Positions 1-64,000 of a stretch of 64,000 nt of DNA are shown piece by piece (positions within the stretch are counted from its first letter, which is position 1; each line of letters opens with the position of its first letter). The notes beneath the pieces are model-generated. The model did not search any database. It worked only from the letters and a program-made list of their open reading frames with translations, and was not told the origin of the DNA. This DNA comes from an uncultured Bacteroidales bacterium (lineage in GTDB: Bacteria; Bacteroidota; Bacteroidia; Bacteroidales; G3-4614): NCBI GenBank assembly GCA_949297125.1, contig CASFRS010000007.1, positions 1-64,000 of the forward strand, read 5' to 3'. A program made the translations under genes and the position numbers.

Positions 1-240
1 CTCTCGCCTTTCACTTCTTTGACTTGCCGTCGAAGACAGGATGCGGCTCGGCATAGCCAAATAAATTTGCCTCTGCTCTCGCCTTTCACTTCTTTGACTT
101 GCCGTCGAAGACAGGATGCGGCTCGGCATAGCCAAATAAATTTGCCTCTGCTCTCGCCTTTCACTTCTTTGACTTGCCGTCGAAGATAGGATGCGGCTCG
201 GCATAGCCAAATAAATTTGCCTCTGCTCTCGCCTTTCACT
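1..240. repeat. Tandem array of a 75-bp promoter-like unit
   Basis: Three near-identical 75-bp units begin at about 1, 76 and 151, and a truncated fourth begins at 226. They sit head to tail with no spacers; the only difference I noticed is one substitution in the third unit. Each unit holds TTTG (for example 66-69) followed about 20 bases later by CTTCTTTG, a degraded form of the Bacteroidota -7 element TAnnTTTG. The partial fourth unit changes this to an exact TATCTTTG (240-247). The array may continue to the left of the window. It reads as a tandemly amplified promoter-bearing repeat upstream of dgt. Its function is unknown. Confidence 0.9.
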
Positions 241-247
241 ATCTTTG
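216..247 (+). promoter_or_regulatory. Upstream Bacteroidota promoter in repeat element
   Basis: TTTG (216-219) and TATCTTTG (240-247) are separated by 20 bases, matching the Bacteroidota sigma consensus. The transcript would start near 254 and pass through a short hairpin (GCCG/CGGC) before reaching the second promoter. The same layout recurs before dnaX. Confidence 0.6.
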
Positions 248-297
248 CCGTAGAACGGCGAAAACAAGCTGCACTCGGCATAATCAAACCTGCAAGG

Positions 298-328
298 TTT
301 GCCTCTGCCCTCGTTTGCATTATCTTTG
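298..328 (+). promoter_or_regulatory. dgt promoter
   Basis: TTTG (298-301) and TATCTTTG (321-328) are separated by 19 bases. Initiation near 335 gives a short leader of about 20 nt before the ATG at 354. Between this promoter and the upstream one lies a small inverted repeat (AACCT-GC-AGGTT). Confidence 0.75.
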
Positions 329-353
329 CCGCTAATACGCAGACCAATCGAAA

Positions 354-1703
354 ATGAGCGAAGACAGAATAATGGATTGGAGCCGGCTCCTCTCTTCAAA
401 AAGGTTCGGACTCGAAGATTTTCACGATGAGCGCAAACATACCCGCTCGCAGTTTCAGCGCGACTACGACCGTCTGATTTTCTCAGCGCCGTTCCGCAGG
501 CTGCAGAACAAGACACAGGTATTTCCGCTTCCGGGCAGCATATTCGTACACAACAGACTTACACATAGCCTTGAAGTCTCCTGCGTAGGACGGTCGCTCG
601 GCAACAACATTGCCAATGCAATAGAAGAAAAATGCGACGACCCGGCTCTGCACCGCAAGTTGCAGGGCATTGGAGACATTGTGGCTACGGCCTGTCTGGC
701 ACACGATATGGGCAACCCCCCGTTCGGGCATTCGGGCGAAACGGCCATAGCATCGTACTTTTCCGAAGGGAAAGGGCAAGAGTTGCGCGGACTGCTGGGC
801 GACCGCCTGTGGTGCGACATGTCGCACTTCGAGGGGAATGCCAACGTATTCAGGCTCCTCACCCACAAATTCAACGGAAGGCGGCGCGGAGGGTTCGCCC
901 TTACCTACTCCACCCTTGCATCGATAGTAAAATATCCGTACGAATCGACCATAGCCGGCAAAAAGAAAAAATTCGGCTTCTTTGTAACAGAGCAGGATAA
1001 CTTCAAACGGATAGCCGAAGAATTGGGCATACTGCAGGAAGAATGCGACGGCAAGTTGAAATATTGCCGTCATCCGCTGGTCTATCTTGTGGAGGCCGCC
1101 GATGACATCTGCTACCAGTTGATGGACATAGAAGACTCGCACAAACTGAAAATCCTCACCACCAACCAGACCAAGGAGTTGTTCCTTGCCTTTTTCGAGG
1201 GGGAGAAACTGGAGCACATAAAAAAGATTCTCGGCATGGTGGAAGACCGCAACGAGCAAATAGCCTATCTCCGCTCGTCGATAGTAGGACTGCTCGTGGA
1301 CGAATGTTCGCGCGTATTCATGGAGCACGAGGAGGAGATTCTGCGCGGCAGATGCAACAACCCGCTGATAAAACTGATATCCGAAACCCCGCGCAACGCA
1401 TACCGGAAATGTTCCGAAACGGCATTCAGCAAAATATACAATTTCTCCGACGTACTCGACATAGAACTTGCCGGTAACAGAATTGTTACCATGCTGCTCG
1501 AGAAACTGATAGACGCGGTACTGCACCCCGAAAAGTCGTACTCGCAACTGCTGCTGGCAAAAGTACCCTCGCAGTACGACATGCGTGCCGACGACATCCC
1601 CTCGCGCATAATAGCAGTTACCGACTACATATCGGGGATGACCGATGTCTACGCATTGGACCTTTACAGAAAGCTCAACGGAATGAGCCTTCCGGTAATT
1701 TGA
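354..1703 (+). CDS. dgt: Deoxyguanosinetriphosphate triphosphohydrolase (dGTPase)
   Basis: Hydrolyses dGTP to deoxyguanosine and triphosphate in the cytoplasm, adjusting dNTP pools. The 449 residues carry the HD-superfamily metal ligands: His71 in NRLTHSLEV, His117-Asp118 in CLAHDMGNPPFGHSGE with a further His126, and a downstream acidic motif EAADDIC. The N-terminal FSAPFRRLQNKTQVF segment is typical of the Dgt family. The ATG at 354 lies just behind a strong promoter. hflX follows 13 bp downstream on the same strand, so the two are probably cotranscribed. Family assignment is secure; whether other dNTPs are substrates cannot be read from sequence. Confidence 0.95.
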   Translation: MSEDRIMDWSRLLSSKRFGLEDFHDERKHTRSQFQRDYDRLIFSAPFRRLQNKTQVFPLPGSIFVHNRLTHSLEVSCVGRSLGNNIANAIEEKCDDPALHRKLQGIGDIVATACLAHDMGNPPFGHSGETAIASYFSEGKGQELRGLLGDRLWCDMSHFEGNANVFRLLTHKFNGRRRGGFALTYSTLASIVKYPYESTIAGKKKKFGFFVTEQDNFKRIAEELGILQEECDGKLKYCRHPLVYLVEAADDICYQLMDIEDSHKLKILTTNQTKELFLAFFEGEKLEHIKKILGMVEDRNEQIAYLRSSIVGLLVDECSRVFMEHEEEILRGRCNNPLIKLISETPRNAYRKCSETAFSKIYNFSDVLDIELAGNRIVTMLLEKLIDAVLHPEKSYSQLLLAKVPSQYDMRADDIPSRIIAVTDYISGMTDVYALDLYRKLNGMSLPVI

Positions 1704-1716
1704 CAAACACGAAAAG

Positions 1717-2946
1717 ATGAAAGAATTTATTCTTACCGAACAAGAGAGCGAAAAGACCGTACTGGTGGGGTTGATAACCCCGCAGCAGAACGAAGCCAAG
1801 TCGAACGAATACCTGGACGAACTGGCTTTCCTTGCCGACACGGCCGGAGCCGTACCCGTAAAGCGATTCCTCCAGCGGCTCGACTACCCCAACCCCGTAA
1901 CCTTCGTGGGAAAAGGAAAGATAGAAGAAATAAAAGCCTATGTAGACGAAAACGAAATAGGCCTGGCCATATTCGACGATGAACTTTCGCCCAAACAGTT
2001 GAAAAACATAGAAGAAGCGTTGAAGATAAAGATCCTCGACCGCACTTCCCTTATACTCGACATCTTCGCCAAACGCGCCCAGACGGCACACGCAAAGACG
2101 CAGGTGGAACTGGCACAATACCAGTACCTGCTGCCGCGACTGACAAGGTTGTGGACACACCTCGAAAGGCAGCGCGGAGGTATAGGTATGCGCGGGCCGG
2201 GTGAAACTCAGATTGAGACCGACCGACGGATAGTGCTCGACAAGATAGCGTACCTCAAGGAAGAACTGAAACTGATAGACAAGCAGAAGTCGGTGCAGCG
2301 TAAAAATCGCGGCAAAATGGTGCGCGTGGCATTGGTAGGGTATACGAACGTAGGGAAATCGACACTGATGAACCTGCTTTGCAAATCGGACGTCTTTGCC
2401 GAAAACAAGCTGTTTGCCACACTCGACACGACGGTGCGCAAAATGATAATAGACAACCTGCCGTTCCTTGTCAGCGACACGGTGGGGTTCATCCGCAAAC
2501 TCCCCACCAAACTGATAGAGTCATTCAAATCGACCCTCGACGAAGTGCGCGAAGCCGACATCCTGCTGCACGTGGTAGACATATCCCACCCCGCCTTCGA
2601 GGAGCAGATAGAAGTGGTGGAAGCTACGATAAACGACATCTGCAAAGGAGAAAAGAAACCCACAATACTCGTCTTCAACAAGATAGACGCCTTTACCTGC
2701 AAGCAGAAAGACGAAGACGACCTGACGCCCCGCACAAGGGAAAACATTACGCTGGAAGAGTTGCAGGAGACATGGATGGCCAAAATGCAGCAGAACTGCA
2801 TCTTCATTTCCGCACAGGAAAAGAGCAACATCGACGGGCTCAAGGCCATGCTCTACAACAAGGTAAAAGAGATACATATCAAACGCTTCCCGTACAACGA
2901 CTTCCTCTTCAGCAAATACGACGAATCGGGCGAAGAGCTGCAATAA
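1717..2946 (+). CDS. hflX: Ribosome-associated GTPase HflX
   Basis: A GTPase that binds the 50S subunit and, in characterised species, splits or rescues stalled ribosomes. The 409 residues show the N-terminal HflX domain with the family signature GPGETQIETDRR, then a G domain: P-loop GYTNVGKST at about 207-215, DTVGF at about 254 and FNKIDA at about 320. Length is normal for Bacteroidota HflX. It follows dgt after 13 bp with no terminator between, and a strong hairpin terminator lies 30 bp downstream, so dgt-hflX form a two-gene unit. Confidence 0.95.
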   Translation: MKEFILTEQESEKTVLVGLITPQQNEAKSNEYLDELAFLADTAGAVPVKRFLQRLDYPNPVTFVGKGKIEEIKAYVDENEIGLAIFDDELSPKQLKNIEEALKIKILDRTSLILDIFAKRAQTAHAKTQVELAQYQYLLPRLTRLWTHLERQRGGIGMRGPGETQIETDRRIVLDKIAYLKEELKLIDKQKSVQRKNRGKMVRVALVGYTNVGKSTLMNLLCKSDVFAENKLFATLDTTVRKMIIDNLPFLVSDTVGFIRKLPTKLIESFKSTLDEVREADILLHVVDISHPAFEEQIEVVEATINDICKGEKKPTILVFNKIDAFTCKQKDEDDLTPRTRENITLEELQETWMAKMQQNCIFISAQEKSNIDGLKAMLYNKVKEIHIKRFPYNDFLFSKYDESGEELQ

Positions 2947-2975
2947 TACGGAAACAGTAAAGACAATGAAAATGA

Positions 2976-3004
2976 AAGTCCGGCCAAATAATCTGGCCGG
3001 ACTT
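2976..3004 (+). terminator. Rho-independent terminator of dgt-hflX
   Basis: A perfect 11-bp stem, AAGTCCGGCCA paired with TGGCCGGACTT across a 7-base loop, is followed by a T-rich tract (CTTTATT). It starts about 30 bp after the hflX stop. Confidence 0.85.
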
Positions 3005-3062
3005 CTTTATTACATCATTTGCAAATGCTGCAAATATTTACCTGAAATTCTTCCGCGGACAA

Positions 3063-3099
3063 CAAAAAAGGATAAACGGCAATTTCTTCCGTTCATCCT
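3063..3099 (-). terminator. Terminator of the tRNA pair
   Basis: On the minus strand AGGATGAACGG pairs with CCGTTTATCCT, giving 11 bp with one G-U pair, and is followed directly by six T. It lies just past the 3' end of tRNA-Leu. Confidence 0.8.
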
Positions 3100-3107
3100 C
3101 TATTTTG

Positions 3108-3191
3108 TACCCGGAGCGGGACTTGAACCCGCACAGCCGCAATGGCCAAAGGATTTTAAGTCCTTCGTGTCTACCATTCCACCATCCGGGC
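3108..3191 (-). tRNA. tRNA-Leu (anticodon UAA)
   Basis: 84 nt fold as a class II tRNA. The acceptor GCCCGGA pairs with TCCGGGT (terminal G-U), the anticodon stem is AAGGA/TCCTT around the loop CTTAAAA giving anticodon UAA, a long variable arm follows, and the T arm is GCGGG-TTCAAGT-CCCGC. CCA is not encoded. It lies 11 bp downstream of tRNA-Gly and shares its transcript. Confidence 0.93.
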
Positions 3192-3202
3192 GACACCACC
3201 TG

Positions 3203-3275
3203 AGCGAAAAACGGGACTCGAACCCGCGACCCTAACCTTGGCAAGGTTATGCTCTACCAACTGAGCTATTTTCGC
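3203..3275 (-). tRNA. tRNA-Gly (anticodon GCC)
   Basis: 73 nt fold as a cloverleaf. The acceptor GCGAAAA pairs with TTTTCGC, the D arm is AGCTCAGTTGGTAGAGC, the anticodon stem is TAACC/GGTTA around the loop TTGCCAA (anticodon GCC), and the T arm has GTTCGAGT. CCA is not encoded. It is the first gene of a two-tRNA unit. Confidence 0.93.
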
Positions 3276-3285
3276 ATTTCGGTTG

Positions 3286-3293
3286 CAAATATA
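3286..3293 (-). promoter_or_regulatory. -7 element of tRNA-Gly/Leu promoter
   Basis: TATATTTG on the minus strand ends 11 bp before the tRNA-Gly 5' end, as expected for a short precursor leader. I see no exact TTTG -33 element at the usual distance. Confidence 0.55.
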
Positions 3294-3493
3294 GTGTTTT
3301 TTTTGTTTATCGCGCGGCTATTTGCAAAAAGTTTCGTTCCATGCCGTTTTTTTGCTTGCGGCAAAATGGAGAGTGCCGTGCTTATATCCGCACATTGAAA
3401 TAAAGGGAGTATCCGTCCCTGACATGCATCATGCGCGGATTAAGCCTTCCGAAACCCTGCAAGGGGAAACGTTCCGTCTTTCCCGCACAACCG

Positions 3494-4567
3494 CTACAGC
3501 CCTGCTATATACTGTTTCATTTCATCCTCCTTCTCTTCCATGCTGCGCAACAGCTTGTACTGCGCAAGGGTTCTCTGCCGGTTATGTTCGGGATATTCGA
3601 TTTTATAGTATGTGTCGCCGTTCAGGTAATCGGCAAGGAAACGTACCGTCTGCATGTACGCCATAAGTTTCGCCCCGAACGGGAGGTATTCCTTCTCTAC
3701 GGGAGTGATGAACCTTTCCGCCCCTTCTATATAGCCACGCGCAAACGCCTTGAAAATCTCCATGTCCACACCTACGGCTTTCAGGTCGGTATCGTCCTCT
3801 TTGCCCTTGTTTCCCGCGGTACGGATAAAGTCTCCGAAATCGGACAGGACGAACCCGGGCATCGTGGTATCCAGGTCGATCACGCAGAGCGGCGTTCCGT
3901 CTGCATCGAACAGTATGTTGTTCACCTTCGTATCGCAATGCGATATCCGTTTGGGGAATTTTCCTTCGCGGTACATCCGATGTACCTTGCACATCTCCTC
4001 CCTCCGGTCATCGAGTTCTTCCATTATCTCGCGCATACTGTCCGCACGGCCTGCCGCATCGTTTTCCGCAGCTTCGTCGAGTTGCTGCAGACGGTATTCT
4101 ATATTATGGAAATCGGGTATCGTCTCGCCGAGCTGTTCGGGCAAGTCGGAGAGCATATATTGGAAATCGCCGAACGACTTTCCGGTAAGGTACGCCAGGT
4201 GCAGGGTTACCGTATCAAAACTTTTTGTTCCCGGTATATATACCGACACGCGCCAGTACTTTTCTCCGTCGAAATAGAACGACCCCCCGTCGGAGGTATC
4301 GACATAGCGCAACACGCGGCGGTCAATATCGCCCGCACCGCATTCCTGAAGTTTCCTGCGTATGTGGCCGGTTATTGCATACACGTTGCGCTGCAACAGC
4401 GGCACATCCCTGAAAACGGCGTTGTTTATACGTTGCAGCACATAGTCTTCGTTTCCGTCGGTCTCAACTATATATGTGTCGTTTATCAGGCCGTTGCCGA
4501 GAGGGGCGACATTGGTTACATTGCCCGATACGGCAAAATGCGAAACAATCTCCTTATATTTTTCCAT
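3494..4567 (-). CDS. APH-family sugar kinase-like phosphotransferase
   Basis: 357 residues with the aminoglycoside-phosphotransferase/choline-kinase fold. An N-terminal nucleotide loop PLGNGLINDTYIV is followed by the catalytic segment SHCDTKVNNILF (Asp212, Asn217) and the metal-binding VIDLDTTMPG (Asp231/Asp233). The pattern resembles N-acetylhexosamine 1-kinase (NahK) more than antibiotic-modifying enzymes, so phosphorylation of a free (amino)sugar in the cytoplasm is my inference. I chose ATG 4567 (MEKYKEIV) because the longer frame upstream has no family similarity and runs through a terminator. It is separated from the upstream barrel gene by that terminator. Confidence 0.75.
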   Translation of the reverse strand: MEKYKEIVSHFAVSGNVTNVAPLGNGLINDTYIVETDGNEDYVLQRINNAVFRDVPLLQRNVYAITGHIRRKLQECGAGDIDRRVLRYVDTSDGGSFYFDGEKYWRVSVYIPGTKSFDTVTLHLAYLTGKSFGDFQYMLSDLPEQLGETIPDFHNIEYRLQQLDEAAENDAAGRADSMREIMEELDDRREEMCKVHRMYREGKFPKRISHCDTKVNNILFDADGTPLCVIDLDTTMPGFVLSDFGDFIRTAGNKGKEDDTDLKAVGVDMEIFKAFARGYIEGAERFITPVEKEYLPFGAKLMAYMQTVRFLADYLNGDTYYKIEYPEHNRQRTLAQYKLLRSMEEKEDEMKQYIAGL

Positions 4568-4607
4568 GGCGCGATATTGTGTATAGAATGTACGGCATGA
4601 ATATACG

Positions 4608-4658
4608 AAAAAAAAAACGGAATACCCGCGCCATAAACCCGGTGCGGATATTCCGTTT
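4608..4658 (-). terminator. Terminator of the outer-membrane barrel gene
   Basis: On the minus strand AAACGGAATA pairs with TATTCCGTTT (10 bp, with further internal pairing) and is followed by a run of about ten T. It ends transcription of the 4677-7496 gene before the kinase gene. Confidence 0.85.
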
Positions 4659-4676
4659 ATGCAGAAAAGGGCGTAC

Positions 4677-7496
4677 TCAGAAGCGTCCCGGCGGTGGAGG
4701 CGGGCCGCCGAACCCGCCGCGGGGGCCCGGCATATCGGGCATTGTGGTGCTTCCGCGACCGCCGATAGTATTGAAGCGGTATGCAAACGAAAACATTACG
4801 TATCGCCCGAGCGAGTTCGTCTCTATATCCTGGATGTATGTTCCGGTTACCGTGCGCCTTATGTTGTTGTTCTGGTTGAGCAGGTCGTAAGCCCTCACAA
4901 TAAGCGATGCCTGTCTGTTCTTAAGGAACTGCCACGACAACTGGGCGTTCCATACCCAATATTGCTTGTCGAACCCTTCGCTGTAACCGGCCGTTGCCGT
5001 ATAGGTAACATCGCTTGTAAGCGTAAGGTCGCCGGGTATGTACAGCGTGGTGTTGAACGTACCCCCGTAGTCGAAAACATTCTGGTCGTTTGAACTCTGC
5101 ATCGAGTTTTTGGTACGGGTATACCTTAGGTTTCCGCGCAGCCCGAGGTCGATGTAATCCGAGCGGTAAGTAAATCCCAGCCGTTCTACCGCGCCGAGGT
5201 TTCTGGATATGTTCTTGCTGCCGTTCAGGAAACCTATCTGGTTCTGGTAGCTGAGGCGGGTAAAGGTATTGAACGCGAACCTGCGGTTCTTGAACGGCAT
5301 GTTCAACAGGTTCATGGCCGCCACGTTCCAGTCGCCCGACTCGTTTACCGGCCGCGTTATCTGTATCCCCTCCTCGGTATATTCTGTGGTATTTATTATG
5401 CCGTTTATCACATAGCTGGCGTTGAATATGGTCATGACGGCACGCTGCGTATTTGTGTCGTAACTGTTGTAGCGCAGTCGCAGCGAATTGTCGTACGAGG
5501 CCTTCAGGTCGGGGTTACCCACACTCCGCCTCAAGGGATCGGATATGCTTTGGCTCGGCTGCAACTGCGACACGGAGGGTTGTTGCGTACGGCCGTTGTA
5601 GTCTATCCGCAGGCTCTTGGTGTCGCTCATCTTGTAGCGGTAACGCAGGAACGGGGAGAAGTTGTACTGCATCTTACCCGCCACATTGCGCGCAGCATCG
5701 ATAAGGTTGCGCGACTCGGACTTCGAGGGTTCAAAATCCAGACCCACGTTGTAACGCATCTTTTCGTATTTTCCGGAAATTGCCGTGGAGACCTTGTGCC
5801 GCTGGAACGTATTGCGGAAACTGTTGCTGTAATCTTCGTTCACGAGACCTATCGTCCCGTCGGGTGCGATATTGTACGAAAACTTGTCGGCATAGGTGAA
5901 ACTTACCCTGTAATTGTAAGTAATGGACCACGATGTATGCTTGTTTATCGGCTCTATGTACGAAGCTCGGAGTCCTACGTTTCCGCCCCAACTGTGATTG
6001 TCGTCCTTCATGTCGAGACGCTCCACTGTCCCCGTCTTGAAATATTCCGTACTGTTGTAACTGTAACCGTCCTCGCGGCTGTCGTTATACCCGTACGAAA
6101 GGCTGAACGAAATCCTGCGCCCCTGCTTGCCCCTGAACAGGCGGCTCATACGGAAATGCCCGGCAATATCGATACCGTCGCCGCGGCTGTACGAATCGAG
6201 CGAGCCGACGGTTATCGTATCGGCCACGGCCAGCGGGTCGGCAGTATTGAGCCCGTACGTCTGCGACGCGCTGCGGCTGGTCATGTCGGAATGGTTGTAC
6301 CGGAGGCGCGGGCGGAACTCTATGCGGGTATACTCGTCGGGATTCCATTCAAAGCGGAAGTTCATCTCCACATTATGGCTCTTGTTGAGGTTGTCCTTGA
6401 GCGAATTGTCGAACGACGTGCTGTCGGCGGCAAGGAAGTCCTGCCTGTCGCTGCGTTCGTAAAGGTCGAGGTGCGAGAAGGCATATTTCACATCGCCGCC
6501 GGCCTTGAACTTTTCACTCTTGTTTATGTTGAAGTTCAACCCTGCCACGGACGAGGTGTTTATACCCGCCGAACTGTTGCCCGACGGGCGGGCGCGCCGC
6601 GAGCTGCCCGAAAACATAGTAGAGCCGAAATCGCCTGCCCCCATATTGTTTATGTTATTGGCCGAAGCAATTATGGAGAACTGGTTCTTGTCTATAAAGC
6701 GGTTGGCCATAAGGTTGGCCTCGAAACGGCCTCCTGTTCCGCCGCCGGCCTGGAAATTGCCGAACCAGCCGTTTTTCATCCCTTTTTTTACCGTCAGGTT
6801 TATAACCGTTTCGTCCTCGCCGTCATCCACGCCGGAGAAGCGGGCCTCGTCCGACTGCCGGTCAATGACCTGCAACTTGTCGACCATGCTGGCCGGGAGG
6901 TTCTTGCTGGCCACCTTGGGGTCGTCCGAGAAAAATTCCTCCCCGTCCACAAGTATCTTGGTAATCTGCTTGCCGTTTACGGTTATCTGCCCCGATTCAT
7001 CCACCTCCACGCCGGGCATGTTCTTTATCAGGTCCTCCACTACCGCACTGGCCTGCGGCTTATACGAATCGGCATTAAACTCAAGGGTATCTTCCTTTGC
7101 CACCACTTCGGGCGCCTTTCCTATAATAACGGCTTCACTGAGGAGTATATCGTTGGGTTGCATCGCCACATCCCCCATATTGGCCGACGGGGAATCGGGC
7201 GTAAGGCGGATATTGTGCGCAACCGTCCTGTAACCCACATAAGAAAACTGCACTATATACGACCCGTACGCAAGCCCCGTAACCCTGAAGCGTCCGTTCA
7301 TGCCCGATGTTACCCCTTTTACCAGCGCACTGTCATTGGGGTGGAGCACTTTCACCACAAGTTGGGGAAGCGGCTCGCCGAACTCGTCCTTAACACTGCC
7401 GTACACCGATGTAGAAGCAGTCTGCGCCCCGGCATGAAAAGGGATAGCGAAAAGCAGGAGTATAAAACAATATAATCGTGAAAAATAAATGCCCAT
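4677..7496 (-). CDS. Large outer-membrane beta-barrel protein with carboxypeptidase-regulatory-like plug
   Basis: 939 residues. A signal peptide (cleavage after FHAGAQ) is followed by a CarboxypepD-regulatory-like domain (about 27-110, SVYGSVKDEFGEPLPQLVV), a plug-like segment (about 125-220, with VEDLIKNMPGVEVDESG) and a long barrel rich in alternating aromatic strands. It resembles the TonB-dependent-receptor-like OMP_b-brl_3 family; I see no convincing TonB box, and no SusD partner lies next to it. After the likely last strand (YVMFSFAYRF) comes an unusual tail of roughly 28 residues rich in Gly and Pro, ending PPPPPGRF. The substrate is unknown. It is transcribed alone. Confidence 0.8.
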   Translation of the reverse strand: MGIYFSRLYCFILLLFAIPFHAGAQTASTSVYGSVKDEFGEPLPQLVVKVLHPNDSALVKGVTSGMNGRFRVTGLAYGSYIVQFSYVGYRTVAHNIRLTPDSPSANMGDVAMQPNDILLSEAVIIGKAPEVVAKEDTLEFNADSYKPQASAVVEDLIKNMPGVEVDESGQITVNGKQITKILVDGEEFFSDDPKVASKNLPASMVDKLQVIDRQSDEARFSGVDDGEDETVINLTVKKGMKNGWFGNFQAGGGTGGRFEANLMANRFIDKNQFSIIASANNINNMGAGDFGSTMFSGSSRRARPSGNSSAGINTSSVAGLNFNINKSEKFKAGGDVKYAFSHLDLYERSDRQDFLAADSTSFDNSLKDNLNKSHNVEMNFRFEWNPDEYTRIEFRPRLRYNHSDMTSRSASQTYGLNTADPLAVADTITVGSLDSYSRGDGIDIAGHFRMSRLFRGKQGRRISFSLSYGYNDSREDGYSYNSTEYFKTGTVERLDMKDDNHSWGGNVGLRASYIEPINKHTSWSITYNYRVSFTYADKFSYNIAPDGTIGLVNEDYSNSFRNTFQRHKVSTAISGKYEKMRYNVGLDFEPSKSESRNLIDAARNVAGKMQYNFSPFLRYRYKMSDTKSLRIDYNGRTQQPSVSQLQPSQSISDPLRRSVGNPDLKASYDNSLRLRYNSYDTNTQRAVMTIFNASYVINGIINTTEYTEEGIQITRPVNESGDWNVAAMNLLNMPFKNRRFAFNTFTRLSYQNQIGFLNGSKNISRNLGAVERLGFTYRSDYIDLGLRGNLRYTRTKNSMQSSNDQNVFDYGGTFNTTLYIPGDLTLTSDVTYTATAGYSEGFDKQYWVWNAQLSWQFLKNRQASLIVRAYDLLNQNNNIRRTVTGTYIQDIETNSLGRYVMFSFAYRFNTIGGRGSTTMPDMPGPRGGFGGPPPPPGRF

Positions 7497-7892
7497 ATAC
7501 TAATATTGACATGCAAAATAAAAAAGGTTTAAACAGAAATAAAAATTAAATATGCCATTTGTAATTATAATAAAATACAACAAACGCGAAACGGTTTTAC
7601 ATATATGCCCGTTCCTTGCTTCATCCCTGCACGGGCAAATGCAAAACGGCTCTTTTACTGCGACTTTTCGCCATAACCGGGGCTTGGGCACGCTGGCAGG
7701 CAGGCATGCATGGCCCCCCGCAGACAACCAGCTATGCTAAAAAACAGGTCTCAATCTTTGCCTATGACGGAAATATGGGGTATATTTGCCCCGCAACAGC
7801 AGAAACGAGTTGCAAATTATTTGGATAACCTGAATTTACATCTTTAAAAAACAAGGTGCCATACGCACCTGCCACCACGAGGACATACTACA
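7497..7892. other. Divergent intergenic region
   Basis: About 400 bp between two divergent envelope genes. The left 60 bp are very AT-rich and form the leader of the barrel gene. The right half carries the promoter for the lipoprotein gene. Short open frames here lack conserved features and I do not call them. Confidence 0.6.
7757..7788 (+). promoter_or_regulatory. Promoter of the lipoprotein-DUF5723 pair
   Basis: TTTG (7757-7760), then 20 bases, then TATATTTG (7781-7788), an exact match to the Bacteroidota consensus. The leader to the ATG at 7893 is roughly 100 nt. Confidence 0.75.
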
Positions 7893-9008
7893 ATGAAGAA
7901 ACTGCTTATTGCTGCGTGCCTGGCCACGTTTGCGCTATCGTGTACCGACCCCGACTACGACCTCGACAACATGACGGAAAACATACACCTGTTCGATGAC
8001 GGGGTGTATTTCCCCCTGATGACTACCGATGTGCCCTTCAGCCGCATGATAGAAGGGTATGACGAAAACATAGGCCTGCAGGACGACGGGATATATTTCA
8101 TCCACACCAACCCGGGACAGGTTGAGGTCTACGGAAATGTCTATACGACCGGGGACGAGTTCGATGCCCGGTCGGAAATATCGTTTTCCGGCATCCCCGA
8201 ATTTTTGTGCGACGAAAACGTAAACCTCAACATGGCAAACCCCGCTTTCCTGGCAAGGGTGGACAACAGTGGGTCGCTGTACCCGTTTTGGGTGGAGATA
8301 AACCTGACGCCTGTTTATGACAACGGGACGACAGGACAGAAGGTAGCAGTAAGCAGGATAAGTTTCGACAAGCCCGGAGCCATTGACATATATCTTGCAA
8401 AGGAAAAGATCCAGCGGATAGAAGAAATGGGGTATACGCTTGTGGAATGCCCCGAAATGAGCGCCCTTTTCCACAGAATCCCGCAAAAGATACTGGTGGA
8501 CGTAACCGCATCGTCCCCTATCAGCGGACAGGTAGGGACGATAGACATGCACATATCGTACAATCTCGACCTGCCCCTGTCGGTTGAAAGGGGAACGACG
8601 CTGAAATACGTTACGCAGGAGACCGGGCTTTCCGACATATTCGATGTTATAGCCGTTTCGGAACTGACCATGATAGCCAACTGCACCAATTACTACCCCA
8701 TGGATATAGACCTCGATGCACACCCGTACGATTCGGGCGGCAATCCGATATCCGATATAGAAGTAACCGTCGAGGGGGTCGTCCGCAGCGCACTGACCAA
8801 TGAACCTACGGCGGAGATACAGCCGTCGCAATCTACCGTATATATCAGACTGAAAGAACTTACGCCCGGCAGGATTACCGACATAGACGGGTTCGACCTG
8901 GACCTGAATGCGGTATTTCCCGGCAAGGGTTCCATGACCCGATGGGAGAACATAATAATAAACATCGTTGCCGATGCCCCGAACGGAGTGGAGATAATAA
9001 CCGATTAA
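7893..9008 (+). CDS. Predicted lipoprotein of unknown function
   Basis: 371 residues. The N-terminus MKKLLIAACLATFALSC is a lipoprotein signal with Cys17 as the predicted lipidation site, followed by an acidic TDPDYDLDN linker. The rest is beta-rich with no motif I recognise. Acidic residues right after the cysteine are common in surface-exported Bacteroidota lipoproteins, so surface exposure is possible but inferred. It starts behind a strong promoter and is followed after 22 bp by an outer-membrane protein gene, suggesting that the two products work together. Confidence 0.8.
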   Translation: MKKLLIAACLATFALSCTDPDYDLDNMTENIHLFDDGVYFPLMTTDVPFSRMIEGYDENIGLQDDGIYFIHTNPGQVEVYGNVYTTGDEFDARSEISFSGIPEFLCDENVNLNMANPAFLARVDNSGSLYPFWVEINLTPVYDNGTTGQKVAVSRISFDKPGAIDIYLAKEKIQRIEEMGYTLVECPEMSALFHRIPQKILVDVTASSPISGQVGTIDMHISYNLDLPLSVERGTTLKYVTQETGLSDIFDVIAVSELTMIANCTNYYPMDIDLDAHPYDSGGNPISDIEVTVEGVVRSALTNEPTAEIQPSQSTVYIRLKELTPGRITDIDGFDLDLNAVFPGKGSMTRWENIIINIVADAPNGVEIITD

Positions 9009-9030
9009 TCTTTATTACTGAAAAGAAAAA

Positions 9031-10422
9031 ATGAACAAACTGACAACCATAACAGGGATAATTACATTAGCGGCACTATTGCTTGCCGGCACGGCATCGG
9101 CCCAATCAATGCGTTCGTCGTACTTTTTGGAAAGCATGCCGCTGCGACACAAATTCAACCCAGCCCTGTCGGGCGAATACGGATACGTGGGGTTTCCGGT
9201 ACTGTCGGGGATTTCATTTGGAGCAAGCACCAATTTCGGGCTCTCCACATTCTTCTTTCCGGGAGAAAACGGGACGCTCTACAATTTTCTCGACCCGGCC
9301 GTTGCAGCCGATGAATTTCTGGACGGCGTAAAGAACATAAGCAAACTGAACACGTCGGTCGACCTCACGCTCATATCCACAGGATTCAAGGCTTTCGGAG
9401 GGTTCAACACCCTGGACATATCGTTGCATACCGGCGCTGAAACCCAACTTCCCAAAGACCTGTTCCGCTTCCTTAAGTCAGGCCGGACCAGCCTCGACGG
9501 GGCCACCTCCTACGACATAAAGGACATAAAGGTAGAAGCGTCGGCATATATGGACATAGCCTTGGGGCACTCCCGCAAGATAAACGAACAGTGGGAAGTA
9601 GGCGCAAAGATAAAGGGCATAATAGGCCTGGGGTACGCACATGCCAACATCGACAAGCTGAACCTTACGATGGAACAAAGCAGGTGGATAATCGAAAGCC
9701 ACGGAACAGTAGACATATCGTTTCCGGGCATAGTACCGAAACGGGAACTCTCCACCGACACTCAGGGCAACGAGCAGGAAGTGGTAAGCGGCTTTGAAAT
9801 GGACGATTACAGTTTCGGCATACAGGGCGGCGGCTTCGGGCTCGACCTCGGGGCGGTATACCGTCCGATAAAAAATCTGACACTGTCGCTCGCCATAACC
9901 GACATCGGTTTTATCCACTGGAAAAACAACCAGTCTTTCCAGACCGTAGACAACAGGCTGGTCTACACAGGTATGGACTATACGCAGAACGGACTTGACG
10001 GCGAAGACCTTGTAGAAAACTTCGAAGAGTTGACAAAACTGGAAGAAACGGACAAAAGCAGCATAAACCGCTCGCTTCGCACCTCGCTTAACATAGGGGC
10101 CGAATATTCGTTCCTGAACAACGTCATATCGCTGGGAGTCCTGTCCCATACAAAGTTCGGGGCCGTAACATATGCCGAAGGATCGTTCGTGGCCAACATC
10201 CGCGCACCCAAAGCCTTCTCGATGTCGCTGAACGGCACAATATCCAACATGGGCGGCTCGTTCGGGGCGCTGCTCAATATCTGCCCGAAAGGATTCAACT
10301 TCTTCTTGGGCGTCGACTGTTATCCGGGGCTGAAACTGTCGCCCCAGTATGCGCCCGTGAACAAGTTGAACGCAAACGTATCGCTGGGTCTCAACTTCAC
10401 GTTCGGCGAGAAACTGCTTTAG
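9031..10422 (+). CDS. DUF5723-like outer-membrane protein
   Basis: 463 residues with a signal peptide (cleavage near GTASAQ) followed by SYFLESMPLRHKFNPALSG, a pattern I associate with the DUF5723 family of Bacteroidota outer-membrane proteins. The body alternates short beta strands and ends with NANVSLGLNFTFGEKLL, compatible with a beta-barrel. No enzyme motif is visible. It is the second gene of a pair with the upstream lipoprotein and ends at a strong hairpin. Confidence 0.75.
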   Translation: MNKLTTITGIITLAALLLAGTASAQSMRSSYFLESMPLRHKFNPALSGEYGYVGFPVLSGISFGASTNFGLSTFFFPGENGTLYNFLDPAVAADEFLDGVKNISKLNTSVDLTLISTGFKAFGGFNTLDISLHTGAETQLPKDLFRFLKSGRTSLDGATSYDIKDIKVEASAYMDIALGHSRKINEQWEVGAKIKGIIGLGYAHANIDKLNLTMEQSRWIIESHGTVDISFPGIVPKRELSTDTQGNEQEVVSGFEMDDYSFGIQGGGFGLDLGAVYRPIKNLTLSLAITDIGFIHWKNNQSFQTVDNRLVYTGMDYTQNGLDGEDLVENFEELTKLEETDKSSINRSLRTSLNIGAEYSFLNNVISLGVLSHTKFGAVTYAEGSFVANIRAPKAFSMSLNGTISNMGGSFGALLNICPKGFNFFLGVDCYPGLKLSPQYAPVNKLNANVSLGLNFTFGEKLL

Positions 10423-10441
10423 GCTTCCCCGAAAGGCAATA

Positions 10442-10486
10442 CGACTGTCCGTTATGCCTCCTGTTGCAGGGCATAACGGACAGTCG
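10442..10486 (+). terminator. Hairpin downstream of the DUF5723-like gene
   Basis: A perfect 16-bp stem (10442-10457 with 10471-10486) closes a 13-base loop that can pair further internally (CCTG/CAGG). No clear T tract follows, so termination may be weak or factor-assisted. The remaining 170 bp up to gmd hold a second possible structure (GCCTCTT at 10556 with AAGAGGC at 10603). Confidence 0.65.
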
Positions 10487-10661
10487 CCGTCATATTCCCC
10501 GAAAAAACTTAGGCATACGCTATAATAAACTGCCCGAAAAAACGTTTCTTAAGAAGCCTCTTCCATGCCTGGCACCGTCCGGTTGCCGGCAACACGCCCT
10601 GAAAGAGGCCGAGACCGAAAAAAACATACATAAACATACTTAACAAAAAAAAGTACGATTA

Positions 10662-11732
10662 ATGAAAAAAGCTCTCATAACAGGCATTACGGGGCAAGAC
10701 GGCTCGTATCTGGCCGAGTTCTTGCTGCAAAAAGGGTATGAAGTCCACGGGATTCTAAGACGCTCGTCATCGTTCAATACGGGGAGAATAGAGCATCTGT
10801 ATCTGGACGAATGGGTTCGCGACATGAAACAGAAACGCACCATTGACCTGCACTACGGCGACCTTACCGACTCCAGCTCGCTTATACGCATAATACAGGC
10901 CATCCGCCCCGACGAGATATACAACCTGGCCGCCCAAAGCCACGTAAAAGTCTCGTTCGACGTACCCGAATACACGGCCGAAGCCGATGCCGTAGGGACG
11001 CTCCGTATACTTGAGGCCGTACGGATTCTCGGCATGGAAAAAACCACACGCATATACCAGGCATCCACGTCGGAGCTTTTCGGAAAAGTACAGGAAGTAC
11101 CCCAAAAGGAAACCACCCCGTTCTATCCGCGCAGCCCGTACGGAGTGGCAAAGCAATACGGGTTCTGGATAACAAAGAACTACCGCGAAAGCTACGGAAT
11201 GTTTGCCGTGAACGGCATACTTTTCAACCACGAAAGCGAAAGGCGCGGAGAGACATTCGTAACGCGGAAGATAACCCTCGCCGCCGCACGGATAGCCCAG
11301 GGGGAACAGGACAAACTCTACCTCGGCAACCTTGATGCCCGCCGCGACTGGGGATATGCAAAAGACTACGTAGAGTGCATGTGGATGATACTCCAGCACG
11401 ACACGCCCGAAGACTTTGTCATAGCCACAGGCGAGATGCACACCGTACGGGAATTCGCCACGCTTGCCTTCCGCGAGGCTGGCATCGGCCTGCGCTGGGA
11501 AGGGAAAGGCGTGAACGAGAAGGGGATAGACACGGCTACGGGGAAAGTTCTGGTAGAGGTAGACCCTAAATATTTCCGTCCGGCAGAGGTGGAACAGTTG
11601 CTCGGCGACCCGACAAAAGCGAAAACCCTGCTCGGCTGGAACCCGCGCAAGACATCGTTTGAAGAACTGATAAGAATAATGGTGCGCCACGATATGGACA
11701 AGGTACGCAGGATGATTGCCGTAAAACACTGA
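10662..11732 (+). CDS. gmd: GDP-mannose 4,6-dehydratase
   Basis: Converts GDP-mannose to GDP-4-dehydro-6-deoxy-mannose, the first step to GDP-L-fucose, in the cytoplasm. 356 residues form an extended short-chain dehydrogenase: NAD(P) loop [12 protein letters not shown] at 8-19, the [12 protein letters not shown] region, and the catalytic Tyr160-x3-Lys164 in SPYGVAKQY. It is followed 10 bp later by the next enzyme of the pathway. Products would feed fucose into capsule, O-antigen or protein glycosylation, which is known biology in Bacteroidales but not shown here. Confidence 0.96.
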
Positions 11733-11742
11733 CAAGACAGAA

Positions 11743-12834
11743 ATGGGAATGAACAAGGACTCCAGGATATACGTTGCCGGACACAAGGGGCTTGTAGGTT
11801 CGGCAATATGGAAGGCCCTCAGGGATAAAGGGTATACCAACCTGATAGGGCGTACGCACAAAGAGGCAGACCTGCTCGACCCGATTGCCGTAAAAGAACT
11901 CTTTGACAAGGAAGAGCCCGAATACGTATTCCTTGCGGCAGCGTTCGTGGGCGGCATAATGGCGAACAGCATCTACCGCGCCGATTTCATCTACAGGAAC
12001 CTGCAAATACAGCAAAACGTAATAGGCGAAAGCTACCGCCACGGCGTAAAGAAGCTGCTCTTCCTCGGCAGTACGTGCATATATCCGCGCAACGCCGCAC
12101 AGCCCATGAAAGAAGAGGCCCTGCTGACGTCGCCGCTGGAATACACCAACGAACCGTACGCCATAGCCAAAATTGCAGGACTCAAGATGTGCGAAAGTTT
12201 CAACCTTCAATACGGGACCAACTACATAGCCGTAATGCCTACCAACCTTTACGGGCCGAACGACAATTTCGATTTGGAAAAGAGCCACGTCCTCCCGGCC
12301 ATGATACGCAAGATACACCTTGCAAAAGGATTGACCGAAGGGGATATGGAGAGCGTCAGGAAAGACCTCGACAAACGCCCCGTAGAGGGGATAAGCGGGA
12401 AAAGCGGCGATGAGGAAATAACCGGCCTGCTGAAAAAATACGGCATAGAAAAAGGGAGGGTAACCTTGTGGGGTACTGGCACTCCGCTGCGCGAGTTCCT
12501 GTGGAGCGAAGATATGGCCGATGCCTGCGTATTCCTGATGGAGAACATCGACTTCAAGGACACGTACGCACCGGAAGAAAAAGAGATACGCAACTGCCAT
12601 ATAAACATAGGCACCGGCAAGGAACTGTCCATAAGGGAACTGGCGGAGCTGATAAAAAAGACGGTAGGGTTCGGCGGAGAGCTCTGCTTCGATTCGTCGA
12701 AACCCGACGGGACGATGCGCAAACTTACCGACCCGTCGAAACTCAACGCCCTCGGCTGGAGGCACAAGATAGAGATAGACGAAGGAGTTGCAACCATGTA
12801 CGACTGGTACCTCAAGGGCGAAACCTCACGGTAG
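11743..12834 (+). CDS. fcl: GDP-L-fucose synthase
   Basis: The epimerase-reductase that turns the Gmd product into GDP-L-fucose using NADPH. 363 residues: nucleotide loop GHKGLVGSAI at about 14-23, the STCIYPRNA segment with the active-site region, and catalytic Tyr139-x3-Lys143 in EPYAIAK. An insertion around residues 200-240 (EGDMESVRKDLDKRPVEG) makes it longer than the roughly 320-residue E. coli enzyme. It forms a two-gene operon with gmd and ends at a G/C-rich hairpin shared with the convergent LysM gene. Confidence 0.96.
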   Translation: MGMNKDSRIYVAGHKGLVGSAIWKALRDKGYTNLIGRTHKEADLLDPIAVKELFDKEEPEYVFLAAAFVGGIMANSIYRADFIYRNLQIQQNVIGESYRHGVKKLLFLGSTCIYPRNAAQPMKEEALLTSPLEYTNEPYAIAKIAGLKMCESFNLQYGTNYIAVMPTNLYGPNDNFDLEKSHVLPAMIRKIHLAKGLTEGDMESVRKDLDKRPVEGISGKSGDEEITGLLKKYGIEKGRVTLWGTGTPLREFLWSEDMADACVFLMENIDFKDTYAPEEKEIRNCHINIGTGKELSIRELAELIKKTVGFGGELCFDSSKPDGTMRKLTDPSKLNALGWRHKIEIDEGVATMYDWYLKGETSR

Positions 12835-12867
12835 CCGCAACGGGGAAGGGCTGCGGCTGTCCATACG

Positions 12868-12913
12868 GCAAGGGGGGGGGGTGCAGAAATCCATATTCTG
12901 CACCCCCCCTTGC
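12868..12913. terminator. Bidirectional hairpin with a long G tract
   Basis: GCAA, about ten G and TGCAGAA face TTCTGCA, about seven C and TTGC, giving a long stem with a few bulged G. It lies between the convergent fcl and LysM genes and can serve both. The G run is long enough to vary in length, but it is noncoding. Confidence 0.75.
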
Positions 12914-12933
12914 AATTCAAAGGATATTGCTTT

Positions 12934-13839
12934 CTATTTGTTCACCTTCAACACGTCCCCTTCGGACGGCACATAGTCATATGCCTTTTTGTTCAGTTTA
13001 TACAGCGAAGAGAGTTTCATGCCGTACCTCTGCGATATGGAATACATCGACTCGCCGGCGGCTACGGTATGCTCGCTGAACCCGGGTGCGGCATATTTGT
13101 TCTTCTCCTGCAAGTATATGACCATTCCGTCGTAGAGCGGGTAATCGCGCGGAATCTCGTTATAAGCGGCCAGACGCTTGACTTTTATGCCGAACTCCTT
13201 GGCTATGTCGAGCAGGGTTTCACCCTCGCGGGCCTCGACATACAGCAAACCGGAAGAGAGGTACGGAGTATGCGGCAGAACCTCCTGTTTCTTGCCTTTT
13301 CCCTTTTTCCGACCCTCCTTCACCGTATCGTACTTGTACAGTTCGTACGTCTCTATTATGTCTATAAGCTTGCTCGCATAGGCCTTGTCGGTGGCATATC
13401 CGCATTTTTTAAGGCCTACCGCCCACCCGCGGTAATCGGTAATCCTCAAATCGAAGAGCGGTGCATAGCGGGAGCGCGTAGTAAGGAAAAGCGAATGGTC
13501 CTCGTACGACTCCATAGGATCGTCATACTTGCGGAAACACTCCCCTTTGGCGTCATCGTCATGGTACACCTTGTCGCCGCGCCATACGGAATGGCACTTT
13601 ATCCCGAAATGGTTGTTCGACTTGCGCGCAAGCTCGCTCCGGCCTGCGCCCGACTCCAGCAACCCTTGCGCAAGCGTTATGCTGGCAGGAATCTTATACC
13701 GCTTCTGCTGGTTTACCGCTTCATCCTTGTACTTGTCTATATATTCGAGGTAAAGCTTGTTCTTATAATTCTGGGCATCGGCTGCCGGAAATATCGTGAA
13801 TAGCAGGAAGATGCACGGAAACAATTTTTTAGCAAACAT
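12934..13839 (-). CDS. Secreted glucosaminidase-LysM peptidoglycan hydrolase
   Basis: 301 residues. A signal peptide (cleavage near AADAQ) is followed by a mannosyl-glycoprotein endo-beta-N-acetylglucosaminidase-type domain (about 40-170, with ITLAQGLLESGAGRSELA carrying the likely catalytic Glu and NNHFGIKCH). Two LysM domains follow at about 190-235 and 255-301. It should cleave peptidoglycan glycan strands in the periplasm during growth or separation. I chose ATG 13839 because the longer frame would place 29 residues before the signal peptide. The gene is divergent from cdd, with only about 64 bp between starts. Confidence 0.88.
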   Translation of the reverse strand: MFAKKLFPCIFLLFTIFPAADAQNYKNKLYLEYIDKYKDEAVNQQKRYKIPASITLAQGLLESGAGRSELARKSNNHFGIKCHSVWRGDKVYHDDDAKGECFRKYDDPMESYEDHSLFLTTRSRYAPLFDLRITDYRGWAVGLKKCGYATDKAYASKLIDIIETYELYKYDTVKEGRKKGKGKKQEVLPHTPYLSSGLLYVEAREGETLLDIAKEFGIKVKRLAAYNEIPRDYPLYDGMVIYLQEKNKYAAPGFSEHTVAAGESMYSISQRYGMKLSSLYKLNKKAYDYVPSEGDVLKVNK

Positions 13840-13903
13840 ATCTTCGAGATTTCGGAATAAACAAAAAACAGCTATCTTTAACGACGCAAACAGGTTTTTA
13901 CAG

Positions 13904-14395
13904 ATGCAAAAGACAGACTGCGACACAAAGATAACATTTTGTTCTTATCGGCAACTCGGCGACGAAGATAAAAAACTGGTAGAGGCTGCCAAAACGGCAT
14001 CGGCATCGGCTTACGCCCCATACTCCGGATTCATGGTCGGCGCGGCAATAAACTGCGACGGGACGACAGTTACGGGCAGCAATCAGGAAAACGCATCGTA
14101 CCCGTGCGGCATTTGCGCCGAACGGGCCGCCCTTTCAACAGCGGCATCGTGCAATCCTGACGGCACGATAAGGGCAATCGCCATTGCTGCACGCGGCCGG
14201 GACGGATTCACTCAAGAGCCGGTTACCCCCTGCGGCATCTGTCGCCAGACGCTGCTGGAATACGAGCTGCGGCAAAAAAGCCCCATCCGCATAATAATGC
14301 ACGGCGAGTCAGGAACATACATTGCCCCGTCGGCAGCCTCTCTGCTGCCGCTGTCGTTTGCATTGCCGAAAGAAAACAAGGAACTTCACGATTGA
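13904..14395 (+). CDS. cdd: Cytidine deaminase
   Basis: Deaminates (deoxy)cytidine to (deoxy)uridine in pyrimidine salvage. About 163 residues from ATG 13904: the zinc-site segment YPCGICAERAAL at about 65-76 (ligand Cys, catalytic Glu) and TPCGICRQ at about 107-114 with two more Cys ligands. A longer frame starting at 13796 is possible but would run antisense through the LysM gene start and precede a -7-like TATCTTTA (13873-13880), so I reject it. Transcribed alone, with the dnaX promoter element directly downstream. Confidence 0.92.
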   Translation: MQKTDCDTKITFCSYRQLGDEDKKLVEAAKTASASAYAPYSGFMVGAAINCDGTTVTGSNQENASYPCGICAERAALSTAASCNPDGTIRAIAIAARGRDGFTQEPVTPCGICRQTLLEYELRQKSPIRIIMHGESGTYIAPSAASLLPLSFALPKENKELHD

Positions 14396-14407
14396 TTATC
14401 GGGGAAA

Positions 14408-14515
14408 AAAGAGTATCTTTGCCGTAGAACGGCGAAAATAAGCTGCACTCGGCATAGCCGAACCTTACGGTTTGTATCTGCCCTCGTTTGCATTATCTTT
14501 GCCGTAGAACGGCGA
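14408..14515 (+). repeat. Second copy of the promoter-bearing repeat element
   Basis: This segment matches about 240-345 closely. Both contain TATCTTTGCCG, AGAACGGCGAAAA, AGCTGCACTCGGCATA and CCCTCGTTTGCAT, then TATCTTTGCCG again. The two copies differ in the middle, where a small inverted repeat varies (AACCTGCAAGGTT versus AACCTTACGGTT), so pairing is kept while the bases change. It supplies two -7 elements 80 bp apart in front of dnaX. Confidence 0.85.
14471..14501 (+). promoter_or_regulatory. dnaX proximal promoter
   Basis: TTTG (14471-14474), 19 bases, TATCTTTG (14494-14501). A second TATCTTTG lies upstream at 14414-14421 with ATTG at 14391-14394. The leader to ATG 14579 is about 70 nt. 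Confidence 0.75.
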
Positions 14516-14578
14516 AAACAAGTTGCGCCAGGAAAAGAGGCCGAAAAGCAGGCCGCAAAAGACAAAGCATAACCGTAA

Positions 14579-16360
14579 ATGGAAAACTATATAGTATCGG
14601 CCCGTAAATACCGCCCCGCAATATTCGGGGAGGTGGTGGGGCAGGAAGCGCTTACGCAGACACTTAAAAACGCCATTGCCGCAGACAAGCTGGCGCACGC
14701 ATACCTGTTCTGCGGCCCGCGCGGCGTAGGGAAGACCACATGTGCCCGTATTTTTGCAAAGACCATAAACTGCACCTCTCCCACACCCGACGGCGAGGCC
14801 TGCAACCAGTGCGAATCGTGCAGGTCGTTCAACGAACAGCGTTCATACAACATCCTCGAACTCGATGCCGCTTCCAACAACTCGGTAGACGATATCCGTT
14901 CGCTTATAGAGCAGGTACGTATCCCGCCCCAGATAGGCAAATACAAGGTATTCATCATAGATGAAGTGCACATGCTCTCCACGGCCGCTTTCAACGCCTT
15001 CCTGAAAACGCTTGAAGAACCGCCCCGGCATGTCATATTCATTCTGGCCACAACCGAGAAGCACAAGATAATCCCCACCATTCTCTCCCGCTGCCAGATA
15101 TACGATTTCCAGCGGATGACAATAGAAGGAACAGTAAAGCAACTCAAGTTCGTAGCCGACAGCGAAGGGATAAATGCAGAAGACGAAGCACTGGCCGTAA
15201 TAGCGCGCAAAAGCGACGGAGGCATGCGCGACGCACTCTCCATGTTCGACCAGATAGCGTCGTTCTCCGGCGGAAACATAACATACAAGGAGACCATAAA
15301 AAACCTGAACATTCTGGACAGCGACTGTTACTTTGAAATTACCGGTGCGTTCCTGAAAGGGGATGTTCCGGCGGCGCTGCTGATACTTAACGACATAATA
15401 CGGAGGGGGTTCGATGCCCAATATTTTGTTAGCGGGCTGAGCGAACACCTGCGCAACCTGCTTGTAAGCAAAGACCCCTCCACCATTCCGTTACTGGAAA
15501 CAGGCAAAGAGACCGCGCGGAAATACGGCGGACAGGCGGAACAGTGCAGCAACGAATTCCTGTACTATGCACTGGAACTCGCCAACAGATGCGACCTTAA
15601 CTACCGGACAAGCAACAACAAGAGGCTTTTGGTTGAACTGACGCTGATACAGATATGTCAGTTCAACGAAAAAAAAAAATCCGATAGCGAGGTAGACGGT
15701 CCGCAACTCCTGAGCATCGTTCCCGAAACCGCCGCCGCAGCAACAGGAACTCCGGTACAAAACGTCCCTGCCGATGCCGGCACGCAGCCGACCACCCGCA
15801 CGGAAAATTCCGGAGAGGAGGTCCAAAACGCACAAGCCGCACTGTTCCGGAAGCAGTCCGTAACCATAAAACGCCGCAATGCCGACAGGAAAGAGCCTGC
15901 CGGGACACCGGCAGGGCACACCGCCACAATATCCATAAAGAAAAGGGATGGACAGCCGCAGGAAGAACAGAAAGAGACAGAACAGGAACCCGAGACAGTT
16001 ACCCCTTTTACAGAAGACGACCTGATGGGCGCATGGATAGGGTACACTGCAACCATCCCCAAAGAACCGATTCTTGTAAACACCATGAAAATGTGCCTGC
16101 CGGCAATCGGGGAAGACTACAGCCTTGTAGTAACCGTACCGAATTCCGAACAGTTGAAAAGGCTTAACGACAAAAAGACGGAGATACTGGCATTTTTACG
16201 CAACAGACTTGCAAATACCCGCATAAGCATAAAAATAACCGAGGCGGAAGCATCCGGGAAACAGAAAATCTTTTCTCCCCGCGATAAACTCGAATATATG
16301 GTGGGGAAAAATCCGGGCATAACCAACCTGTGTAAAGATTTCGGGTTGGAACTCACATAA
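14579..16360 (+). CDS. dnaX: DNA polymerase III subunit gamma/tau
   Basis: ATPase of the replicative clamp loader; tau also links polymerases to helicase. 593 residues: Walker A GPRGVGKTT at 46-54, a zinc-binding four-cysteine segment at about 64-80 (CNQCESC), Walker B with IIDEVHML, sensor motif LATTEKHKI, then domain III and a low-complexity linker (about 365-480, rich in Glu, Thr, Gln). The C-terminal 110 residues form a folded tail. I see no obvious slippery site for a short gamma form. It is driven from the repeat-borne promoters and convergent with the PrxQ gene. Confidence 0.95.
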   Translation: MENYIVSARKYRPAIFGEVVGQEALTQTLKNAIAADKLAHAYLFCGPRGVGKTTCARIFAKTINCTSPTPDGEACNQCESCRSFNEQRSYNILELDAASNNSVDDIRSLIEQVRIPPQIGKYKVFIIDEVHMLSTAAFNAFLKTLEEPPRHVIFILATTEKHKIIPTILSRCQIYDFQRMTIEGTVKQLKFVADSEGINAEDEALAVIARKSDGGMRDALSMFDQIASFSGGNITYKETIKNLNILDSDCYFEITGAFLKGDVPAALLILNDIIRRGFDAQYFVSGLSEHLRNLLVSKDPSTIPLLETGKETARKYGGQAEQCSNEFLYYALELANRCDLNYRTSNNKRLLVELTLIQICQFNEKKKSDSEVDGPQLLSIVPETAAAATGTPVQNVPADAGTQPTTRTENSGEEVQNAQAALFRKQSVTIKRRNADRKEPAGTPAGHTATISIKKRDGQPQEEQKETEQEPETVTPFTEDDLMGAWIGYTATIPKEPILVNTMKMCLPAIGEDYSLVVTVPNSEQLKRLNDKKTEILAFLRNRLANTRISIKITEAEASGKQKIFSPRDKLEYMVGKNPGITNLCKDFGLELT

Positions 16361-16381
16361 ACCCTAACGCTCCGCAGCGTA

Positions 16382-16846
16382 TTACTTGCCTACCGCAAGA
16401 ATCTGCTCGGCATGATTCTTCGTCTTTACCTTTCCGGCAGGGATAATATGCGTTACGATACCCTCTTCGTCGATAAGGAACGTGGCTCTCAACGTACCCA
16501 TGTACGTACGTCCGTAAAGTTTCTTCTCGCCCCACACGCCGAACAGCTGCTGCAACTCTGTGTCGGTATCCGCAATCAACGCAAACGGCAAGTCGTGTTT
16601 CGCGCGGAAACCGCGGTGCGACTCGGCACTGTCCTTGCTTACGCCAACCACTTCATACCCCGCCTGACGCAATTGCATGTACCCGTCGCGCAGGCTGCAA
16701 GCCTCGGCGGTACACCCCGAAGTATTGTCTTTCGGATAAAAATACAACGCAATCTTTCTCCCTTTAAAGTCGTCGAGGCGCACCTCGCGACCGTCCTGAT
16801 CAAGCCCCAACACATCGGGAGCCTTGTCGCCTATACCTATAGCCAT
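16382..16846 (-). CDS. bcp: Thioredoxin-dependent peroxiredoxin (Bcp/PrxQ)
   Basis: Reduces hydrogen peroxide and organic peroxides using thioredoxin in the cytoplasm. About 154 residues from ATG 16846 (MAIGIGDKAPD): peroxidatic Cys45 and resolving Cys50 in SGCTAEACSLRDG, the five-residue spacing typical of PrxQ. The longer frame upstream adds 15 residues not typical of the family. A short hairpin (ACGCT-CCGC-AGCGT at 16367-16380) separates it from convergent dnaX. Confidence 0.93.
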   Translation of the reverse strand: MAIGIGDKAPDVLGLDQDGREVRLDDFKGRKIALYFYPKDNTSGCTAEACSLRDGYMQLRQAGYEVVGVSKDSAESHRGFRAKHDLPFALIADTDTELQQLFGVWGEKKLYGRTYMGTLRATFLIDEEGIVTHIIPAGKVKTKNHAEQILAVGK

Positions 16847-16972
16847 AGTCAAAAAATTTTCAATCGGTACGGGCAGCCGCATTTGCAACATTAATCGCGC
16901 TCCCGTAACGGGCTCAAATATATTACATTCCCGACAAAACAGAAAAGAAAAGAGATTAAATCGAATCCCATA

Positions 16973-17017
16973 AAAAACGGTCGGGGAACCATACCCCTTA
17001 ACAGGTAAAGTTCCCCG
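16973..17017 (-). terminator. Terminator of the PepSY-like gene
   Basis: On the minus strand CGGGGAAC pairs with GTTCCCCG across about 20 bases and is followed after four bases by TTTTTT. It lies 30 bp past the PepSY-like stop. Confidence 0.75.
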
Positions 17018-17047
17018 CGATTTATAATACCGGCACCAGCCGTTATG

Positions 17048-17488
17048 TCAGTCGTCAATATCGATAAGTTTGAAATTCGTATCGAACGTAAGTTCCAGTC
17101 CGTTTGAAAGTTTGGCTTCATACTCGCGCGAATTGCGTTCGAGTTTCACCACATTTGCATCGGGATAGTTCTGCGATATGTAATTTACTATCTGTGCCGG
17201 AACTATGGCTTTGGGCACGGTAGAATATTTGCAATTCACCTCTTTCCATTCTCCGTTCTTGTTAAACTCCAGTTTCGAGCTGTTGGTAAAAACCACTTCG
17301 TACTGCACTTCAAGAAAATCGCGTTCGATTTTGGCGTATGCCACCTTCTCTTTCGGGAAATGATTCTTTATGAACTGCTGTGCTATTTGCGGCAATTCGG
17401 TAACAGCAATCGGTTTGTCGTTGTCGGCGCAGGCCGGAGCAGATGCAACAAACAATAAAACAGCGGCAATAATCATCAATTTTTTCAT
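17048..17488 (-). CDS. Periplasmic PepSY-like protein
   Basis: About 146 residues from ATG 17488. A signal peptide (MKKLMIIAAVLLFVASAPACA) is followed by two tandem PepSY-like repeats of about 60 residues, LPQIAQQFIKNHFPKEKVAYAKIE and the later IVPAQIVNYISQNYPDANVVKLE, each leading into beta strands ending near LELTFDTNFKLIDIDD. Family members are periplasmic inhibitors or sensors; the exact role is unknown. It lies 100 bp downstream of a histidine kinase on the same strand and could be its target or partner, which is inference. Confidence 0.8.
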   Translation of the reverse strand: MKKLMIIAAVLLFVASAPACADNDKPIAVTELPQIAQQFIKNHFPKEKVAYAKIERDFLEVQYEVVFTNSSKLEFNKNGEWKEVNCKYSTVPKAIVPAQIVNYISQNYPDANVVKLERNSREYEAKLSNGLELTFDTNFKLIDIDD

Positions 17489-17588
17489 AATCGTAAACTT
17501 TATAAGTGTTAAACATGGTACAAAGTTGAGATGCAATTTTGAAATCAATCTGAAATTTTCGGGAAAAAGAGAGAAAAATCAAATTTTT

Positions 17589-18863
17589 TTATCGCGGCCA
17601 CAAAACCGTAAATATATGCCTTCCGCCGACAAACGAATAATCGACCTTAAGAGAATAATAACGGGCAATAGCCCCCACGAGAGCCAGACCGAGCCCCGTA
17701 GCCCCCTCGCGCTCGGAACGTTTATAAAAGCGGTCGAAAATATGGTCGGCATCGAGCGGAGCCGTCCCGTCGTTCGAAACGCTGAACGAACCGTCCGTAA
17801 AAGCTATCTCCACCACACCCGAATCGGGCGAATAGATAAACGCGTTTTTTATAAGATTAGCGACAAGCACCGATGCGAGAGATTCATTTATAACAACCCT
17901 GAACGGCATTTTGTTCACAAAACGGCAAACAATCTTTTTCGACCCGTATATTTCGCCGAAAAGCTCCGCGTTTTCAACCGCCAAAGCCGCCATATCCACC
18001 TCCGAACTGTCGGGGAACTGTCCGTTCTCAATTTTGGTAAGCAGCAACAGCGTTTTATTCAGACGCACAATCCCGCTCAATGTACGCTGCATCTTGGCCA
18101 CCTCCCCCGCCTGCTGTTCGGTAAGCGGAGTATTGTCCAACAACCACTCCATCCTGTTTCCCAATACGGCCAGCGGGGTTTGCAGCTCGTGCGACGCATT
18201 GCCTATAAACTCCTTCTGTTGTTCGAACATGCGCCCCGAACGCTCAGCCGCCGCGAGAGCCGCTGTATTGAGTTTCCTGAACTCCGGTATGTCGGTATCC
18301 GTATCCAACGGCATTACCTTTCCGCCCGGCACATATTTATCCAGCCAGTGCAACAGGTCGTACAGCGGTTGCATGCTGCGCCTCAACACGAAATATACAA
18401 GCAGTATTATGGCCGCGAGCAACAGTATATAGAGGAAAAATATCCAGAACAGGATTGTACGGATTAAATCGGTTTTTTCGAATGTAGGAGTCGCCACCGT
18501 CAGTTCGTAATATGTCTCGTTCCTGTCCATGAATATAGTGGAGAGTACGCGTGCAGGCTCCATATCGTCAAGTTCGGGAATAAAAACCTCCGTATCGTAA
18601 TACCTTATTACGGGATGAGTTTCGGCATACGCCTTTTCAACTGGCGCAATCGTATAGCTGTTGTTGGAACCGCTGTTGAGGGGAGGCAGTTCGCGTCCCG
18701 CCAACACCCGCATAATTATAACTTCGGAATAGGAAGTAAGAGAGTCGTCCGCCTCGTCATTGATTTCCTTTACCAGCATAAAGTAAAACAGTGCGCCCCA
18801 CAATACCATAAGCGGTACAAGCACAAAGGAGAGCCGCAATACTATCCGATAAATCAGTTTCAT
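17589..18863 (-). CDS. Two-component sensor histidine kinase
   Basis: 424 residues. TM1 at about 8-30, a periplasmic sensor region of about 105 residues, TM2 at about 137-160, then a dimerisation/phosphoacceptor helix with His225 in GNASHELQTPL and an HATPase domain with the N box VANLIKNAFIYS and G box GLGLALVGAIARYY. It phosphorylates the response regulator encoded 14 bp upstream on the same strand. The periplasmic domain has no metal-binding pattern I can name. The downstream PepSY-like gene and the nearby metal exporters hint at envelope or metal sensing, without proof. Confidence 0.92.
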   Translation of the reverse strand: MKLIYRIVLRLSFVLVPLMVLWGALFYFMLVKEINDEADDSLTSYSEVIIMRVLAGRELPPLNSGSNNSYTIAPVEKAYAETHPVIRYYDTEVFIPELDDMEPARVLSTIFMDRNETYYELTVATPTFEKTDLIRTILFWIFFLYILLLAAIILLVYFVLRRSMQPLYDLLHWLDKYVPGGKVMPLDTDTDIPEFRKLNTAALAAAERSGRMFEQQKEFIGNASHELQTPLAVLGNRMEWLLDNTPLTEQQAGEVAKMQRTLSGIVRLNKTLLLLTKIENGQFPDSSEVDMAALAVENAELFGEIYGSKKIVCRFVNKMPFRVVINESLASVLVANLIKNAFIYSPDSGVVEIAFTDGSFSVSNDGTAPLDADHIFDRFYKRSEREGATGLGLALVGAIARYYSLKVDYSFVGGRHIFTVLWPR

Positions 18864-18877
18864 ATCATCCTTTACTG

Positions 18878-19567
18878 TTAGTTCTCTCCGTCGGAAGCGA
18901 CAAGTTTATACCCGAATCCGTAAACCGACTTAATCTCTATGTCCGAGCCGTACTCCGCAAGTTTATGCCGCAGGTTCTTCATCTGCGCATAAACAAAATG
19001 GAAATTGTCCGACTGGTCGATATGGTCGCCCCACACCGCTTCGGCCAGAACCGTCTTGTCCACTACGTGATTGGGGCGTTGCATGAAATAAGACAAAATG
19101 TCGAACTCCTTCTTCAGCAGCGGCAGCTCTTTCCCGTCCACGGTAACGCGACGGCTCTCCATATCGAGCATCAGGTTCCCGAGCGTCAGGACAAAGCCGT
19201 TCCGCCCCTCCCTGCGCCGCAGCACGCTTTTTATGCGAGCTTTAAGTTCGGCCACGTGAAACGGTTTAGGCAGATAGTCGTCGGCACCGAGATCCAGACC
19301 CGCCACCCTGTCATCGACGGAATCCTTTGCCGAAACTATTATAACGCTCTCGCCCTTGCCCAACTCCTTTATATGCTCCAGCAGTTTCAGGCCGTTCCCG
19401 TCCGGCAACATTATATCGAGCAAGATACAGTCGTAGCTGTATCCTGCAATCTTATCATCCGCCGAAGCAAAATCGGCGGCAGTCTCGACAACATAATGCT
19501 CCTCCGCCAGAGCTCGCGACATTACCTCGCGCATGGAAGGCTCATCTTCAACAACAAGAATCTTCAT
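18878..19567 (-). CDS. OmpR-family response regulator
   Basis: 229 residues from ATG 19567. A receiver domain with the acidic pocket EDE at 7-9, phosphoacceptor Asp51 in LLDIMLPDG, Ser79 and Lys101 (YLPKPF), then a winged-helix DNA-binding domain ending VYGFGYKLV. It is the first gene of a regulator-kinase pair; the kinase begins 14 bp later. Targets are not visible, although the flanking PepSY-like gene and the CDF gene are candidates. Confidence 0.93.
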   Translation of the reverse strand: MKILVVEDEPSMREVMSRALAEEHYVVETAADFASADDKIAGYSYDCILLDIMLPDGNGLKLLEHIKELGKGESVIIVSAKDSVDDRVAGLDLGADDYLPKPFHVAELKARIKSVLRRREGRNGFVLTLGNLMLDMESRRVTVDGKELPLLKKEFDILSYFMQRPNHVVDKTVLAEAVWGDHIDQSDNFHFVYAQMKNLRHKLAEYGSDIEIKSVYGFGYKLVASDGEN

Positions 19568-19607
19568 ATCTGCAAAATTCAGCCGCGCTGGCGGCACCTT
19601 ATATTCG

Positions 19608-19615
19608 CAAATTTA
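19608..19615 (-). promoter_or_regulatory. -7 element of the two-component operon
   Basis: TAAATTTG on the minus strand, about 40 bp upstream of the response-regulator ATG. Only a weak TTTC is found at the -33 distance. Confidence 0.45.
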
Positions 19616-19681
19616 AGAAATAGATTTTGTAAAGAAACCGAAACGCCGTCATAAATAACAAAACCGTCAGGCCTGCATTTT

Positions 19682-20596
19682 TCAGTTGCACTCCTGCTCG
19701 CAACAGTTACACCCCGGAAGTTCACATTCCACGGTACAATGCTGGACACCGTTCTTTCTCATGCACTTCTTCAATCCGTGTTTTACCGTTTCCATATCGA
19801 CAGGGTCGTCAATCTCCACATGCAGCGTCGCAGCGTTTTCGGTAGTGCTGACAGCCCATATATGCAGGTGATGCCACCCTTTCACGCCCGGAACTTCGGA
19901 AAGTTCCTTCTCTATGCTGTCCATGCTGACGGAAGCAGGTACTGCATCCATCGTAAGGAAGAAACTCTCGCGCAACAGGCTCCACGTAGAGAAAAGTATT
20001 ACGGCAGCTATTACCAGACTTATTATAGCATCCACCATATAAAATCCCGTATAGAGCATTACCAGCCCCGATACTACGACCCCTATCGACACCAGCGTAT
20101 CCATTGCCATATGCAGGAAAGCCCCGCGGATATTTATGTCGTCCCCGCTCTCCTTCATCAGAAGCCATGCCGTAACGCCGTTTACGACAATCCCTGCGGC
20201 AGCTGTCCACGACACGGCAACACCGTTCACGGGCTCAGGATTCCGCAACTTGTAAACACTCTCTATTATTATCGCGCCCACGGCAACCAGCAATATCACG
20301 GCATTTACGAGCGACACGAGAACGGTACTCTTTTTATAGCCGTAGGTAAAATGGCGGTTACCGTGCAGCGAAGCCATCTTTATAGCCAGCAGCGACAGTA
20401 CGAGAGTAAAGACATCGCCGAGGTTATGCCCAGCATCCGACAGCAATCCCAGCGAATTGCAGGCAAAACCGACCGCCGCCTCTACAAACACGAACAACAG
20501 GTTCAACGCTATACAAGCCGAAAAGACCTTCATCGTCGAAGGCGAAGAAGCATGTTCGGCAGAAATGTGATGATGATGAGAATGATTATGAGCCAT
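19682..20596 (-). CDS. CDF-family Zn(II)/Cd(II)-type efflux transporter (ZitB/CzcD-like)
   Basis: Exports divalent metal, probably zinc, from the cytoplasm by proton antiport. About 304 residues from ATG 20596: a His-rich start (HNHSHHHH), six membrane helices, metal-site pairs HxxxD in TM2 (DAGHNLGD) and TM5 (HMAMDTLV), and a C-terminal cytosolic domain. The extreme C-terminus CNCCEQECN adds a cysteine cluster that is unusual for the family and could bind metal. It follows copA by 53 bp on the same strand, so the two are likely cotranscribed. Confidence 0.9.
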   Translation of the reverse strand: MAHNHSHHHHISAEHASSPSTMKVFSACIALNLLFVFVEAAVGFACNSLGLLSDAGHNLGDVFTLVLSLLAIKMASLHGNRHFTYGYKKSTVLVSLVNAVILLVAVGAIIIESVYKLRNPEPVNGVAVSWTAAAGIVVNGVTAWLLMKESGDDINIRGAFLHMAMDTLVSIGVVVSGLVMLYTGFYMVDAIISLVIAAVILFSTWSLLRESFFLTMDAVPASVSMDSIEKELSEVPGVKGWHHLHIWAVSTTENAATLHVEIDDPVDMETVKHGLKKCMRKNGVQHCTVECELPGCNCCEQECN

Positions 20597-20649
20597 AACA
20601 AATACGATAATAAGATAATAAATAAATCCACGCACTTTCCGTCGCACAG

Positions 20650-23121
20650 TTACAGTTCGGTCAGCCGATAATCGCCCGCCGACTCGTTTACGACACGCTG
20701 AATCTCGTCGAGAGGTATAATACCCTTATCAAAACGGAGCTTTGCAACAGCAGGCTGCAACGACACCGAAGCAACGACACCCGGAATAGTATTCAACGCT
20801 TTTTCGACATGCATGCGGCAATGGTCGCACATCATGCCCGATACCGAATAACTTTTTTCCATAACGCTAATATAATTGTTTTTAATAGAAGATTTACGTT
20901 TCCCCCCGTTTTTTATTCGCAAACTGTTTGCCACAACACAAACGCTGCTCATTGCCATAGCCGCGCCCGCCACCATAGGGTTCAGCATAAAGCCGCAGAA
21001 CGGGTAGAGAATCCCGGCGGCAACAGGGACACCGACGACATTATATATAAAAGCCCAGAAAAGGTTCTGTCTTATCGTCCGCACGGTAAGGCGCGACAAC
21101 GCGAAAGCCGTCGGCAGTTTGGTCAAGTCGGACGATATTATCATCACGCCGGCTGCCTCCGCAGCAGTATCGCTGCCGCTCCCCATGGCCACGCCGAGGT
21201 CGGCCTGCGCCAAAGCCGCGCTGTCGTTAATTCCGTCTCCCACCATTGCAACAATCCTCCCCCCGCTCTGCAGGCGGCGTATAAATTCCGACTTGTCGGC
21301 AGGCAACATCCCCGACTCGAACCGCTCGATGCCGCACACGGAAGCCACGGCCGAAGCCGCAGCCTCGCGGTCGCCGGTAAGCATGAACACCTCCATACCC
21401 GCACGTTTCAATTCAGCTACCGCCGCAGCAGCCTCATGCCTTGCAGTATCCGACACGAACGCCACCGCCAAAGCCGCAGTCTCGTCGGCAAACCAGACGA
21501 CGCTCTCGGCCAAAGCAACCCGTCCGGCGACAACGGCATCAAGAGCCGCTCCTATAAAAACGCCACGCTCTTCCAGCAGACGACGGTTCCCGACATAAAA
21601 AAGACGCCCTTCAACACGCCCTTCAACACCCAAACCCGTCAAAGAACGAAACCCTTCCACGACAAGAGCATCGCCGCAAGAGGCGTCCTTGTCGAGATAA
21701 GCCGCAACAGCAGAGGCCACGGGATGTTCCGAACGCTTTTCGAGAGCGAAGAGGGCATTTATCAAAGAGTTGTCGCCATTGCTCCACACCACAGCCGTAG
21801 CAACAGGACGCCCCTCGGTGAGCGTACCCGTCTTGTCGAACACGACACTATCCACCTTACATGCCGTTTCGATACTCTCCGCATCCTTTATCAATATTCC
21901 GTTCTCCGCACCCCTGCCCACACCGGCCATGACGGCAGTAGGAGTTGCCAAGCCCAGGGCGCAGGGACATGCAATGACAAGCACGGTAACCATAGCCGAC
22001 AGTCCGCGCGTAACCCCTTCCACTCCGCCGAACACCGCCCACGCCGCGAAAGTTACGACAGCGACGCCTATTATCGTGGGGACAAACACCGCCGCCACCT
22101 TGTCCACAAGCCTCTGAACCGGAGCTTTGCTCCCCTGCGCATCCTGAACGAGGCGGATGATATTTGCCAATACCGTATTCTCCCCCACCTTGTCGGCACG
22201 GTACGACAAAAAACCGTTCCCGTTTACCGTTCCAGCAAAGAGTTGCGACCCCGGCATCTTCTCCACGGGGAGAGGTTCGCCGCTAAGCATACTCTCATCG
22301 ACATACGATTCGCCGTCCACCACGCAGCCGTCGGAAGCAATCCTTTCGCCGGGTCGCGCCACGAGAATATCGCCCGCCTCAATAGAAGCAAGCCCTACCG
22401 TCTCCGTTCCGCCCGAAGGGAGCTGCCGCAAGACAGTATCGGGACGCAACCCTGCAAGCTTGCGTATGGTATCCATAGTATTACGCCGGGCTTTCGACTC
22501 CAGCAGCCGTCCCAACAAGACAAAAGCTATCACAACGCCCGAAGCCTCGAAATAGAGATGCGGTTCGACACCACGTTGCAACCAGAAAGAGGGAAACAAA
22601 AGATTGGAGAGACTATACAGGTAAGCGACTCCGGTACTCATAGCCACCAACGTATCCATATTAGCCGAACGGTGGCGCAACTGTTTCCACGCGCTGATAA
22701 AAAATCCCCGTCCGAGCCAGAAAAGAAGAGGCGTCGCAAACAACCACGAGACCCACCCCGCCCATTCCGCATCCATAAAAAACATGCCGACCGCAATAAG
22801 CGGGAGAGCCAGGACAATGGCAGCGGCAGTCCGCCGTTTCAACGAACCGACGCTCCGCAGGTTCTCCATACGTGCTCTCTCCGCACCTTCGGCCATGTCG
22901 GTAACGAGACCGTAACCTGCAGCCTCTACTGCCTTTCGGATAATATCGGGAGAAGCAACATCGGGGTCGAATACCACGCTTAACGTAGATGCGGCGAAAT
23001 TGACACTCGCATCCGTAACGCCGTCGAGCGACGACACGCACTTCCCGACACGCGCGGCACAAGCAGCGCAACTCATTCCCGTAACGGGGAAAACCCGTTT
23101 CACGCTTTTAACTTCGTTCAT
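20650..23121 (-). CDS. copA: Cu(I)-exporting P1B-type ATPase with an extra C-terminal HMA domain
   Basis: Pumps Cu(I) out of the cytoplasm. From ATG 23121 it has about 823 residues: N-terminal HMA (GMSCAAC, Cys18/Cys21), membrane helices with the CPC motif (IACPCALG), DKTGT with phosphorylated Asp429, SEHPVA, GDGIND, and the Cu(I)-type signatures YN in TM7 and MxxSS in TM8. Unusually a second HMA domain follows (about 754-823, GMMCDHC). The linker between them (about 736-753) is Lys/Ser/Asn-rich, AT-rich in DNA and looks like a former intergenic spacer, with a G6 tract at 20902-20907. I prefer ATG 23121 or 23130 over 23160, which overlaps the -7 element. Confidence 0.93.
20894..20914 (-). other. 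G6/A6 homopolymer junction inside copA
   Basis: On the coding strand the frame reads ATA AAA AAC GGG GGG AAA CGT. One extra G, or a -1 shift on A-AAA-AAC, would meet TAA at 20896-20894 after a few codons and end CopA before the second HMA domain. That domain would then have its own ATG at 20862, 31 nt further on. Confidence 0.8.
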
Positions 23122-23157
23122 AACAGGCATCCTATTAGAAACCATTTTAAAACAGAA

Positions 23158-23165
23158 CAAAATTA
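23158..23165 (-). promoter_or_regulatory. -7 element of copA promoter
   Basis: TAATTTTG on the minus strand. Initiation near 23151 would give a leader of 20-30 nt to ATG 23130 or 23121 and exclude the ATG at 23160. The 120 bp between copA and the HMA-AraC gene are AT-rich and are the likely regulatory target. Confidence 0.55.
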
Positions 23166-23285
23166 CGGGGAAGTTTACGCGCCGCAGTTATACAATTATG
23201 GATTATTATTACAAGATTAGGGTATTAAAACAGATAGGGAGAGTATAACCTGACACCGCCTGCGGACAAAAGGAGGGAAGGGAAA

Positions 23286-23852
23286 TCAAAAAGAATCGAG
23301 AGGCCGACGCTCCTTTACGGGAAGGTTGCGGAACTCGCCCGGTGTCATCCCCGTAACGCGCTTGAACTGCGACGACAGATATGCGGCACTCGAATATCCG
23401 AGGCGGTCGGCAATTTCGGCAAGCGACAGTTCACCGTAAGCAAGCAGTTCCTTCACATACTCCACCCTTTGCGCAATAAGGAACTTCTCGACGGTAATCC
23501 CGCACGTTTCCGAAAAGAGCTTGCTTATAAAACTGTAATCGCGGTTTATGCGGTGCGACAGAAATTCCGACAGGTTATCCCTATGCGCCGCAGGAACACC
23601 CCTTGCATACTCTATTACGGCACCCTTAACATGCGCCACCAACTGTGCGTTATACTCTTCGAGCAGGGAAAATCCGAGCCGTTCAAGCTCGCCCCTTAAC
23701 CGCTCCCTGCAATCGGGATTCAGAGGCTCGGACAAACGGACAACCCCCAACTCCACCGAAACGGGGACAATCCCCTGCTCCGCCAAAGCCTTCTCGACAG
23801 CGGCAACACACCTGCCGCACACCATGTCCTTTATGTAAAGCGTCTCTTCCAT
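23286..23852 (-). CDS. HMA-AraC metal-responsive transcriptional regulator
   Basis: About 188 residues from ATG 23852. An N-terminal heavy-metal-associated domain (about 4-65, IKDMVCGRCVAAVEKAL with Cys12/Cys15) is fused to a C-terminal AraC double helix-turn-helix (about 85-180, with LAEIADRLGYSSAAYLSSQF and RVTGMTPGEFR). The metal domain replaces the usual sugar-binding cupin. It lies directly upstream of copA on the same strand. I infer that it senses Cu(I) and activates copA and the CDF gene. Two -7-like elements, TACCTTTG (23883-23890) and TAATTTTG (23892-23899), precede it. Confidence 0.88.
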   Translation of the reverse strand: MEETLYIKDMVCGRCVAAVEKALAEQGIVPVSVELGVVRLSEPLNPDCRERLRGELERLGFSLLEEYNAQLVAHVKGAVIEYARGVPAAHRDNLSEFLSHRINRDYSFISKLFSETCGITVEKFLIAQRVEYVKELLAYGELSLAEIADRLGYSSAAYLSSQFKRVTGMTPGEFRNLPVKERRPLDSF

Positions 23853-24007
23853 AAAATTCCGCCGCACACGTTTCCGCTGCATCAAAGGTAGCAAAATTAC
23901 CCGCGCCTGCCTTAACCGAGAACAGGTATTTTTCGGCTAAACGCAAAACGGATACAGGCGGCTACAAAGACATGGATGTTAAAAAAACACAAACGACAGC
24001 CGAAGCT

Positions 24008-24039
24008 ATTGCAATCTACAATAATAATATATACATTTG
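24008..24039 (+). promoter_or_regulatory. Promoter of the TetR-efflux operon
   Basis: ATTG (24008-24011), 20 bases, TACATTTG (24032-24039), a near-consensus Bacteroidota promoter. Initiation near 24046 places the operator-like palindrome just downstream of the start site. Confidence 0.65.
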
Positions 24040-24056
24040 CAACAACTAACAACTTT

Positions 24057-24076
24057 GTTAGACAAAATTGTTTAAC
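24057..24076. promoter_or_regulatory. Probable TetR operator (imperfect 20-bp palindrome)
   Basis: GTTAgACAAaaTTGTtTAAC pairs in eight of ten positions and sits between the predicted transcription start and the regulator ATG at 24080. An overlapping inverted repeat CTAAC/GTTAG lies just upstream. Position and symmetry fit autorepression by the TetR protein. Confidence 0.6.
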
Positions 24077-24079
24077 AAC

Positions 24080-24709
24080 ATGGTTAATCAAAAGAGAGAA
24101 CAAAAAAGCACCCAAGAGTCGATTCTCCGTTCGGCAGAAGAAGAGTTCATAAAATACGGGTACGACGCAGCAAAGACCGTTCGCATAGCGGCAGCGGCCG
24201 GAGTTACGCATGCCATGCTGCACTACTATTTCGGGACAAAAAAGAATCTGTTCAACAAAGTATTCGAGGAGAAGATACGGCTGCTCGGACAATCGCTGTC
24301 GCTGCCTCTTGTAAAAAGAGAACTTCCGCTGTGCGAAAAGATACGCATGCTGATAGAGGCACATTTCGATTTCATAGCAGCCAATCCCGAACTGCCGCGT
24401 TTCATAATAAACGAACTTACCTGCGACCCTGAACGGATGCAGTGGTTCAAGGAGAGAATGAAACACATAGCCTCGCCTCTGCTCGAACAGATACAGGAAG
24501 AGGCCGACCGTGCCGCAGAACGCGGCGAAATACGCAAAGTGGATATTTTCGACATAATGATAGACATGGTTTCACTCAACATATTCCCGTTCCTCGCGAT
24601 GCCAATAATAAAATCGATAAAGGGCGACGTAACGGACGACACGGACAAATTCATCCTGTCGCGCAGACGCGAAAGTGTGGAAATAATACTGCAAAGAATA
24701 AAACCGTAA
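24080..24709 (+). CDS. TetR-family repressor of the downstream export operon
   Basis: 209 residues from ATG 24080. The N-terminal helix-turn-helix (about 15-60) reads ILRSAEEEFIKYGYDAAKTV then IAAAAGVTHAMLHYYFGTKK, standard for the family. The C-terminal ligand domain is helical and starts near LIEAHFDFIAANPELPRF. It is the first gene of a seven-gene unit (24080-30856), with a TolC gene 7 bp downstream, so it probably represses its own operon. The ligand is unknown. The layout parallels E. coli cecR/ybiH with ybhGFSR. Confidence 0.9.
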   Translation: MVNQKREQKSTQESILRSAEEEFIKYGYDAAKTVRIAAAAGVTHAMLHYYFGTKKNLFNKVFEEKIRLLGQSLSLPLVKRELPLCEKIRMLIEAHFDFIAANPELPRFIINELTCDPERMQWFKERMKHIASPLLEQIQEEADRAAERGEIRKVDIFDIMIDMVSLNIFPFLAMPIIKSIKGDVTDDTDKFILSRRRESVEIILQRIKP

Positions 24710-24716
24710 CAGCAAT

Positions 24717-26006
24717 ATGAAAAAAGTAATACAGGCAACCGCAATACTGCTGACACTCCTCGCAGCGACACCGTCCGCCGCGATAACCATAGACGAATGC
24801 CGCCGCATGGCAGCGGAAAACTACCCTATGGTAAAACAGTACGGGCTGATAGAGATGAGTACCGACTATTCCATTTCTAACGCCAAACGCAACTATCTCC
24901 CGCGGATAAGCATATCGGCACAAGCCACCTATCAATCGGAAGTAGTGGAATTTTCGCCCGAAATACAGAACATGTTCAGCACCTTCGGCGTAAACTACGC
25001 AGGGATAGACAAAGACCAGTACCGCGCCACTATTGAGCTGCAACAGAATATATGGGACGGCGGAATATCGAAAGCACAGAGAAAAAAGGCCGAAGCCGAA
25101 GGGACAAGTTCGGCACGCAGCATAGAAACGGAGATATACTCGGTAAACGAACGCATCGACCAGCTCTATTTCGGGATACTGATACTCAAGGCACGGCAGG
25201 AACAGAGCACAAAACTCCGCGAACTGCTGAAAAGCAACTGCGACAAAATAGAGGGAATGTTGAAAAACGGTACAGCCATGCAAAGCGACTACGATGCGGT
25301 TCGTGCCGAACAACTTGCTGCCGAGCAGGATTACCAGCGGATAACGGCATCGTGCAAGGCATACTGCAACATGCTGTCGCTGTTTACGGGGAAAGAAATT
25401 ACCCCCGATACCGAATTTACTCTTCCCGAAGCCATATACGACCCCGACGCCGAGAACCGCCGTCCCGAACTGTCGCTGATAGACGCCCGCATATCGGAAC
25501 TGGATGCCGAGGAGTTCGCGCTGAAGAGAGCCTCCAACCCGAAAATAGGAGCATTCGCACAAGGATTCTACGGCAACACGGGGCTGAACATGTTCAAGGA
25601 CATGATGGAACACCGCTGGTCGGCTAACTATATCGTGGGGATAAAACTGCAATGGGACATCTCGCAGTACTATACCCGCCGCAACACTAAAAACAAAATA
25701 ACCCTCGCACGGCAACAACTGCTCAACAACAAAGAGACATTCCTGTTCAACAGCGACATAAAAAGGAAGGAGATAGAGGGCGAAATAGACAAGATGCATG
25801 AGATAATGCACAAAGACGACGAGATAATAAAGCTCCGCCGCTCCGTGCGCGAAGCCGCCGAAAGCAAATACCGCAACGGAGTGATTTACATATCCGACCT
25901 GCTGCGCGAAATAACGCTCGAGAACAATGCCGAAATAAACGGCAAACTCAATCGCATAGAGCTGGCCAAAGAGATATACCGACTCAAAAACACGCTCAAC
26001 AATTAA
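24717..26006 (+). CDS. TolC-family outer-membrane efflux protein
   Basis: 429 residues with a signal peptide (MKKVIQATAILLTLLAATPSAA) followed by the long coiled helices of the family; alternating segments such as RIDQLYFGILILKARQEQ and YRNGVIYISDLLREI are typical. It should form the trimeric outer-membrane and periplasmic channel for the exporter encoded downstream. It starts 7 bp after the TetR gene and is followed after 29 bp by the membrane-fusion protein. Confidence 0.9.
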   Translation: MKKVIQATAILLTLLAATPSAAITIDECRRMAAENYPMVKQYGLIEMSTDYSISNAKRNYLPRISISAQATYQSEVVEFSPEIQNMFSTFGVNYAGIDKDQYRATIELQQNIWDGGISKAQRKKAEAEGTSSARSIETEIYSVNERIDQLYFGILILKARQEQSTKLRELLKSNCDKIEGMLKNGTAMQSDYDAVRAEQLAAEQDYQRITASCKAYCNMLSLFTGKEITPDTEFTLPEAIYDPDAENRRPELSLIDARISELDAEEFALKRASNPKIGAFAQGFYGNTGLNMFKDMMEHRWSANYIVGIKLQWDISQYYTRRNTKNKITLARQQLLNNKETFLFNSDIKRKEIEGEIDKMHEIMHKDDEIIKLRRSVREAAESKYRNGVIYISDLLREITLENNAEINGKLNRIELAKEIYRLKNTLNN

Positions 26007-26035
26007 AAACGTAAAACAGTAAAACAGATTGCAAT

Positions 26036-26941
26036 ATGAAGACCGGACACGCAATTTACATCACGCTCCTCCTGCTACTCATGTCGTGCGGCAGGGAGAA
26101 CGATTTCGACGCGACAGGGACGTTCGAAGCAACGGAAATAACCGTATCGGGACAAGAACAGGGCACAATCGTCTATATAAACGCCGACGAAGGGAGCAAG
26201 GTAAGACGGGGAGACACGATAGCCCTTATCGACACGATGCTGCTGCACCACACCAAAGAGCAACTTGTGCAGACCATGCAGTCGATAAGGAAAAACATCC
26301 CCGACATAGAGACGCAACTGCAGCCGTTGCGCGAACAGGCAGCGAAGCAAAACAGCGAAAAGGAACGGACGCGCAGAATGCTTGCCGACAATGCCGCTAC
26401 ACAGAAACAGATGGACGACATGACATCGGCGGCGGCAATCCTCGAAAGCGAACTCGCGGCGAAAGAGTCGGCACTCGTCAAAAGCCGCGACGCACTGACG
26501 GCGCAAGCCGCCTCGATAGCGGCGCAGATAGCCCAGACGGAAGAACGCATCGCACGCTCGGTAATAACCGCACCTGCCGACGGGACAATACTCGCCCGCT
26601 ATATCGAGGCAGGGGAACTCTGCACACCGGGACGCGCCATATACAAGGAGGCCGACATGGGAAATATCTATCTCAGGGCATACGTAACATCGGGACAACT
26701 TTCGCAAATAAGCATCGGCGATGAAGTTACCGTGAGCGCGGAATACGGGGGAGACAAACGGCGCGAATACACCGGGCGGATAACATGGGTATCGGATAAA
26801 AGCGAGTTTACCCCCAAAAGCATCCAGACAAAAACCGACCGCGAGAACATGGTCTATGCGATAAAGATTGCAGTACCCAACGACGGCTATATAAAGATAG
26901 GGATGTACGGCGAAGTAAAATTCACCGGCAAAACCCGATAA
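26036..26941 (+). CDS. HlyD-type periplasmic membrane-fusion lipoprotein
   Basis: 301 residues. The N-terminus MKTGHAIYITLLLLLMSCG is a lipoprotein signal with Cys18, so the protein is anchored by lipid rather than by a membrane helix. A split lipoyl domain (TVSGQEQGTIVYINADEGS and later RSVITAPADGTI) brackets a long coiled-coil hairpin (about 75-170), followed by a beta-barrel region. It links the ABC permeases to TolC. Similar in role to E. coli YbhG. Confidence 0.9.
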   Translation: MKTGHAIYITLLLLLMSCGRENDFDATGTFEATEITVSGQEQGTIVYINADEGSKVRRGDTIALIDTMLLHHTKEQLVQTMQSIRKNIPDIETQLQPLREQAAKQNSEKERTRRMLADNAATQKQMDDMTSAAAILESELAAKESALVKSRDALTAQAASIAAQIAQTEERIARSVITAPADGTILARYIEAGELCTPGRAIYKEADMGNIYLRAYVTSGQLSQISIGDEVTVSAEYGGDKRREYTGRITWVSDKSEFTPKSIQTKTDRENMVYAIKIAVPNDGYIKIGMYGEVKFTGKTR

Positions 26942-26965
26942 TATAGAAAACAAAGGGGCAAAGAG

Positions 26966-27910
26966 ATGTACGCTGTAACCGTAAACGGACTCAGGAAAAA
27001 CTACCTTAAAAACAAGGCGGGCAAATTTGTCGGTCTCAACCTTACGCCGCCGCTCGACAAGTTCGAAGTAGAGCGGGGGGAGATATTCGGCATAATAGGC
27101 CCCGACGGTGCGGGGAAGACCACCCTTTTCAGGATTCTCGCCACGCTGATACTCCCCGACGAAGGGAGCGCAACGGTAGAGGGATACGACGTAATAAGCG
27201 ACTACAAGAAGATACGCAACATAACAGGATACATGCCGGGGCGTTTCTCCCTCTATCCCGACCTGACGGTAAAGGAGAACCTCGAATTTTACGCATCGGT
27301 ATTCGGGACTACGATAAAAGAGAACTATTCGACGATAGAAGCAATCTACCGGCAACTCGAACCGTTTGCAACACGCAGGGCATCGAAACTGTCGGGAGGG
27401 ATGAAACAGAAGCTCGCCCTCTGCTGCGCGCTGGTACACAAGCCGTCGCTGATACTTCTCGACGAACCTACCACAGGCGTCGATCCCGTATCGCGAAAGG
27501 AGTTCTGGCAGATGCTGCGGATATTGTCGCAACGGGGAATCACGATAATAATCTCCACACCGTATATGGACGAAGCCTCGCTTTGCGACCGCATTGCGCT
27601 GATGCGCAACGGCAGTTTCATGAAAATCGAAACCCCGCAGAAAATAGTGGAGAGTTTCGGCGAGCCGCTGTATGCCGCAAAATCGGACGACATGTACAAG
27701 TTGCTGAACGACATCCGTCAGTTCGGTCAGATAAAACGGTGTTACACTTTCGGCGAGATGCATCGCTTTACGGTAAACGGCGACGGTTTCAACGCCGTGG
27801 AGTTCGCCGAAGAGTTGAAGGCGGCAGGACACGCCAACATAAAGGTCGTTCCGGCAAAACCTACTGTTGAAGACTGTTACATGCAATTCGCCGAAAAAGA
27901 TGATGAATAA
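26966..27910 (+). CDS. ABC-2 type exporter ATPase 1
   Basis: 314 residues: Walker A GPDGAGKTT at 45-53, signature LSGGMKQK at about 142-149, Walker B LILLDEPTTG, and a switch His in a region reading IISTPYMDEAS. All catalytic motifs look intact. It corresponds to the N-terminal half of the fused E. coli YbhF. Its 3' end overlaps the next ATPase gene by about 11 bases (ATGATGAATAA), implying coupled translation. Confidence 0.92.
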   Translation: MYAVTVNGLRKNYLKNKAGKFVGLNLTPPLDKFEVERGEIFGIIGPDGAGKTTLFRILATLILPDEGSATVEGYDVISDYKKIRNITGYMPGRFSLYPDLTVKENLEFYASVFGTTIKENYSTIEAIYRQLEPFATRRASKLSGGMKQKLALCCALVHKPSLILLDEPTTGVDPVSRKEFWQMLRILSQRGITIIISTPYMDEASLCDRIALMRNGSFMKIETPQKIVESFGEPLYAAKSDDMYKLLNDIRQFGQIKRCYTFGEMHRFTVNGDGFNAVEFAEELKAAGHANIKVVPAKPTVEDCYMQFAEKDDE

Positions 27911-28646
27911 CGAAAAAGTAATAACAGTAACCGATTTGACGAAAAGGTTCGGTAAGTTCACCGCCGTCGATAACATTTCGTTCCATGTAAACCGAGGCGA
28001 GATATTCGGCTTTCTGGGTGCCAACGGAGCGGGAAAGACAACGGCGATGCGCATCCTCTGCGGACTGTCGCGCCCCACGTCGGGAGGCGGCAGCGTGGCG
28101 GGGTTCGACATAATAAAGGAGGCGGAAAAGATAAAACGGCGTATCGGGTACATGAGCCAGAAGTTCTCGCTGTACGAAGATTTGACCGTATTGGAAAACA
28201 TACGCCTTTTCGGCGGCATATACGGCGTACCCGACAAGGAGATAAAGAGACGCGGCGAAGAGCTGCTGCGACGGCTCGACTTTTACGACGAACGCAACCG
28301 CAGGGTAAAATCGCTTCCGCTCGGGTGGAAACAGAAACTTGCTTTTTCAACGGCAATATTCCACCGCCCCGAAATAGTCTTTCTCGACGAACCGACCGGA
28401 GGAGTATCGCCCGAAACCCGCCGACAGTTCTGGGAGCTGATATACAGGGCTGCAGCCGACGGCATTACTATATTTGTAACAACGCACTACATGGACGAGG
28501 CAGAATACTGCAACCGCGTATCGATAATGGTGGACGGCAGGATAGAAGCGCTGGACACCCCCGAAAACCTACGGGAGCGGTTCTCGGCCGACTCGATGGA
28601 TGCCGTATTCTATCTGTTGGCACGCCGTGCAAAAAGACAAGAGTAG
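27900..28646 (+). CDS. ABC-2 type exporter ATPase 2
   Basis: About 248 residues from ATG 27900 (ATG 27903 is an equal choice). Walker A GANGAGKTT at 40-48 and Walker B IVFLDEPTGG are normal, but the signature is LPLGWKQK instead of LSGGQ, and the D-loop region reads GGVSPE. It matches the role of the C-terminal half of YbhF. Pairing with ATPase 1 as an asymmetric dimer is inferred. The permease gene starts 4 bp after its stop. Confidence 0.9.
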   Translation: MMNNEKVITVTDLTKRFGKFTAVDNISFHVNRGEIFGFLGANGAGKTTAMRILCGLSRPTSGGGSVAGFDIIKEAEKIKRRIGYMSQKFSLYEDLTVLENIRLFGGIYGVPDKEIKRRGEELLRRLDFYDERNRRVKSLPLGWKQKLAFSTAIFHRPEIVFLDEPTGGVSPETRRQFWELIYRAAADGITIFVTTHYMDEAEYCNRVSIMVDGRIEALDTPENLRERFSADSMDAVFYLLARRAKRQE

Positions 28647-28650
28647 AGCC

Positions 28651-29754
28651 ATGAGAAGATTCTTAGCATTTGTAAAAAAGGAGTTCTTCCACATATTCAG
28701 AGACAGGCGCACGATGCTGATTCTGATAGGGATGCCGATAGTACAGATATGTCTGTTCGGGTTCGCCCTGTCGGTAGAGATACGCAACATAAACTTCGCC
28801 GTAATCGACCCGAGCCCGTCCGAGGCTACGCGCCGCATAACCGAACGGATAGCAGCCAACGAATACTTTACATACGCTGGAGAACTCGGCTCGGAAGCAG
28901 AAATTGACGATGCCATGCGGCGCGGAAAAGCCGATGTGGTACTGATATACGGCAACGGCATTGCCGACGCACTCCACCGAAACGGAGACTCCGAGATACT
29001 AATAACGGCAGATGCCGCCAATCCCAACGCCGCCGCCTCCGAAGCCCTCTATCTGACACAAATACTGCAATCGGAACTCGCCTCCAACAACCGCGGGGCG
29101 GAAATGCCGGAGACCTCCGCCGCCAATATACGGATGTTGTACAACCCCCAAATGAAAAGCGCATACAACTTCGTACCCGGCGTAATGGGGCTGCTGTTGA
29201 TACTGATATGCGCCCTTATGACGTCGGTATCGATAGTCCGTGAAAAGGAGACGGGGACAATGGAAACGCTTCTGGTATCGCCCGTAAAACCGGTTTATAT
29301 AATTTTCTCGAAAATGGTGCCGTACTTCACAATATCGTGCTTCAACTACATAACCATACTGGCACTCGCATACTTCGTGCTCGACGTACCTATGGCGGGA
29401 AGCATATTCTGGCTTACTGCGGCATCGCTCATTTACATAACCCTCGCCCTCGCGCTCGGGCTGTTCATCTCCACCCTCGTGGAACACCAGGCTACCGCAA
29501 TGGTCTTTTCCGTAATACTGCTGATGCTCCCCGTAATAATGCTGTCGGGAATGATATTCCCGGTAGAGAGCATGCCTGCCCTGCTGCAATGGGTCTCCAA
29601 CATAGTCCCTGCAAAATGGTACATATCGATAACCCGCAAACTGATGGTGCAAGGCGTTGAATTCCGTTACATAATAAAAGAACTCGCCATACTTGCAGGG
29701 ATGACGGCATTTATGATTACGATAGCATTGAAGAACCTGAAAAACAGACTCTGA
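28651..29754 (+). CDS. ABC-2 type permease 1
   Basis: 367 residues from ATG 28651: one N-terminal membrane helix (MLILIGMPIVQICLFGFALS), a periplasmic domain of about 130 residues, then five helices in the C-terminal half with the conserved REKETGTMETLLVSPV segment. It corresponds to E. coli YbhS/YbhR-type permeases and should form a heterodimer with the next protein. Four bases separate it from each neighbour. Confidence 0.92.
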   Translation: MRRFLAFVKKEFFHIFRDRRTMLILIGMPIVQICLFGFALSVEIRNINFAVIDPSPSEATRRITERIAANEYFTYAGELGSEAEIDDAMRRGKADVVLIYGNGIADALHRNGDSEILITADAANPNAAASEALYLTQILQSELASNNRGAEMPETSAANIRMLYNPQMKSAYNFVPGVMGLLLILICALMTSVSIVREKETGTMETLLVSPVKPVYIIFSKMVPYFTISCFNYITILALAYFVLDVPMAGSIFWLTAASLIYITLALALGLFISTLVEHQATAMVFSVILLMLPVIMLSGMIFPVESMPALLQWVSNIVPAKWYISITRKLMVQGVEFRYIIKELAILAGMTAFMITIALKNLKNRL

Positions 29755-29758
29755 CACG

Positions 29759-30856
29759 ATGAAAGTATTGAAATACCTGATAGAAAAAGAGTTCAAGCAG
29801 TTCGGGCGCAATCCGTTCATGATACGCCTCGCACTACTGTTTCCGATAATGGTAATGCTTATATTCCCGTGGGTTGCAACCCTCGACATAACGGGGGTAA
29901 ATATCGATATTGTAGATAACGACCGTTCCGAAACATCGAAAAAGCTGATTGAGAAAATAGAGGCATCGACTTATTTCAAACTGCACGCCATGGAACAGGA
30001 GTATCGGTTCGCCTTCGAAAACATGAAATACGGCAAAAGCGACATAATACTCGAAATACCCGAAGGATTCGAAAAAGACCTTATCAACGGCGTACCGTGC
30101 CAGGCAGGAGTGTTCGCCAACGCCGTCGATGGCACCAAAGGCGCGCTCGGCTCAAGCTATCTGGCCGCGATAATAAACGGGTTCGCGGCAGAGCAGACCG
30201 GCTCGGTACAGGGGATGCCGGTAAAGATAGAGGTGCAGAACCGTTACAATCCGACACTCAACTACCGTTTCTATATGATCCCGGCCATAATGATAATACT
30301 GATAATCCTTATCTGCGGATTCCTTCCCGCCCTCAATATCGTAAGCGAGAAGGAGACGGGAACGATAGAGCAGATAAACGTAACCCCAATAGGGAAATAC
30401 CAGTTTATACTCGCAAAGGTGATACCCTTCTGGATAATGGGCATAACGGCGTTCTCGGTCTGCTTCCTGCTGGCCTTCTGGATATACGGGCTCGCTCCGT
30501 CCGGAAACCTGTTGACGGTATACGGCGGTGCGCTGCTTTTCGTACTCGCGATGTCGGGAATGGGGCTGATAATATCGAACCATTCGTCAACCATGCAGCA
30601 GGCAATGTTCATAATGTTCTTCTTCATCATGGTATTCCTGCTTATGAGCGGGCTCTTCACCCCGGTAAGTTCCATGCCCGACTGGGCTCAATGGATTGCC
30701 ATATTCAACCCTCCGCGCTACATGGTGGAGATAATGCGCGGAGTATACCTGAAGGGTAGCGGATTTGCCGACCTCAAACCGCAGTTTGCCGCACTCGCGG
30801 CATTCGCCGCACTTCTATGCGCATTGGCAATACTCAGTTATCGGAAAAGGGAATGA
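29759..30856 (+). CDS. ABC-2 type permease 2
   Basis: 365 residues with the same layout as permease 1: an N-terminal helix (IRLALLFPIMVMLIFPWVA), a periplasmic domain, then five helices with SEKETGTIEQINVTPIG. It is the last gene of the TetR-TolC-MFP-ATPase-ATPase-permease-permease unit. Substrates of this exporter class include drugs and lipids in other bacteria; nothing here fixes it. Confidence 0.92.
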   Translation: MKVLKYLIEKEFKQFGRNPFMIRLALLFPIMVMLIFPWVATLDITGVNIDIVDNDRSETSKKLIEKIEASTYFKLHAMEQEYRFAFENMKYGKSDIILEIPEGFEKDLINGVPCQAGVFANAVDGTKGALGSSYLAAIINGFAAEQTGSVQGMPVKIEVQNRYNPTLNYRFYMIPAIMIILIILICGFLPALNIVSEKETGTIEQINVTPIGKYQFILAKVIPFWIMGITAFSVCFLLAFWIYGLAPSGNLLTVYGGALLFVLAMSGMGLIISNHSSTMQQAMFIMFFFIMVFLLMSGLFTPVSSMPDWAQWIAIFNPPRYMVEIMRGVYLKGSGFADLKPQFAALAAFAALLCALAILSYRKRE

Positions 30857-30906
30857 ACTGAATCGGCAAGACAAAAGATTTTCCGTAAATTAGCATATGG
30901 GATATA

Positions 30907-30914
30907 TATCTTTG
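30907..30914 (+). promoter_or_regulatory. -7 element upstream of the AraC gene
   Basis: TATCTTTG, exact consensus, about 150 bp before the AraC ATG. No exact TTTG is present at -33. The long leader lies where base composition changes, so the promoter may belong to the host side of the junction. Confidence 0.45.
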
Positions 30915-31063
30915 AGATCAAGAGCGTTAAAAGAATTACCTCGTTCCCGGACAATGACCTGGCAACCGTCCCGATTGCCGCGGTTTGTATAGCTTTGCCT
31001 GTTCGGTAAATTCTTAGGGATGCAAAAGTATAAAGTTAAAAGAAAGAGCTCCCACTTACTTAC

Positions 31064-31948
31064 ATGGCGAAAAATGACATTCGGAATGTACTTTTACATA
31101 AAAACGATATGAATGAAGTCGGTAGTTTGCAAATAGGGCATACCTTTATCAAAGAGAACGATTTTAAGATAGATTGTGAAGTTGTGAATGACTGGCATGT
31201 TGAAGTGCCGTTCTCACACCGTCATTTTTTCTATGCCTTCTATTGGATACACGAAGGAAGCGGGAAACATATAATTGACTTTGAAGAATATGAAATAAAG
31301 CCCGACAGAATTTTCTTCATAAGGCCTGAGCAAGTTCATTTCCTTCACGAAGAAGACCGAATGAAGTATTCGGCGTTACAATTTACCGAAGACTTTATGA
31401 CACCTTATCCGGAGACAATACAAAAGAGTAGTATGGCTGTGTTCAAAGATATTGACCGGGAAGAGAAAGAAAGGATTGCCATATTGTTTAATCAGATATA
31501 TGCAGAGGCTGTCAGTGGTTTGCCTAATTCAAACGCTATAATCCAATCGGAAATAAACACGCTGCTATTGGAATTGGAAAGAATAAGTTTGCCGACATCC
31601 AATGTTTCTCCCATACCGGAGTTGCTCAATAAATACAAGGATATGATTGACAAGAATTTTATCAGAGAACGTCAAGTCCAAAGTTATGCCGCACAACTTG
31701 GCATTAGCTCTAATTATCTGAATGTCTTGACAAGAAAGCATTTGGGAAAATCTGCGTTAAATATGATAAACGACCGTGTCATACTGGAAATAAAGCGTTT
31801 GTTGCTACGGACTGATTATGACATTTCTGAAATAGCTTATAAATTGGGCTTTAATGAATTGTCCTACTTCTCTCGCTTCTTCAAACGGAATACAGGCATG
31901 ACACCGATTGAGTTCAGGCGATCAATGAATGAAATGTACCAAAGATGA
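31064..31948 (+). CDS. AraC-family transcriptional regulator (cupin-HTH)
   Basis: 294 residues: an N-terminal cupin-like domain (about 20-110, VPFSHRHFFYAFYWIHEGSG with His residues and FIRPEQVHFL) and a C-terminal AraC double helix-turn-helix (about 190-290, ISEIAYKLGFNELSYFSRFF then RNTGMTPIEFR). Codon use is clearly more A/T-rich than in genes on either side. It precedes a CDF-FeoA pair and is the likely regulator of it, with the effector unknown. Confidence 0.88.
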   Translation: MAKNDIRNVLLHKNDMNEVGSLQIGHTFIKENDFKIDCEVVNDWHVEVPFSHRHFFYAFYWIHEGSGKHIIDFEEYEIKPDRIFFIRPEQVHFLHEEDRMKYSALQFTEDFMTPYPETIQKSSMAVFKDIDREEKERIAILFNQIYAEAVSGLPNSNAIIQSEINTLLLELERISLPTSNVSPIPELLNKYKDMIDKNFIRERQVQSYAAQLGISSNYLNVLTRKHLGKSALNMINDRVILEIKRLLLRTDYDISEIAYKLGFNELSYFSRFFKRNTGMTPIEFRRSMNEMYQR

Positions 31949-31984
31949 AATGTTTTGTGCAACTGCCTAAATGACGAAGTTCCA

Positions 31985-31992
31985 TAATTTTG
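31985..31992 (+). promoter_or_regulatory. -7 element of the CDF-FeoA operon
   Basis: TAATTTTG, with ATG 32017 about 25 bp downstream, gives a short leader. The -33 region lacks an exact TTTG at normal spacing, which fits an activator-dependent promoter. Confidence 0.5.
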
Positions 31993-32016
31993 CATCCGAA
32001 TTAATTGATTAAAAAT

Positions 32017-32685
32017 ATGGAACATAAACATGAATCAGTAAAATTGGGGAAGTCCCAAGGGGAGAAGAAAACAGCCTTTGTCGTATTCTTTTCGGCTGCG
32101 ACGATGGTTTTGGAGATTTTTTTCGGACTATTCTCCAACTCGATGGCTTTGCTTGCCGACGGTATCCACATGGGGTCGCACGTTTTGGCAATCGGTTTGA
32201 GTTGGGGAGCTTATGTATTGGTGCGCCGCTTGGAAAGGAAACATGCAAATAACGTGGACAGCGACAAGGTACTTTCTTTGTCTGCGTATACAAGCGGTGT
32301 TCTATTGCTCATGTTCGCATTGTTCATTATAGTAGAAGCGGCGGAGCGTTTCTTTTCTCCACCGGTTGAAATACGTTATGTAGAAGCTATGATTGTGGCA
32401 GCCATCGGAATGGTAGTGAATATCATTTGTGCCATTGTCCTGCACGAAAAACACGGACATGAACATGAGGATTACAACAGGCATTCCGCATATTTGCATG
32501 TGCTGGCTGATGCACTGACAAGCCTTGGAGCCATATTCGGACTGATATGTGCCATGATATGGAACATTACTTGGATAGATACCATCGTTGCGCTTGTATG
32601 TTCACTCGTTATTATCCGATGGGCCAAGAACCTGCTTTTTGATACGGCTAAAGCTCTAACATCCAAATCGGATAACCATTCATGA
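32017..32685 (+). CDS. CDF-family cation exporter, DmeF-like
   Basis: About 222 residues from ATG 32017. Six membrane helices are visible, with the metal-site motif LLADGIHMGSH in TM2 (HxxxH rather than the HxxxD of zinc transporters) and HVLADALTSLG in TM5. There is no C-terminal cytosolic domain, so it is shorter than the roughly 300-residue norm. The His-rich loop EKHGHEHED precedes TM5. These features fit Co(II)/Ni(II) exporters of the DmeF type; iron is also possible given the FeoA partner. Its stop overlaps the feoA start by 4 bases. Confidence 0.87.
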   Translation: MEHKHESVKLGKSQGEKKTAFVVFFSAATMVLEIFFGLFSNSMALLADGIHMGSHVLAIGLSWGAYVLVRRLERKHANNVDSDKVLSLSAYTSGVLLLMFALFIIVEAAERFFSPPVEIRYVEAMIVAAIGMVVNIICAIVLHEKHGHEHEDYNRHSAYLHVLADALTSLGAIFGLICAMIWNITWIDTIVALVCSLVIIRWAKNLLFDTAKALTSKSDNHS

Positions 32686-32930
32686 GGTTGTCAGATTTGA
32701 AAAAAGGTGAAAAGGCGATTGTCGTAAAGGTGTATGGACATGGATTATTCCACAAGCGTTTATTGGAGATGGGCTTTATAAACGGGAAAACGATAGAGGT
32801 TATTCGGTTTGCTCCTTTTGGCGACCCTGTTGTATATAAGATTTTAGGCTCTGAAATTGCCGTCAGACTTGACACTGCTTCAATGATTAAGGTTAGGCTT
32901 TTATCTCACAATGCGAGTAAGTTGTTTTAA
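32682..32930 (+). CDS. Stand-alone FeoA-domain protein
   Basis: 82 residues forming one FeoA/SH3-like domain: RLSDLKKGEKAIVVKV, then KRLLEMGFINGKTIEVIRFAPFGDP and the final GSEIAVRLDTASMIKV. FeoA normally assists the ferrous-iron importer FeoB, but no feoB is present. Here it is translationally coupled (ATGA) to a CDF exporter, so it may act as a cytosolic modulator of that transporter. That role is inference. Confidence 0.88.
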   Translation: MRLSDLKKGEKAIVVKVYGHGLFHKRLLEMGFINGKTIEVIRFAPFGDPVVYKILGSEIAVRLDTASMIKVRLLSHNASKLF

Positions 32931-33523
32931 AAACACGCGTTCGCATATAGCATAGAGACGAAGCTTACAAACCATTGCTTCCTCAAACGGTTACATCGCG
33001 CTGGAAAGGCAAGGTATTTTGATTATAGCCAATAGCAACGGGAGGATAGCAAATTTGTGTTTGGGGGCAGACCAAAACTGCTTGCTTGTTTGCGCGTTTA
33101 CAAATACACCAAATTTAAACTTTACAACAAATAGGTTCAAGCTAATCAAATAGTTAAGCCCTGACAAGCAAGGCTGTACAGAGCGGCACGCACTAAGCGG
33201 CAACTGTTAAATCTGCACTTCTGGCTGGCTACGATCAGGAAACAGCTCTCCTTCTTCAATCCGCTTTGAAACACTTTTCGGTGCTCAGCCCCCTTTTCGT
33301 AATTTCCCGCTAATTGCTTAATCCCCAATTCCTATTGCAGAAATCTGATGAAAACTGACGGTTATTTCCACAAATCTTCCGTATATTTACTTGCCGCATT
33401 ATTAAGAAAGAGAGTTGTTTTTCGTTATCTTTGACTTCGCCAAATTTCCGGCCTGCCGTCCTTGCATGGACACAGAACCGGCATACGGCGACAGGGAAAA
33501 ACCTCGACACACTCAAAAACGGT
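32931..33523. other. Noncoding, AT-rich tail of the 31-33.4 kb island plus mnmA leader
   Basis: About 590 bp without a supportable gene. Two short minus-strand frames (32991-33203 and 33146-33328) have no domain, signal or start context I trust. Composition stays A/T-rich until about 33.4 kb, where the host style returns. The last 100 bp hold the mnmA promoter. I found no obvious tRNA, integrase or flanking direct repeat. Confidence 0.6.
33426..33433 (+). promoter_or_regulatory. -7 element of mnmA operon
   Basis: TATCTTTG, exact consensus, about 90 bp before ATG 33524. No exact -33 TTTG is seen. Confidence 0.5.
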
Positions 33524-34594
33524 ATGGCAAAGGAACGTATTCTTGTAGGGATGAGCGGCGGCATAGACAGTTCGGCGGCATGCAGGCTTCTTCGGGAAGC
33601 CGGATACGAAGTGGTCGGCGCGACATTGCGCATGTGGGACAGAAACGGGCAGGAAGCACCGTTCATAGAAGAAGCCCGCAGGCTTGCAGCAAGGCTCGGC
33701 ATAGAGCACTACACCGTCGATATAAGGAACGAGTTCAACGAAAAAGTAATTACTCCTTTCATAAATGAATATATGAAAGGGCATACCCCCAACCCGTGCA
33801 TATTCTGCAACCCCAACATAAAATGGAAGCACCTGATCGACGAGGCCGACCGCCTCGGATGCCGCATGGTTGCCACCGGGCACTACGTCCGCAAGGCAGA
33901 AGACGCCTCTGGCGTATGGATTGAGGAGGGACGCGACAAAAGCAAGGACCAGTCATACTTCCTGTGGGGTCTCACTCCCGGGCAACTGGAACGCACCCTC
34001 TTTCCGTTGGGAGACTATACCAAACGCGAAATAAAGGAGCTGATGGCCGGCGAAGCCGCATATGAAAAAAAAGAGAAGAAGGAGAGCATGGAGATATGCT
34101 TCATCGAAGACGACTACCGCACATTCCTGCGACAGGCCGTACCCGATATAGACGCACGGCTGTCGGGCGGCTACTACGTGGACAGCAAGGGGTTGCGGCT
34201 GGGAAAGCACAAGGGATTCCCGTTCTACACGATAGGGCAGCGGAAAGGTCTCGGCATTGCGCTCGGCGAACCTGCATACGTAATAAAGATAAACCCTGTC
34301 AAGAATACCGTAAAACTCGGGAAACGGGACGAACTGGCAAGTTGCAGGGTAACCCTTTCGCCCTATGTAATCCGCAGTACGGAACTGCTCCGTTCGCCCG
34401 ACACGAAGGTATGTATACGGTATCGCGGCGAAAGGTACGGCATAGGGGGGATAACGGAAACGCCGGACGGGCTGGACGTAGAGTTTTCCGACAAGGCCTG
34501 GGCGGCGGCCCCGGGACAATCGGCCGTTTTCTACAACGGCGAGCGGGTTGTCGGAGGCGGGATAATAACATATGCACAACCGGTAAAGCAATAG
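33524..34594 (+). CDS. mnmA: tRNA-specific 2-thiouridylase MnmA
   Basis: Adds sulfur to U34 of tRNAs for Lys, Glu and Gln. 356 residues from ATG 33524: PP-loop GMSGGIDSS near the N-terminus, catalytic Cys in PNPCIFCNPNIKW, second catalytic Cys in MEICFIEDD, and the C-terminal beta-barrel. The longer upstream frame adds 31 unrelated residues and overlaps the -7 element. It begins a four-gene unit (mnmA, S8 peptidase, xseA, xseB). Confidence 0.95.
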   Translation: MAKERILVGMSGGIDSSAACRLLREAGYEVVGATLRMWDRNGQEAPFIEEARRLAARLGIEHYTVDIRNEFNEKVITPFINEYMKGHTPNPCIFCNPNIKWKHLIDEADRLGCRMVATGHYVRKAEDASGVWIEEGRDKSKDQSYFLWGLTPGQLERTLFPLGDYTKREIKELMAGEAAYEKKEKKESMEICFIEDDYRTFLRQAVPDIDARLSGGYYVDSKGLRLGKHKGFPFYTIGQRKGLGIALGEPAYVIKINPVKNTVKLGKRDELASCRVTLSPYVIRSTELLRSPDTKVCIRYRGERYGIGGITETPDGLDVEFSDKAWAAAPGQSAVFYNGERVVGGGIITYAQPVKQ

Positions 34595-34601
34595 ACGGAT
34601 G

Positions 34602-35993
34602 ATGCGGGCGGTATCGACCATATTGCTGCTGCTGATATTCCGTTGCGCCGCTGCGGAAGGGGAAAAATACATCTATCGGATATGGCTTGCCGACAAGGGA
34701 CGCAACTGCTATTCGACAGAGAGGCCGGAAGAGTTCCTGTCGGCAAAGGCTTTGGAGAGAAGGGCAAAACAGGGAATTGCCATAACGGAAGAAGACCTCC
34801 CCCCTTCGGAACACTACATAACAGAAATACTGAAATACGGGGGAAAAGCAATCTGCCGCTCACGCTGGCTCAATACGGTACTCGTGGCAAGCAACAGCGC
34901 AAGACTTGCCGCAAAGCTCGAGAAACTTCCGTTTGTAAAAGAGACGGAACTGATATATGAAAAGCGGAAGAAAACGACGGGACTTGCCCCCGTCCTGCAA
35001 TACGGGAGCATAGATTCCCTTCCGCAACCCGACAGCGTATACGGCTACTCGCGGCAGGCGGAGATACTCAACGGCACACCCCTGCACACGCAGGGATACC
35101 GGGGCAAGGGGATAACGATAGCCGTACTGGATGCCGGATTTGCCGATATCGGCGATATGCCGGAGCAAATCGACACTTCCCGGATAAAAGGGTATTACGA
35201 CGCCGTGATGGACGGCGGCGACATGGACGGCGGGCACGTGCACGGCACTGCCGTTCTTTCGGTAATGCTGGCCGACAAGCGCGGCGAGCTGTCGGGATGC
35301 GCGCCGGAAGCCGACTATATGCTGATACGCACCGAGTATTTCGGCAACGAATACCGGCAGGAGGAAGACTTCTGGGTACGCGGGGCGGAATACGCCGACA
35401 GCATAGGGGCAGACATAATAACCTCGTCCCTCGGGTATACCCGCTTCGATGCGACAAGCCGGCAATACCGGGCCTCCGACAGGGACGGTAACACGGCGGT
35501 AATTTCCCGCGGGGCAGCCGCGGCGGCGCGCAAGGGAATCGCCGTCATAGTCGGGGCAGGCAACAACGGACACGACGGCGGCAGTCCGCTTCCTTTCCCC
35601 TCCGATGCCGACGGGATAACAGCCGTAGGAAGCTGCAACCGGGACGGCCGCATATCGGCGTTCTCATCGGGCGGATACACCTGCGACGGGAGGGTAAGGC
35701 CCGACATCGTTGCTCTGGGAGAAGAGATAGCCGTAACAATAGACGGCGGCAGACTGGCAACGGCAAGCGGCACATCGTACTCAACACCTGCGGCGGCAGG
35801 GCTGGCAGCATGCCTGATGCAGGCTTTCCCGCAATGCGGCACAAGGGAAATAATGCAACTGATAAAGGAATCGTCCTCCCGTTACGATGCTCCAGAACCC
35901 CCATACGGTTACGGTATGCCGGATTTCGGAGTTGCCCTGCTGAAAGCGGCGGAAAGGTACGGTACACCGGCCGCCGCCGTAACGGAACAATAA
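34602..35993 (+). CDS. Secreted subtilisin-like S8 serine peptidase
   Basis: 463 residues from ATG 34602 (an ATG three bases earlier is possible). Signal peptide (ending near CAAAEG), a prodomain of about 100 residues, then the catalytic triad Asp177 (AVLDAGFAD), His214 (GGHVHGTAV) and Ser392 (GTSYSTPAAAG). I see no T9SS C-terminal domain; it ends AAAVTEQ, so it is probably periplasmic or exported another way. It sits 7 bp after mnmA and 15 bp before xseA, an odd companion for two nucleic-acid enzymes. Confidence 0.9.
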   Translation: MRAVSTILLLLIFRCAAAEGEKYIYRIWLADKGRNCYSTERPEEFLSAKALERRAKQGIAITEEDLPPSEHYITEILKYGGKAICRSRWLNTVLVASNSARLAAKLEKLPFVKETELIYEKRKKTTGLAPVLQYGSIDSLPQPDSVYGYSRQAEILNGTPLHTQGYRGKGITIAVLDAGFADIGDMPEQIDTSRIKGYYDAVMDGGDMDGGHVHGTAVLSVMLADKRGELSGCAPEADYMLIRTEYFGNEYRQEEDFWVRGAEYADSIGADIITSSLGYTRFDATSRQYRASDRDGNTAVISRGAAAAARKGIAVIVGAGNNGHDGGSPLPFPSDADGITAVGSCNRDGRISAFSSGGYTCDGRVRPDIVALGEEIAVTIDGGRLATASGTSYSTPAAAGLAACLMQAFPQCGTREIMQLIKESSSRYDAPEPPYGYGMPDFGVALLKAAERYGTPAAAVTEQ

Positions 35994-36008
35994 AAGAGTT
36001 TAAGCGAA

Positions 36009-37325
36009 ATGGAAAACGAAATAACACTGTATCAGCTCAACATGATGATAAGCGCCGCCGTAACGGAGGCATTCCCCGGCCGCTTCAAGGTGTCGGCCGA
36101 AATAAGCGAGCAGCGCGAGCACTCTTCGGGGCACTGCTATCTTGAACTGATACAAAAAGACCCGGCCAACGGACAGACGGTAGCACGAGCAAGGGCCAAC
36201 ATCTGGGCCAACACGTACCGAACGCTGCGCCCGTACTTTGAGAAAGCCACCGGGCGCAAACTTCAGGCAGGAGTAAAGGTCCTGGTAACGGCAAGCGTAT
36301 CATTCCACCCCAACTACCACTACTCCCTTACCATATGGGACATTGACCCCACATATACTATAGGGGACATGGCCCGGCGAAGGGCAGAAATAATAAAGAG
36401 ACTGACCGACGACGGGATAATAGACGACAACAAAAAAACCGTCTGGGACCTTCTCCCGCGCAGAGTTGCGGTAATCTCCTCGCCGAGCGCGGCAGGGTAC
36501 GGCGACTTCATGAACCAGTTGCACGGCAATGCCCGCGGGTACAGGTTCTACACTGCGCTGTTCGCCGCAGCCATGCAGGGCGATGCAAGCGAAGCGTCCA
36601 TTATCGGCGCAATGGAGAGGATATTCAACGCTCACGAAATGTTCGACTGTGTCGTAATAATACGAGGAGGAGGGGCCACATCCGAACTGAACTGTTTCGA
36701 CAGTTACCCGCTGGCCCAAAGCGTAGCGCAGTGCCCCCTGCCCGTAATAGTTGGAATCGGGCACGACCGCGATGAAACAGTTCTCGACTACGTAGCCAAC
36801 ACACGGGTAAAGACACCTACAGCCGCGGCCGAGAAACTGATAGAGAAGATGCAGGAGGCGGAAGAGAGGTGTTCCGTTCTTAAAGAAGAAGTCATTGCAA
36901 CGGTAACCGGAAGGATGCAGGGCGAGAAAGAACGGGTGGCATTGCTTAAGGAGCGGATACCCAATGCCGTGATGCGCAGGATAAACCGCGAAGAGAGCCG
37001 GACCATGCAGATAAAGAACCGCATCATATACGGAATACAGCAGAACATATCGCACAGCCGCCTGGCCCTTGCGACTTTCAGGGCGACGGTAAAAAGCGGG
37101 GCCGGGAGGGTCATTGAGCGGGAGAAAAACAGGGTAGAGCTGATAAGGAACATGATAGAACTCTCCTCGCCCGACAACATTCTAAAACGGGGCTACAGCA
37201 TAACCACCGTGAACGGATTGCCGATAAGGAGTGCAGGACAGGTAAATGCAGGAGACGAAATAGAGACAATCCTTATAGACGGGAAGATAACAAGTGAAGT
37301 AAAAAAGACAATCAACGAAAAATAA
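36009..37325 (+). CDS. xseA: Exodeoxyribonuclease VII large subunit
   Basis: Catalytic subunit of the single-strand exonuclease that degrades DNA to short oligonucleotides in repair. 438 residues: an N-terminal OB fold (about 1-105), the catalytic domain with VAVISSPSAAGYGDF, VVIIRGGGATSELNCFD and GIGHDRDETVLDYVA, then coiled coil and a C-terminal segment LKRGYSITTVNG. Length is normal. The small subunit follows 5 bp later. Confidence 0.96.
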   Translation: MENEITLYQLNMMISAAVTEAFPGRFKVSAEISEQREHSSGHCYLELIQKDPANGQTVARARANIWANTYRTLRPYFEKATGRKLQAGVKVLVTASVSFHPNYHYSLTIWDIDPTYTIGDMARRRAEIIKRLTDDGIIDDNKKTVWDLLPRRVAVISSPSAAGYGDFMNQLHGNARGYRFYTALFAAAMQGDASEASIIGAMERIFNAHEMFDCVVIIRGGGATSELNCFDSYPLAQSVAQCPLPVIVGIGHDRDETVLDYVANTRVKTPTAAAEKLIEKMQEAEERCSVLKEEVIATVTGRMQGEKERVALLKERIPNAVMRRINREESRTMQIKNRIIYGIQQNISHSRLALATFRATVKSGAGRVIEREKNRVELIRNMIELSSPDNILKRGYSITTVNGLPIRSAGQVNAGDEIETILIDGKITSEVKKTINEK

Positions 37326-37330
37326 CAGCC

Positions 37331-37534
37331 ATGGAAGAGATAAAAAGTTACAGCGAAGCGATAGCAGAACTCGAAAAGATTGTAGAGAAAATCCAGCGTG
37401 ATGACTGCCGCATTGATGACATGAGAAGATACGTAAAACGTTCGGTGGAACTCCTCAACTACTGCAAGAAGGAACTGTTCCAAACCGACGAAGAGCTGAA
37501 ACGGCTGCTGGAAGACCTCGGCGACAAAGAATAA
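37331..37534 (+). CDS. xseB: Exodeoxyribonuclease VII small subunit
   Basis: 67 residues forming two helices, SYSEAIAELEKIVEKIQRDD and a second ending in EELKRLLEDLGDKE, characteristic of XseB. Several copies bind one XseA. It is the last gene of the mnmA-S8-xseA-xseB unit, followed by a strong hairpin. Confidence 0.94.
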   Translation: MEEIKSYSEAIAELEKIVEKIQRDDCRIDDMRRYVKRSVELLNYCKKELFQTDEELKRLLEDLGDKE

Positions 37535-37579
37535 GAAGTGGGGCTTGCCCCTTTAAAACGCACGCTGCTCCGATATCAG

Positions 37580-37624
37580 GCAGAAGCGCGCATTCCCGTA
37601 CTGCATGGGGATGCGCGCTTCTGC
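37580..37624. terminator. Bidirectional hairpin between xseB and lpxH
   Basis: An 18-bp stem (37580-37597 with 37607-37624, core GCAGAAGCGCGCAT) closes a 9-base loop between convergent operons. No long T tract is present on either side. Confidence 0.75.
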
Positions 37625-37649
37625 CGCAAACGGAACATACCGGCAGGCC

Positions 37650-38405
37650 CTAACCGTCAAAACGCTTGAGGACAAGGACCGAACCGTCGAATTCGGCATA
37701 GGTAAAAAGCGAAATCCAATCGCCTGTCAGAGTAATGGAACCGCCCGAAGAGAGAGGTCGCTGGAAAGCTATATGCTGGTGCCCGAATATGAAATAATCG
37801 ATTGCGCCGCTCTTTTCCCTGTTGTATTTTTCGGCGAAGGCCACCAAAGGGTTTTCTGCGTCGGGCTTGAATCCGGGGGTTGCCCCGCCAGACCTCCGGC
37901 TTCCCGACGAACACCCGTCGGCAAACGAAACAGTCCAGCGCGGATGCACGGAGGCATAAAGCAACTGGCAGATCCGGTTGCGGAATATCCAACGTATAAG
38001 ACGGAAACCGAACGAAATTTCCCCTTCCCCGTCGCCATGGCCAAGATAGAACCGCTTGCCCGCAATCTCGGTAACGAACGACTCGCGATGCACTATTATT
38101 CCCGTCTCCGAAGGGAGATAGTCGAAAATCCATATATCGTGATTCCCTATCAGCCAGTGGACCTCCACGCCGCTGTCGGTAAGTTCGGCTATCTTGCCGA
38201 AAAAACGGACATGCCCCCTGGGGACTACACTTTTATATTCATACCAGTAGTCAAGCACATCGCCGAGCATATAAATGGCCGACGCCGTACCTTTTACGGA
38301 ATCGAGCCAGCGGACCACGCGTTTTTCCGTCTCGCGCGGGGACTCCAGCGTGGATGCCCCCAAATGCATATCCGATATGAAATAGACTTTTTTTCCTTTA
38401 TCCAT
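37650..38405 (-). CDS. lpxH: UDP-2,3-diacylglucosamine diphosphatase (LpxH-type)
   Basis: Releases UMP from UDP-2,3-diacylglucosamine to give lipid X, the fourth step of lipid A synthesis, at the inner membrane. 251 residues of the calcineurin-like phosphoesterase fold: Asp12-x-His14 (SDMHLG), Asp49 (LGDVLD), Asn88-His89-Asp90 (GNHD) and His123 (LGHGDG). It is the last gene of a pepD-DUF59-lpxH unit, 33 bp after its neighbour. Confidence 0.88.
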   Translation of the reverse strand: MDKGKKVYFISDMHLGASTLESPRETEKRVVRWLDSVKGTASAIYMLGDVLDYWYEYKSVVPRGHVRFFGKIAELTDSGVEVHWLIGNHDIWIFDYLPSETGIIVHRESFVTEIAGKRFYLGHGDGEGEISFGFRLIRWIFRNRICQLLYASVHPRWTVSFADGCSSGSRRSGGATPGFKPDAENPLVAFAEKYNREKSGAIDYFIFGHQHIAFQRPLSSGGSITLTGDWISLFTYAEFDGSVLVLKRFDG

Positions 38406-38438
38406 AAGCAGCAGCGGATAGAAGCAGGAACAGGACGG

Positions 38439-38756
38439 CTACAGGAATCCGAGTTCGAGTTTCGCCTCCTCGCTCATCATGTCCTTGTTCCACTCCGGAT
38501 CAAACACCAGATTCAAATCGACGCTCTTTATCCCGTCTATCCCTTCCAGCTTCATCCTTACATCTTCCATTATATAGTCGGCTGCAGGGCAATTCGGGGC
38601 AGTAAGCGTCATATCCACCTTCAGATTCCCGTCATCATCTATATCGATAAGGTAAATCAACCCCAAATCATAAATATTTACCGGAATCTCGGGGTCGTAA
38701 ACCGTCCTCAGCATCTTTACCACCCTCTCTTCCAAAGTAGGCTCGGTACCTGTCAT
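38439..38756 (-). CDS. DUF59/MIP18-family iron-sulfur assembly protein (SufT-like)
   Basis: 105 residues with the family signature VYDPEIPVNIYDLGLIY and TLTAPNCPAADY, where Cys56 is the conserved reactive cysteine. Members help mature Fe-S proteins in the cytoplasm. It lies 13 bp downstream of pepD and 33 bp upstream of lpxH; the grouping seems to be of convenience rather than of pathway. Confidence 0.9.
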   Translation of the reverse strand: MTGTEPTLEERVVKMLRTVYDPEIPVNIYDLGLIYLIDIDDDGNLKVDMTLTAPNCPAADYIMEDVRMKLEGIDGIKSVDLNLVFDPEWNKDMMSEEAKLELGFL

Positions 38757-38769
38757 ATCTGTTTCATAT

Positions 38770-40230
38770 CTATTGTTCTGCCACCTTTACAAGGATAGCC
38801 TTAAGGAATGTATAGAATCTCTCAACCGACGGGATGTGCATCCTCTCGTCGGGCGTATGCACATCGGCCATGGTCGGGCCTATCGAAATCATATCCAGCG
38901 ACGGGTATTTTTTAAGGAACAGGGCGCACTCCAACCCGGCATGAATAGCCTTAACCTGCGGTTTTTTATCGTTGAAGGACTCCTTGTACGCATCCACCGC
39001 GATTTTCAGCAGTTCCGATTTCCTGTCGGGACGCCAGCCGGGATATGCATCGCCGTGCGACACTTTGGCTCCGGCCAGCATGAAAAGACTTTCTACGCTT
39101 CCCACGATAGCCTCTTTCATGGAATCGACACTGCTCCGCTGGCTGGTAGAGACTATAATCCTGTTCTCTCCCGACTTCTTTACGGATGCAAGGTTGGTGG
39201 AAGTCTCCACAAGGCCCTTCATCTCCGCGCTCATTGAAATAACGCCATGGGGACATGCATTCAGCGTATTGAGCAGCACAAACGACGTCTGGCGATCCAT
39301 GGCAACCTTGCAGGGTTCAACACTCTCCCACTGCATAGTAAAATCTTCATCCACGCCTTGCAGTTCCTCTCGCACTGTTGCCGCATACATGTTCAGCTCG
39401 ACAGTGATGCGCTCCCTGTTGTCGGCCGGGACGCCTATTACGGCAGAAGCCTCGCGCGGTATGGCATTGCGCAGGCTTCCCCCCTCGAACGAAGCCAGGA
39501 CCATATTGTACTTATCCATTGCAGGGCACAAAAAACGGGACAGAATCTTTATGGCGTTCCCGCGCCCGAGATGAATATCACCGCCCGAGTGCCCCCCCTT
39601 CAGCCCCGAAACGGAAATTTTCATGAAATGATAATTAGGCGGGGACATCATTGGATTGTGAACAAACGTGGCTGTGGTATCGGCCCCGCCGGCGCAACCT
39701 ATAAATATCTCGCCTTCCTCTTCCGAATCGAGGTTTATCAGGTATTTGCCGCTTATAAAGCCGTCTTTCAATGCTTTTGCACCCCCAAGCCCCGTCTCTT
39801 CATCGACGGTAAAGAGTGCCTCTATCGGCCCTGTCGGGAGTTCCTTTTCCGTCAGCAGGGCCAGTGCGGCCGCTATGCCGATGCCGTTGTCCGCACCGAG
39901 CGTGGTTCCTTCGGCCGTTACCCAATCGCCGTCTATGTAAGGTTTCAACGGGTCCTTGTCAAAATCTATCTTCACCCCTTCGACCTTATCGCAAACCATA
40001 TCCATATGCGCCTGCAATGTAACGGCGGGAGCGTTCCCGCACCCGGGCGATGCCGGCCGCGACACCAGGATGTTGCCCGCCTCGTCCTCCTTGTACTGGA
40101 GTTTGTGCGCGGTTGCAAAGTTCTTTATGTACGCCCTTATCTTCTCTTCCTTTTTAGAGGGACGCGGGACTTTTGTTATCTCCTCGAAAATACCCCATAC
40201 AGATACGGGTTCCAATTCTCTAATCTCCAT
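38770..40230 (-). CDS. pepD: Aminoacyl-histidine dipeptidase (M20 family)
   Basis: Cytoplasmic zinc dipeptidase that cleaves Xaa-His and other dipeptides. 486 residues: metal ligands in TLQAHMDMVCDK and LGADNGIG, the catalytic glutamates in TVDEETGLGG, a dimerisation lid domain, and the C-terminal AIHAGLECALF and GPTMADVHTPDER. Length and motifs match PepD of enterobacteria and Bacteroides. First gene of its operon. Confidence 0.95.
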   Translation of the reverse strand: MEIRELEPVSVWGIFEEITKVPRPSKKEEKIRAYIKNFATAHKLQYKEDEAGNILVSRPASPGCGNAPAVTLQAHMDMVCDKVEGVKIDFDKDPLKPYIDGDWVTAEGTTLGADNGIGIAAALALLTEKELPTGPIEALFTVDEETGLGGAKALKDGFISGKYLINLDSEEEGEIFIGCAGGADTTATFVHNPMMSPPNYHFMKISVSGLKGGHSGGDIHLGRGNAIKILSRFLCPAMDKYNMVLASFEGGSLRNAIPREASAVIGVPADNRERITVELNMYAATVREELQGVDEDFTMQWESVEPCKVAMDRQTSFVLLNTLNACPHGVISMSAEMKGLVETSTNLASVKKSGENRIIVSTSQRSSVDSMKEAIVGSVESLFMLAGAKVSHGDAYPGWRPDRKSELLKIAVDAYKESFNDKKPQVKAIHAGLECALFLKKYPSLDMISIGPTMADVHTPDERMHIPSVERFYTFLKAILVKVAEQ

Positions 40231-40366
40231 AAAAAAGACTTATTAATAAAACCTCTGAAAATACCTACAACAACCGTGCCCGAAAACCGGCAGAGCGTTT
40301 TTATGCTTTCACTGCGCCCGCAAACGCATGGGACATGGCAGGAGTCCTGCTGTTTAGGAAAAATAA

Positions 40367-40398
40367 TTTGCTACTACTGCCAAGTTGCATTATATTTG
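40367..40398 (+). promoter_or_regulatory. Promoter of the small membrane protein-OmpH operon
   Basis: TTTG (40367-40370), exactly 20 bases, TATATTTG (40391-40398). Initiation near 40405 gives a leader of about 40 nt to ATG 40444. Confidence 0.8.
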
Positions 40399-40443
40399 CG
40401 AAGCCTATGCGTTGCTGCATTTCAAGAAACAAAGATACTAAAA

Positions 40444-40665
40444 ATGTTGTACACTCTGATTTTTGCATTGCTGATAATGGCAGTAGCCGTATTCATAATG
40501 TCGGTAAAACTGATATTCAAAAAAGGGGGCAGGTTTCCCGACGGGCACATAGGGCACAGCAAGGCGATGAAATCGAGAGGAATAAAATGCGCCGTATCGA
40601 CCGATGCCGGAGAAAGGCGCCAAAAGGACCTGAAAGAGAGAATAACAACAAACAACAATAAATAA
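40444..40665 (+). CDS. Conserved small membrane protein
   Basis: 73 residues, starting at ATG 40444 behind a consensus promoter. One N-terminal membrane helix (LIFALLIMAVAVFIMSVKL) is followed by a cytosolic basic tail with the pattern KKGGRFPDGHIGHSKAM and RGIKCAVSTD. I associate this pattern with short membrane proteins widespread in Bacteroidota; the single Cys may bind a cofactor or partner, but I do not know the function. It lies 6 bp before the OmpH-like gene, so the two are cotranscribed. Confidence 0.8.
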   Translation: MLYTLIFALLIMAVAVFIMSVKLIFKKGGRFPDGHIGHSKAMKSRGIKCAVSTDAGERRQKDLKERITTNNNK

Positions 40666-40671
40666 ACTACC

Positions 40672-41259
40672 ATGAAAAAATTCTACAAGATTTTACCCGT
40701 TATTGCGCTCGCCGCATTTACCGCCGCAGTATTTACGCAGTGCAAAAAAAGCGAGAGTTCCGACAAACTGCTGGCAATAAGCGAAAGCGACTCGTGCCAG
40801 GCTTCGGGATTGAGGGTGGCATACATAAACACCGACACCCTTCTGGAGAAATACGAACTGGCAAAGAAACTCAATGACGAGATTCTCAAAAAGGACAAGA
40901 CAATCCGCGCCAACGTAAACGAGCGCAGCAAATCGCTCGAAAAGGACGTCAGCGAGTTCCAGCGCAAATACAACAACAACGCATTCCTTTCGCAGGAGCG
41001 TGCAGAGCAGGAATACCAGCGTATAAACAACCGCCAGCAGGAACTTCAGGAATATGTCCAGAGAATGGAAATAGAGGCAATGCAGAACAGGCAGAAAGTC
41101 ATACAGGTAGTTTCCGACTCCATACAGAACTATATCAAGAGCGAAATAAAAGGCAAATACGACATAGTTCTCAACAATGCCGGTACGCTGCACGTGGCCG
41201 ACAAGATAGACATAACACAAGAGGTTGTGGACGGACTCAACGCACGATACAAGGAATAA
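40672..41259 (+). CDS. OmpH/Skp-family periplasmic chaperone
   Basis: 195 residues. The N-terminal signal ends in FTQCKKSES, where the Cys may be lipidated although the lipobox is poor. An OmpH domain follows, beginning LRVAYINTDTLLEKYELAKK, with a long coiled coil (about 75-165, rich in Glu, Gln, Arg) forming the tentacles. It holds unfolded outer-membrane proteins during transit. Transcribed with the small membrane protein upstream and followed by a hairpin at 41293-41334. Confidence 0.88.
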   Translation: MKKFYKILPVIALAAFTAAVFTQCKKSESSDKLLAISESDSCQASGLRVAYINTDTLLEKYELAKKLNDEILKKDKTIRANVNERSKSLEKDVSEFQRKYNNNAFLSQERAEQEYQRINNRQQELQEYVQRMEIEAMQNRQKVIQVVSDSIQNYIKSEIKGKYDIVLNNAGTLHVADKIDITQEVVDGLNARYKE

Positions 41260-41292
41260 CCGCGCGAAGCCGGACAAAGCCACTTTACACAC

Positions 41293-41334
41293 TGCGGGTT
41301 GCCGACCGGATTACCGTCCGATTTGCAGCCCGCA
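41293..41334 (+). terminator. Hairpin after the OmpH-like gene
   Basis: TGCGGGTTGC pairs with GCAGCCCGCA (10 bp, one G-U) around a 22-base loop with CGG/CCG pairing. It has no T tract, so it may be a weak terminator or an RNA-stability structure. Confidence 0.5.
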
Positions 41335-41472
41335 GCCGTTGATTGCCTGGCCGCACGAAGCCGCGTGCTGCTCCCGATGTGCGTCCAGGAGCAGTATTGG
41401 ACCTCGGGAATAAGGTCAAGACAGAGTTTATTCTTACCTTTACGCACAGAAAACAAAAAGCCTCTATTACGT

Positions 41473-43431
41473 ATGGACAGACGGAACACCCAGCTCAGGC
41501 GGCTTGCCGATACCGTAGCAGCCGTTCTGCTGCTTGCAGCAATAAACTCATGCGCCAGCATAGGCACACCAAGCGGAGGGCCGCGCGACTACACCCCGCC
41601 CGTTTACAAGGGGAGCACGCCAAAGCAGAACCAGACAAACGTAAAAAGCGGAAAAATAGAAATCGAATTCGATGAAATACTGCAACTCGACAACCCGTCG
41701 GAAAACGTGGTCATCTCGCCGCCGCAGAAAGAGATGCCCAAGATAAGTTCGATAGGGAGGAAGATATCCATAGAACTGCTCGACTCGCTCATACCCAACA
41801 CCACATACGCAATCGACTTCGGCGATGCAATAAAGGACAACAACGAGGGGAATATCCTCAGCGGTTTTTCACTGGCGTTCTCCACGGGCGACAAAACCGA
41901 CTCTCTCCAGATAGCCGGCACAGTACTCAATGCGGCAGACCTCGAGCCGATAACCGGCATGACGATAGGAATCCACTCCGACACTACCGATACCGCCCTG
42001 TCGACAAAACCGTTCGAGCGCATATCCCGGAGCGACGCTTTCGGCAAGTTCACCATCCGCAACCTCACACCCGGGAAATACCGCATATACGGGCTGAAAG
42101 ACGCCGACCGCAGTTACACGTACAACAACGCTTCGGAAGATATTGCCTTCAGCAAGGAAATAATCGTGCCTACCGCCGAGGGGAGCATAGTAACCGACAC
42201 CTTGAAAATAACGGAAGTAAAAGACGGGAAGGAGACGACCCGCGATTCGGTAGTAACGCGCAACACCACTGTTTTCCGGCCCGACAGCATACTCCTTCTG
42301 GCTTTCAACCAGGGGAAAGAGGCCCTCTACCTCAGCAAGACAGACCGTCAGGAACGCCGCCGTTTTACCATAATATTCTCGACCGCCACCGACTCCCTGC
42401 CCGAACTCGAGCCGCTGAACTTCACCCCGTCCGTCCCGGACTGGTACATACTTGAACGCACGGCAAGGAACGACACCCTGAACTACTGGATAAAGGATTC
42501 TGCCATATACAATATGGACACCCTCGCGTTTGCGGCAAGGTACAAGGCCTCCGATACCCTTATGAACATAACCGACCACAGGGATACCCTCGAATTCCTT
42601 GCACGCAAGGAGACAAGGCCAGCAGGCGACAATGCCGCAGGGCGCAGGAGAAGGCGCAACAATGCCGACACGGTAACGGTAAAGCACATGGAGATAAGCC
42701 CCCGGGTAAATGCCGCAACGGAAGTCTACGCCATGCCCCGCTTCGTCTTCGACCAGCCGTTAAGGCACATAGACACCTCCGCCGTGCACCTGGAGATAAA
42801 GGAGGACAGCACATGGACGGAGGTAAAAGGATTCAGGTTCCATGCCGATTCCCTCTCGCCCAGAACATATATACTTGAAAATCCGTGGAAATTTGCCGGA
42901 GAGTACAAATTCACGATAGACTCTCTCGGGGCCGAGGGAATATACGGCGAATACACCAAAGGGTTATCGCAGAAAATAAAGATAAGGAAAAGCGAGGAAT
43001 ACTCCAATCTGTATATCGAAACAAAGGGGGTAGAATCGGGGGCATTCATCGAACTGCTTAACAAAAGCGACAAACCTGTCCGTTACGCCACGGTGCGGAA
43101 CGGCGGAGCCGAATTCGTATTCGTACAACCCGGCACATACTATGCGAGGCTTGTAATAGACAGCGACGGAAACCGCAAATTCACAAGCGGGGAATATCCG
43201 GTACGGCAGCCCGAAAAAGTATACTACTACAATAACCCGATAGAGCTGAAACCCAACTGGGACGTAGAGCAGACGTGGGACGTGTACGCCATTCCCGTTG
43301 AAAGGCAGAAACCGTACGAGATAGTGAAAAACAAGCCGGCCAACTATAAGAAGGAGGACGATGCCGACAGGGAAGACAGGGAAAACGACCCCATATACTC
43401 TAACCGGCCCACAACCACACTGCAGTTCTGA
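41473..43431 (+). CDS. Ig-like (Big_5-type) domain lipoprotein
   Basis: 652 residues from ATG 41473. Lipoprotein signal with Cys27 (LLLAAINSCASIGTPSGG), then an Ig-like domain at about 40-135 (IEIEFDEILQLDNPSENVVI to FSLAFSTGD) and a carboxypeptidase-regulatory-like domain at about 140-215. The C-terminal 400 residues are beta-rich and end in a charged DDADREDRENDP tail. It is probably exposed at the periplasmic or cell surface. Function unknown. The longer frame starting at 41299 runs through the hairpin and is rejected. Confidence 0.85.
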   Translation: MDRRNTQLRRLADTVAAVLLLAAINSCASIGTPSGGPRDYTPPVYKGSTPKQNQTNVKSGKIEIEFDEILQLDNPSENVVISPPQKEMPKISSIGRKISIELLDSLIPNTTYAIDFGDAIKDNNEGNILSGFSLAFSTGDKTDSLQIAGTVLNAADLEPITGMTIGIHSDTTDTALSTKPFERISRSDAFGKFTIRNLTPGKYRIYGLKDADRSYTYNNASEDIAFSKEIIVPTAEGSIVTDTLKITEVKDGKETTRDSVVTRNTTVFRPDSILLLAFNQGKEALYLSKTDRQERRRFTIIFSTATDSLPELEPLNFTPSVPDWYILERTARNDTLNYWIKDSAIYNMDTLAFAARYKASDTLMNITDHRDTLEFLARKETRPAGDNAAGRRRRRNNADTVTVKHMEISPRVNAATEVYAMPRFVFDQPLRHIDTSAVHLEIKEDSTWTEVKGFRFHADSLSPRTYILENPWKFAGEYKFTIDSLGAEGIYGEYTKGLSQKIKIRKSEEYSNLYIETKGVESGAFIELLNKSDKPVRYATVRNGGAEFVFVQPGTYYARLVIDSDGNRKFTSGEYPVRQPEKVYYYNNPIELKPNWDVEQTWDVYAIPVERQKPYEIVKNKPANYKKEDDADREDRENDPIYSNRPTTTLQF

Positions 43432-43498
43432 CAGCAAGGGGAACGTTGCCGGATAGAGAAAAAGGGGCGGCAAGTTACCGTATATGCCGACAAATGAG

Positions 43499-43506
43499 TA
43501 CCTTTG
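43499..43506 (+). promoter_or_regulatory. -7 element of leuS promoter
   Basis: TACCTTTG, about 75 bp upstream of ATG 43579. The -33 region is weak. Confidence 0.5.
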
Positions 43507-43578
43507 CAAACCGTTAAGCGTACTCTTGCACGCCAACAGGCTGATAGACAAAGAAAAAAGAAAAAACAGAACGGCAAA

Positions 43579-46347
43579 ATGGAATACAATTTCAGAGAAA
43601 TAGAAAAACGCTGGCAAAAATACTGGCAGGACAATGACACGTACAGGGTTGCAGAAGACCCGATGAAACCCAAATACTACGTCCTCGACATGTTTCCGTA
43701 CCCGTCGGGGGCAGGGCTGCACGTAGGGCATCCGCTCGGATACATAGCATCCGACATATATGCCCGCTACAAACGGTTGCAGGGGTACAACGTACTCCAC
43801 CCCATGGGTTACGATGCATACGGACTTCCTGCGGAACAGTACGCAATACAGACAGGCCAGCACCCAGCCATAACTACGCAGAACAACATAGCCCGTTACC
43901 GCAGCCAACTGGACAAGATAGGATTCTCTTTCGACTGGAACAGGGAAGTCCGCACGTGCGACCCCGACTACTACCGCTGGACGCAATGGGCCTTTGAACA
44001 GATGTTCTACTCCTACTACGACAGGAAAGAGGACAAGGCCATGCCCATAACACGCCTTGTAGAGCATTTTGAAAAATACGGTACCGACGGCATGGATGCC
44101 GCATGCGGCGAGGAACTCCGGTTCTCGGCCGACGAGTGGAACGGCAAAAGCGACAAGGAGAAGCAGAAAACTCTTCTGAACTACCGCATAGCATACCTTG
44201 GCGACACCATGGTAAACTGGTGCCCCAAACTCGGCACGGTACTCGCCAACGATGAAGTAAGCGAGGGTATATCCATAAGGGGCGGGTATCCGGTAGAGCA
44301 GAAAATGATGCGGCAGTGGTGCCTCAGGGTATCGGCCTATGCACAAAGGCTGCTCGACGGGCTTGAAAAGATAGACTGGAGCGACTCCCTGAAAGAAACG
44401 CAACGCAACTGGATAGGACGCAGCGAAGGGGCAGAGATGCAGTTCAAGGTCGACGGATCGGATGTGGTATTCACAATCTTCACCACTCGTGCCGACACCA
44501 TATTCGGGGTAACTTTCATGGTTCTCGCCCCCGAAAGCGAATACGTGCAGAAAGTAGTTACCCCCGAATGCAAAGAAGCCGTAGACAAATACCTCGACAG
44601 CATAAAGCACCGGACCGAACGCGAAAGGATAGCCGACCGCACCGTATCGGGCGTATTTACGGGCGCATACGCCATAAACCCGCTCAACGACAAGAAAATA
44701 CCCATATACATAAGCGACTACGTACTGGCAGGGTACGGAACAGGCGCAATAATGGCGGTACCGGCGCACGACAGCCGCGACTACGCGTTTGCGAAAGCCT
44801 TCTCGCTGCCCATAATCCCACTCATAGAAGGGTGCGACGTTTCGAAAGAGAGTTTCGACGCCAAAGAGGGCAAGATGATAAACTCCGAAGGGAACGGGCT
44901 GAACCTTAACGGCCTGGAAGTAAAAGAAGCCATAGCCCGCACAAAAGAGTTCATAAAAGAGAAAGGTTTGGGAAGGGTAAAGGTAAACTACCGCCTGCGC
45001 GACGCAATTTTCAGCCGTCAAAGGTATTGGGGCGAACCGTTCCCCGTATACTACAAGGAGGGGCTCCCATACATGCTGCCCGATGAAAAACTCCCTTTGC
45101 ATCTGCCGGAAATAGACAAATATCTCCCCACCGAAACCGGAGAGCCGCCGTTAGGCCGCGCCAAGAACTGGGAAACGGCCGAACACTACCCGCTGGAACT
45201 CTGCACCATGCCGGGATTCGCAGGGTCGTCGGCCTACTACCTGCGCTATATGGACCCGCACAACCCCGACCGTCTGGTATCGCACGAGGCCAACAACTAC
45301 TGGCGCAACGTCGACCTGTACGTAGGAGGTACGGAACACGCCACGGGACATCTCATTTACAGCCGCTTCTGGAACAAGTTCCTTTACGACCTGGGTATCG
45401 TATGCGAAGACGAACCGTTCAAGAAACTGATAAACCAGGGGATGATACAGGGCCGTTCCAATTTCGTGTACAGGATAAAGAACAGCAATACGTTCGTATC
45501 GTACAACCTCAAGGACAAATACGATACTACCGAGATACACGTCGACGTAAACATCGTCAGCAACGACAGGCTCGACGTGGAGGCCTTCCGCAAATGGAGC
45601 CCGGAATATGCCGATGCCGAATTCATACTTGAAAACGGAGAATATATCTGCGGATACGCCATAGAAAAGATGTCGAAGTCGATGTACAACGTGGTCAACC
45701 CCGACGATATAGTAGAGCGGTACGGGGCAGACACCCTGCGCCTGTATGAAATGTTCCTCGGGCCGATAGAACAGAGCAAGCCGTGGGACACCAACGGGAT
45801 AGACGGGGTTCACCGCTTCCTGAAGAAGCTATGGAATCTCTACTTCGACAAGAACGGACTGGCAGTAACGGACGGAACTCCGACAAAAGAGGAACTCAAG
45901 TCGCTCCACAAACTGATAAAGAAAGTAACGTACGACATAGAACACTTCTCTTTCAACACGTCGGTAAGCGCGTTCATGATATGCGTAAATGAACTTACGG
46001 CAATGAAATGCCGCAAGAAAGCGATACTCGAACCCCTCACCATACTGCTTGCCCCGTTCGCCCCGCACATAAGCGAAGAGCTGTGGAGCGCAACAGGCAA
46101 CGCCCCTTCGGTTTGCGACGCCCCGTGGCCCGCATACAACGAAGAGTTCATAAAGGAAGACACGGTAAACTATGCCGTATCGTTCAACGGAAAAGTACGC
46201 TTCAATATGGAATTTTCCGCCGATGCCACGGCAGAAGAGATAGAAAAAAGCGTGCTCGCATCGCCGTCGGCAGAAAAATGGATTAGCGGCAAGACGCCGA
46301 AAAAGGTAATAGTAGTGCCGGGAAAACTTATAAACATAGTTGTTTAA
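43579..46347 (+). CDS. leuS: Leucyl-tRNA synthetase
   Basis: Charges tRNA-Leu. 922 residues from ATG 43579: the HIGH-type motif in [16 protein letters not shown] near residue 50, the CP1 editing domain (with [16 protein letters not shown] and [13 protein letters not shown]), and KMSKS at 697-701. An insertion of about 70 residues lies just before KMSKS (from FVYRIKNSN to [12 protein letters not shown]), as is common in Bacteroidota LeuRS. The 25 codons before this ATG overlap the promoter and are not used. Confidence 0.96.
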
Positions 46348-46421
46348 CGGAACGGATGGCGAGGGATACCGCAGCCTCCTTCCCCACCCCGTCATATAAG
46401 AAATGCGGCAACAAAACTTCA

Positions 46422-46472
46422 GCCGGGGTACCGGAAGTCAGGCAATGACCTCCGATGCCCCGGCCGTTTTTT
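46422..46472 (+). terminator. Rho-independent terminator of leuS
   Basis: GCCGGGG at 46422 pairs with CCCCGGC at 46458, with further pairing inside (CCGGA, AGTCA/TGAC), followed by GTTTTTT. It lies 75 bp after the leuS stop. Confidence 0.85.
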
Positions 46473-46799
46473 CACTCTCTTTGGTTATGCCGGAACGGGC
46501 GATGTCCCTGCATCCCCGTCAGGCAGCCGCTCCGTTCGCCGCTACATTACGGCCTTAAATACGCTTCTGCCGCACTTCACGATATAGGGTCTACCTGCGC
46601 GGGCAGGTATCTCCGCGCGGAAACCGTCGGCCAGACCTCCGTATATCTGTACGCCGTCGGCAGAATAAACTGCTATCGGCGTCCCAGCCGCTGCATTCTC
46701 AACAACTATGCGGCCCGCCGCTGCATATACCTTCACGTCTGCCGCGGCATCAACGGCAGTCTCCCCGCTCCCGGCAAAATCGCTCTCCACGATATTGAA

Positions 46800-47940
46800 G
46801 AAGTCCGTCCATACGTCGGCAAGGCTGTTTATTTCAGAAAGGGCAGTACAATAGCCGAAAGCCCCTTCTCCTATCGCCGTAAGGTTTTCCGGAAGAGTTG
46901 CCGAAGCAAGGCTTGTGCAGTTATCGAAAGTACCTTCTTTTATCTCTGTAACCCGGGCGGGGATATTAACGGACTCAAGGTCGCTGCATAGGGTAAAGGC
47001 ATATGCGTCTATCTCCGCGACACTTGCGGGAAGGGAAACAGACGTAAGGCCGCTGCAAAACTCGAAAGCCCCATATCCTACCCGGGTAACATCATAGGTT
47101 ACCCCGGCGTTTTCCACCGTTCCGGGAACTGCAATATCTCCGGTACAGGCCTTGCCGGAAACCAGGGTAGCGATATTCCCCCGGGATGATATTGCAGCCG
47201 CATAATATATGCCGTCCTGTGTAAAATATTCACGGAAGAAACCTTCCCAGCCGTCTGCCGCCTTATACGCCTCTTCCATCCCCGCCGGCACGCCAAGGGT
47301 ACAGTCTCCCATATCTACGCCGGTGAAACAATATGCCCCGCATGACGGCGGAGTCGCGGCAAGACTGTTCACTTCGGAAAGTGCGGAACAGTAGAAAAAG
47401 GCCTTGGCGCCTATTTCCGAAAGGGTTTCGGGCAAGGTTACGGAAGCGAGGCTGTAACAACCGGAAAAGGCCTCCGCCCCTATCGAGACTACCCCGTCGG
47501 GAATATCAATGGAGGTAAGGCCGGTACAGCCTAAAAAGAGCCCTTCGCCTATCGATGCAAGCCTCCGGGGAAAAGTTACGGAAGTAAGGGAAGAACAATA
47601 CTCGAACACCTGTCCGCCCAACTCCGTAAGGTTCTCGGGCAGGGTTATCTCTGTAAGCCCGCTGCAACAAGAAAACGCATAACTTCCTATCGCCGTAACC
47701 CCGTCGGGAATATCAATGGAGGTAAAACCGCTGCAACCGGAGAAGACTCCTGCCTCTATCGTTGTAACGATTTCCGGAATGGTTACCGCGGCAAGGCTGC
47801 TGCAACCGTCAAAAGCATATCCTCCTATCGAGACAATAGTTTCCGGAAGAGTTACTGCAGCAAGGGCACTGCAAAACTCGAAAGCCCCGTATCCTATTGA
47901 CACGACTCCGTCGGGAATTTCGACAGAGGTAAGGTCGACG
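46800..47940 (-). repeat. Degenerate 69-bp coding repeats (LRR_5 units)
   Basis: About twelve units of 69 bp encode the 23-residue leucine-rich repeats, in two blocks: eight units from 47940 down to about 47390 and four from about 47080 to 46800. Phrases such as CCGTCGGGAATATCAATGGA recur exactly at 47487 and 47700, so recombination between units is possible. Confidence 0.8.
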
Positions 47941-47945
47941 CAATC

Positions 47946-47953
47946 AAAAAAAA
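47946..47953 (-). other. T8 homopolymer causing the LRR frame break
   Basis: Eight consecutive T on the coding strand. Both flanking frames agree with this count. Removing one T restores a single continuous protein. Confidence 0.85.
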
Positions 47954-48186
47954 GCATTCTCCCCTATTGCCGTTACCGCATAGGTAATACCCCCGCTATT
48001 TACAGTTGAAGGGAGTTTTACCGAACCGGCATACGCATAGTCTCCCGATGTTACCTCTACGGTTTTGTCAGTCTCGGAAAGGATATTGAAATATACTCCT
48101 TCCGCCTCGAAATCATACGCTCCGGCTTCCGTTGCAAGACAAAGGGCAACAGCAACCGGCAGAACTTTTGTAAAACTCTTTTTCAT

Positions 48187-48573
48187 AAGCAATCCCAATC
48201 TTAATCAATCCTTAATATAGCATATCAACCGGTTTTGCAAACCCATGCCGGCATAACACGCTTATTATAAAAAACCTCCGTAATGTTTGCGGAGGCGAAA
48301 CTACAAAAATATTCCGTATGGCGAGGATTTTTCGTGCAAAATAAAGCAAACGGCAAAAACAAAGGCGGGTTCTCCCGGATTCGCATAGCCGGACTTCCAA
48401 TCCGGCCCTGCCGAAAAGAGGAAAGCCGCAGCCGGAAACCACGCCTCCCGGTAACCGTGCACGTTATTTACCGTTGCGGCAGTTGCCGTTTGCCGCCATA
48501 TATGTCCCGGGTGTAAAAAAAAAGGGGGGGCGTTATAAAGCCGCTTCTCATGCAGACGCGAAGGGCCCGACAA
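48187..48573. other. Intergenic region between the LRR and Omp85-type genes
   Basis: About 390 bp with no gene. On the minus strand it holds an A9/G7 run (48515-48530, read as C7T9), a short hairpin GCCGGA/TCCGGC (48388-48406), a -7-like TATTTTTG (48304-48311) and a terminator-like hairpin (48269-48295). Short frames here have no supportable product. Confidence 0.65.
48269..48295 (-). terminator. Terminator or attenuator in the LRR leader
   Basis: On the minus strand CCTCCG, nine bases, CGGAGG and then TTTTTT. It lies immediately downstream of a -7-like TATTTTTG (48304-48311), so it could attenuate the LRR transcript, or else end transcription from the Omp85-type gene. Confidence 0.6.
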
Positions 48574-49920
48574 TCAGAATGCCTCGGTCATATTGAAGTA
48601 GAACAGCATCTGCCTGTCGGCAAAACTGTATCCCGCATCAACGCGGAAATTCATACGCGGCTGCACCTCCACCCTCAGCCCGACACCGAGGTTCGGGAGC
48701 ACTGCATTGTAACATACAGGATTCGGGCCTGCCACGCCGCATCCGCCCCAGAGCACATATCCCAGACGGCTAAGCAGCCGCCTCAATTTGGTCTCCGTAC
48801 CGGCATCCCACATCTGCCGGTACTCCAACATGGCGACAGCCGTACTCTTGTCGCGGTACTGCCCCTGATAATAGCCGCGCAAGTCGTACGGCCCGCCCAC
48901 TATAGCATACTGGGTAAAGGGAACATCCTGAAACGTACTCTTCACAAGCACATTCCAGGCAAGCACCCTTCTGTGCGTACGGGACAATTTATGATACTGC
49001 CTGTAATCGAGGTTGAAACTTCCGTAATTGAAATCACCTCCTAAATACTTGCTGTAATACAGCAGTTTCAGGTCCAGGAACACTCCGTTGTAAGGATTTG
49101 CCGCAACATCGCGCGTATCGAACGAAAAGACGCCGCCCACACCCACGTTATGGTGCTTGAAACCGTCTGCCGTCCCCCCTTGCGAAAGGTACACGGGGTC
49201 GTTCAGAATAAACTCCCCGGGCGAAGTAATGTCCTCGTAAATATAATCTACCGCCGCGCCGAGGAAACAGCGGCTCTCGCGCAACCTGAACATAAGCACC
49301 GGATTAAGGTGAAGCGTATTCTGCCTGAAACCGGTTATATACTTTCCCCTCTGCGTATTATGGTTGTCGTCATACCCCACCCCGTAATAGTTGTCGTTGT
49401 TGTTCTTATACTCGTAGGTACCGAACAGGCGTATCCTGTCCTTTCTGAAGAAAATCTGCGGTTTGACGAGAATATAGAATCCGAGCGGCTTGGAAAAGGT
49501 GAGGCCGAAATTGACGGGTATCACGCTTCGCTGCAATGCCGTATCTTTCTTATCGGCGCTGAACGAAAGGAGAGCCGCCCCCCCTATAAGGAAACCGTAG
49601 TCGGGGGTATATCCCGGCCCGCCGAGGATACTGAACTTGAAATTCCTGTCGCCCTTTTTCTTCTTCCCGGCGGTTTCCGGTACCGAATCGGCGGCTGTAA
49701 CGGCAGAATCCTTCTTCACATGCAGCACGTCCGTCAACGGGATAAAGTCTTCCGGCTCGTACCCTGGCGAACCGTGCAGTACAGCGGACGAGTCCGCAAC
49801 CGTATGTACGGCTTTACGGACAACCGGAACGGTGTCGGCCCTGCTGCCGGCAAAGGCAGAAACTGTAAAACCGGAAACGTAAAACAAGAGACAGGCAAAA
49901 ACGGCGCGTTTCAATACCAT
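48574..49920 (-). CDS. BamA/TamA (Omp85)-family outer-membrane protein
   Basis: 448 residues from ATG 49920. Signal peptide (ending near SAFAG), a low-complexity segment of about 60 residues, then a 16-strand-type barrel starting at FKFSILGGPGYTPDYGFLIG. The conserved Omp85 loop appears as VGGPYDLRGYYQGQYRDK and the C-terminal strand ends QMLFYFNMTEAF with the usual final Phe. There are no POTRA domains, so it is a short surface-antigen-like member rather than BamA itself. Function unknown; transcribed alone. Confidence 0.85.
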   Translation of the reverse strand: MVLKRAVFACLLFYVSGFTVSAFAGSRADTVPVVRKAVHTVADSSAVLHGSPGYEPEDFIPLTDVLHVKKDSAVTAADSVPETAGKKKKGDRNFKFSILGGPGYTPDYGFLIGGAALLSFSADKKDTALQRSVIPVNFGLTFSKPLGFYILVKPQIFFRKDRIRLFGTYEYKNNNDNYYGVGYDDNHNTQRGKYITGFRQNTLHLNPVLMFRLRESRCFLGAAVDYIYEDITSPGEFILNDPVYLSQGGTADGFKHHNVGVGGVFSFDTRDVAANPYNGVFLDLKLLYYSKYLGGDFNYGSFNLDYRQYHKLSRTHRRVLAWNVLVKSTFQDVPFTQYAIVGGPYDLRGYYQGQYRDKSTAVAMLEYRQMWDAGTETKLRRLLSRLGYVLWGGCGVAGPNPVCYNAVLPNLGVGLRVEVQPRMNFRVDAGYSFADRQMLFYFNMTEAF

Positions 49921-50037
49921 GGCAAGCAAATTAAAATCCCGTTCCGTTACACGTACGCCTACAATCCGCCATAACAGGACGGCACAGGGTATGATAACCG
50001 TACAAAATTACACCTTTTTACCTTTTCCGCAATAAGG

Positions 50038-50078
50038 CGGACTGCCGTCCTGCACGCAACATGCAGGACGGCAGTCCG
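50038..50078 (-). terminator. Terminator of the T9SS operon
   Basis: A perfect 17-bp stem (50038-50054 with 50062-50078; CGGACTGCCGTCCTGCA) closes a 7-base loop, about 50 bp after the gldN stop. The minus-strand side has no long T run. Confidence 0.8.
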
Positions 50079-50129
50079 TTACCGTATTGTCTTCCTGTCC
50101 GTGAAGCAGGGAAAGAGCAGCGGCCCCGG

Positions 50130-51260
50130 TTATTTCGTACTTCTTACCGAACGCACGGGGGCCTGCGACTTGGCAGCCTTGGGCGATTTTGTCCGCGGCG
50201 ACCTTGAACGGGATGCCGAAGCCTTTGAATTGTCGGACGAACCGCGCGACGACCGTACCGATGACTTCGTCCCGGTTCTTTCCCCAGTCTCCTTTTCTTT
50301 CACCTCGGCAGGAGCAGCCTCCGGGGCAGCATCCTTGCTCGCGACCTTCGTATCCGCTGCGGGAGAGGTTTCATCGCCGGGAGAATCTACCCACAACCCT
50401 TTCTCGAAACTCTCCAGCTGCTTCTCTATCGCCGCGCGCGCGCTGTCCTGTGCGGCAGGCTCGGGATAAAGCTGCATGAGCGACATGTTCCTGAGGTTCA
50501 TCGTCTTGTATATCTCCCCTTCAAACATGCGCAGTCTGAAGAAATCGTCGGTAGTATAATTCCTCACGTTATTCTCGCTGCTTGTAAGTATGTATTGCTG
50601 GGCCATATAAGGGCGCAGGTCGGCATATTTAATCCAGAACATGGGGTAGCGTATCGGTTCACCTCCGAAATCGTCCACACGGTGCAGGACGGGACAGAGA
50701 GCCTCAATCTCGCATGTAACGCCCGAATTGCGCTGGTCGAACATCCATTTCTCCCGCACATAATACGACAGCACCTCGTTTGCCGGGACATCGCTCGGGT
50801 CTATTACCACACGTGCCGTTTTCCCCCCGTTCTCCTTTTCGGAATAAAGTATGTGGAAGCGGTCCAGCATTTCGGTAACCTTCATCTTGTATTCGTCGGT
50901 AAATATTTCCCTGCCGTCGAGATACTCGTAAGCCGCCAGTTTGTTGTCGGCAAGCAGGCGCATTATCAGGCGGAACAGGTTCTCCTGCCCTTCCATGCTC
51001 TCTTCCGGGAAATAGAGAGGGAGGTTGGCCTCCTGTTTCAGGTCTATCAAGCGGTAAATTACGCGCATCCATGGCATGTCGGCCGGGGATATTTCCTGTT
51101 TGTCATACAGGGCCTGCGCGCGGACGGAGAGGGAACTGCCCGCCTCCTCGGCCCTTTTGGCCGCACCCGTGCGTATCTTCACACTGCTTTGTGCAACCCC
51201 GTCAACCGCCATGGAGAATGCGGCAAGCAACGCCGCAACAAATATCATACTGTTTCGCAT
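50130..51260 (-). CDS. gldN: Type IX secretion system protein GldN/PorN
   Basis: Periplasmic part of the T9SS ring with GldK. 376 residues: signal peptide (ending near DGVAQ), then the GldN domain (about 40-280, with MRVIYRLIDLKQEANLPLYF and YDDF-like FGGEPIRYPMFWIKYADLRP). The last 80 residues are low complexity, first Ala/Glu/Pro-rich and then a Ser/Arg/Lys-rich basic stretch (RSSRGSSDNSKASASRSRS), unlike the core family. It is the last gene of the operon porP-gldK-gldL-gldM-gldN, 30 bp after gldM. Confidence 0.93.
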   Translation of the reverse strand: MRNSMIFVAALLAAFSMAVDGVAQSSVKIRTGAAKRAEEAGSSLSVRAQALYDKQEISPADMPWMRVIYRLIDLKQEANLPLYFPEESMEGQENLFRLIMRLLADNKLAAYEYLDGREIFTDEYKMKVTEMLDRFHILYSEKENGGKTARVVIDPSDVPANEVLSYYVREKWMFDQRNSGVTCEIEALCPVLHRVDDFGGEPIRYPMFWIKYADLRPYMAQQYILTSSENNVRNYTTDDFFRLRMFEGEIYKTMNLRNMSLMQLYPEPAAQDSARAAIEKQLESFEKGLWVDSPGDETSPAADTKVASKDAAPEAAPAEVKEKETGERTGTKSSVRSSRGSSDNSKASASRSRSPRTKSPKAAKSQAPVRSVRSTK

Positions 51261-51290
51261 ATCTCGAAAATTACGTTTATTCTGTACTTA

Positions 51291-52865
51291 TCAATTTACA
51301 ATCACCTCGATAGGGGAGAGTGTACGCTGGATGCCGTCGGGCCCTATCGCCTTCACTTTCGATATGTAGAACCTCTTTCCGCGCGAGAGGCGGCGCAATG
51401 CGTTCCGCTGTCTCTCGGAGAAATGCGCCCCGTCCGACACCTCGGGTATTGCATTGCCCATGGAGTCGAATATGACCGTCTCGAACGAAAGCACCTTGAA
51501 CGATATGTTCAACAGGCCGTCGTCTATTGCGGCCTCAAGGCCGGGGGCGCTCAACAGCAACCCTTTTGAGAAAGGTCTCCCGCCCCGGTATCGCTGCATG
51601 TTCCCGTTATTGTCCTTATATGAGATAAACGGCATGGGGTCGGGAAGCTGCCGCACTCTGAACACGGTGCTGTTCACCGTTTGCGTACGCCCTTCCATAT
51701 TTGCCACAACCGATATCGTAACATCCTTCCCCACACCCTGCGGACGGGCTATCCAGCCGTTCCCCGAACGGGAAAGGGACCCGTTCGACATCGAAGCCGA
51801 TATGGCATTGTTGGGAATGCCCGGGACAGAGATGCTTATAGGATTGTCGATACCGGCATACAGCACGTTCATCATCGTAGCCGACACTGTTGCCGTAGGC
51901 TCTATTACCGTATAGGACGATGAAAAGTCATGACGCTGTATCGTCCCGTCGCCTGCCGCCACTTCAAGATAACCGTCGAAGTCGAATACCCCGGTGGAGT
52001 TGCAGACAAATTCATAAACCCCTCCCGCCTCGGGCGGCAACTGCTTGTCGTCTATGAATATCAGCGGGGCTTTGGTAGTATCTATCGCGGCAAGGACTAT
52101 ATTTGCCGAATAGGTGCTTCCCCGCATTACCGTTTTGGACGAAGGGATAACGTAGGCGTCCATCCTGTTCACACGCACGTCCCCTTCATCGATGTTGTTG
52201 CGCAAAATATGCAGAATCTCGCTTTCGGCATAACGGAGGTCGCTCTGCAACTTTGTAAGTATCGTAATTGCGGCGGCGACGGGCATGTTCTCAAACATGT
52301 GCTCCTCCCACCTCTTCTTGTTCTCCATGCGTTTCTGCCGCGGCACGGCAGGGTAAAGGTACTCCCTTATGATACGCCTTTTCAACGTATCGGTTATCAT
52401 AGGGGAGACGAACTCGGTATAATCGACAAGGGCCTCCCTCAAATGCCGGCCCTCGCCCGCCGCCGGCGACAGCATTACATGCGAAGCAGCCTCGAGGTCG
52501 TCCATGCGCCTTATATTGTGCACATCGGCATCGCGGCCGTCGGCCTGACGCGCAATCTGCAACTTCAGCGAGTCGATATAGTTCACAAGCTGCTCGGTGC
52601 GCTTGCGCACATCGGTAGCCCGTCCGTACCATGCGCCGGACTTCTCGGGGTTCATTTCGTTATAGGCCGACAGTTCGTCGTACAGCGTCCTGTTCTGTAC
52701 CGAGGCGTTGTCGGTAGAACGCGCCAGACTGTCATCAACCTGCTTGAAGCCGTTCAACACATCCGTCGAGACATTAAGAGCCAGCATAGCCGTAAGGACT
52801 ATGTACATCAGGTTTATCATTTTCTGTCTCGGCGACAGAGAAGAATAGCTGTTCGATCCTGCCAT
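51291..52865 (-). CDS. gldM: Type IX secretion/gliding motor protein GldM/PorM
   Basis: With GldL it forms the proton-driven motor of the T9SS. 524 residues: a short cytoplasmic start, one membrane helix (MINLMYIVLTAMLALNVS, about 16-33) and a long periplasmic shaft of helical and beta domains that reaches toward the outer-membrane ring. The opening SPRQKMINLMYIVLTAMLAL is highly characteristic. It lies 40 bp after gldL. Confidence 0.96.
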   Translation of the reverse strand: MAGSNSYSSLSPRQKMINLMYIVLTAMLALNVSTDVLNGFKQVDDSLARSTDNASVQNRTLYDELSAYNEMNPEKSGAWYGRATDVRKRTEQLVNYIDSLKLQIARQADGRDADVHNIRRMDDLEAASHVMLSPAAGEGRHLREALVDYTEFVSPMITDTLKRRIIREYLYPAVPRQKRMENKKRWEEHMFENMPVAAAITILTKLQSDLRYAESEILHILRNNIDEGDVRVNRMDAYVIPSSKTVMRGSTYSANIVLAAIDTTKAPLIFIDDKQLPPEAGGVYEFVCNSTGVFDFDGYLEVAAGDGTIQRHDFSSSYTVIEPTATVSATMMNVLYAGIDNPISISVPGIPNNAISASMSNGSLSRSGNGWIARPQGVGKDVTISVVANMEGRTQTVNSTVFRVRQLPDPMPFISYKDNNGNMQRYRGGRPFSKGLLLSAPGLEAAIDDGLLNISFKVLSFETVIFDSMGNAIPEVSDGAHFSERQRNALRRLSRGKRFYISKVKAIGPDGIQRTLSPIEVIVN

Positions 52866-52905
52866 AACTATTGTCTCAATCTAAATCAAAATCCGCACCG
52901 GCGGT

Positions 52906-54000
52906 TTATAAAACATCCCCGTTTCCGGCCTTGTCGTCGGCCGGGGTTTCAGGTTTTACGTTTCTCGGCTGCTGCTCTTCCGTACGCGACTTCGGCGTTG
53001 CCGCACGCCCCATTGCAGCCATGGGGTTGCCGTACATGTTCACCGTCATGGCGGCGAGCATGTTTTCATAAACGGCATTAAGCTGCGCCATGTAGTTGGT
53101 CATGCGCTCGGTCTCCTGGCAGTAGCGCGAACTGTCGTCCACCGAATTGTCGTACATGTCGCGTATGGTGCGCAGGCCTATGTTTATGCGGTCGATATTG
53201 TCGAGTTGCGAACTGATGCTCTTCAACTGGATCTCGTATATCGTATTCAGCCCTGCAAGGTTGCGGTTGAGGTCTTCCATTTGCGACACATACCCTTGCG
53301 AATGGGTGGAAATGTTTCCTGAATTGTCCGTTATGCTGCGGTACGACTCGAGCAGCACGTTCGACACCTGCGTAAGCGATTCGGTAGCCCGTTTGAACTG
53401 CTCCATCTGGTTCGATATGGCCGAAAGCTGTTCAAGGTAGTTCTGCGTGGCCGAGGTCAGTTCGGCCATTTTGGAAAGCTGGTCGGCAGCCGACGAGAGT
53501 TTCTGTATGCTCTCCGACAGCGATTGCGTATCGGTCTCGTCCAGTTGTATGTCCGACGGTATCCCCGCGCTCCGTTTGGCATCCTCGGGCGAAACGTACG
53601 GTACGCCGGCCGCAGCCACATAAACCGTGCCGCCGGCCGCTTCGGGCATGTTCACCCCGGGTGCCGGGGTTACCCCCGACACTGCCGCGCCGCCTCCGCC
53701 GCCGCGCAACTGCGGGCGGTCTTTCGGGTCGGCCGTTTTCAACACCGGGAACACCTCTTCCCACTTGTAGTCCTTCGGAGGCGCATCGAACGCCGTCATG
53801 ATGAACATCACCACCTCTATGCCCATACCCAGCGACAACATGAAGTTGCCGCCCGTAAGGTGCAATATCTTGAAGAGCGCGCCCAATATCACGATTGCGG
53901 CCCCTATACTGTATGCGAAATTGAAAAAGCGTTTTCCCCTGTCGCTCGAAGCGAATGCGTAGAAACGCGCCCTGTAATCCTTAAACTTTTCCTTATTCAT
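52906..54000 (-). CDS. gldL: Type IX secretion motor protein GldL/PorL
   Basis: Inner-membrane proton channel subunit of the T9SS motor. 364 residues: two membrane helices (about 27-46 and 52-72), with Glu62 in the second (GMGIEVVMF) at the place of the essential glutamate of the family. A Gly-rich linker (RGGGGGAAV) leads to a long cytoplasmic coiled coil (about 160-330). The C-terminal tail is charged. It lies between gldK and gldM. Confidence 0.95.
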   Translation of the reverse strand: MNKEKFKDYRARFYAFASSDRGKRFFNFAYSIGAAIVILGALFKILHLTGGNFMLSLGMGIEVVMFIMTAFDAPPKDYKWEEVFPVLKTADPKDRPQLRGGGGGAAVSGVTPAPGVNMPEAAGGTVYVAAAGVPYVSPEDAKRSAGIPSDIQLDETDTQSLSESIQKLSSAADQLSKMAELTSATQNYLEQLSAISNQMEQFKRATESLTQVSNVLLESYRSITDNSGNISTHSQGYVSQMEDLNRNLAGLNTIYEIQLKSISSQLDNIDRINIGLRTIRDMYDNSVDDSSRYCQETERMTNYMAQLNAVYENMLAAMTVNMYGNPMAAMGRAATPKSRTEEQQPRNVKPETPADDKAGNGDVL

Positions 54001-54045
54001 ATCTGCCGTAGATTTTTAAAAACATGCTGTCAGGCGGGAACCCCG

Positions 54046-55476
54046 TCAATTTTTGCGTCCTCTGGCAAACCCTACCTGCGAGCGGACGCATCGGAAACCG
54101 ATATAAGAACGCTGCTCGTTCTGATACTCCCACATGCGTATATCGGAACGGACAAAATTGGTAACATCCTTCCACGACCCGCCGCGCACAATCTTGCGCT
54201 TCATCGCGTACGGGTCTTCCTTGGCGGCGTTATACCTGTAATCGGGGTTCATGTCGCTGGTATATGCCATACCCCCCTCGCTGTATGCCGTAGCCGTCCA
54301 TTCCGAAACGTTGCCGGCCATGTCGTAAAGCCCGAAATCGTTTGGCGGGTAAGTGGCCACCCTTGAAGTAATCAGGTTGCCGTCCTTTACGTAATTACCT
54401 TCGAGAGGCTTGAAGTTGGCGTAGAAGCACCCTTTGTCCGAACGGGGTTCGCCCCCCGACCACGGAAAGCGGTTCTCGTTTATCCCGGCACGCGCGGCAT
54501 ATTCCCATTCCGCTTCGGTAGGGAGCCTGTACGGTTCTATGAACGGCACCTGCAATGCGGCCTTGAGGTATTGCGTGCGCCATACGCAGAAAGCCGAAGC
54601 CTGCTCCCACGACACGCCCACCACAGGATAGTCGCCATAACCGGGATGCGCGAAATAGAGGCGCATGTACGGTTCGTTGTAGGCATTGTCGAAGTCGTTC
54701 ACCCACACCGTGGTATCGGGATATATGTTTATTATGTACGTATGCAGGAAATCGAACTCGCTGCTCAGCGGCCGCGTTACGGTCTGCGATACTATACGCC
54801 CGTCGTCGTCGATGTAGGCCGTATCTTTCGATATCATTATCTCGGCATCGTAGTCGGGCTTTATGTCGGTATTCAGTATCCGGCGGGCCGGGTCGAGCCG
54901 GTTGCGGCGTTTTGCGGCCTCCGTATGGTCGAATATCTCATAACGGTAGTTCATCTGGGCGGCATCCAGTTCCTTCTGTCCCGTTATGGGGTTTATCCGG
55001 TATACGCTCTCTATTGCGCGGGCTTCATCCTCGGTAGGGTTTTTCCACGGAATGGGTTTCGCCCAGTTGAGGTAAGGCGTTACGGGATTCCCCTCCCTGT
55101 CCTCCTCAATCTTGAACGCCTCGTTCCCTCCGAATGCCGGGTCGGCCAGACGCTCCCTGATAATGGAATCGCGCACCCAGTAGACGAACTGCTTGTATTT
55201 GGCGTTGGTAATCTCGGTCTCGTCCATCCAGAAGGCATCTACCGAAATGGATTTGTCGTTTTTGGGAGTACCCCATACCGAATCGGCTTCAGCACAGCCG
55301 GCCACGAAAGAACCCCGCTCTATAAGCACCATTCCGTAAGGAGTCGGTTCGGCCCATGCCATACCTTTAACACCCACCAGCTCGCCGCCTCCCGAAGAGA
55401 CGGAAGGAGCGCAGGAAGTCATCATTGCCGCAACGGCAGCGACAAAAACCGCCCTCTTCATTATCGTCATCGTCAT
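54046..55476 (-). CDS. gldK: Type IX secretion lipoprotein GldK/PorK
   Basis: Outer-membrane lipoprotein that forms the periplasmic ring with GldN. 476 residues: lipoprotein signal with Cys22 (AVAAMMTSCAPS), then a domain of the formylglycine-generating-enzyme fold (about 45-465) ending in KIVRGGSWKDVTNFVRSD and YIGFRCVRS. The fold is used structurally in this family. The ATG at 55476 overlaps the porP stop (ATGA), which fixes the start. Confidence 0.95.
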   Translation of the reverse strand: MTMTIMKRAVFVAAVAAMMTSCAPSVSSGGGELVGVKGMAWAEPTPYGMVLIERGSFVAGCAEADSVWGTPKNDKSISVDAFWMDETEITNAKYKQFVYWVRDSIIRERLADPAFGGNEAFKIEEDREGNPVTPYLNWAKPIPWKNPTEDEARAIESVYRINPITGQKELDAAQMNYRYEIFDHTEAAKRRNRLDPARRILNTDIKPDYDAEIMISKDTAYIDDDGRIVSQTVTRPLSSEFDFLHTYIINIYPDTTVWVNDFDNAYNEPYMRLYFAHPGYGDYPVVGVSWEQASAFCVWRTQYLKAALQVPFIEPYRLPTEAEWEYAARAGINENRFPWSGGEPRSDKGCFYANFKPLEGNYVKDGNLITSRVATYPPNDFGLYDMAGNVSEWTATAYSEGGMAYTSDMNPDYRYNAAKEDPYAMKRKIVRGGSWKDVTNFVRSDIRMWEYQNEQRSYIGFRCVRSQVGFARGRKN

Positions 55477-56423
55477 AATATACGAATACTTTTATATTTG
55501 TTCTTGTTCTTTTTCCCAAACTCCAGCTTCATGCTGTACCCCACGAACACCTCGTGGCTTCCGCTGGTTGCCTTTACAATATCGGTAAGAGAATAATCGT
55601 AGGCATAACCCAGCTTTATGTTTTTCCACTCGCCGCCCACCGAAAAAATCAGGGCATCCTTAACGCGGTACGAAATACCGCCCCAAACGAAATTATGGTA
55701 TTTCAATATGGCCCCGAACTCTACGGTGGTAGTCTGGAAAGTGGTTTTCACCAACATAGAAGGCTGCAACTGATATAACGCGTTTTTAAAAGGAATATTG
55801 CCTCCGGCTATAAAATAATACGACGGGACGATAAATGTCTCGTATTTGTCGTCGAAAGTAATGGTAGGCGACGTGAGGTGCATGGCCGATATCCCGGCAT
55901 AGAAATACTTGTGCGTATAATAGATGCCCGTCCCCAGGTCGAAGGCCATACCCTCCACCGACGAAGTCGGGATGGCATCGTCGGTCTGCGTATGGTAGTC
56001 GCTTTCGGGGATATAGACCCCCTCGCCGTCGAACACCTGGTTGAGAAACCCTATCTGCAGGCCAAGCCCCAGCTCGCCGCCGAACAGCTTCACCTTGAAG
56101 GAGTATTGCAGGCCAAGCGCGGTATTTGAATAAAGGCCTATTTTCTCGGTGGAAATCTGCAGGCCCACGCCGTGCCTCTGCTTGAACAGGTTGAACGGCA
56201 TATCCCCCATTATCAGAAACGTTTTGGGTGCACCCGGCATCCCTATCCACTGCTGGCGCGTGGCTGCACGCAAATTAAGCATTGGCGTGCTCCCCGCAGC
56301 CGCCGGGTTGTAATAGGCCGGCATGGCCCAATACTGGCTCAGCTGGGCATCATACTGCGCGCTGAGCGGCAAAGCCGTACAGCACGACAACAGCAATACC
56401 GGAAGTAGTCTACGTCTCCACAT
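55473..56423 (-). CDS. porP: PorP/SprF-family type IX secretion outer-membrane protein
   Basis: 316 residues: signal peptide (ending near LPLSAQ), then QYDAQLSQYWAMPAYYNPAA, the hallmark opening of the PorP/SprF family, and a 14-strand-type barrel ending in VGYSMKLEFGKKNKNKYK. In Porphyromonas PorP belongs to the core T9SS operon with PorKLMN, as here. It is the first gene of the five-gene unit. The SulP gene ends 59 bp upstream on the same strand without a clear terminator between. Confidence 0.94.
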   Translation of the reverse strand: MWRRRLLPVLLLSCCTALPLSAQYDAQLSQYWAMPAYYNPAAAGSTPMLNLRAATRQQWIGMPGAPKTFLIMGDMPFNLFKQRHGVGLQISTEKIGLYSNTALGLQYSFKVKLFGGELGLGLQIGFLNQVFDGEGVYIPESDYHTQTDDAIPTSSVEGMAFDLGTGIYYTHKYFYAGISAMHLTSPTITFDDKYETFIVPSYYFIAGGNIPFKNALYQLQPSMLVKTTFQTTTVEFGAILKYHNFVWGGISYRVKDALIFSVGGEWKNIKLGYAYDYSLTDIVKATSGSHEVFVGYSMKLEFGKKNKNKYKSIRIL

Positions 56424-56482
56424 TGTTTATATATAACTGCGAAACTTCCGGTAAATTGCGCGTCATGGGCAAAAAACTTCAA

Positions 56483-58192
56483 TCAGGGATTGTCCGGGGC
56501 GGTTTTCCCCTCAGCTATGGAATTTGCCAGAGCCACGGCGCGGCGTATATTGCTGCATATATTCTCCTGCTTTATAAAGCGGGTTATGCCGCCGTTTTCG
56601 AGCGAAGCGTAAACCTTGCCGTTTACGCCCGAGAGAATAACCTCTATCCCTTCACGGGCAGAAGAAGCGAGGAAAATCTCAAGGTTGTGCAGCCCGGTAG
56701 AATCGATAAAGGGGACGTTGCGCATCCGCAGGATACGCACCCGGGGCTTGTCTCCGATAATACGCATCTGTTCATCGAACTTGTTTGCAGCCCCGAAGAA
56801 GAACGGGCCGTCAATCTCGTACACCTCCACCCCTTTCGACAAGGAGAGGTGGTCTTCGGCAAGGGTCGAGACCTGACGCTCCTCCCCCTCCACATCGAGT
56901 TCCTTGCGGAATACCGATACGTGTACGTTTTCAGTAACGCGGCGCAGGAAAAGAATCACCGCCAGCAGCAGACCTATCTCTATGGCAATGTTGAGGTTGA
57001 ACACCACGGTCAGCAGCAGCGTGGCCCAAAGCACGGCAACCTCCGCACCCTTGTTCCGCGACATGGAACGGATTGTCCTCCAGCCGCTCATATTATACGC
57101 CACCACAATAAGTATGGCGGCGAGGCACGACATCGGGATATGCACCGCAAGCGGGGCAAGCAGCAGCAGTATAAGCAGCAGTACCACGGCATGCACTATC
57201 CCGGCCACGGGCGTACGTCCGCCGTTGTTTATATTGGTCATGGTACGGGCTATGGCCCCCGTAACGGGAATCCCGCCGAAAAGCGGCGAAACTATATTGG
57301 CCGCACCCTGCGCCACGAGTTCGGTATTGGAATTGTGCCTGTCGCCCGTAACGCCGTCGGCAACCGTGGCCGACAGCAGGGACTCTATTGCCCCGAGCAT
57401 GGCTATTGTAAAGGCGGGGGAAAGCAACGAGTTGATAACCTCCATGTTTATACTGAACCCTTCGGGGGCTTTCAGTTCGGGGGAAATGACAAACCTGTCG
57501 CCAATGGTCTCCACCCCTTCAAGGCCGAAAAACCTCTTCAGCAGATAAACCCCTGCCGTTACCGCAAGTATGGCGACCAGCGAGCCGGGCACCCTTTTTG
57601 AAATCCTGGGTACTACTATTATTATGGCAAGGGTAACCGCACCGACAATCAGCGCAGGGAGGCTGGCCGAAGGGATATTGGCAAGATAGGCCCACCAGCG
57701 CGAAAAGAAATCGGACGGGACATCGGCAAGGTGCAGCCCCAGGAAATCCTCCACCTGCGTAGTGAATATGGTTACCGCAATACCCCCGGTAAAACCTACC
57801 ACTATCGGGTACGGCATGAAACGGATAACCGAGCCGAGCCTGAATACGCCCATAAGCAACAGCATAACGCCGGCCATTGCCGTGGCTATGGCCAGGCCTT
57901 CCATTCCGTAAGTCTGGATTATCCCGTAAACAATTACTATAAAAGCCCCGGTAGGGCCGCCTATCTGCACGGTACTGCCGCCGAGCAGCGAAACTATCAC
58001 GCCGCCGATTATGGCCGTAATCAGGCCCTGTTGCGGCGTTACCCCCGATGCTATGCCGAAAGCTATCGCCAACGGCATGGCCACAATACCCACTATTATC
58101 CCCGACATCAAATCGGCCGCGAACCGTTTCCTGTCATAATTCTTCAGGGAAGAGACAAGCGCCGGCGTAAAATCGGCTGCACTGAACTTCAT
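56483..58192 (-). CDS. SulP/SLC26-family anion transporter with STAS domain
   Basis: 569 residues: about 12-14 membrane helices (residues 25-430) starting with the SulP motif MSGIIVGIVAMPLAIAFGIA, and a cytosolic STAS domain at about 440-555 (FIDSTGLHNLEIFL). Family members carry sulfate, bicarbonate or dicarboxylates; the substrate cannot be read here. It is on the same strand as the T9SS operon and 59 bp from porP, so read-through is possible. Confidence 0.92.
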   Translation of the reverse strand: MKFSAADFTPALVSSLKNYDRKRFAADLMSGIIVGIVAMPLAIAFGIASGVTPQQGLITAIIGGVIVSLLGGSTVQIGGPTGAFIVIVYGIIQTYGMEGLAIATAMAGVMLLLMGVFRLGSVIRFMPYPIVVGFTGGIAVTIFTTQVEDFLGLHLADVPSDFFSRWWAYLANIPSASLPALIVGAVTLAIIIVVPRISKRVPGSLVAILAVTAGVYLLKRFFGLEGVETIGDRFVISPELKAPEGFSINMEVINSLLSPAFTIAMLGAIESLLSATVADGVTGDRHNSNTELVAQGAANIVSPLFGGIPVTGAIARTMTNINNGGRTPVAGIVHAVVLLLILLLLAPLAVHIPMSCLAAILIVVAYNMSGWRTIRSMSRNKGAEVAVLWATLLLTVVFNLNIAIEIGLLLAVILFLRRVTENVHVSVFRKELDVEGEERQVSTLAEDHLSLSKGVEVYEIDGPFFFGAANKFDEQMRIIGDKPRVRILRMRNVPFIDSTGLHNLEIFLASSAREGIEVILSGVNGKVYASLENGGITRFIKQENICSNIRRAVALANSIAEGKTAPDNP

Positions 58193-58548
58193 CGAAAAAA
58201 ACTTTTTACAAAAATTACAAAAACAAGCCTATATGTTAAAAAGAGGGTGCGAAGATAATAAAAAGAGGCGGAATAAAAAGCAATCCGCACTGAAGTTTCC
58301 TCGAAATACCGCCCGCACGTCCGCCTCCGCCCGATACCGGACAGCCGGGTACACGGGGCGGAGGAGAGATACTCCGGGCGTCCCCCATGCACAACGCAGG
58401 CATCCGTATCCGAACAAGCCGCCGGAGGGTTTCCCCGTTGCAGGAAAAAACAGGTGCGGAGAGGACGAAAACTACTTTCATCGCTCTCCGCACCCGCATA
58501 TCGCGTACACGCTTGCCGCACGCACAGCAAGGCGCGGCAGGCGCGCAA
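58193..58548. other. Intergenic region upstream of the SulP gene
   Basis: About 355 bp. The part near SulP is AT-rich leader sequence. The rest holds the terminator of the GNAT-like gene and GC-rich sequence. Overlapping short frames on both strands have no domain or signal features and are left out. Confidence 0.6.
58453..58494 (-). terminator. Hairpin after the GNAT-like gene
   Basis: GGTGCGGAGAG (58453-58463) pairs with CTCTCCGCACC (58484-58494), an 11-bp stem with a 20-base loop, about 55 bp after the stop of the minus-strand gene. Confidence 0.7.
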
Positions 58549-59676
58549 TCAGAACTCCTTTATAAATGCGCGGCGGCGCTTATGCAGCACGGGGTCGAAA
58601 TACTGCCACTGCTGCTGAATCTTGTTGTTGTCCTCAAGTTCGGGATTCGTCTCCACCATTTTGTAGCCGTGTTTCTTGAACGACGGGAATATCTTCTCGA
58701 AGAAAATGGCGTTTATCCCCTTGTTCTGATAGTCGGGGCGCACGGCAACCAGAAGCATGTCCACCACGTCGCTCTTGAACTTGAGCGCTTTCAGCAGGTA
58801 ATACCACCCGAACGGGAAGAGTTTCCCGTTACACTTCTGCAAGGCTTTCGCCAACGACGGTATGGTAATGCCCACGCCCACCACTTCGTCTTTCTCGTTT
58901 ATGACTACCGCCACCCCGTCGTTGTAAAGCATGGGCAGGTACATTTTCACGTAATGGTCTATCTGCCGCGCCGTAAGGGGAGAATACCCGTAGAGCCCCG
59001 CATACGACTCGTTTATGCATCCGAACAGCGCCTGCCCGTAGTCGCGCGCCAGCTCCTTGATAGTCCGGCACTCCACAACCCGCAGGTTGAAACGTTCGCG
59101 CACCATTCTCGCAATACGCAGGTGTCTGTCGGGGAGAGAATCCGGAATAGGAATCTTGAACTCCACCCAGTCCTTGTCCTTGCGGTAGCCCAGACGCTCG
59201 AAATGTTCAGCATAGTACGGATAGTTGTAGATAGTCTCCATCGTGCCCAACTGGTCGAACCCCTCCACCAGACACCCCTCGGGGTCCATATCGGTAAATC
59301 CCAGCGGGCCGGCCAGGGCATCCATTCCCTTGCGCGAAGCCCACTTTTCAACCCAGTCGACAAGGGCGCAGCTAACCTCGAAATCGTCTATGAAATCGAT
59401 CCAGCCGAACCGTGCCACGTTCTTCCCCGACGCCTTGTTGGCCGCACTGTTTATTATCCCGGTTACCCTTCCTGTAGCCTTGCCGTCCTTGTAAGCCATA
59501 ATGCTCACCGACTCGCAAAAGTCGTAGGCCGGGTTTTTCAGCCGGTCGAACGTGTTGAGTTCGTCCATAACCAGCGAAGGCACGGCATACGGCGACCCCT
59601 TATACAAATCGTTCCTGAAACCGATATACTTCTTGAACTCCCCCCTTGTGGAAATTATTTTTATGTCAACAGCCAT
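58549..59676 (-). CDS. GNAT-like acyltransferase family protein
   Basis: 375 residues from ATG 59676. The first half (FRNDLYKGSPYAVPSLVMDE and ALAGPLGFTDMDPEGCLVEG) and second half (VGVGITIPSL, LLVAVRPDYQNKGINAIFFE) look like a duplicated N-acetyltransferase fold; the segment VRPDYQNKGI resembles the acetyl-CoA loop. Substrate unknown. A conserved Bacteroidota-type protein by pattern. A -7-like TATATTTG lies at 59778-59785. The longer frame starting at 59739 would add a hydrophobic leader that I judge spurious. Confidence 0.72.
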   Translation of the reverse strand: MAVDIKIISTRGEFKKYIGFRNDLYKGSPYAVPSLVMDELNTFDRLKNPAYDFCESVSIMAYKDGKATGRVTGIINSAANKASGKNVARFGWIDFIDDFEVSCALVDWVEKWASRKGMDALAGPLGFTDMDPEGCLVEGFDQLGTMETIYNYPYYAEHFERLGYRKDKDWVEFKIPIPDSLPDRHLRIARMVRERFNLRVVECRTIKELARDYGQALFGCINESYAGLYGYSPLTARQIDHYVKMYLPMLYNDGVAVVINEKDEVVGVGITIPSLAKALQKCNGKLFPFGWYYLLKALKFKSDVVDMLLVAVRPDYQNKGINAIFFEKIFPSFKKHGYKMVETNPELEDNNKIQQQWQYFDPVLHKRRRAFIKEF

Positions 59677-59902
59677 ACCTTGTAGAATTATACAGCAAAA
59701 AAACAAAAGGAAACACACCCGTCCCGGCGACAAGACCAAAGGGGAAGAAGGGGGTGCAACCGTACCATATAAGATTGCAAATATAATATCAAAGTTGTTA
59801 AAAAGAGGTTTCGCTTTATGGAAAAGTTATAAAATAGAGAAAAAACAGGGTAATTGGCGAAATTTTTCCTTAATCATAAGCAGCAGATGTAAAAAATATA
59901 TT

Positions 59903-59910
59903 TAACTTTG
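59903..59910 (+). promoter_or_regulatory. -7 element of pckA promoter
   Basis: TAACTTTG, with initiation near 59917 and a leader of about 50 nt to ATG 59966. The upstream region is strongly A/T-rich but lacks an exact TTTG at -33. Confidence 0.55.
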
Positions 59911-59965
59911 CATCGGATTTAGAGAGTGATAAAAACAGACAATAATTTTTAATTCAAGGAACGAA

Positions 59966-61573
59966 ATGGCAACATTAGATTTAAGCAAGTACGGGATTAC
60001 CGGAGTAAAGGAAATAATCCACAACCCGTCGTACGCTCAGCTCTTTGAAGAAGAGACGAAAGCAAGCCTCGAAGGATACGAAAAGGGGCAGGAAACAGAA
60101 CTCGGCGCAGTAAACGTAATGACCGGAATATACACCGGACGTTCGCCCAAAGACAAATTCTTCGTAAAGAATGAAGCCAGCGAAAATACCGTATGGTGGA
60201 CTTCCGACGAATACAAGAACGACAACAAACCGTGTTCCGAAGCAGCTTGGGCCGATCTCAAGGCAAAAGCCGTAAAGGAACTCTCCAACAAAAGACTTTT
60301 CGTAGTCGACACCTTCTGCGGAGCAAACCCCGCAACCCGTCTGAAAGTGCGCTTCATAATGGAAGTTGCATGGCAGGCACACTTCGTAAAGAACATGTTC
60401 ATCCGTCCTACAGACGAGGAACTCGCCAACTACGGAGAGCCCGACTTCGTATCGTTCAACGCTGCAAAGGCAAAAGTCGAGAACTACAAGGAGCTCGGCC
60501 TGAACTCGGAGACGGCGACCGTATTCAACCTCAAGACCAACGAGCAGGTAATCCTCAACACCTGGTACGGCGGTGAGATGAAGAAAGGTATCTTCTCCAT
60601 AATGAACTACCTCAACCCGCTCCGCGGCATAGCATCGATGCACTGCTCGGCAAACACCAACATGGACGAGACCAGCACTGCAATATTCTTCGGTCTCTCC
60701 GGAACAGGGAAGACCACCCTTTCCACCGACCCGAAACGCAAACTCATCGGCGACGACGAGCACGGCTGGGACGATGAAGGCGTATTCAACTACGAAGGCG
60801 GTTGCTATGCAAAGGTTATCAACCTCGACAAGGAAAGCGAGCCCGATATCTACAATGCAATCAAACGCGACGCACTCCTCGAGAACGTTACCGTAGATGC
60901 AAACGGCAAGATAGACTTCACCGACAAGAGCGTAACGGAGAACACCCGCGTATCTTATCCTATCTACCACATCAACAACATAGTAAAACCGGTATCGAAA
61001 GGCCCGCACGCAAAACAGGTGATATTCCTCTCGGCAGATGCATTCGGGGTACTTCCTCCCGTATCCATCCTCGACGCAGAGCAGGCACAGTACTACTTCC
61101 TCTCGGGATTCACGGCAAAACTTGCAGGGACCGAGCGCGGTATTACAGAGCCCACCCCCACCTTCTCGGCATGTTTCGGAGCGGCATTCCTTTCGCTGCA
61201 TCCCACCAAATATGCAGAAGAGCTGGTTAAGAAGATGAACATGACCGGAGCGAAGGCATACCTTGTAAACACCGGTTGGAACGGAACAGGAAAACGTATC
61301 TCCATCAAGGATACCCGCGGCATAATCGACGCCATACTCGACGGCTCCATCGACAAAGCCCCGACGAAGACCATTCCGTACTTCAACTTTGTTGTACCCA
61401 CCGAACTCCCGGGCGTAGATCCCAACATACTCGACCCGCGCGACACGTACAGCGAAGCAAGCCAGTGGGAAGAGAAAGCCAAAGACCTCGCATCGCGTTT
61501 CATCAAGAACTTCTCGAAGTTCACCGGAAACGAAGCAGGCAAGGCTCTCGTGGCAGCAGGACCGAAACTCTAA
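59966..61573 (+). CDS. pckA: Phosphoenolpyruvate carboxykinase (ATP)
   Basis: Interconverts oxaloacetate plus ATP and phosphoenolpyruvate plus CO2. In gut Bacteroidales it often runs toward CO2 fixation and succinate formation. 535 residues: P-loop [11 protein letters not shown] at about 243-253, metal-site segment [14 protein letters not shown], the substrate Arg region TGRSPKDKF, and the adenine-binding C-terminal half. Codon use is highly biased to C-ending codons, consistent with strong expression. It ends at a strong terminator. Confidence 0.97.
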
Positions 61574-61604
61574 AAAGAGAAACGACACTAATCCCAATAC
61601 AGGG

Positions 61605-61636
61605 AAAGAGGCCGAACCAACCGGTTCGGCCTCTTT
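61605..61636 (+). terminator. Rho-independent terminator of pckA
   Basis: AAAGAGGCCGAACC pairs with GGTTCGGCCTCTTT (14 bp) around the loop AACC, followed by CATTTTCC. It can also serve the convergent NUDIX gene. Confidence 0.85.
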
Positions 61637-61723
61637 CATTTTCCGTCGCGGCGCAGATACGCATATACGCTCCCGAGAGCGGCAGGGGGAAGCCGTCCGC
61701 CGCAAGCCTCACCGCCTGCAAGG

Positions 61724-62440
61724 TTACAGCAGGCCTCCGGCACCGCAGCAAGCACACAACCCGCCGTACCTTGCGGCATTGAAACAGAACAGGGGGACCT
61801 CGCGCCCCCCGGCAGCTACCCGCACACCCCTCTCCTCAAGAATACCGCTCTCCATGACGCGTCTGCAAAAAACGCCGCTGTCGGGCTTCGCGCCCATGAC
61901 AGCCCCGTACAAGCGCAAAAGGTCGTCCATGGCGAACACCTCGGGCAGCACGCCCATTCCCACAGGCTCAAGACAGAGGCGCTCCCGCAATGCCTTCAAC
62001 GCCCCCTGCAGGATAAGGTCATGGTCAAAAGCCAGCGGCGGCAACCCGTCAAGCGGAAACCAGCGGGCATCGGCCGCATCATCGCCGCCCGCCACATCGC
62101 ATACCCTCACCAGCCCGTAAAACGCAACAGTTACCGTACGCCCGCGCGGGTCGCGCAAAGGGGCGGAAAACGTATGGAACTGGCGCAGCGAATCCACCTC
62201 CAGCCCGGTTTCCTCGCACAGCTCGCGGCGTGCGCACTCTTCGGCACTCTCGTCCATATCCATAAACCCGCCGGGGAAAGCCCAACACCCCTTGAACGGG
62301 TCATTGGCCCGCCTTACCAGCAAAACGTTCAATGCCGAACCGTCAAACCCGAGCAGCACGCAGTCGGCCGTAACCGACGGACGCGGATACCTGTAGCAGT
62401 ACCGCCCGTCCCCTTCCATGCCATTACCTTTACATGCCAT
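61724..62440 (-). CDS. NUDIX hydrolase-winged helix protein (NrtR-like regulator)
   Basis: 238 residues. An N-terminal NUDIX domain has a complete catalytic box (residues 58-80, GGFMDMDESAEECARRELCE and ETGL), so hydrolysis is possible. The C-terminal part (about 150-225, LPEVFAMDDLLRLYGAVMG then RRVMESGILEERG) fits the winged helix-turn-helix of NrtR-type regulators, which bind nucleotide or sugar derivatives through NUDIX. Regulator or enzyme cannot be decided from sequence. ATG 62440 is used; ATG 62419 is an alternative. It is convergent with pckA. Confidence 0.82.
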   Translation of the reverse strand: MACKGNGMEGDGRYCYRYPRPSVTADCVLLGFDGSALNVLLVRRANDPFKGCWAFPGGFMDMDESAEECARRELCEETGLEVDSLRQFHTFSAPLRDPRGRTVTVAFYGLVRVCDVAGGDDAADARWFPLDGLPPLAFDHDLILQGALKALRERLCLEPVGMGVLPEVFAMDDLLRLYGAVMGAKPDSGVFCRRVMESGILEERGVRVAAGGREVPLFCFNAARYGGLCACCGAGGLL

Positions 62441-62837
62441 AACGCCTTACAATAAATACATATCCGCAAAGTTACGCCAAAACCCGTTCACACAAAACCG
62501 GCAATGGAGAAAAAGGCAAAAGCCGCACACCTTTGTAGAATATACCCTTCAGGCACACGGGCAAAAGCCCGCCGACGCACTCGCGGCGTACGCCCCACCC
62601 TCCGGCGGAGAAGCGCGGGAGCCCTCGGGAACGGGGATACAACCCGGCCCGCAGGCGAATAATATTTCATGGGCAGAACCGTAAATATCCATATAATTTT
62701 GTATCTTTACCGAAATTAGGGTTTGCGGAAAACGCAAGAGCAACCTGCCCTGAAATATGGCGGCAGGCCGCCTGCAGCAAGCCGGAACGCAAGAAAAAAG
62801 AGGACGCCCGCCGCGCAAGCCCGAAGGACCAACGACA
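62441..62837. other. Divergent intergenic region NUDIX/nitrilase
   Basis: About 400 bp with a minus-strand promoter on the left and -7-like elements TAATTTTG (62694-62701) and TATCTTTA (62702-62709) toward the nitrilase gene on the right. The middle is GC-rich with no supportable gene. Confidence 0.6.
62467..62496 (-). promoter_or_regulatory. Promoter of the NUDIX-wHTH gene
   Basis: On the minus strand TTTG (62493-62496), 18 bases, TAACTTTG (62467-62474). Initiation near 62460 gives a leader of about 20 nt to ATG 62440. Confidence 0.65.
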
Positions 62838-63599
62838 ATGAAAATAACACTTGTACAAACGGACATAAAATGGTGTTCGCCGCAAGAGAACATGCAACGG
62901 GCCGAAGCGGCCATAGCATCGAATCCCGGCAGCGAACTATACATACTCCCCGAGATGTTCACGACCGGGTTCTGCATGGAACCGCAGAAAGCGGCAGAGC
63001 CGCAAGGGGGGGCAGGGCTGGCATGGATGGCCGACGCTGCACGCAGGCACAACGCCGCAATAGCCGGCAGCATTGCCGTAGAAGAAGGGGGAAAATACTA
63101 CAACCGGTTCTATTTTGTCAGGCCCGACGGCGGATATGCACAGTACGACAAGGTGCACCTCTTCACATACAGCGGCGAAGACAAGGTCTACACCAAAGGC
63201 ACGGAACGGAAAATAATAGAGTACCGCGGCGTACGGATACTCCCCATAATCTGTTACGACCTGCGTTTCCCCGTATTCATCCGCAACCGCAAGGAATACG
63301 ACTTGATTATCTGCGTGGCCAACTGGCCCGCGGTACGCAGCAAACCGTGGTGCACCCTTATCAGGGCGCGCGCCATAGAGAACCAGTGCTACGTTGCCGC
63401 GGTAAACCGCGCCGGCAAAGACGAATGGGGCGAATACTCGGGCGACACCAAACTCATAGACCCATACGGCGAACCCGTTGCCGAATGCGCTGCGGGCATT
63501 GCCGATACCGTAAATACAGAAATTGACATGGAGGCATTGGACGGTTTCAGGAAGAAATTCCCCGTACTCGATGATGCCGACAAATTTATACTTGACTAA
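62838..63599 (+). CDS. Nitrilase-family amidohydrolase, omega-amidase-like
   Basis: 253 residues from ATG 62838 with the Glu-Lys-Cys triad of carbon-nitrogen hydrolases: Glu39 (ILPEMFTTGF), Lys105 (YDKVHLF) and Cys139 (IICYDLRFP). The pattern fits YafV/Nit2-type omega-amidases that hydrolyse alpha-ketoglutaramate or ketosuccinamate, or repair deaminated metabolites. The frame can extend upstream by 27 codons, but that part is basic low-complexity sequence. iorA starts 2 bp after its stop, so the two are cotranscribed. Confidence 0.87.
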   Translation: MKITLVQTDIKWCSPQENMQRAEAAIASNPGSELYILPEMFTTGFCMEPQKAAEPQGGAGLAWMADAARRHNAAIAGSIAVEEGGKYYNRFYFVRPDGGYAQYDKVHLFTYSGEDKVYTKGTERKIIEYRGVRILPIICYDLRFPVFIRNRKEYDLIICVANWPAVRSKPWCTLIRARAIENQCYVAAVNRAGKDEWGEYSGDTKLIDPYGEPVAECAAGIADTVNTEIDMEALDGFRKKFPVLDDADKFILD

Positions 63600-63601
63600 A
63601 A

Positions 63602-64000
63602 ATGGACAACAGCAAGAAAAAGAATCTCCTGCTCGGCGACCAGGCAATAGCCCTCGGAGCGATAAACGCCGGGCTTTCCGGAGTATATGCATACCCCGGA
63701 ACACCTTCAACCGAAATAACGGAATACATACAGGGACACCCGCTGGCAAAAGAACGCGGCATCCACTCCAAATGGTGCACCAACGAAAAGACAGCCATGG
63801 AGGCCGCCCTCGGCATGTCCTATGCCGGCAAGCGGGCGCTGGTATGCATGAAACATGTAGGGCTGAACGTAGCGGCCGATGCATTCGTGAACTCATCGAT
63901 GACCGGCGTCAACGGCGGGCTTGTGGTAGTGTCGGCCGACGACCCCTCCATGCACTCGTCGCAGAACGAGCAGGACTCGCGTTTCTACGGCAAGTTTGCC
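63602..64000 (+). CDS. iorA: Indolepyruvate:ferredoxin oxidoreductase, alpha subunit (partial, 5' part)
   Basis: The first 133 codons of a longer gene cut by the window edge. The frame begins KNLLLGDQAIALGAINAGLS then GVYAYPGTPSTEITEYI and NEKTAMEAALGMSYAGKRAL, the pyrimidine-binding domain of IorA (usually about 530-640 residues). The enzyme oxidises aryl pyruvates from aromatic amino acids to aryl-acetyl-CoA with reduction of ferredoxin, in anaerobes. Cotranscription with an omega-amidase-like protein suggests that 2-oxo acids from transamination are the link. The beta subunit would lie beyond the window. Confidence 0.9.
   Translation, partial: MDNSKKKNLLLGDQAIALGAINAGLSGVYAYPGTPSTEITEYIQGHPLAKERGIHSKWCTNEKTAMEAALGMSYAGKRALVCMKHVGLNVAADAFVNSSMTGVNGGLVVVSADDPSMHSSQNEQDSRFYGKFA

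Follow-up and report, generated by a model that had tools for sequence, protein, structure and literature searches.

A copA gene fused to a C-terminal HMA domain in an uncultured Bacteroidales bacterium and its probable second product, a free CopZ-like chaperone

Background

In Escherichia coli, the free HMA known as CopA(Z) is the N-terminal one of CopA, and in Archaeoglobus fulgidus the second metal-binding domain of CopA is located at the C-terminus. Programmed -1 frameshifting in copA gives rise to the E. coli copper chaperone (PMC7558416, PMC9548414). The gene described here is similar in that one copA gene would give a pump and a free HMA copper chaperone; the difference is that the E. 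coli product is an N-terminal HMA made by a frameshift, whereas here a C-terminal HMA would be made by putative in-frame initiation.

Other known systems share single elements of this arrangement. In copA-copZ operons, such as staphylococcal copAZ (PMC10249872), the order is also pump then HMA, and in the clostridial examples that were checked copZ has the same start relative to CxxC, with a Shine-Dalgarno (SD) sequence before it. However, no stop codon separates pump and HMA in the present gene, so that a tethered form is encoded too. The CopA of A. fulgidus, for which two metal-binding domains are described (PMC11970713), likewise has an HMA-type domain at each end, but a separate, unusual CopZ exists in that organism (PMC7558416). 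In-frame internal starts have been reported within several genes, including those for Cas11b (PMC11899642), RpnS inside RpnL (PMC10327210), and the IF2 isoforms from infB (PMC11005335). In these cases, as proposed here, an internal start in the same frame additionally yields a segment of the larger protein as a separate product; none of them belongs to metal transport, whereas the product proposed here is a metallochaperone for its own transporter. A nested copZ, or a CopZ with an internal start, was not found in the open-access papers searched, and subscription journals may differ.

Results

The copA gene and its neighbours

The window is a stretch of 64,000 nucleotides (positions 1 to 64,000 of contig CASFRS010000007.1, assembly GCA_949297125.1) from an uncultured Bacteroidales bacterium. 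The features relevant to this study are given below.

19682 to 20647, minus strand: cation diffusion facilitator (PF01545), downstream of copA; profile match
20650 to 23160, minus strand: copA, predicted Cu(I)-exporting P1B-1 ATPase; single open frame of 836 codons plus stop; TIGR01511, PF00122, PF00702 and two PF00403 stretches
20650 to 20862, minus strand: C-terminal HMA or proposed nested copZ, 70 amino acids, GMMCDHC; PF00403 and predicted fold
20860 to 20862, minus strand: proposed internal start ATG (Met767), 11 codons before the first Cys of CxxC
20863 to 20910, minus strand: linker of 16 residues, GC 0.30, disordered in the model; proposed translation-initiation region
20902 to 20907, minus strand: G6 tract, shared with the sister species and missing in other fused relatives of the order
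20908 to 20914, minus strand: A AAA AAC heptamer of the -1 frameshift type, in the correct phase; the shifted frame leads to the same TAA as one added G
20909 to 20914, minus strand: A6 run at the junction of core and linker
22912 to 23094, minus strand: N-terminal HMA, GMSCAAC; profile match
23286 to 23894, minus strand: gene for an N-terminal HMA plus AraC-type HTH, upstream of copA; profile matches; candidate copper-responsive regulator of copA

The copA frame begins with TTG at 23160, with in-frame ATGs a few codons on, and ends with a stop codon at 20652-20650 (minus strand). An N-terminal HMA is followed by the P1B ATPase core, which ends in VVANSLRIK, and then by the 16-residue linker and Met767 with the C-terminal HMA. 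The translation scores 574.6 bits with TIGR01511 (copper-translocating P-type ATPase), above the curated cut-off of 397, and the CPC, DKTGT, and the YN and MxxSS of the last helices are all present and nearly invariant in an alignment of 33 sequences. By these profile and motif criteria, the gene product is classed as a CopA-type Cu(I)-exporting P1B-1 ATPase.

The C-terminal HMA reaches 35.5 bits with PF00403 (cut-off 24.8) and has the fold of about 70 amino acids and the MxCxxC motif (GMMCDHC) that are expected of CopZ. The curated CopZ models, however, remained below their cut-offs for this domain, the best being NF033794 with 46.8 bits against 95, and typing of the domain returned generic CopZ/HMA matches only, with no nearer solved relative. 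On profile evidence it is thus CopZ-like, not a CopZ equivalog. In the AlphaFold model, pLDDT is below 50 at protein residues 754-766 (model residues 743-755); the disorder ends just before Met767, where the strand-helix-strand-strand-helix-strand HMA fold opens. The GC content is 0.30 in the linker versus 0.58 over the last 1.5 kb of the core.

An HMA search of this genome yielded three domains in all, two in CopA and the third in the AraC-type protein encoded upstream, and no separate copZ. Homologues of the HMA-AraC regulator adjoin copA in about 30 other Bacteroidota loci, whether copA is fused or not; the protein is probably the copper sensor and regulator of the copA operon.

Genuine fusion and its distribution

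An earlier note on this DNA described an open CopA frame running through the linker into a full C-terminal HMA. This was confirmed, no stop being present between 23160 and 20650 on the minus strand. The A6 (20914-20909) and G6 (20907-20902) runs that it placed at the junction are both there, and one added G does create a TAA ending 31 nt before the ATG at 20862-20860. Its view of the linker as spacer-like was also a fair description, the linker having the character of a copZ translation-start region.

A copA of this type was found in 2 of 8 genomes of the genus, the window genome and G001; this was the only genus of the family covered. In G001, the stop-to-stop frame is likewise 845 codons long, and the junction is identical down to the G6. 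Between the two copies of copA there are 24 differences in 2511 bases, and the 12 kb around them are 96% identical; therefore, these are separate assemblies of sister species. As a separate observation, a 3-kb stretch of the window's own genome (L177:5001-8000, G000:C4) has no DNA match in the same-genus genomes G001, G004, and G005, and is perhaps a strain-specific element.

Outside the genus, CopA is joined to a C-terminal HMA through unrelated linkers in other genera of the order (L086, L087, L088, L089, and L094), and a Paraprevotella MAG (L005) also carries such a fusion. When the clostridial class was sampled, roughly one CopA match in two continued into an HMA without a break. The CopA-HMA fused frame is genuine, as the earlier note had considered: the sister species has the same frame and distant relatives are fused.

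In a tree of 161 CopA cores, the fused label requires 2 changes outside Bacteroidota and 7 within Bacteroidota, of which at least 3 are forced by well-supported branches. This suggests that the clostridial fusion is essentially one old event, and the Bacteroidota fusions appear to have arisen separately from it and more than once. A common fused ancestor of Bacteroidota and Clostridia was rejected because the tree separates them and several origins in Bacteroidota are needed. Among the genes scored, 112 fused ones have a single N-terminal HMA, in 5 none was detected, and not one has two, while two are present in 20 unfused genes; the second HMA of CopA seems to be placed at either the N or the C terminus. 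In addition, three Bacteroidota CopAs (L059, L108, and L119) carry a different C-terminal HMA-like domain with TNxNCxxCVA and no GMxC, and in 2 of the 3 position -11 is likewise occupied by an ATG with unstructured surroundings.

Probable start signal in clostridial fusions

The non-Bacteroidota set consisted of 137 fused CopAs, nearly all from Clostridia; the pool of all fused linkers numbered 148. An in-frame linker ATG lies 9-14 codons before the first Cys in 126 of the 137, exactly at -11 in 106 of them. Of these 126 ATGs, 118 are preceded by an SD match of 5 nt or more, versus 77 of the 1435 remaining in-frame ATGs in these genes, and the spacing is most often 8-9 nt; once relatives with core identity of 70% or more were removed, the SD was still present in 92 of 100. 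The motif falls in each of the three codon phases and encodes KE, KG, GG, EE, or EG. Synonymous recoding yields 55.2 +- 4.7 SD sites compared to the 118 observed, and the K-E pair is encoded as AAGGAG in 59 of 75 cases at the linker site versus 70 of 412 elsewhere. These comparisons argue that selection in clostridial fusions acts on the DNA at the SD site and not on the peptide, the initiation signal apparently being conserved beyond what the peptide would need. The linker region is also unstructured (mean -2.6 versus -12.8 kcal/mol).

Exceptions to this pattern are few. Among the 11 genes without an ATG at -9 to -14, 3 have GTG at -11 with an SD before it and 1 has an SD and ATG further upstream. 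In one clostridial fusion (L039), a perfect AAGGAGG and an ATG are found 17 codons before the Cys and not 11; the start site was shifted yet kept. Genes without a linker start codon are mostly without the SD too, and about 5% of the non-Bacteroidota fused genes have neither; for this reason the tethered form alone can suffice.

The same start position is seen in genuine copZ genes. Separate copZ genes of related Clostridia also start at -11; ATG is the start codon in 11 of 13, and an SD-like match is present in 13 of 13. As a control, second N-terminal HMAs were inspected for a Met at this position, and 0 of 20 had one. A strong stand-alone HMA frame (E <= 1e-10) is present anywhere in the genome in 4 of 22 fused clostridial genomes, and beside copA in 12 of 12 unfused ones. 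The start signal was kept while the linker peptides diverged, which is therefore read as selection for internal initiation; the fusion being old (2 changes in the tree), the start site would have outlived the linkers. Taken together, internal initiation in the clostridial fused genes is highly likely.

Linker ATG in Bacteroidota

In Bacteroidota, the SD is largely unused, and start regions are A-rich and unstructured, an adenine at -3 being one of the features that favour initiation (PMC6847099). The excess over synonymous recoding therefore concerns the clostridial fusions, no SD being expected here. A start model for the window's own genome was built from 2003 internal ATGs and only 72 unambiguous starts in about 0.45 Mb of the genome, namely the window and some 0.39 Mb of other stretches (AUC 0.92). 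With it, the linker ATG scores 5.09, above 99.5% of internal ATGs, and stands at the 61st percentile of true starts with cross-validation and at the 46th without. No other ATG in the window copA scores higher or is less structured. The same is true of the linker ATG in all 7 distinct Bacteroidota fused genes that have one, the window gene included; L059 and L119, with their non-canonical C-terminal HMA-like domain, are among these 7. An initiation signal together with an in-frame start codon, as a locus with an internal start should have, is thus predicted at this site.

The site is not universal in Bacteroidota fusions, since in L086 and L108 the stretch inspected holds no start codon, and L005 offers just TTG/GTG in a poor context. 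Furthermore, what marks a start in Bacteroidota is for the most part AT-rich, unstructured sequence, and a Lys/Asn-rich linker would have these properties in any case. The clostridial evidence applies to Bacteroidota by analogy because the fusions arose separately. Internal initiation in this genome appears rather likely.

Discussion

We consider it fairly probable that the window copA encodes both a CopA with a tethered HMA and a free CopZ-like chaperone, the latter through in-frame internal initiation. A single transcript would carry both products, and the linker DNA would double as a translation-initiation region. The majority of ribosomes would pass the linker and produce CopA with a C-terminal HMA on a flexible linker; the remaining ribosomes would initiate at the ATG at 20862-20860 and produce a free chaperone of about 70 residues, which may collect cytosolic Cu(I) and pass it to the pump. 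At the sequence level, the analysis shows the position of the start site, its signal, context and conservation, and the absence of another copZ; that ribosomes use the site is inferred, as are the proportions of the two products and how the tethered and the free form share the work.

Two other explanations concern the junction itself, for which the earlier note had offered a sequencing artefact and a slippage-controlled switch. A sequencing or assembly error in what would truly be two genes, copA and copZ, is scarcely credible: the junction homopolymer and the 31-nt spacer produced by adding a G would fit it, but the independently assembled sister species has the identical frame and G6 within the 12-kb region compared above, and relatives are fused without homopolymers. 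A switch is improbable in which -1 frameshifting at A AAA AAC (20914-20908), or a slip at G6, gives a CopA without HMA that stops at the TAA located 31 nt upstream of the ATG. The heptamer is correctly phased and precedes G6, the shifted frame does end at TAA, and frameshifting is established for E. coli copA (PMC7558416, PMC9548414). However, heptamer and G6 are confined to the window gene and its sister copy, the heptamer is found in no other Bacteroidota fused linker, and the E. coli event sits elsewhere in copA. The gene is not classed with programmed frameshifting of the E. coli CopA(Z) type for want of a conserved slippery sequence, A AAA AAC with TAA occurring among Bacteroidota fused linkers in the species pair only; a -1 frameshift is retained as a minor alternative. 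Slippage at G6 was rejected as well, the tract being unconserved among fused relatives, which have unrelated linkers; G6 or C6 is found in just 4 of 148. By the refuting condition of the earlier note itself, relatives fused through linkers without homopolymers, its homopolymer idea does not hold. The runs exist as it described but do not mark the linker, as copA has another G6, another A6, and four T6. Similarly, the arithmetic of an added G giving the shape of a copA-copZ pair holds, but out-of-frame stops, expected by chance, are present in 142 of 148 fused linkers, and the argument is therefore uninformative. Its idea of fused and free forms survives in part: two forms are likely, but in-frame initiation at the linker ATG is a more likely mechanism than a frameshift.

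The most probable explanation after internal initiation is a plain fusion, in which the C-terminal HMA is purely a tethered metal-binding or regulatory domain and the linker Met and AT-rich DNA are unused remnants of copZ. The frame is open and conserved, the disordered linker and well-folded HMA of the AlphaFold model agree with it, and the start codon is missing in L086, L108, L066, L203, L212, L215, L220, and L227. We regard it as rather unlikely, since SD and ATG persist in about 94% of genes with the old clostridial fusion despite diverged linker peptides, synonymous codon choice favours the SD, and the genes that lost the start codon are mostly without the SD, as expected if both were kept together. 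SD-like pausing has been discussed in the literature, and the SD-like stretch, lying just past the last transmembrane helix, might be a ribosome pause site that aids insertion of this helix into the membrane or folding of the HMA, with no start. This is very improbable, because an in-frame start codon strictly accompanies the SD at the proper spacing, three genes have GTG as an accepted replacement for ATG, and real copZ genes start at this position.

Conclusions

Beyond the window, the comparisons lean, somewhat more than evenly, towards a widespread and unannotated two-product gene: a copA with an in-frame nested copZ, which would have evolved at least twice (once, early on, in Clostridia and separately in Bacteroidota) and would be the initiation-based, C-terminal counterpart of E. 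coli CopA(Z). Every such genome would make both forms, in a ratio set by the linker start site. If this is true, many gut Clostridia and some Bacteroidota have a copper chaperone that annotation overlooks, hidden as it is inside a gene called as one ATPase. The arrangement would also be a second independent solution, after the E. coli frameshift, in which one copper gene gives pump plus chaperone. Finally, the role of tethered metal-binding domains in P1B pumps has been left open by the literature (PMC10973460, PMC11970713), and the same domain in tethered and free form would offer a natural pair for probing that role.
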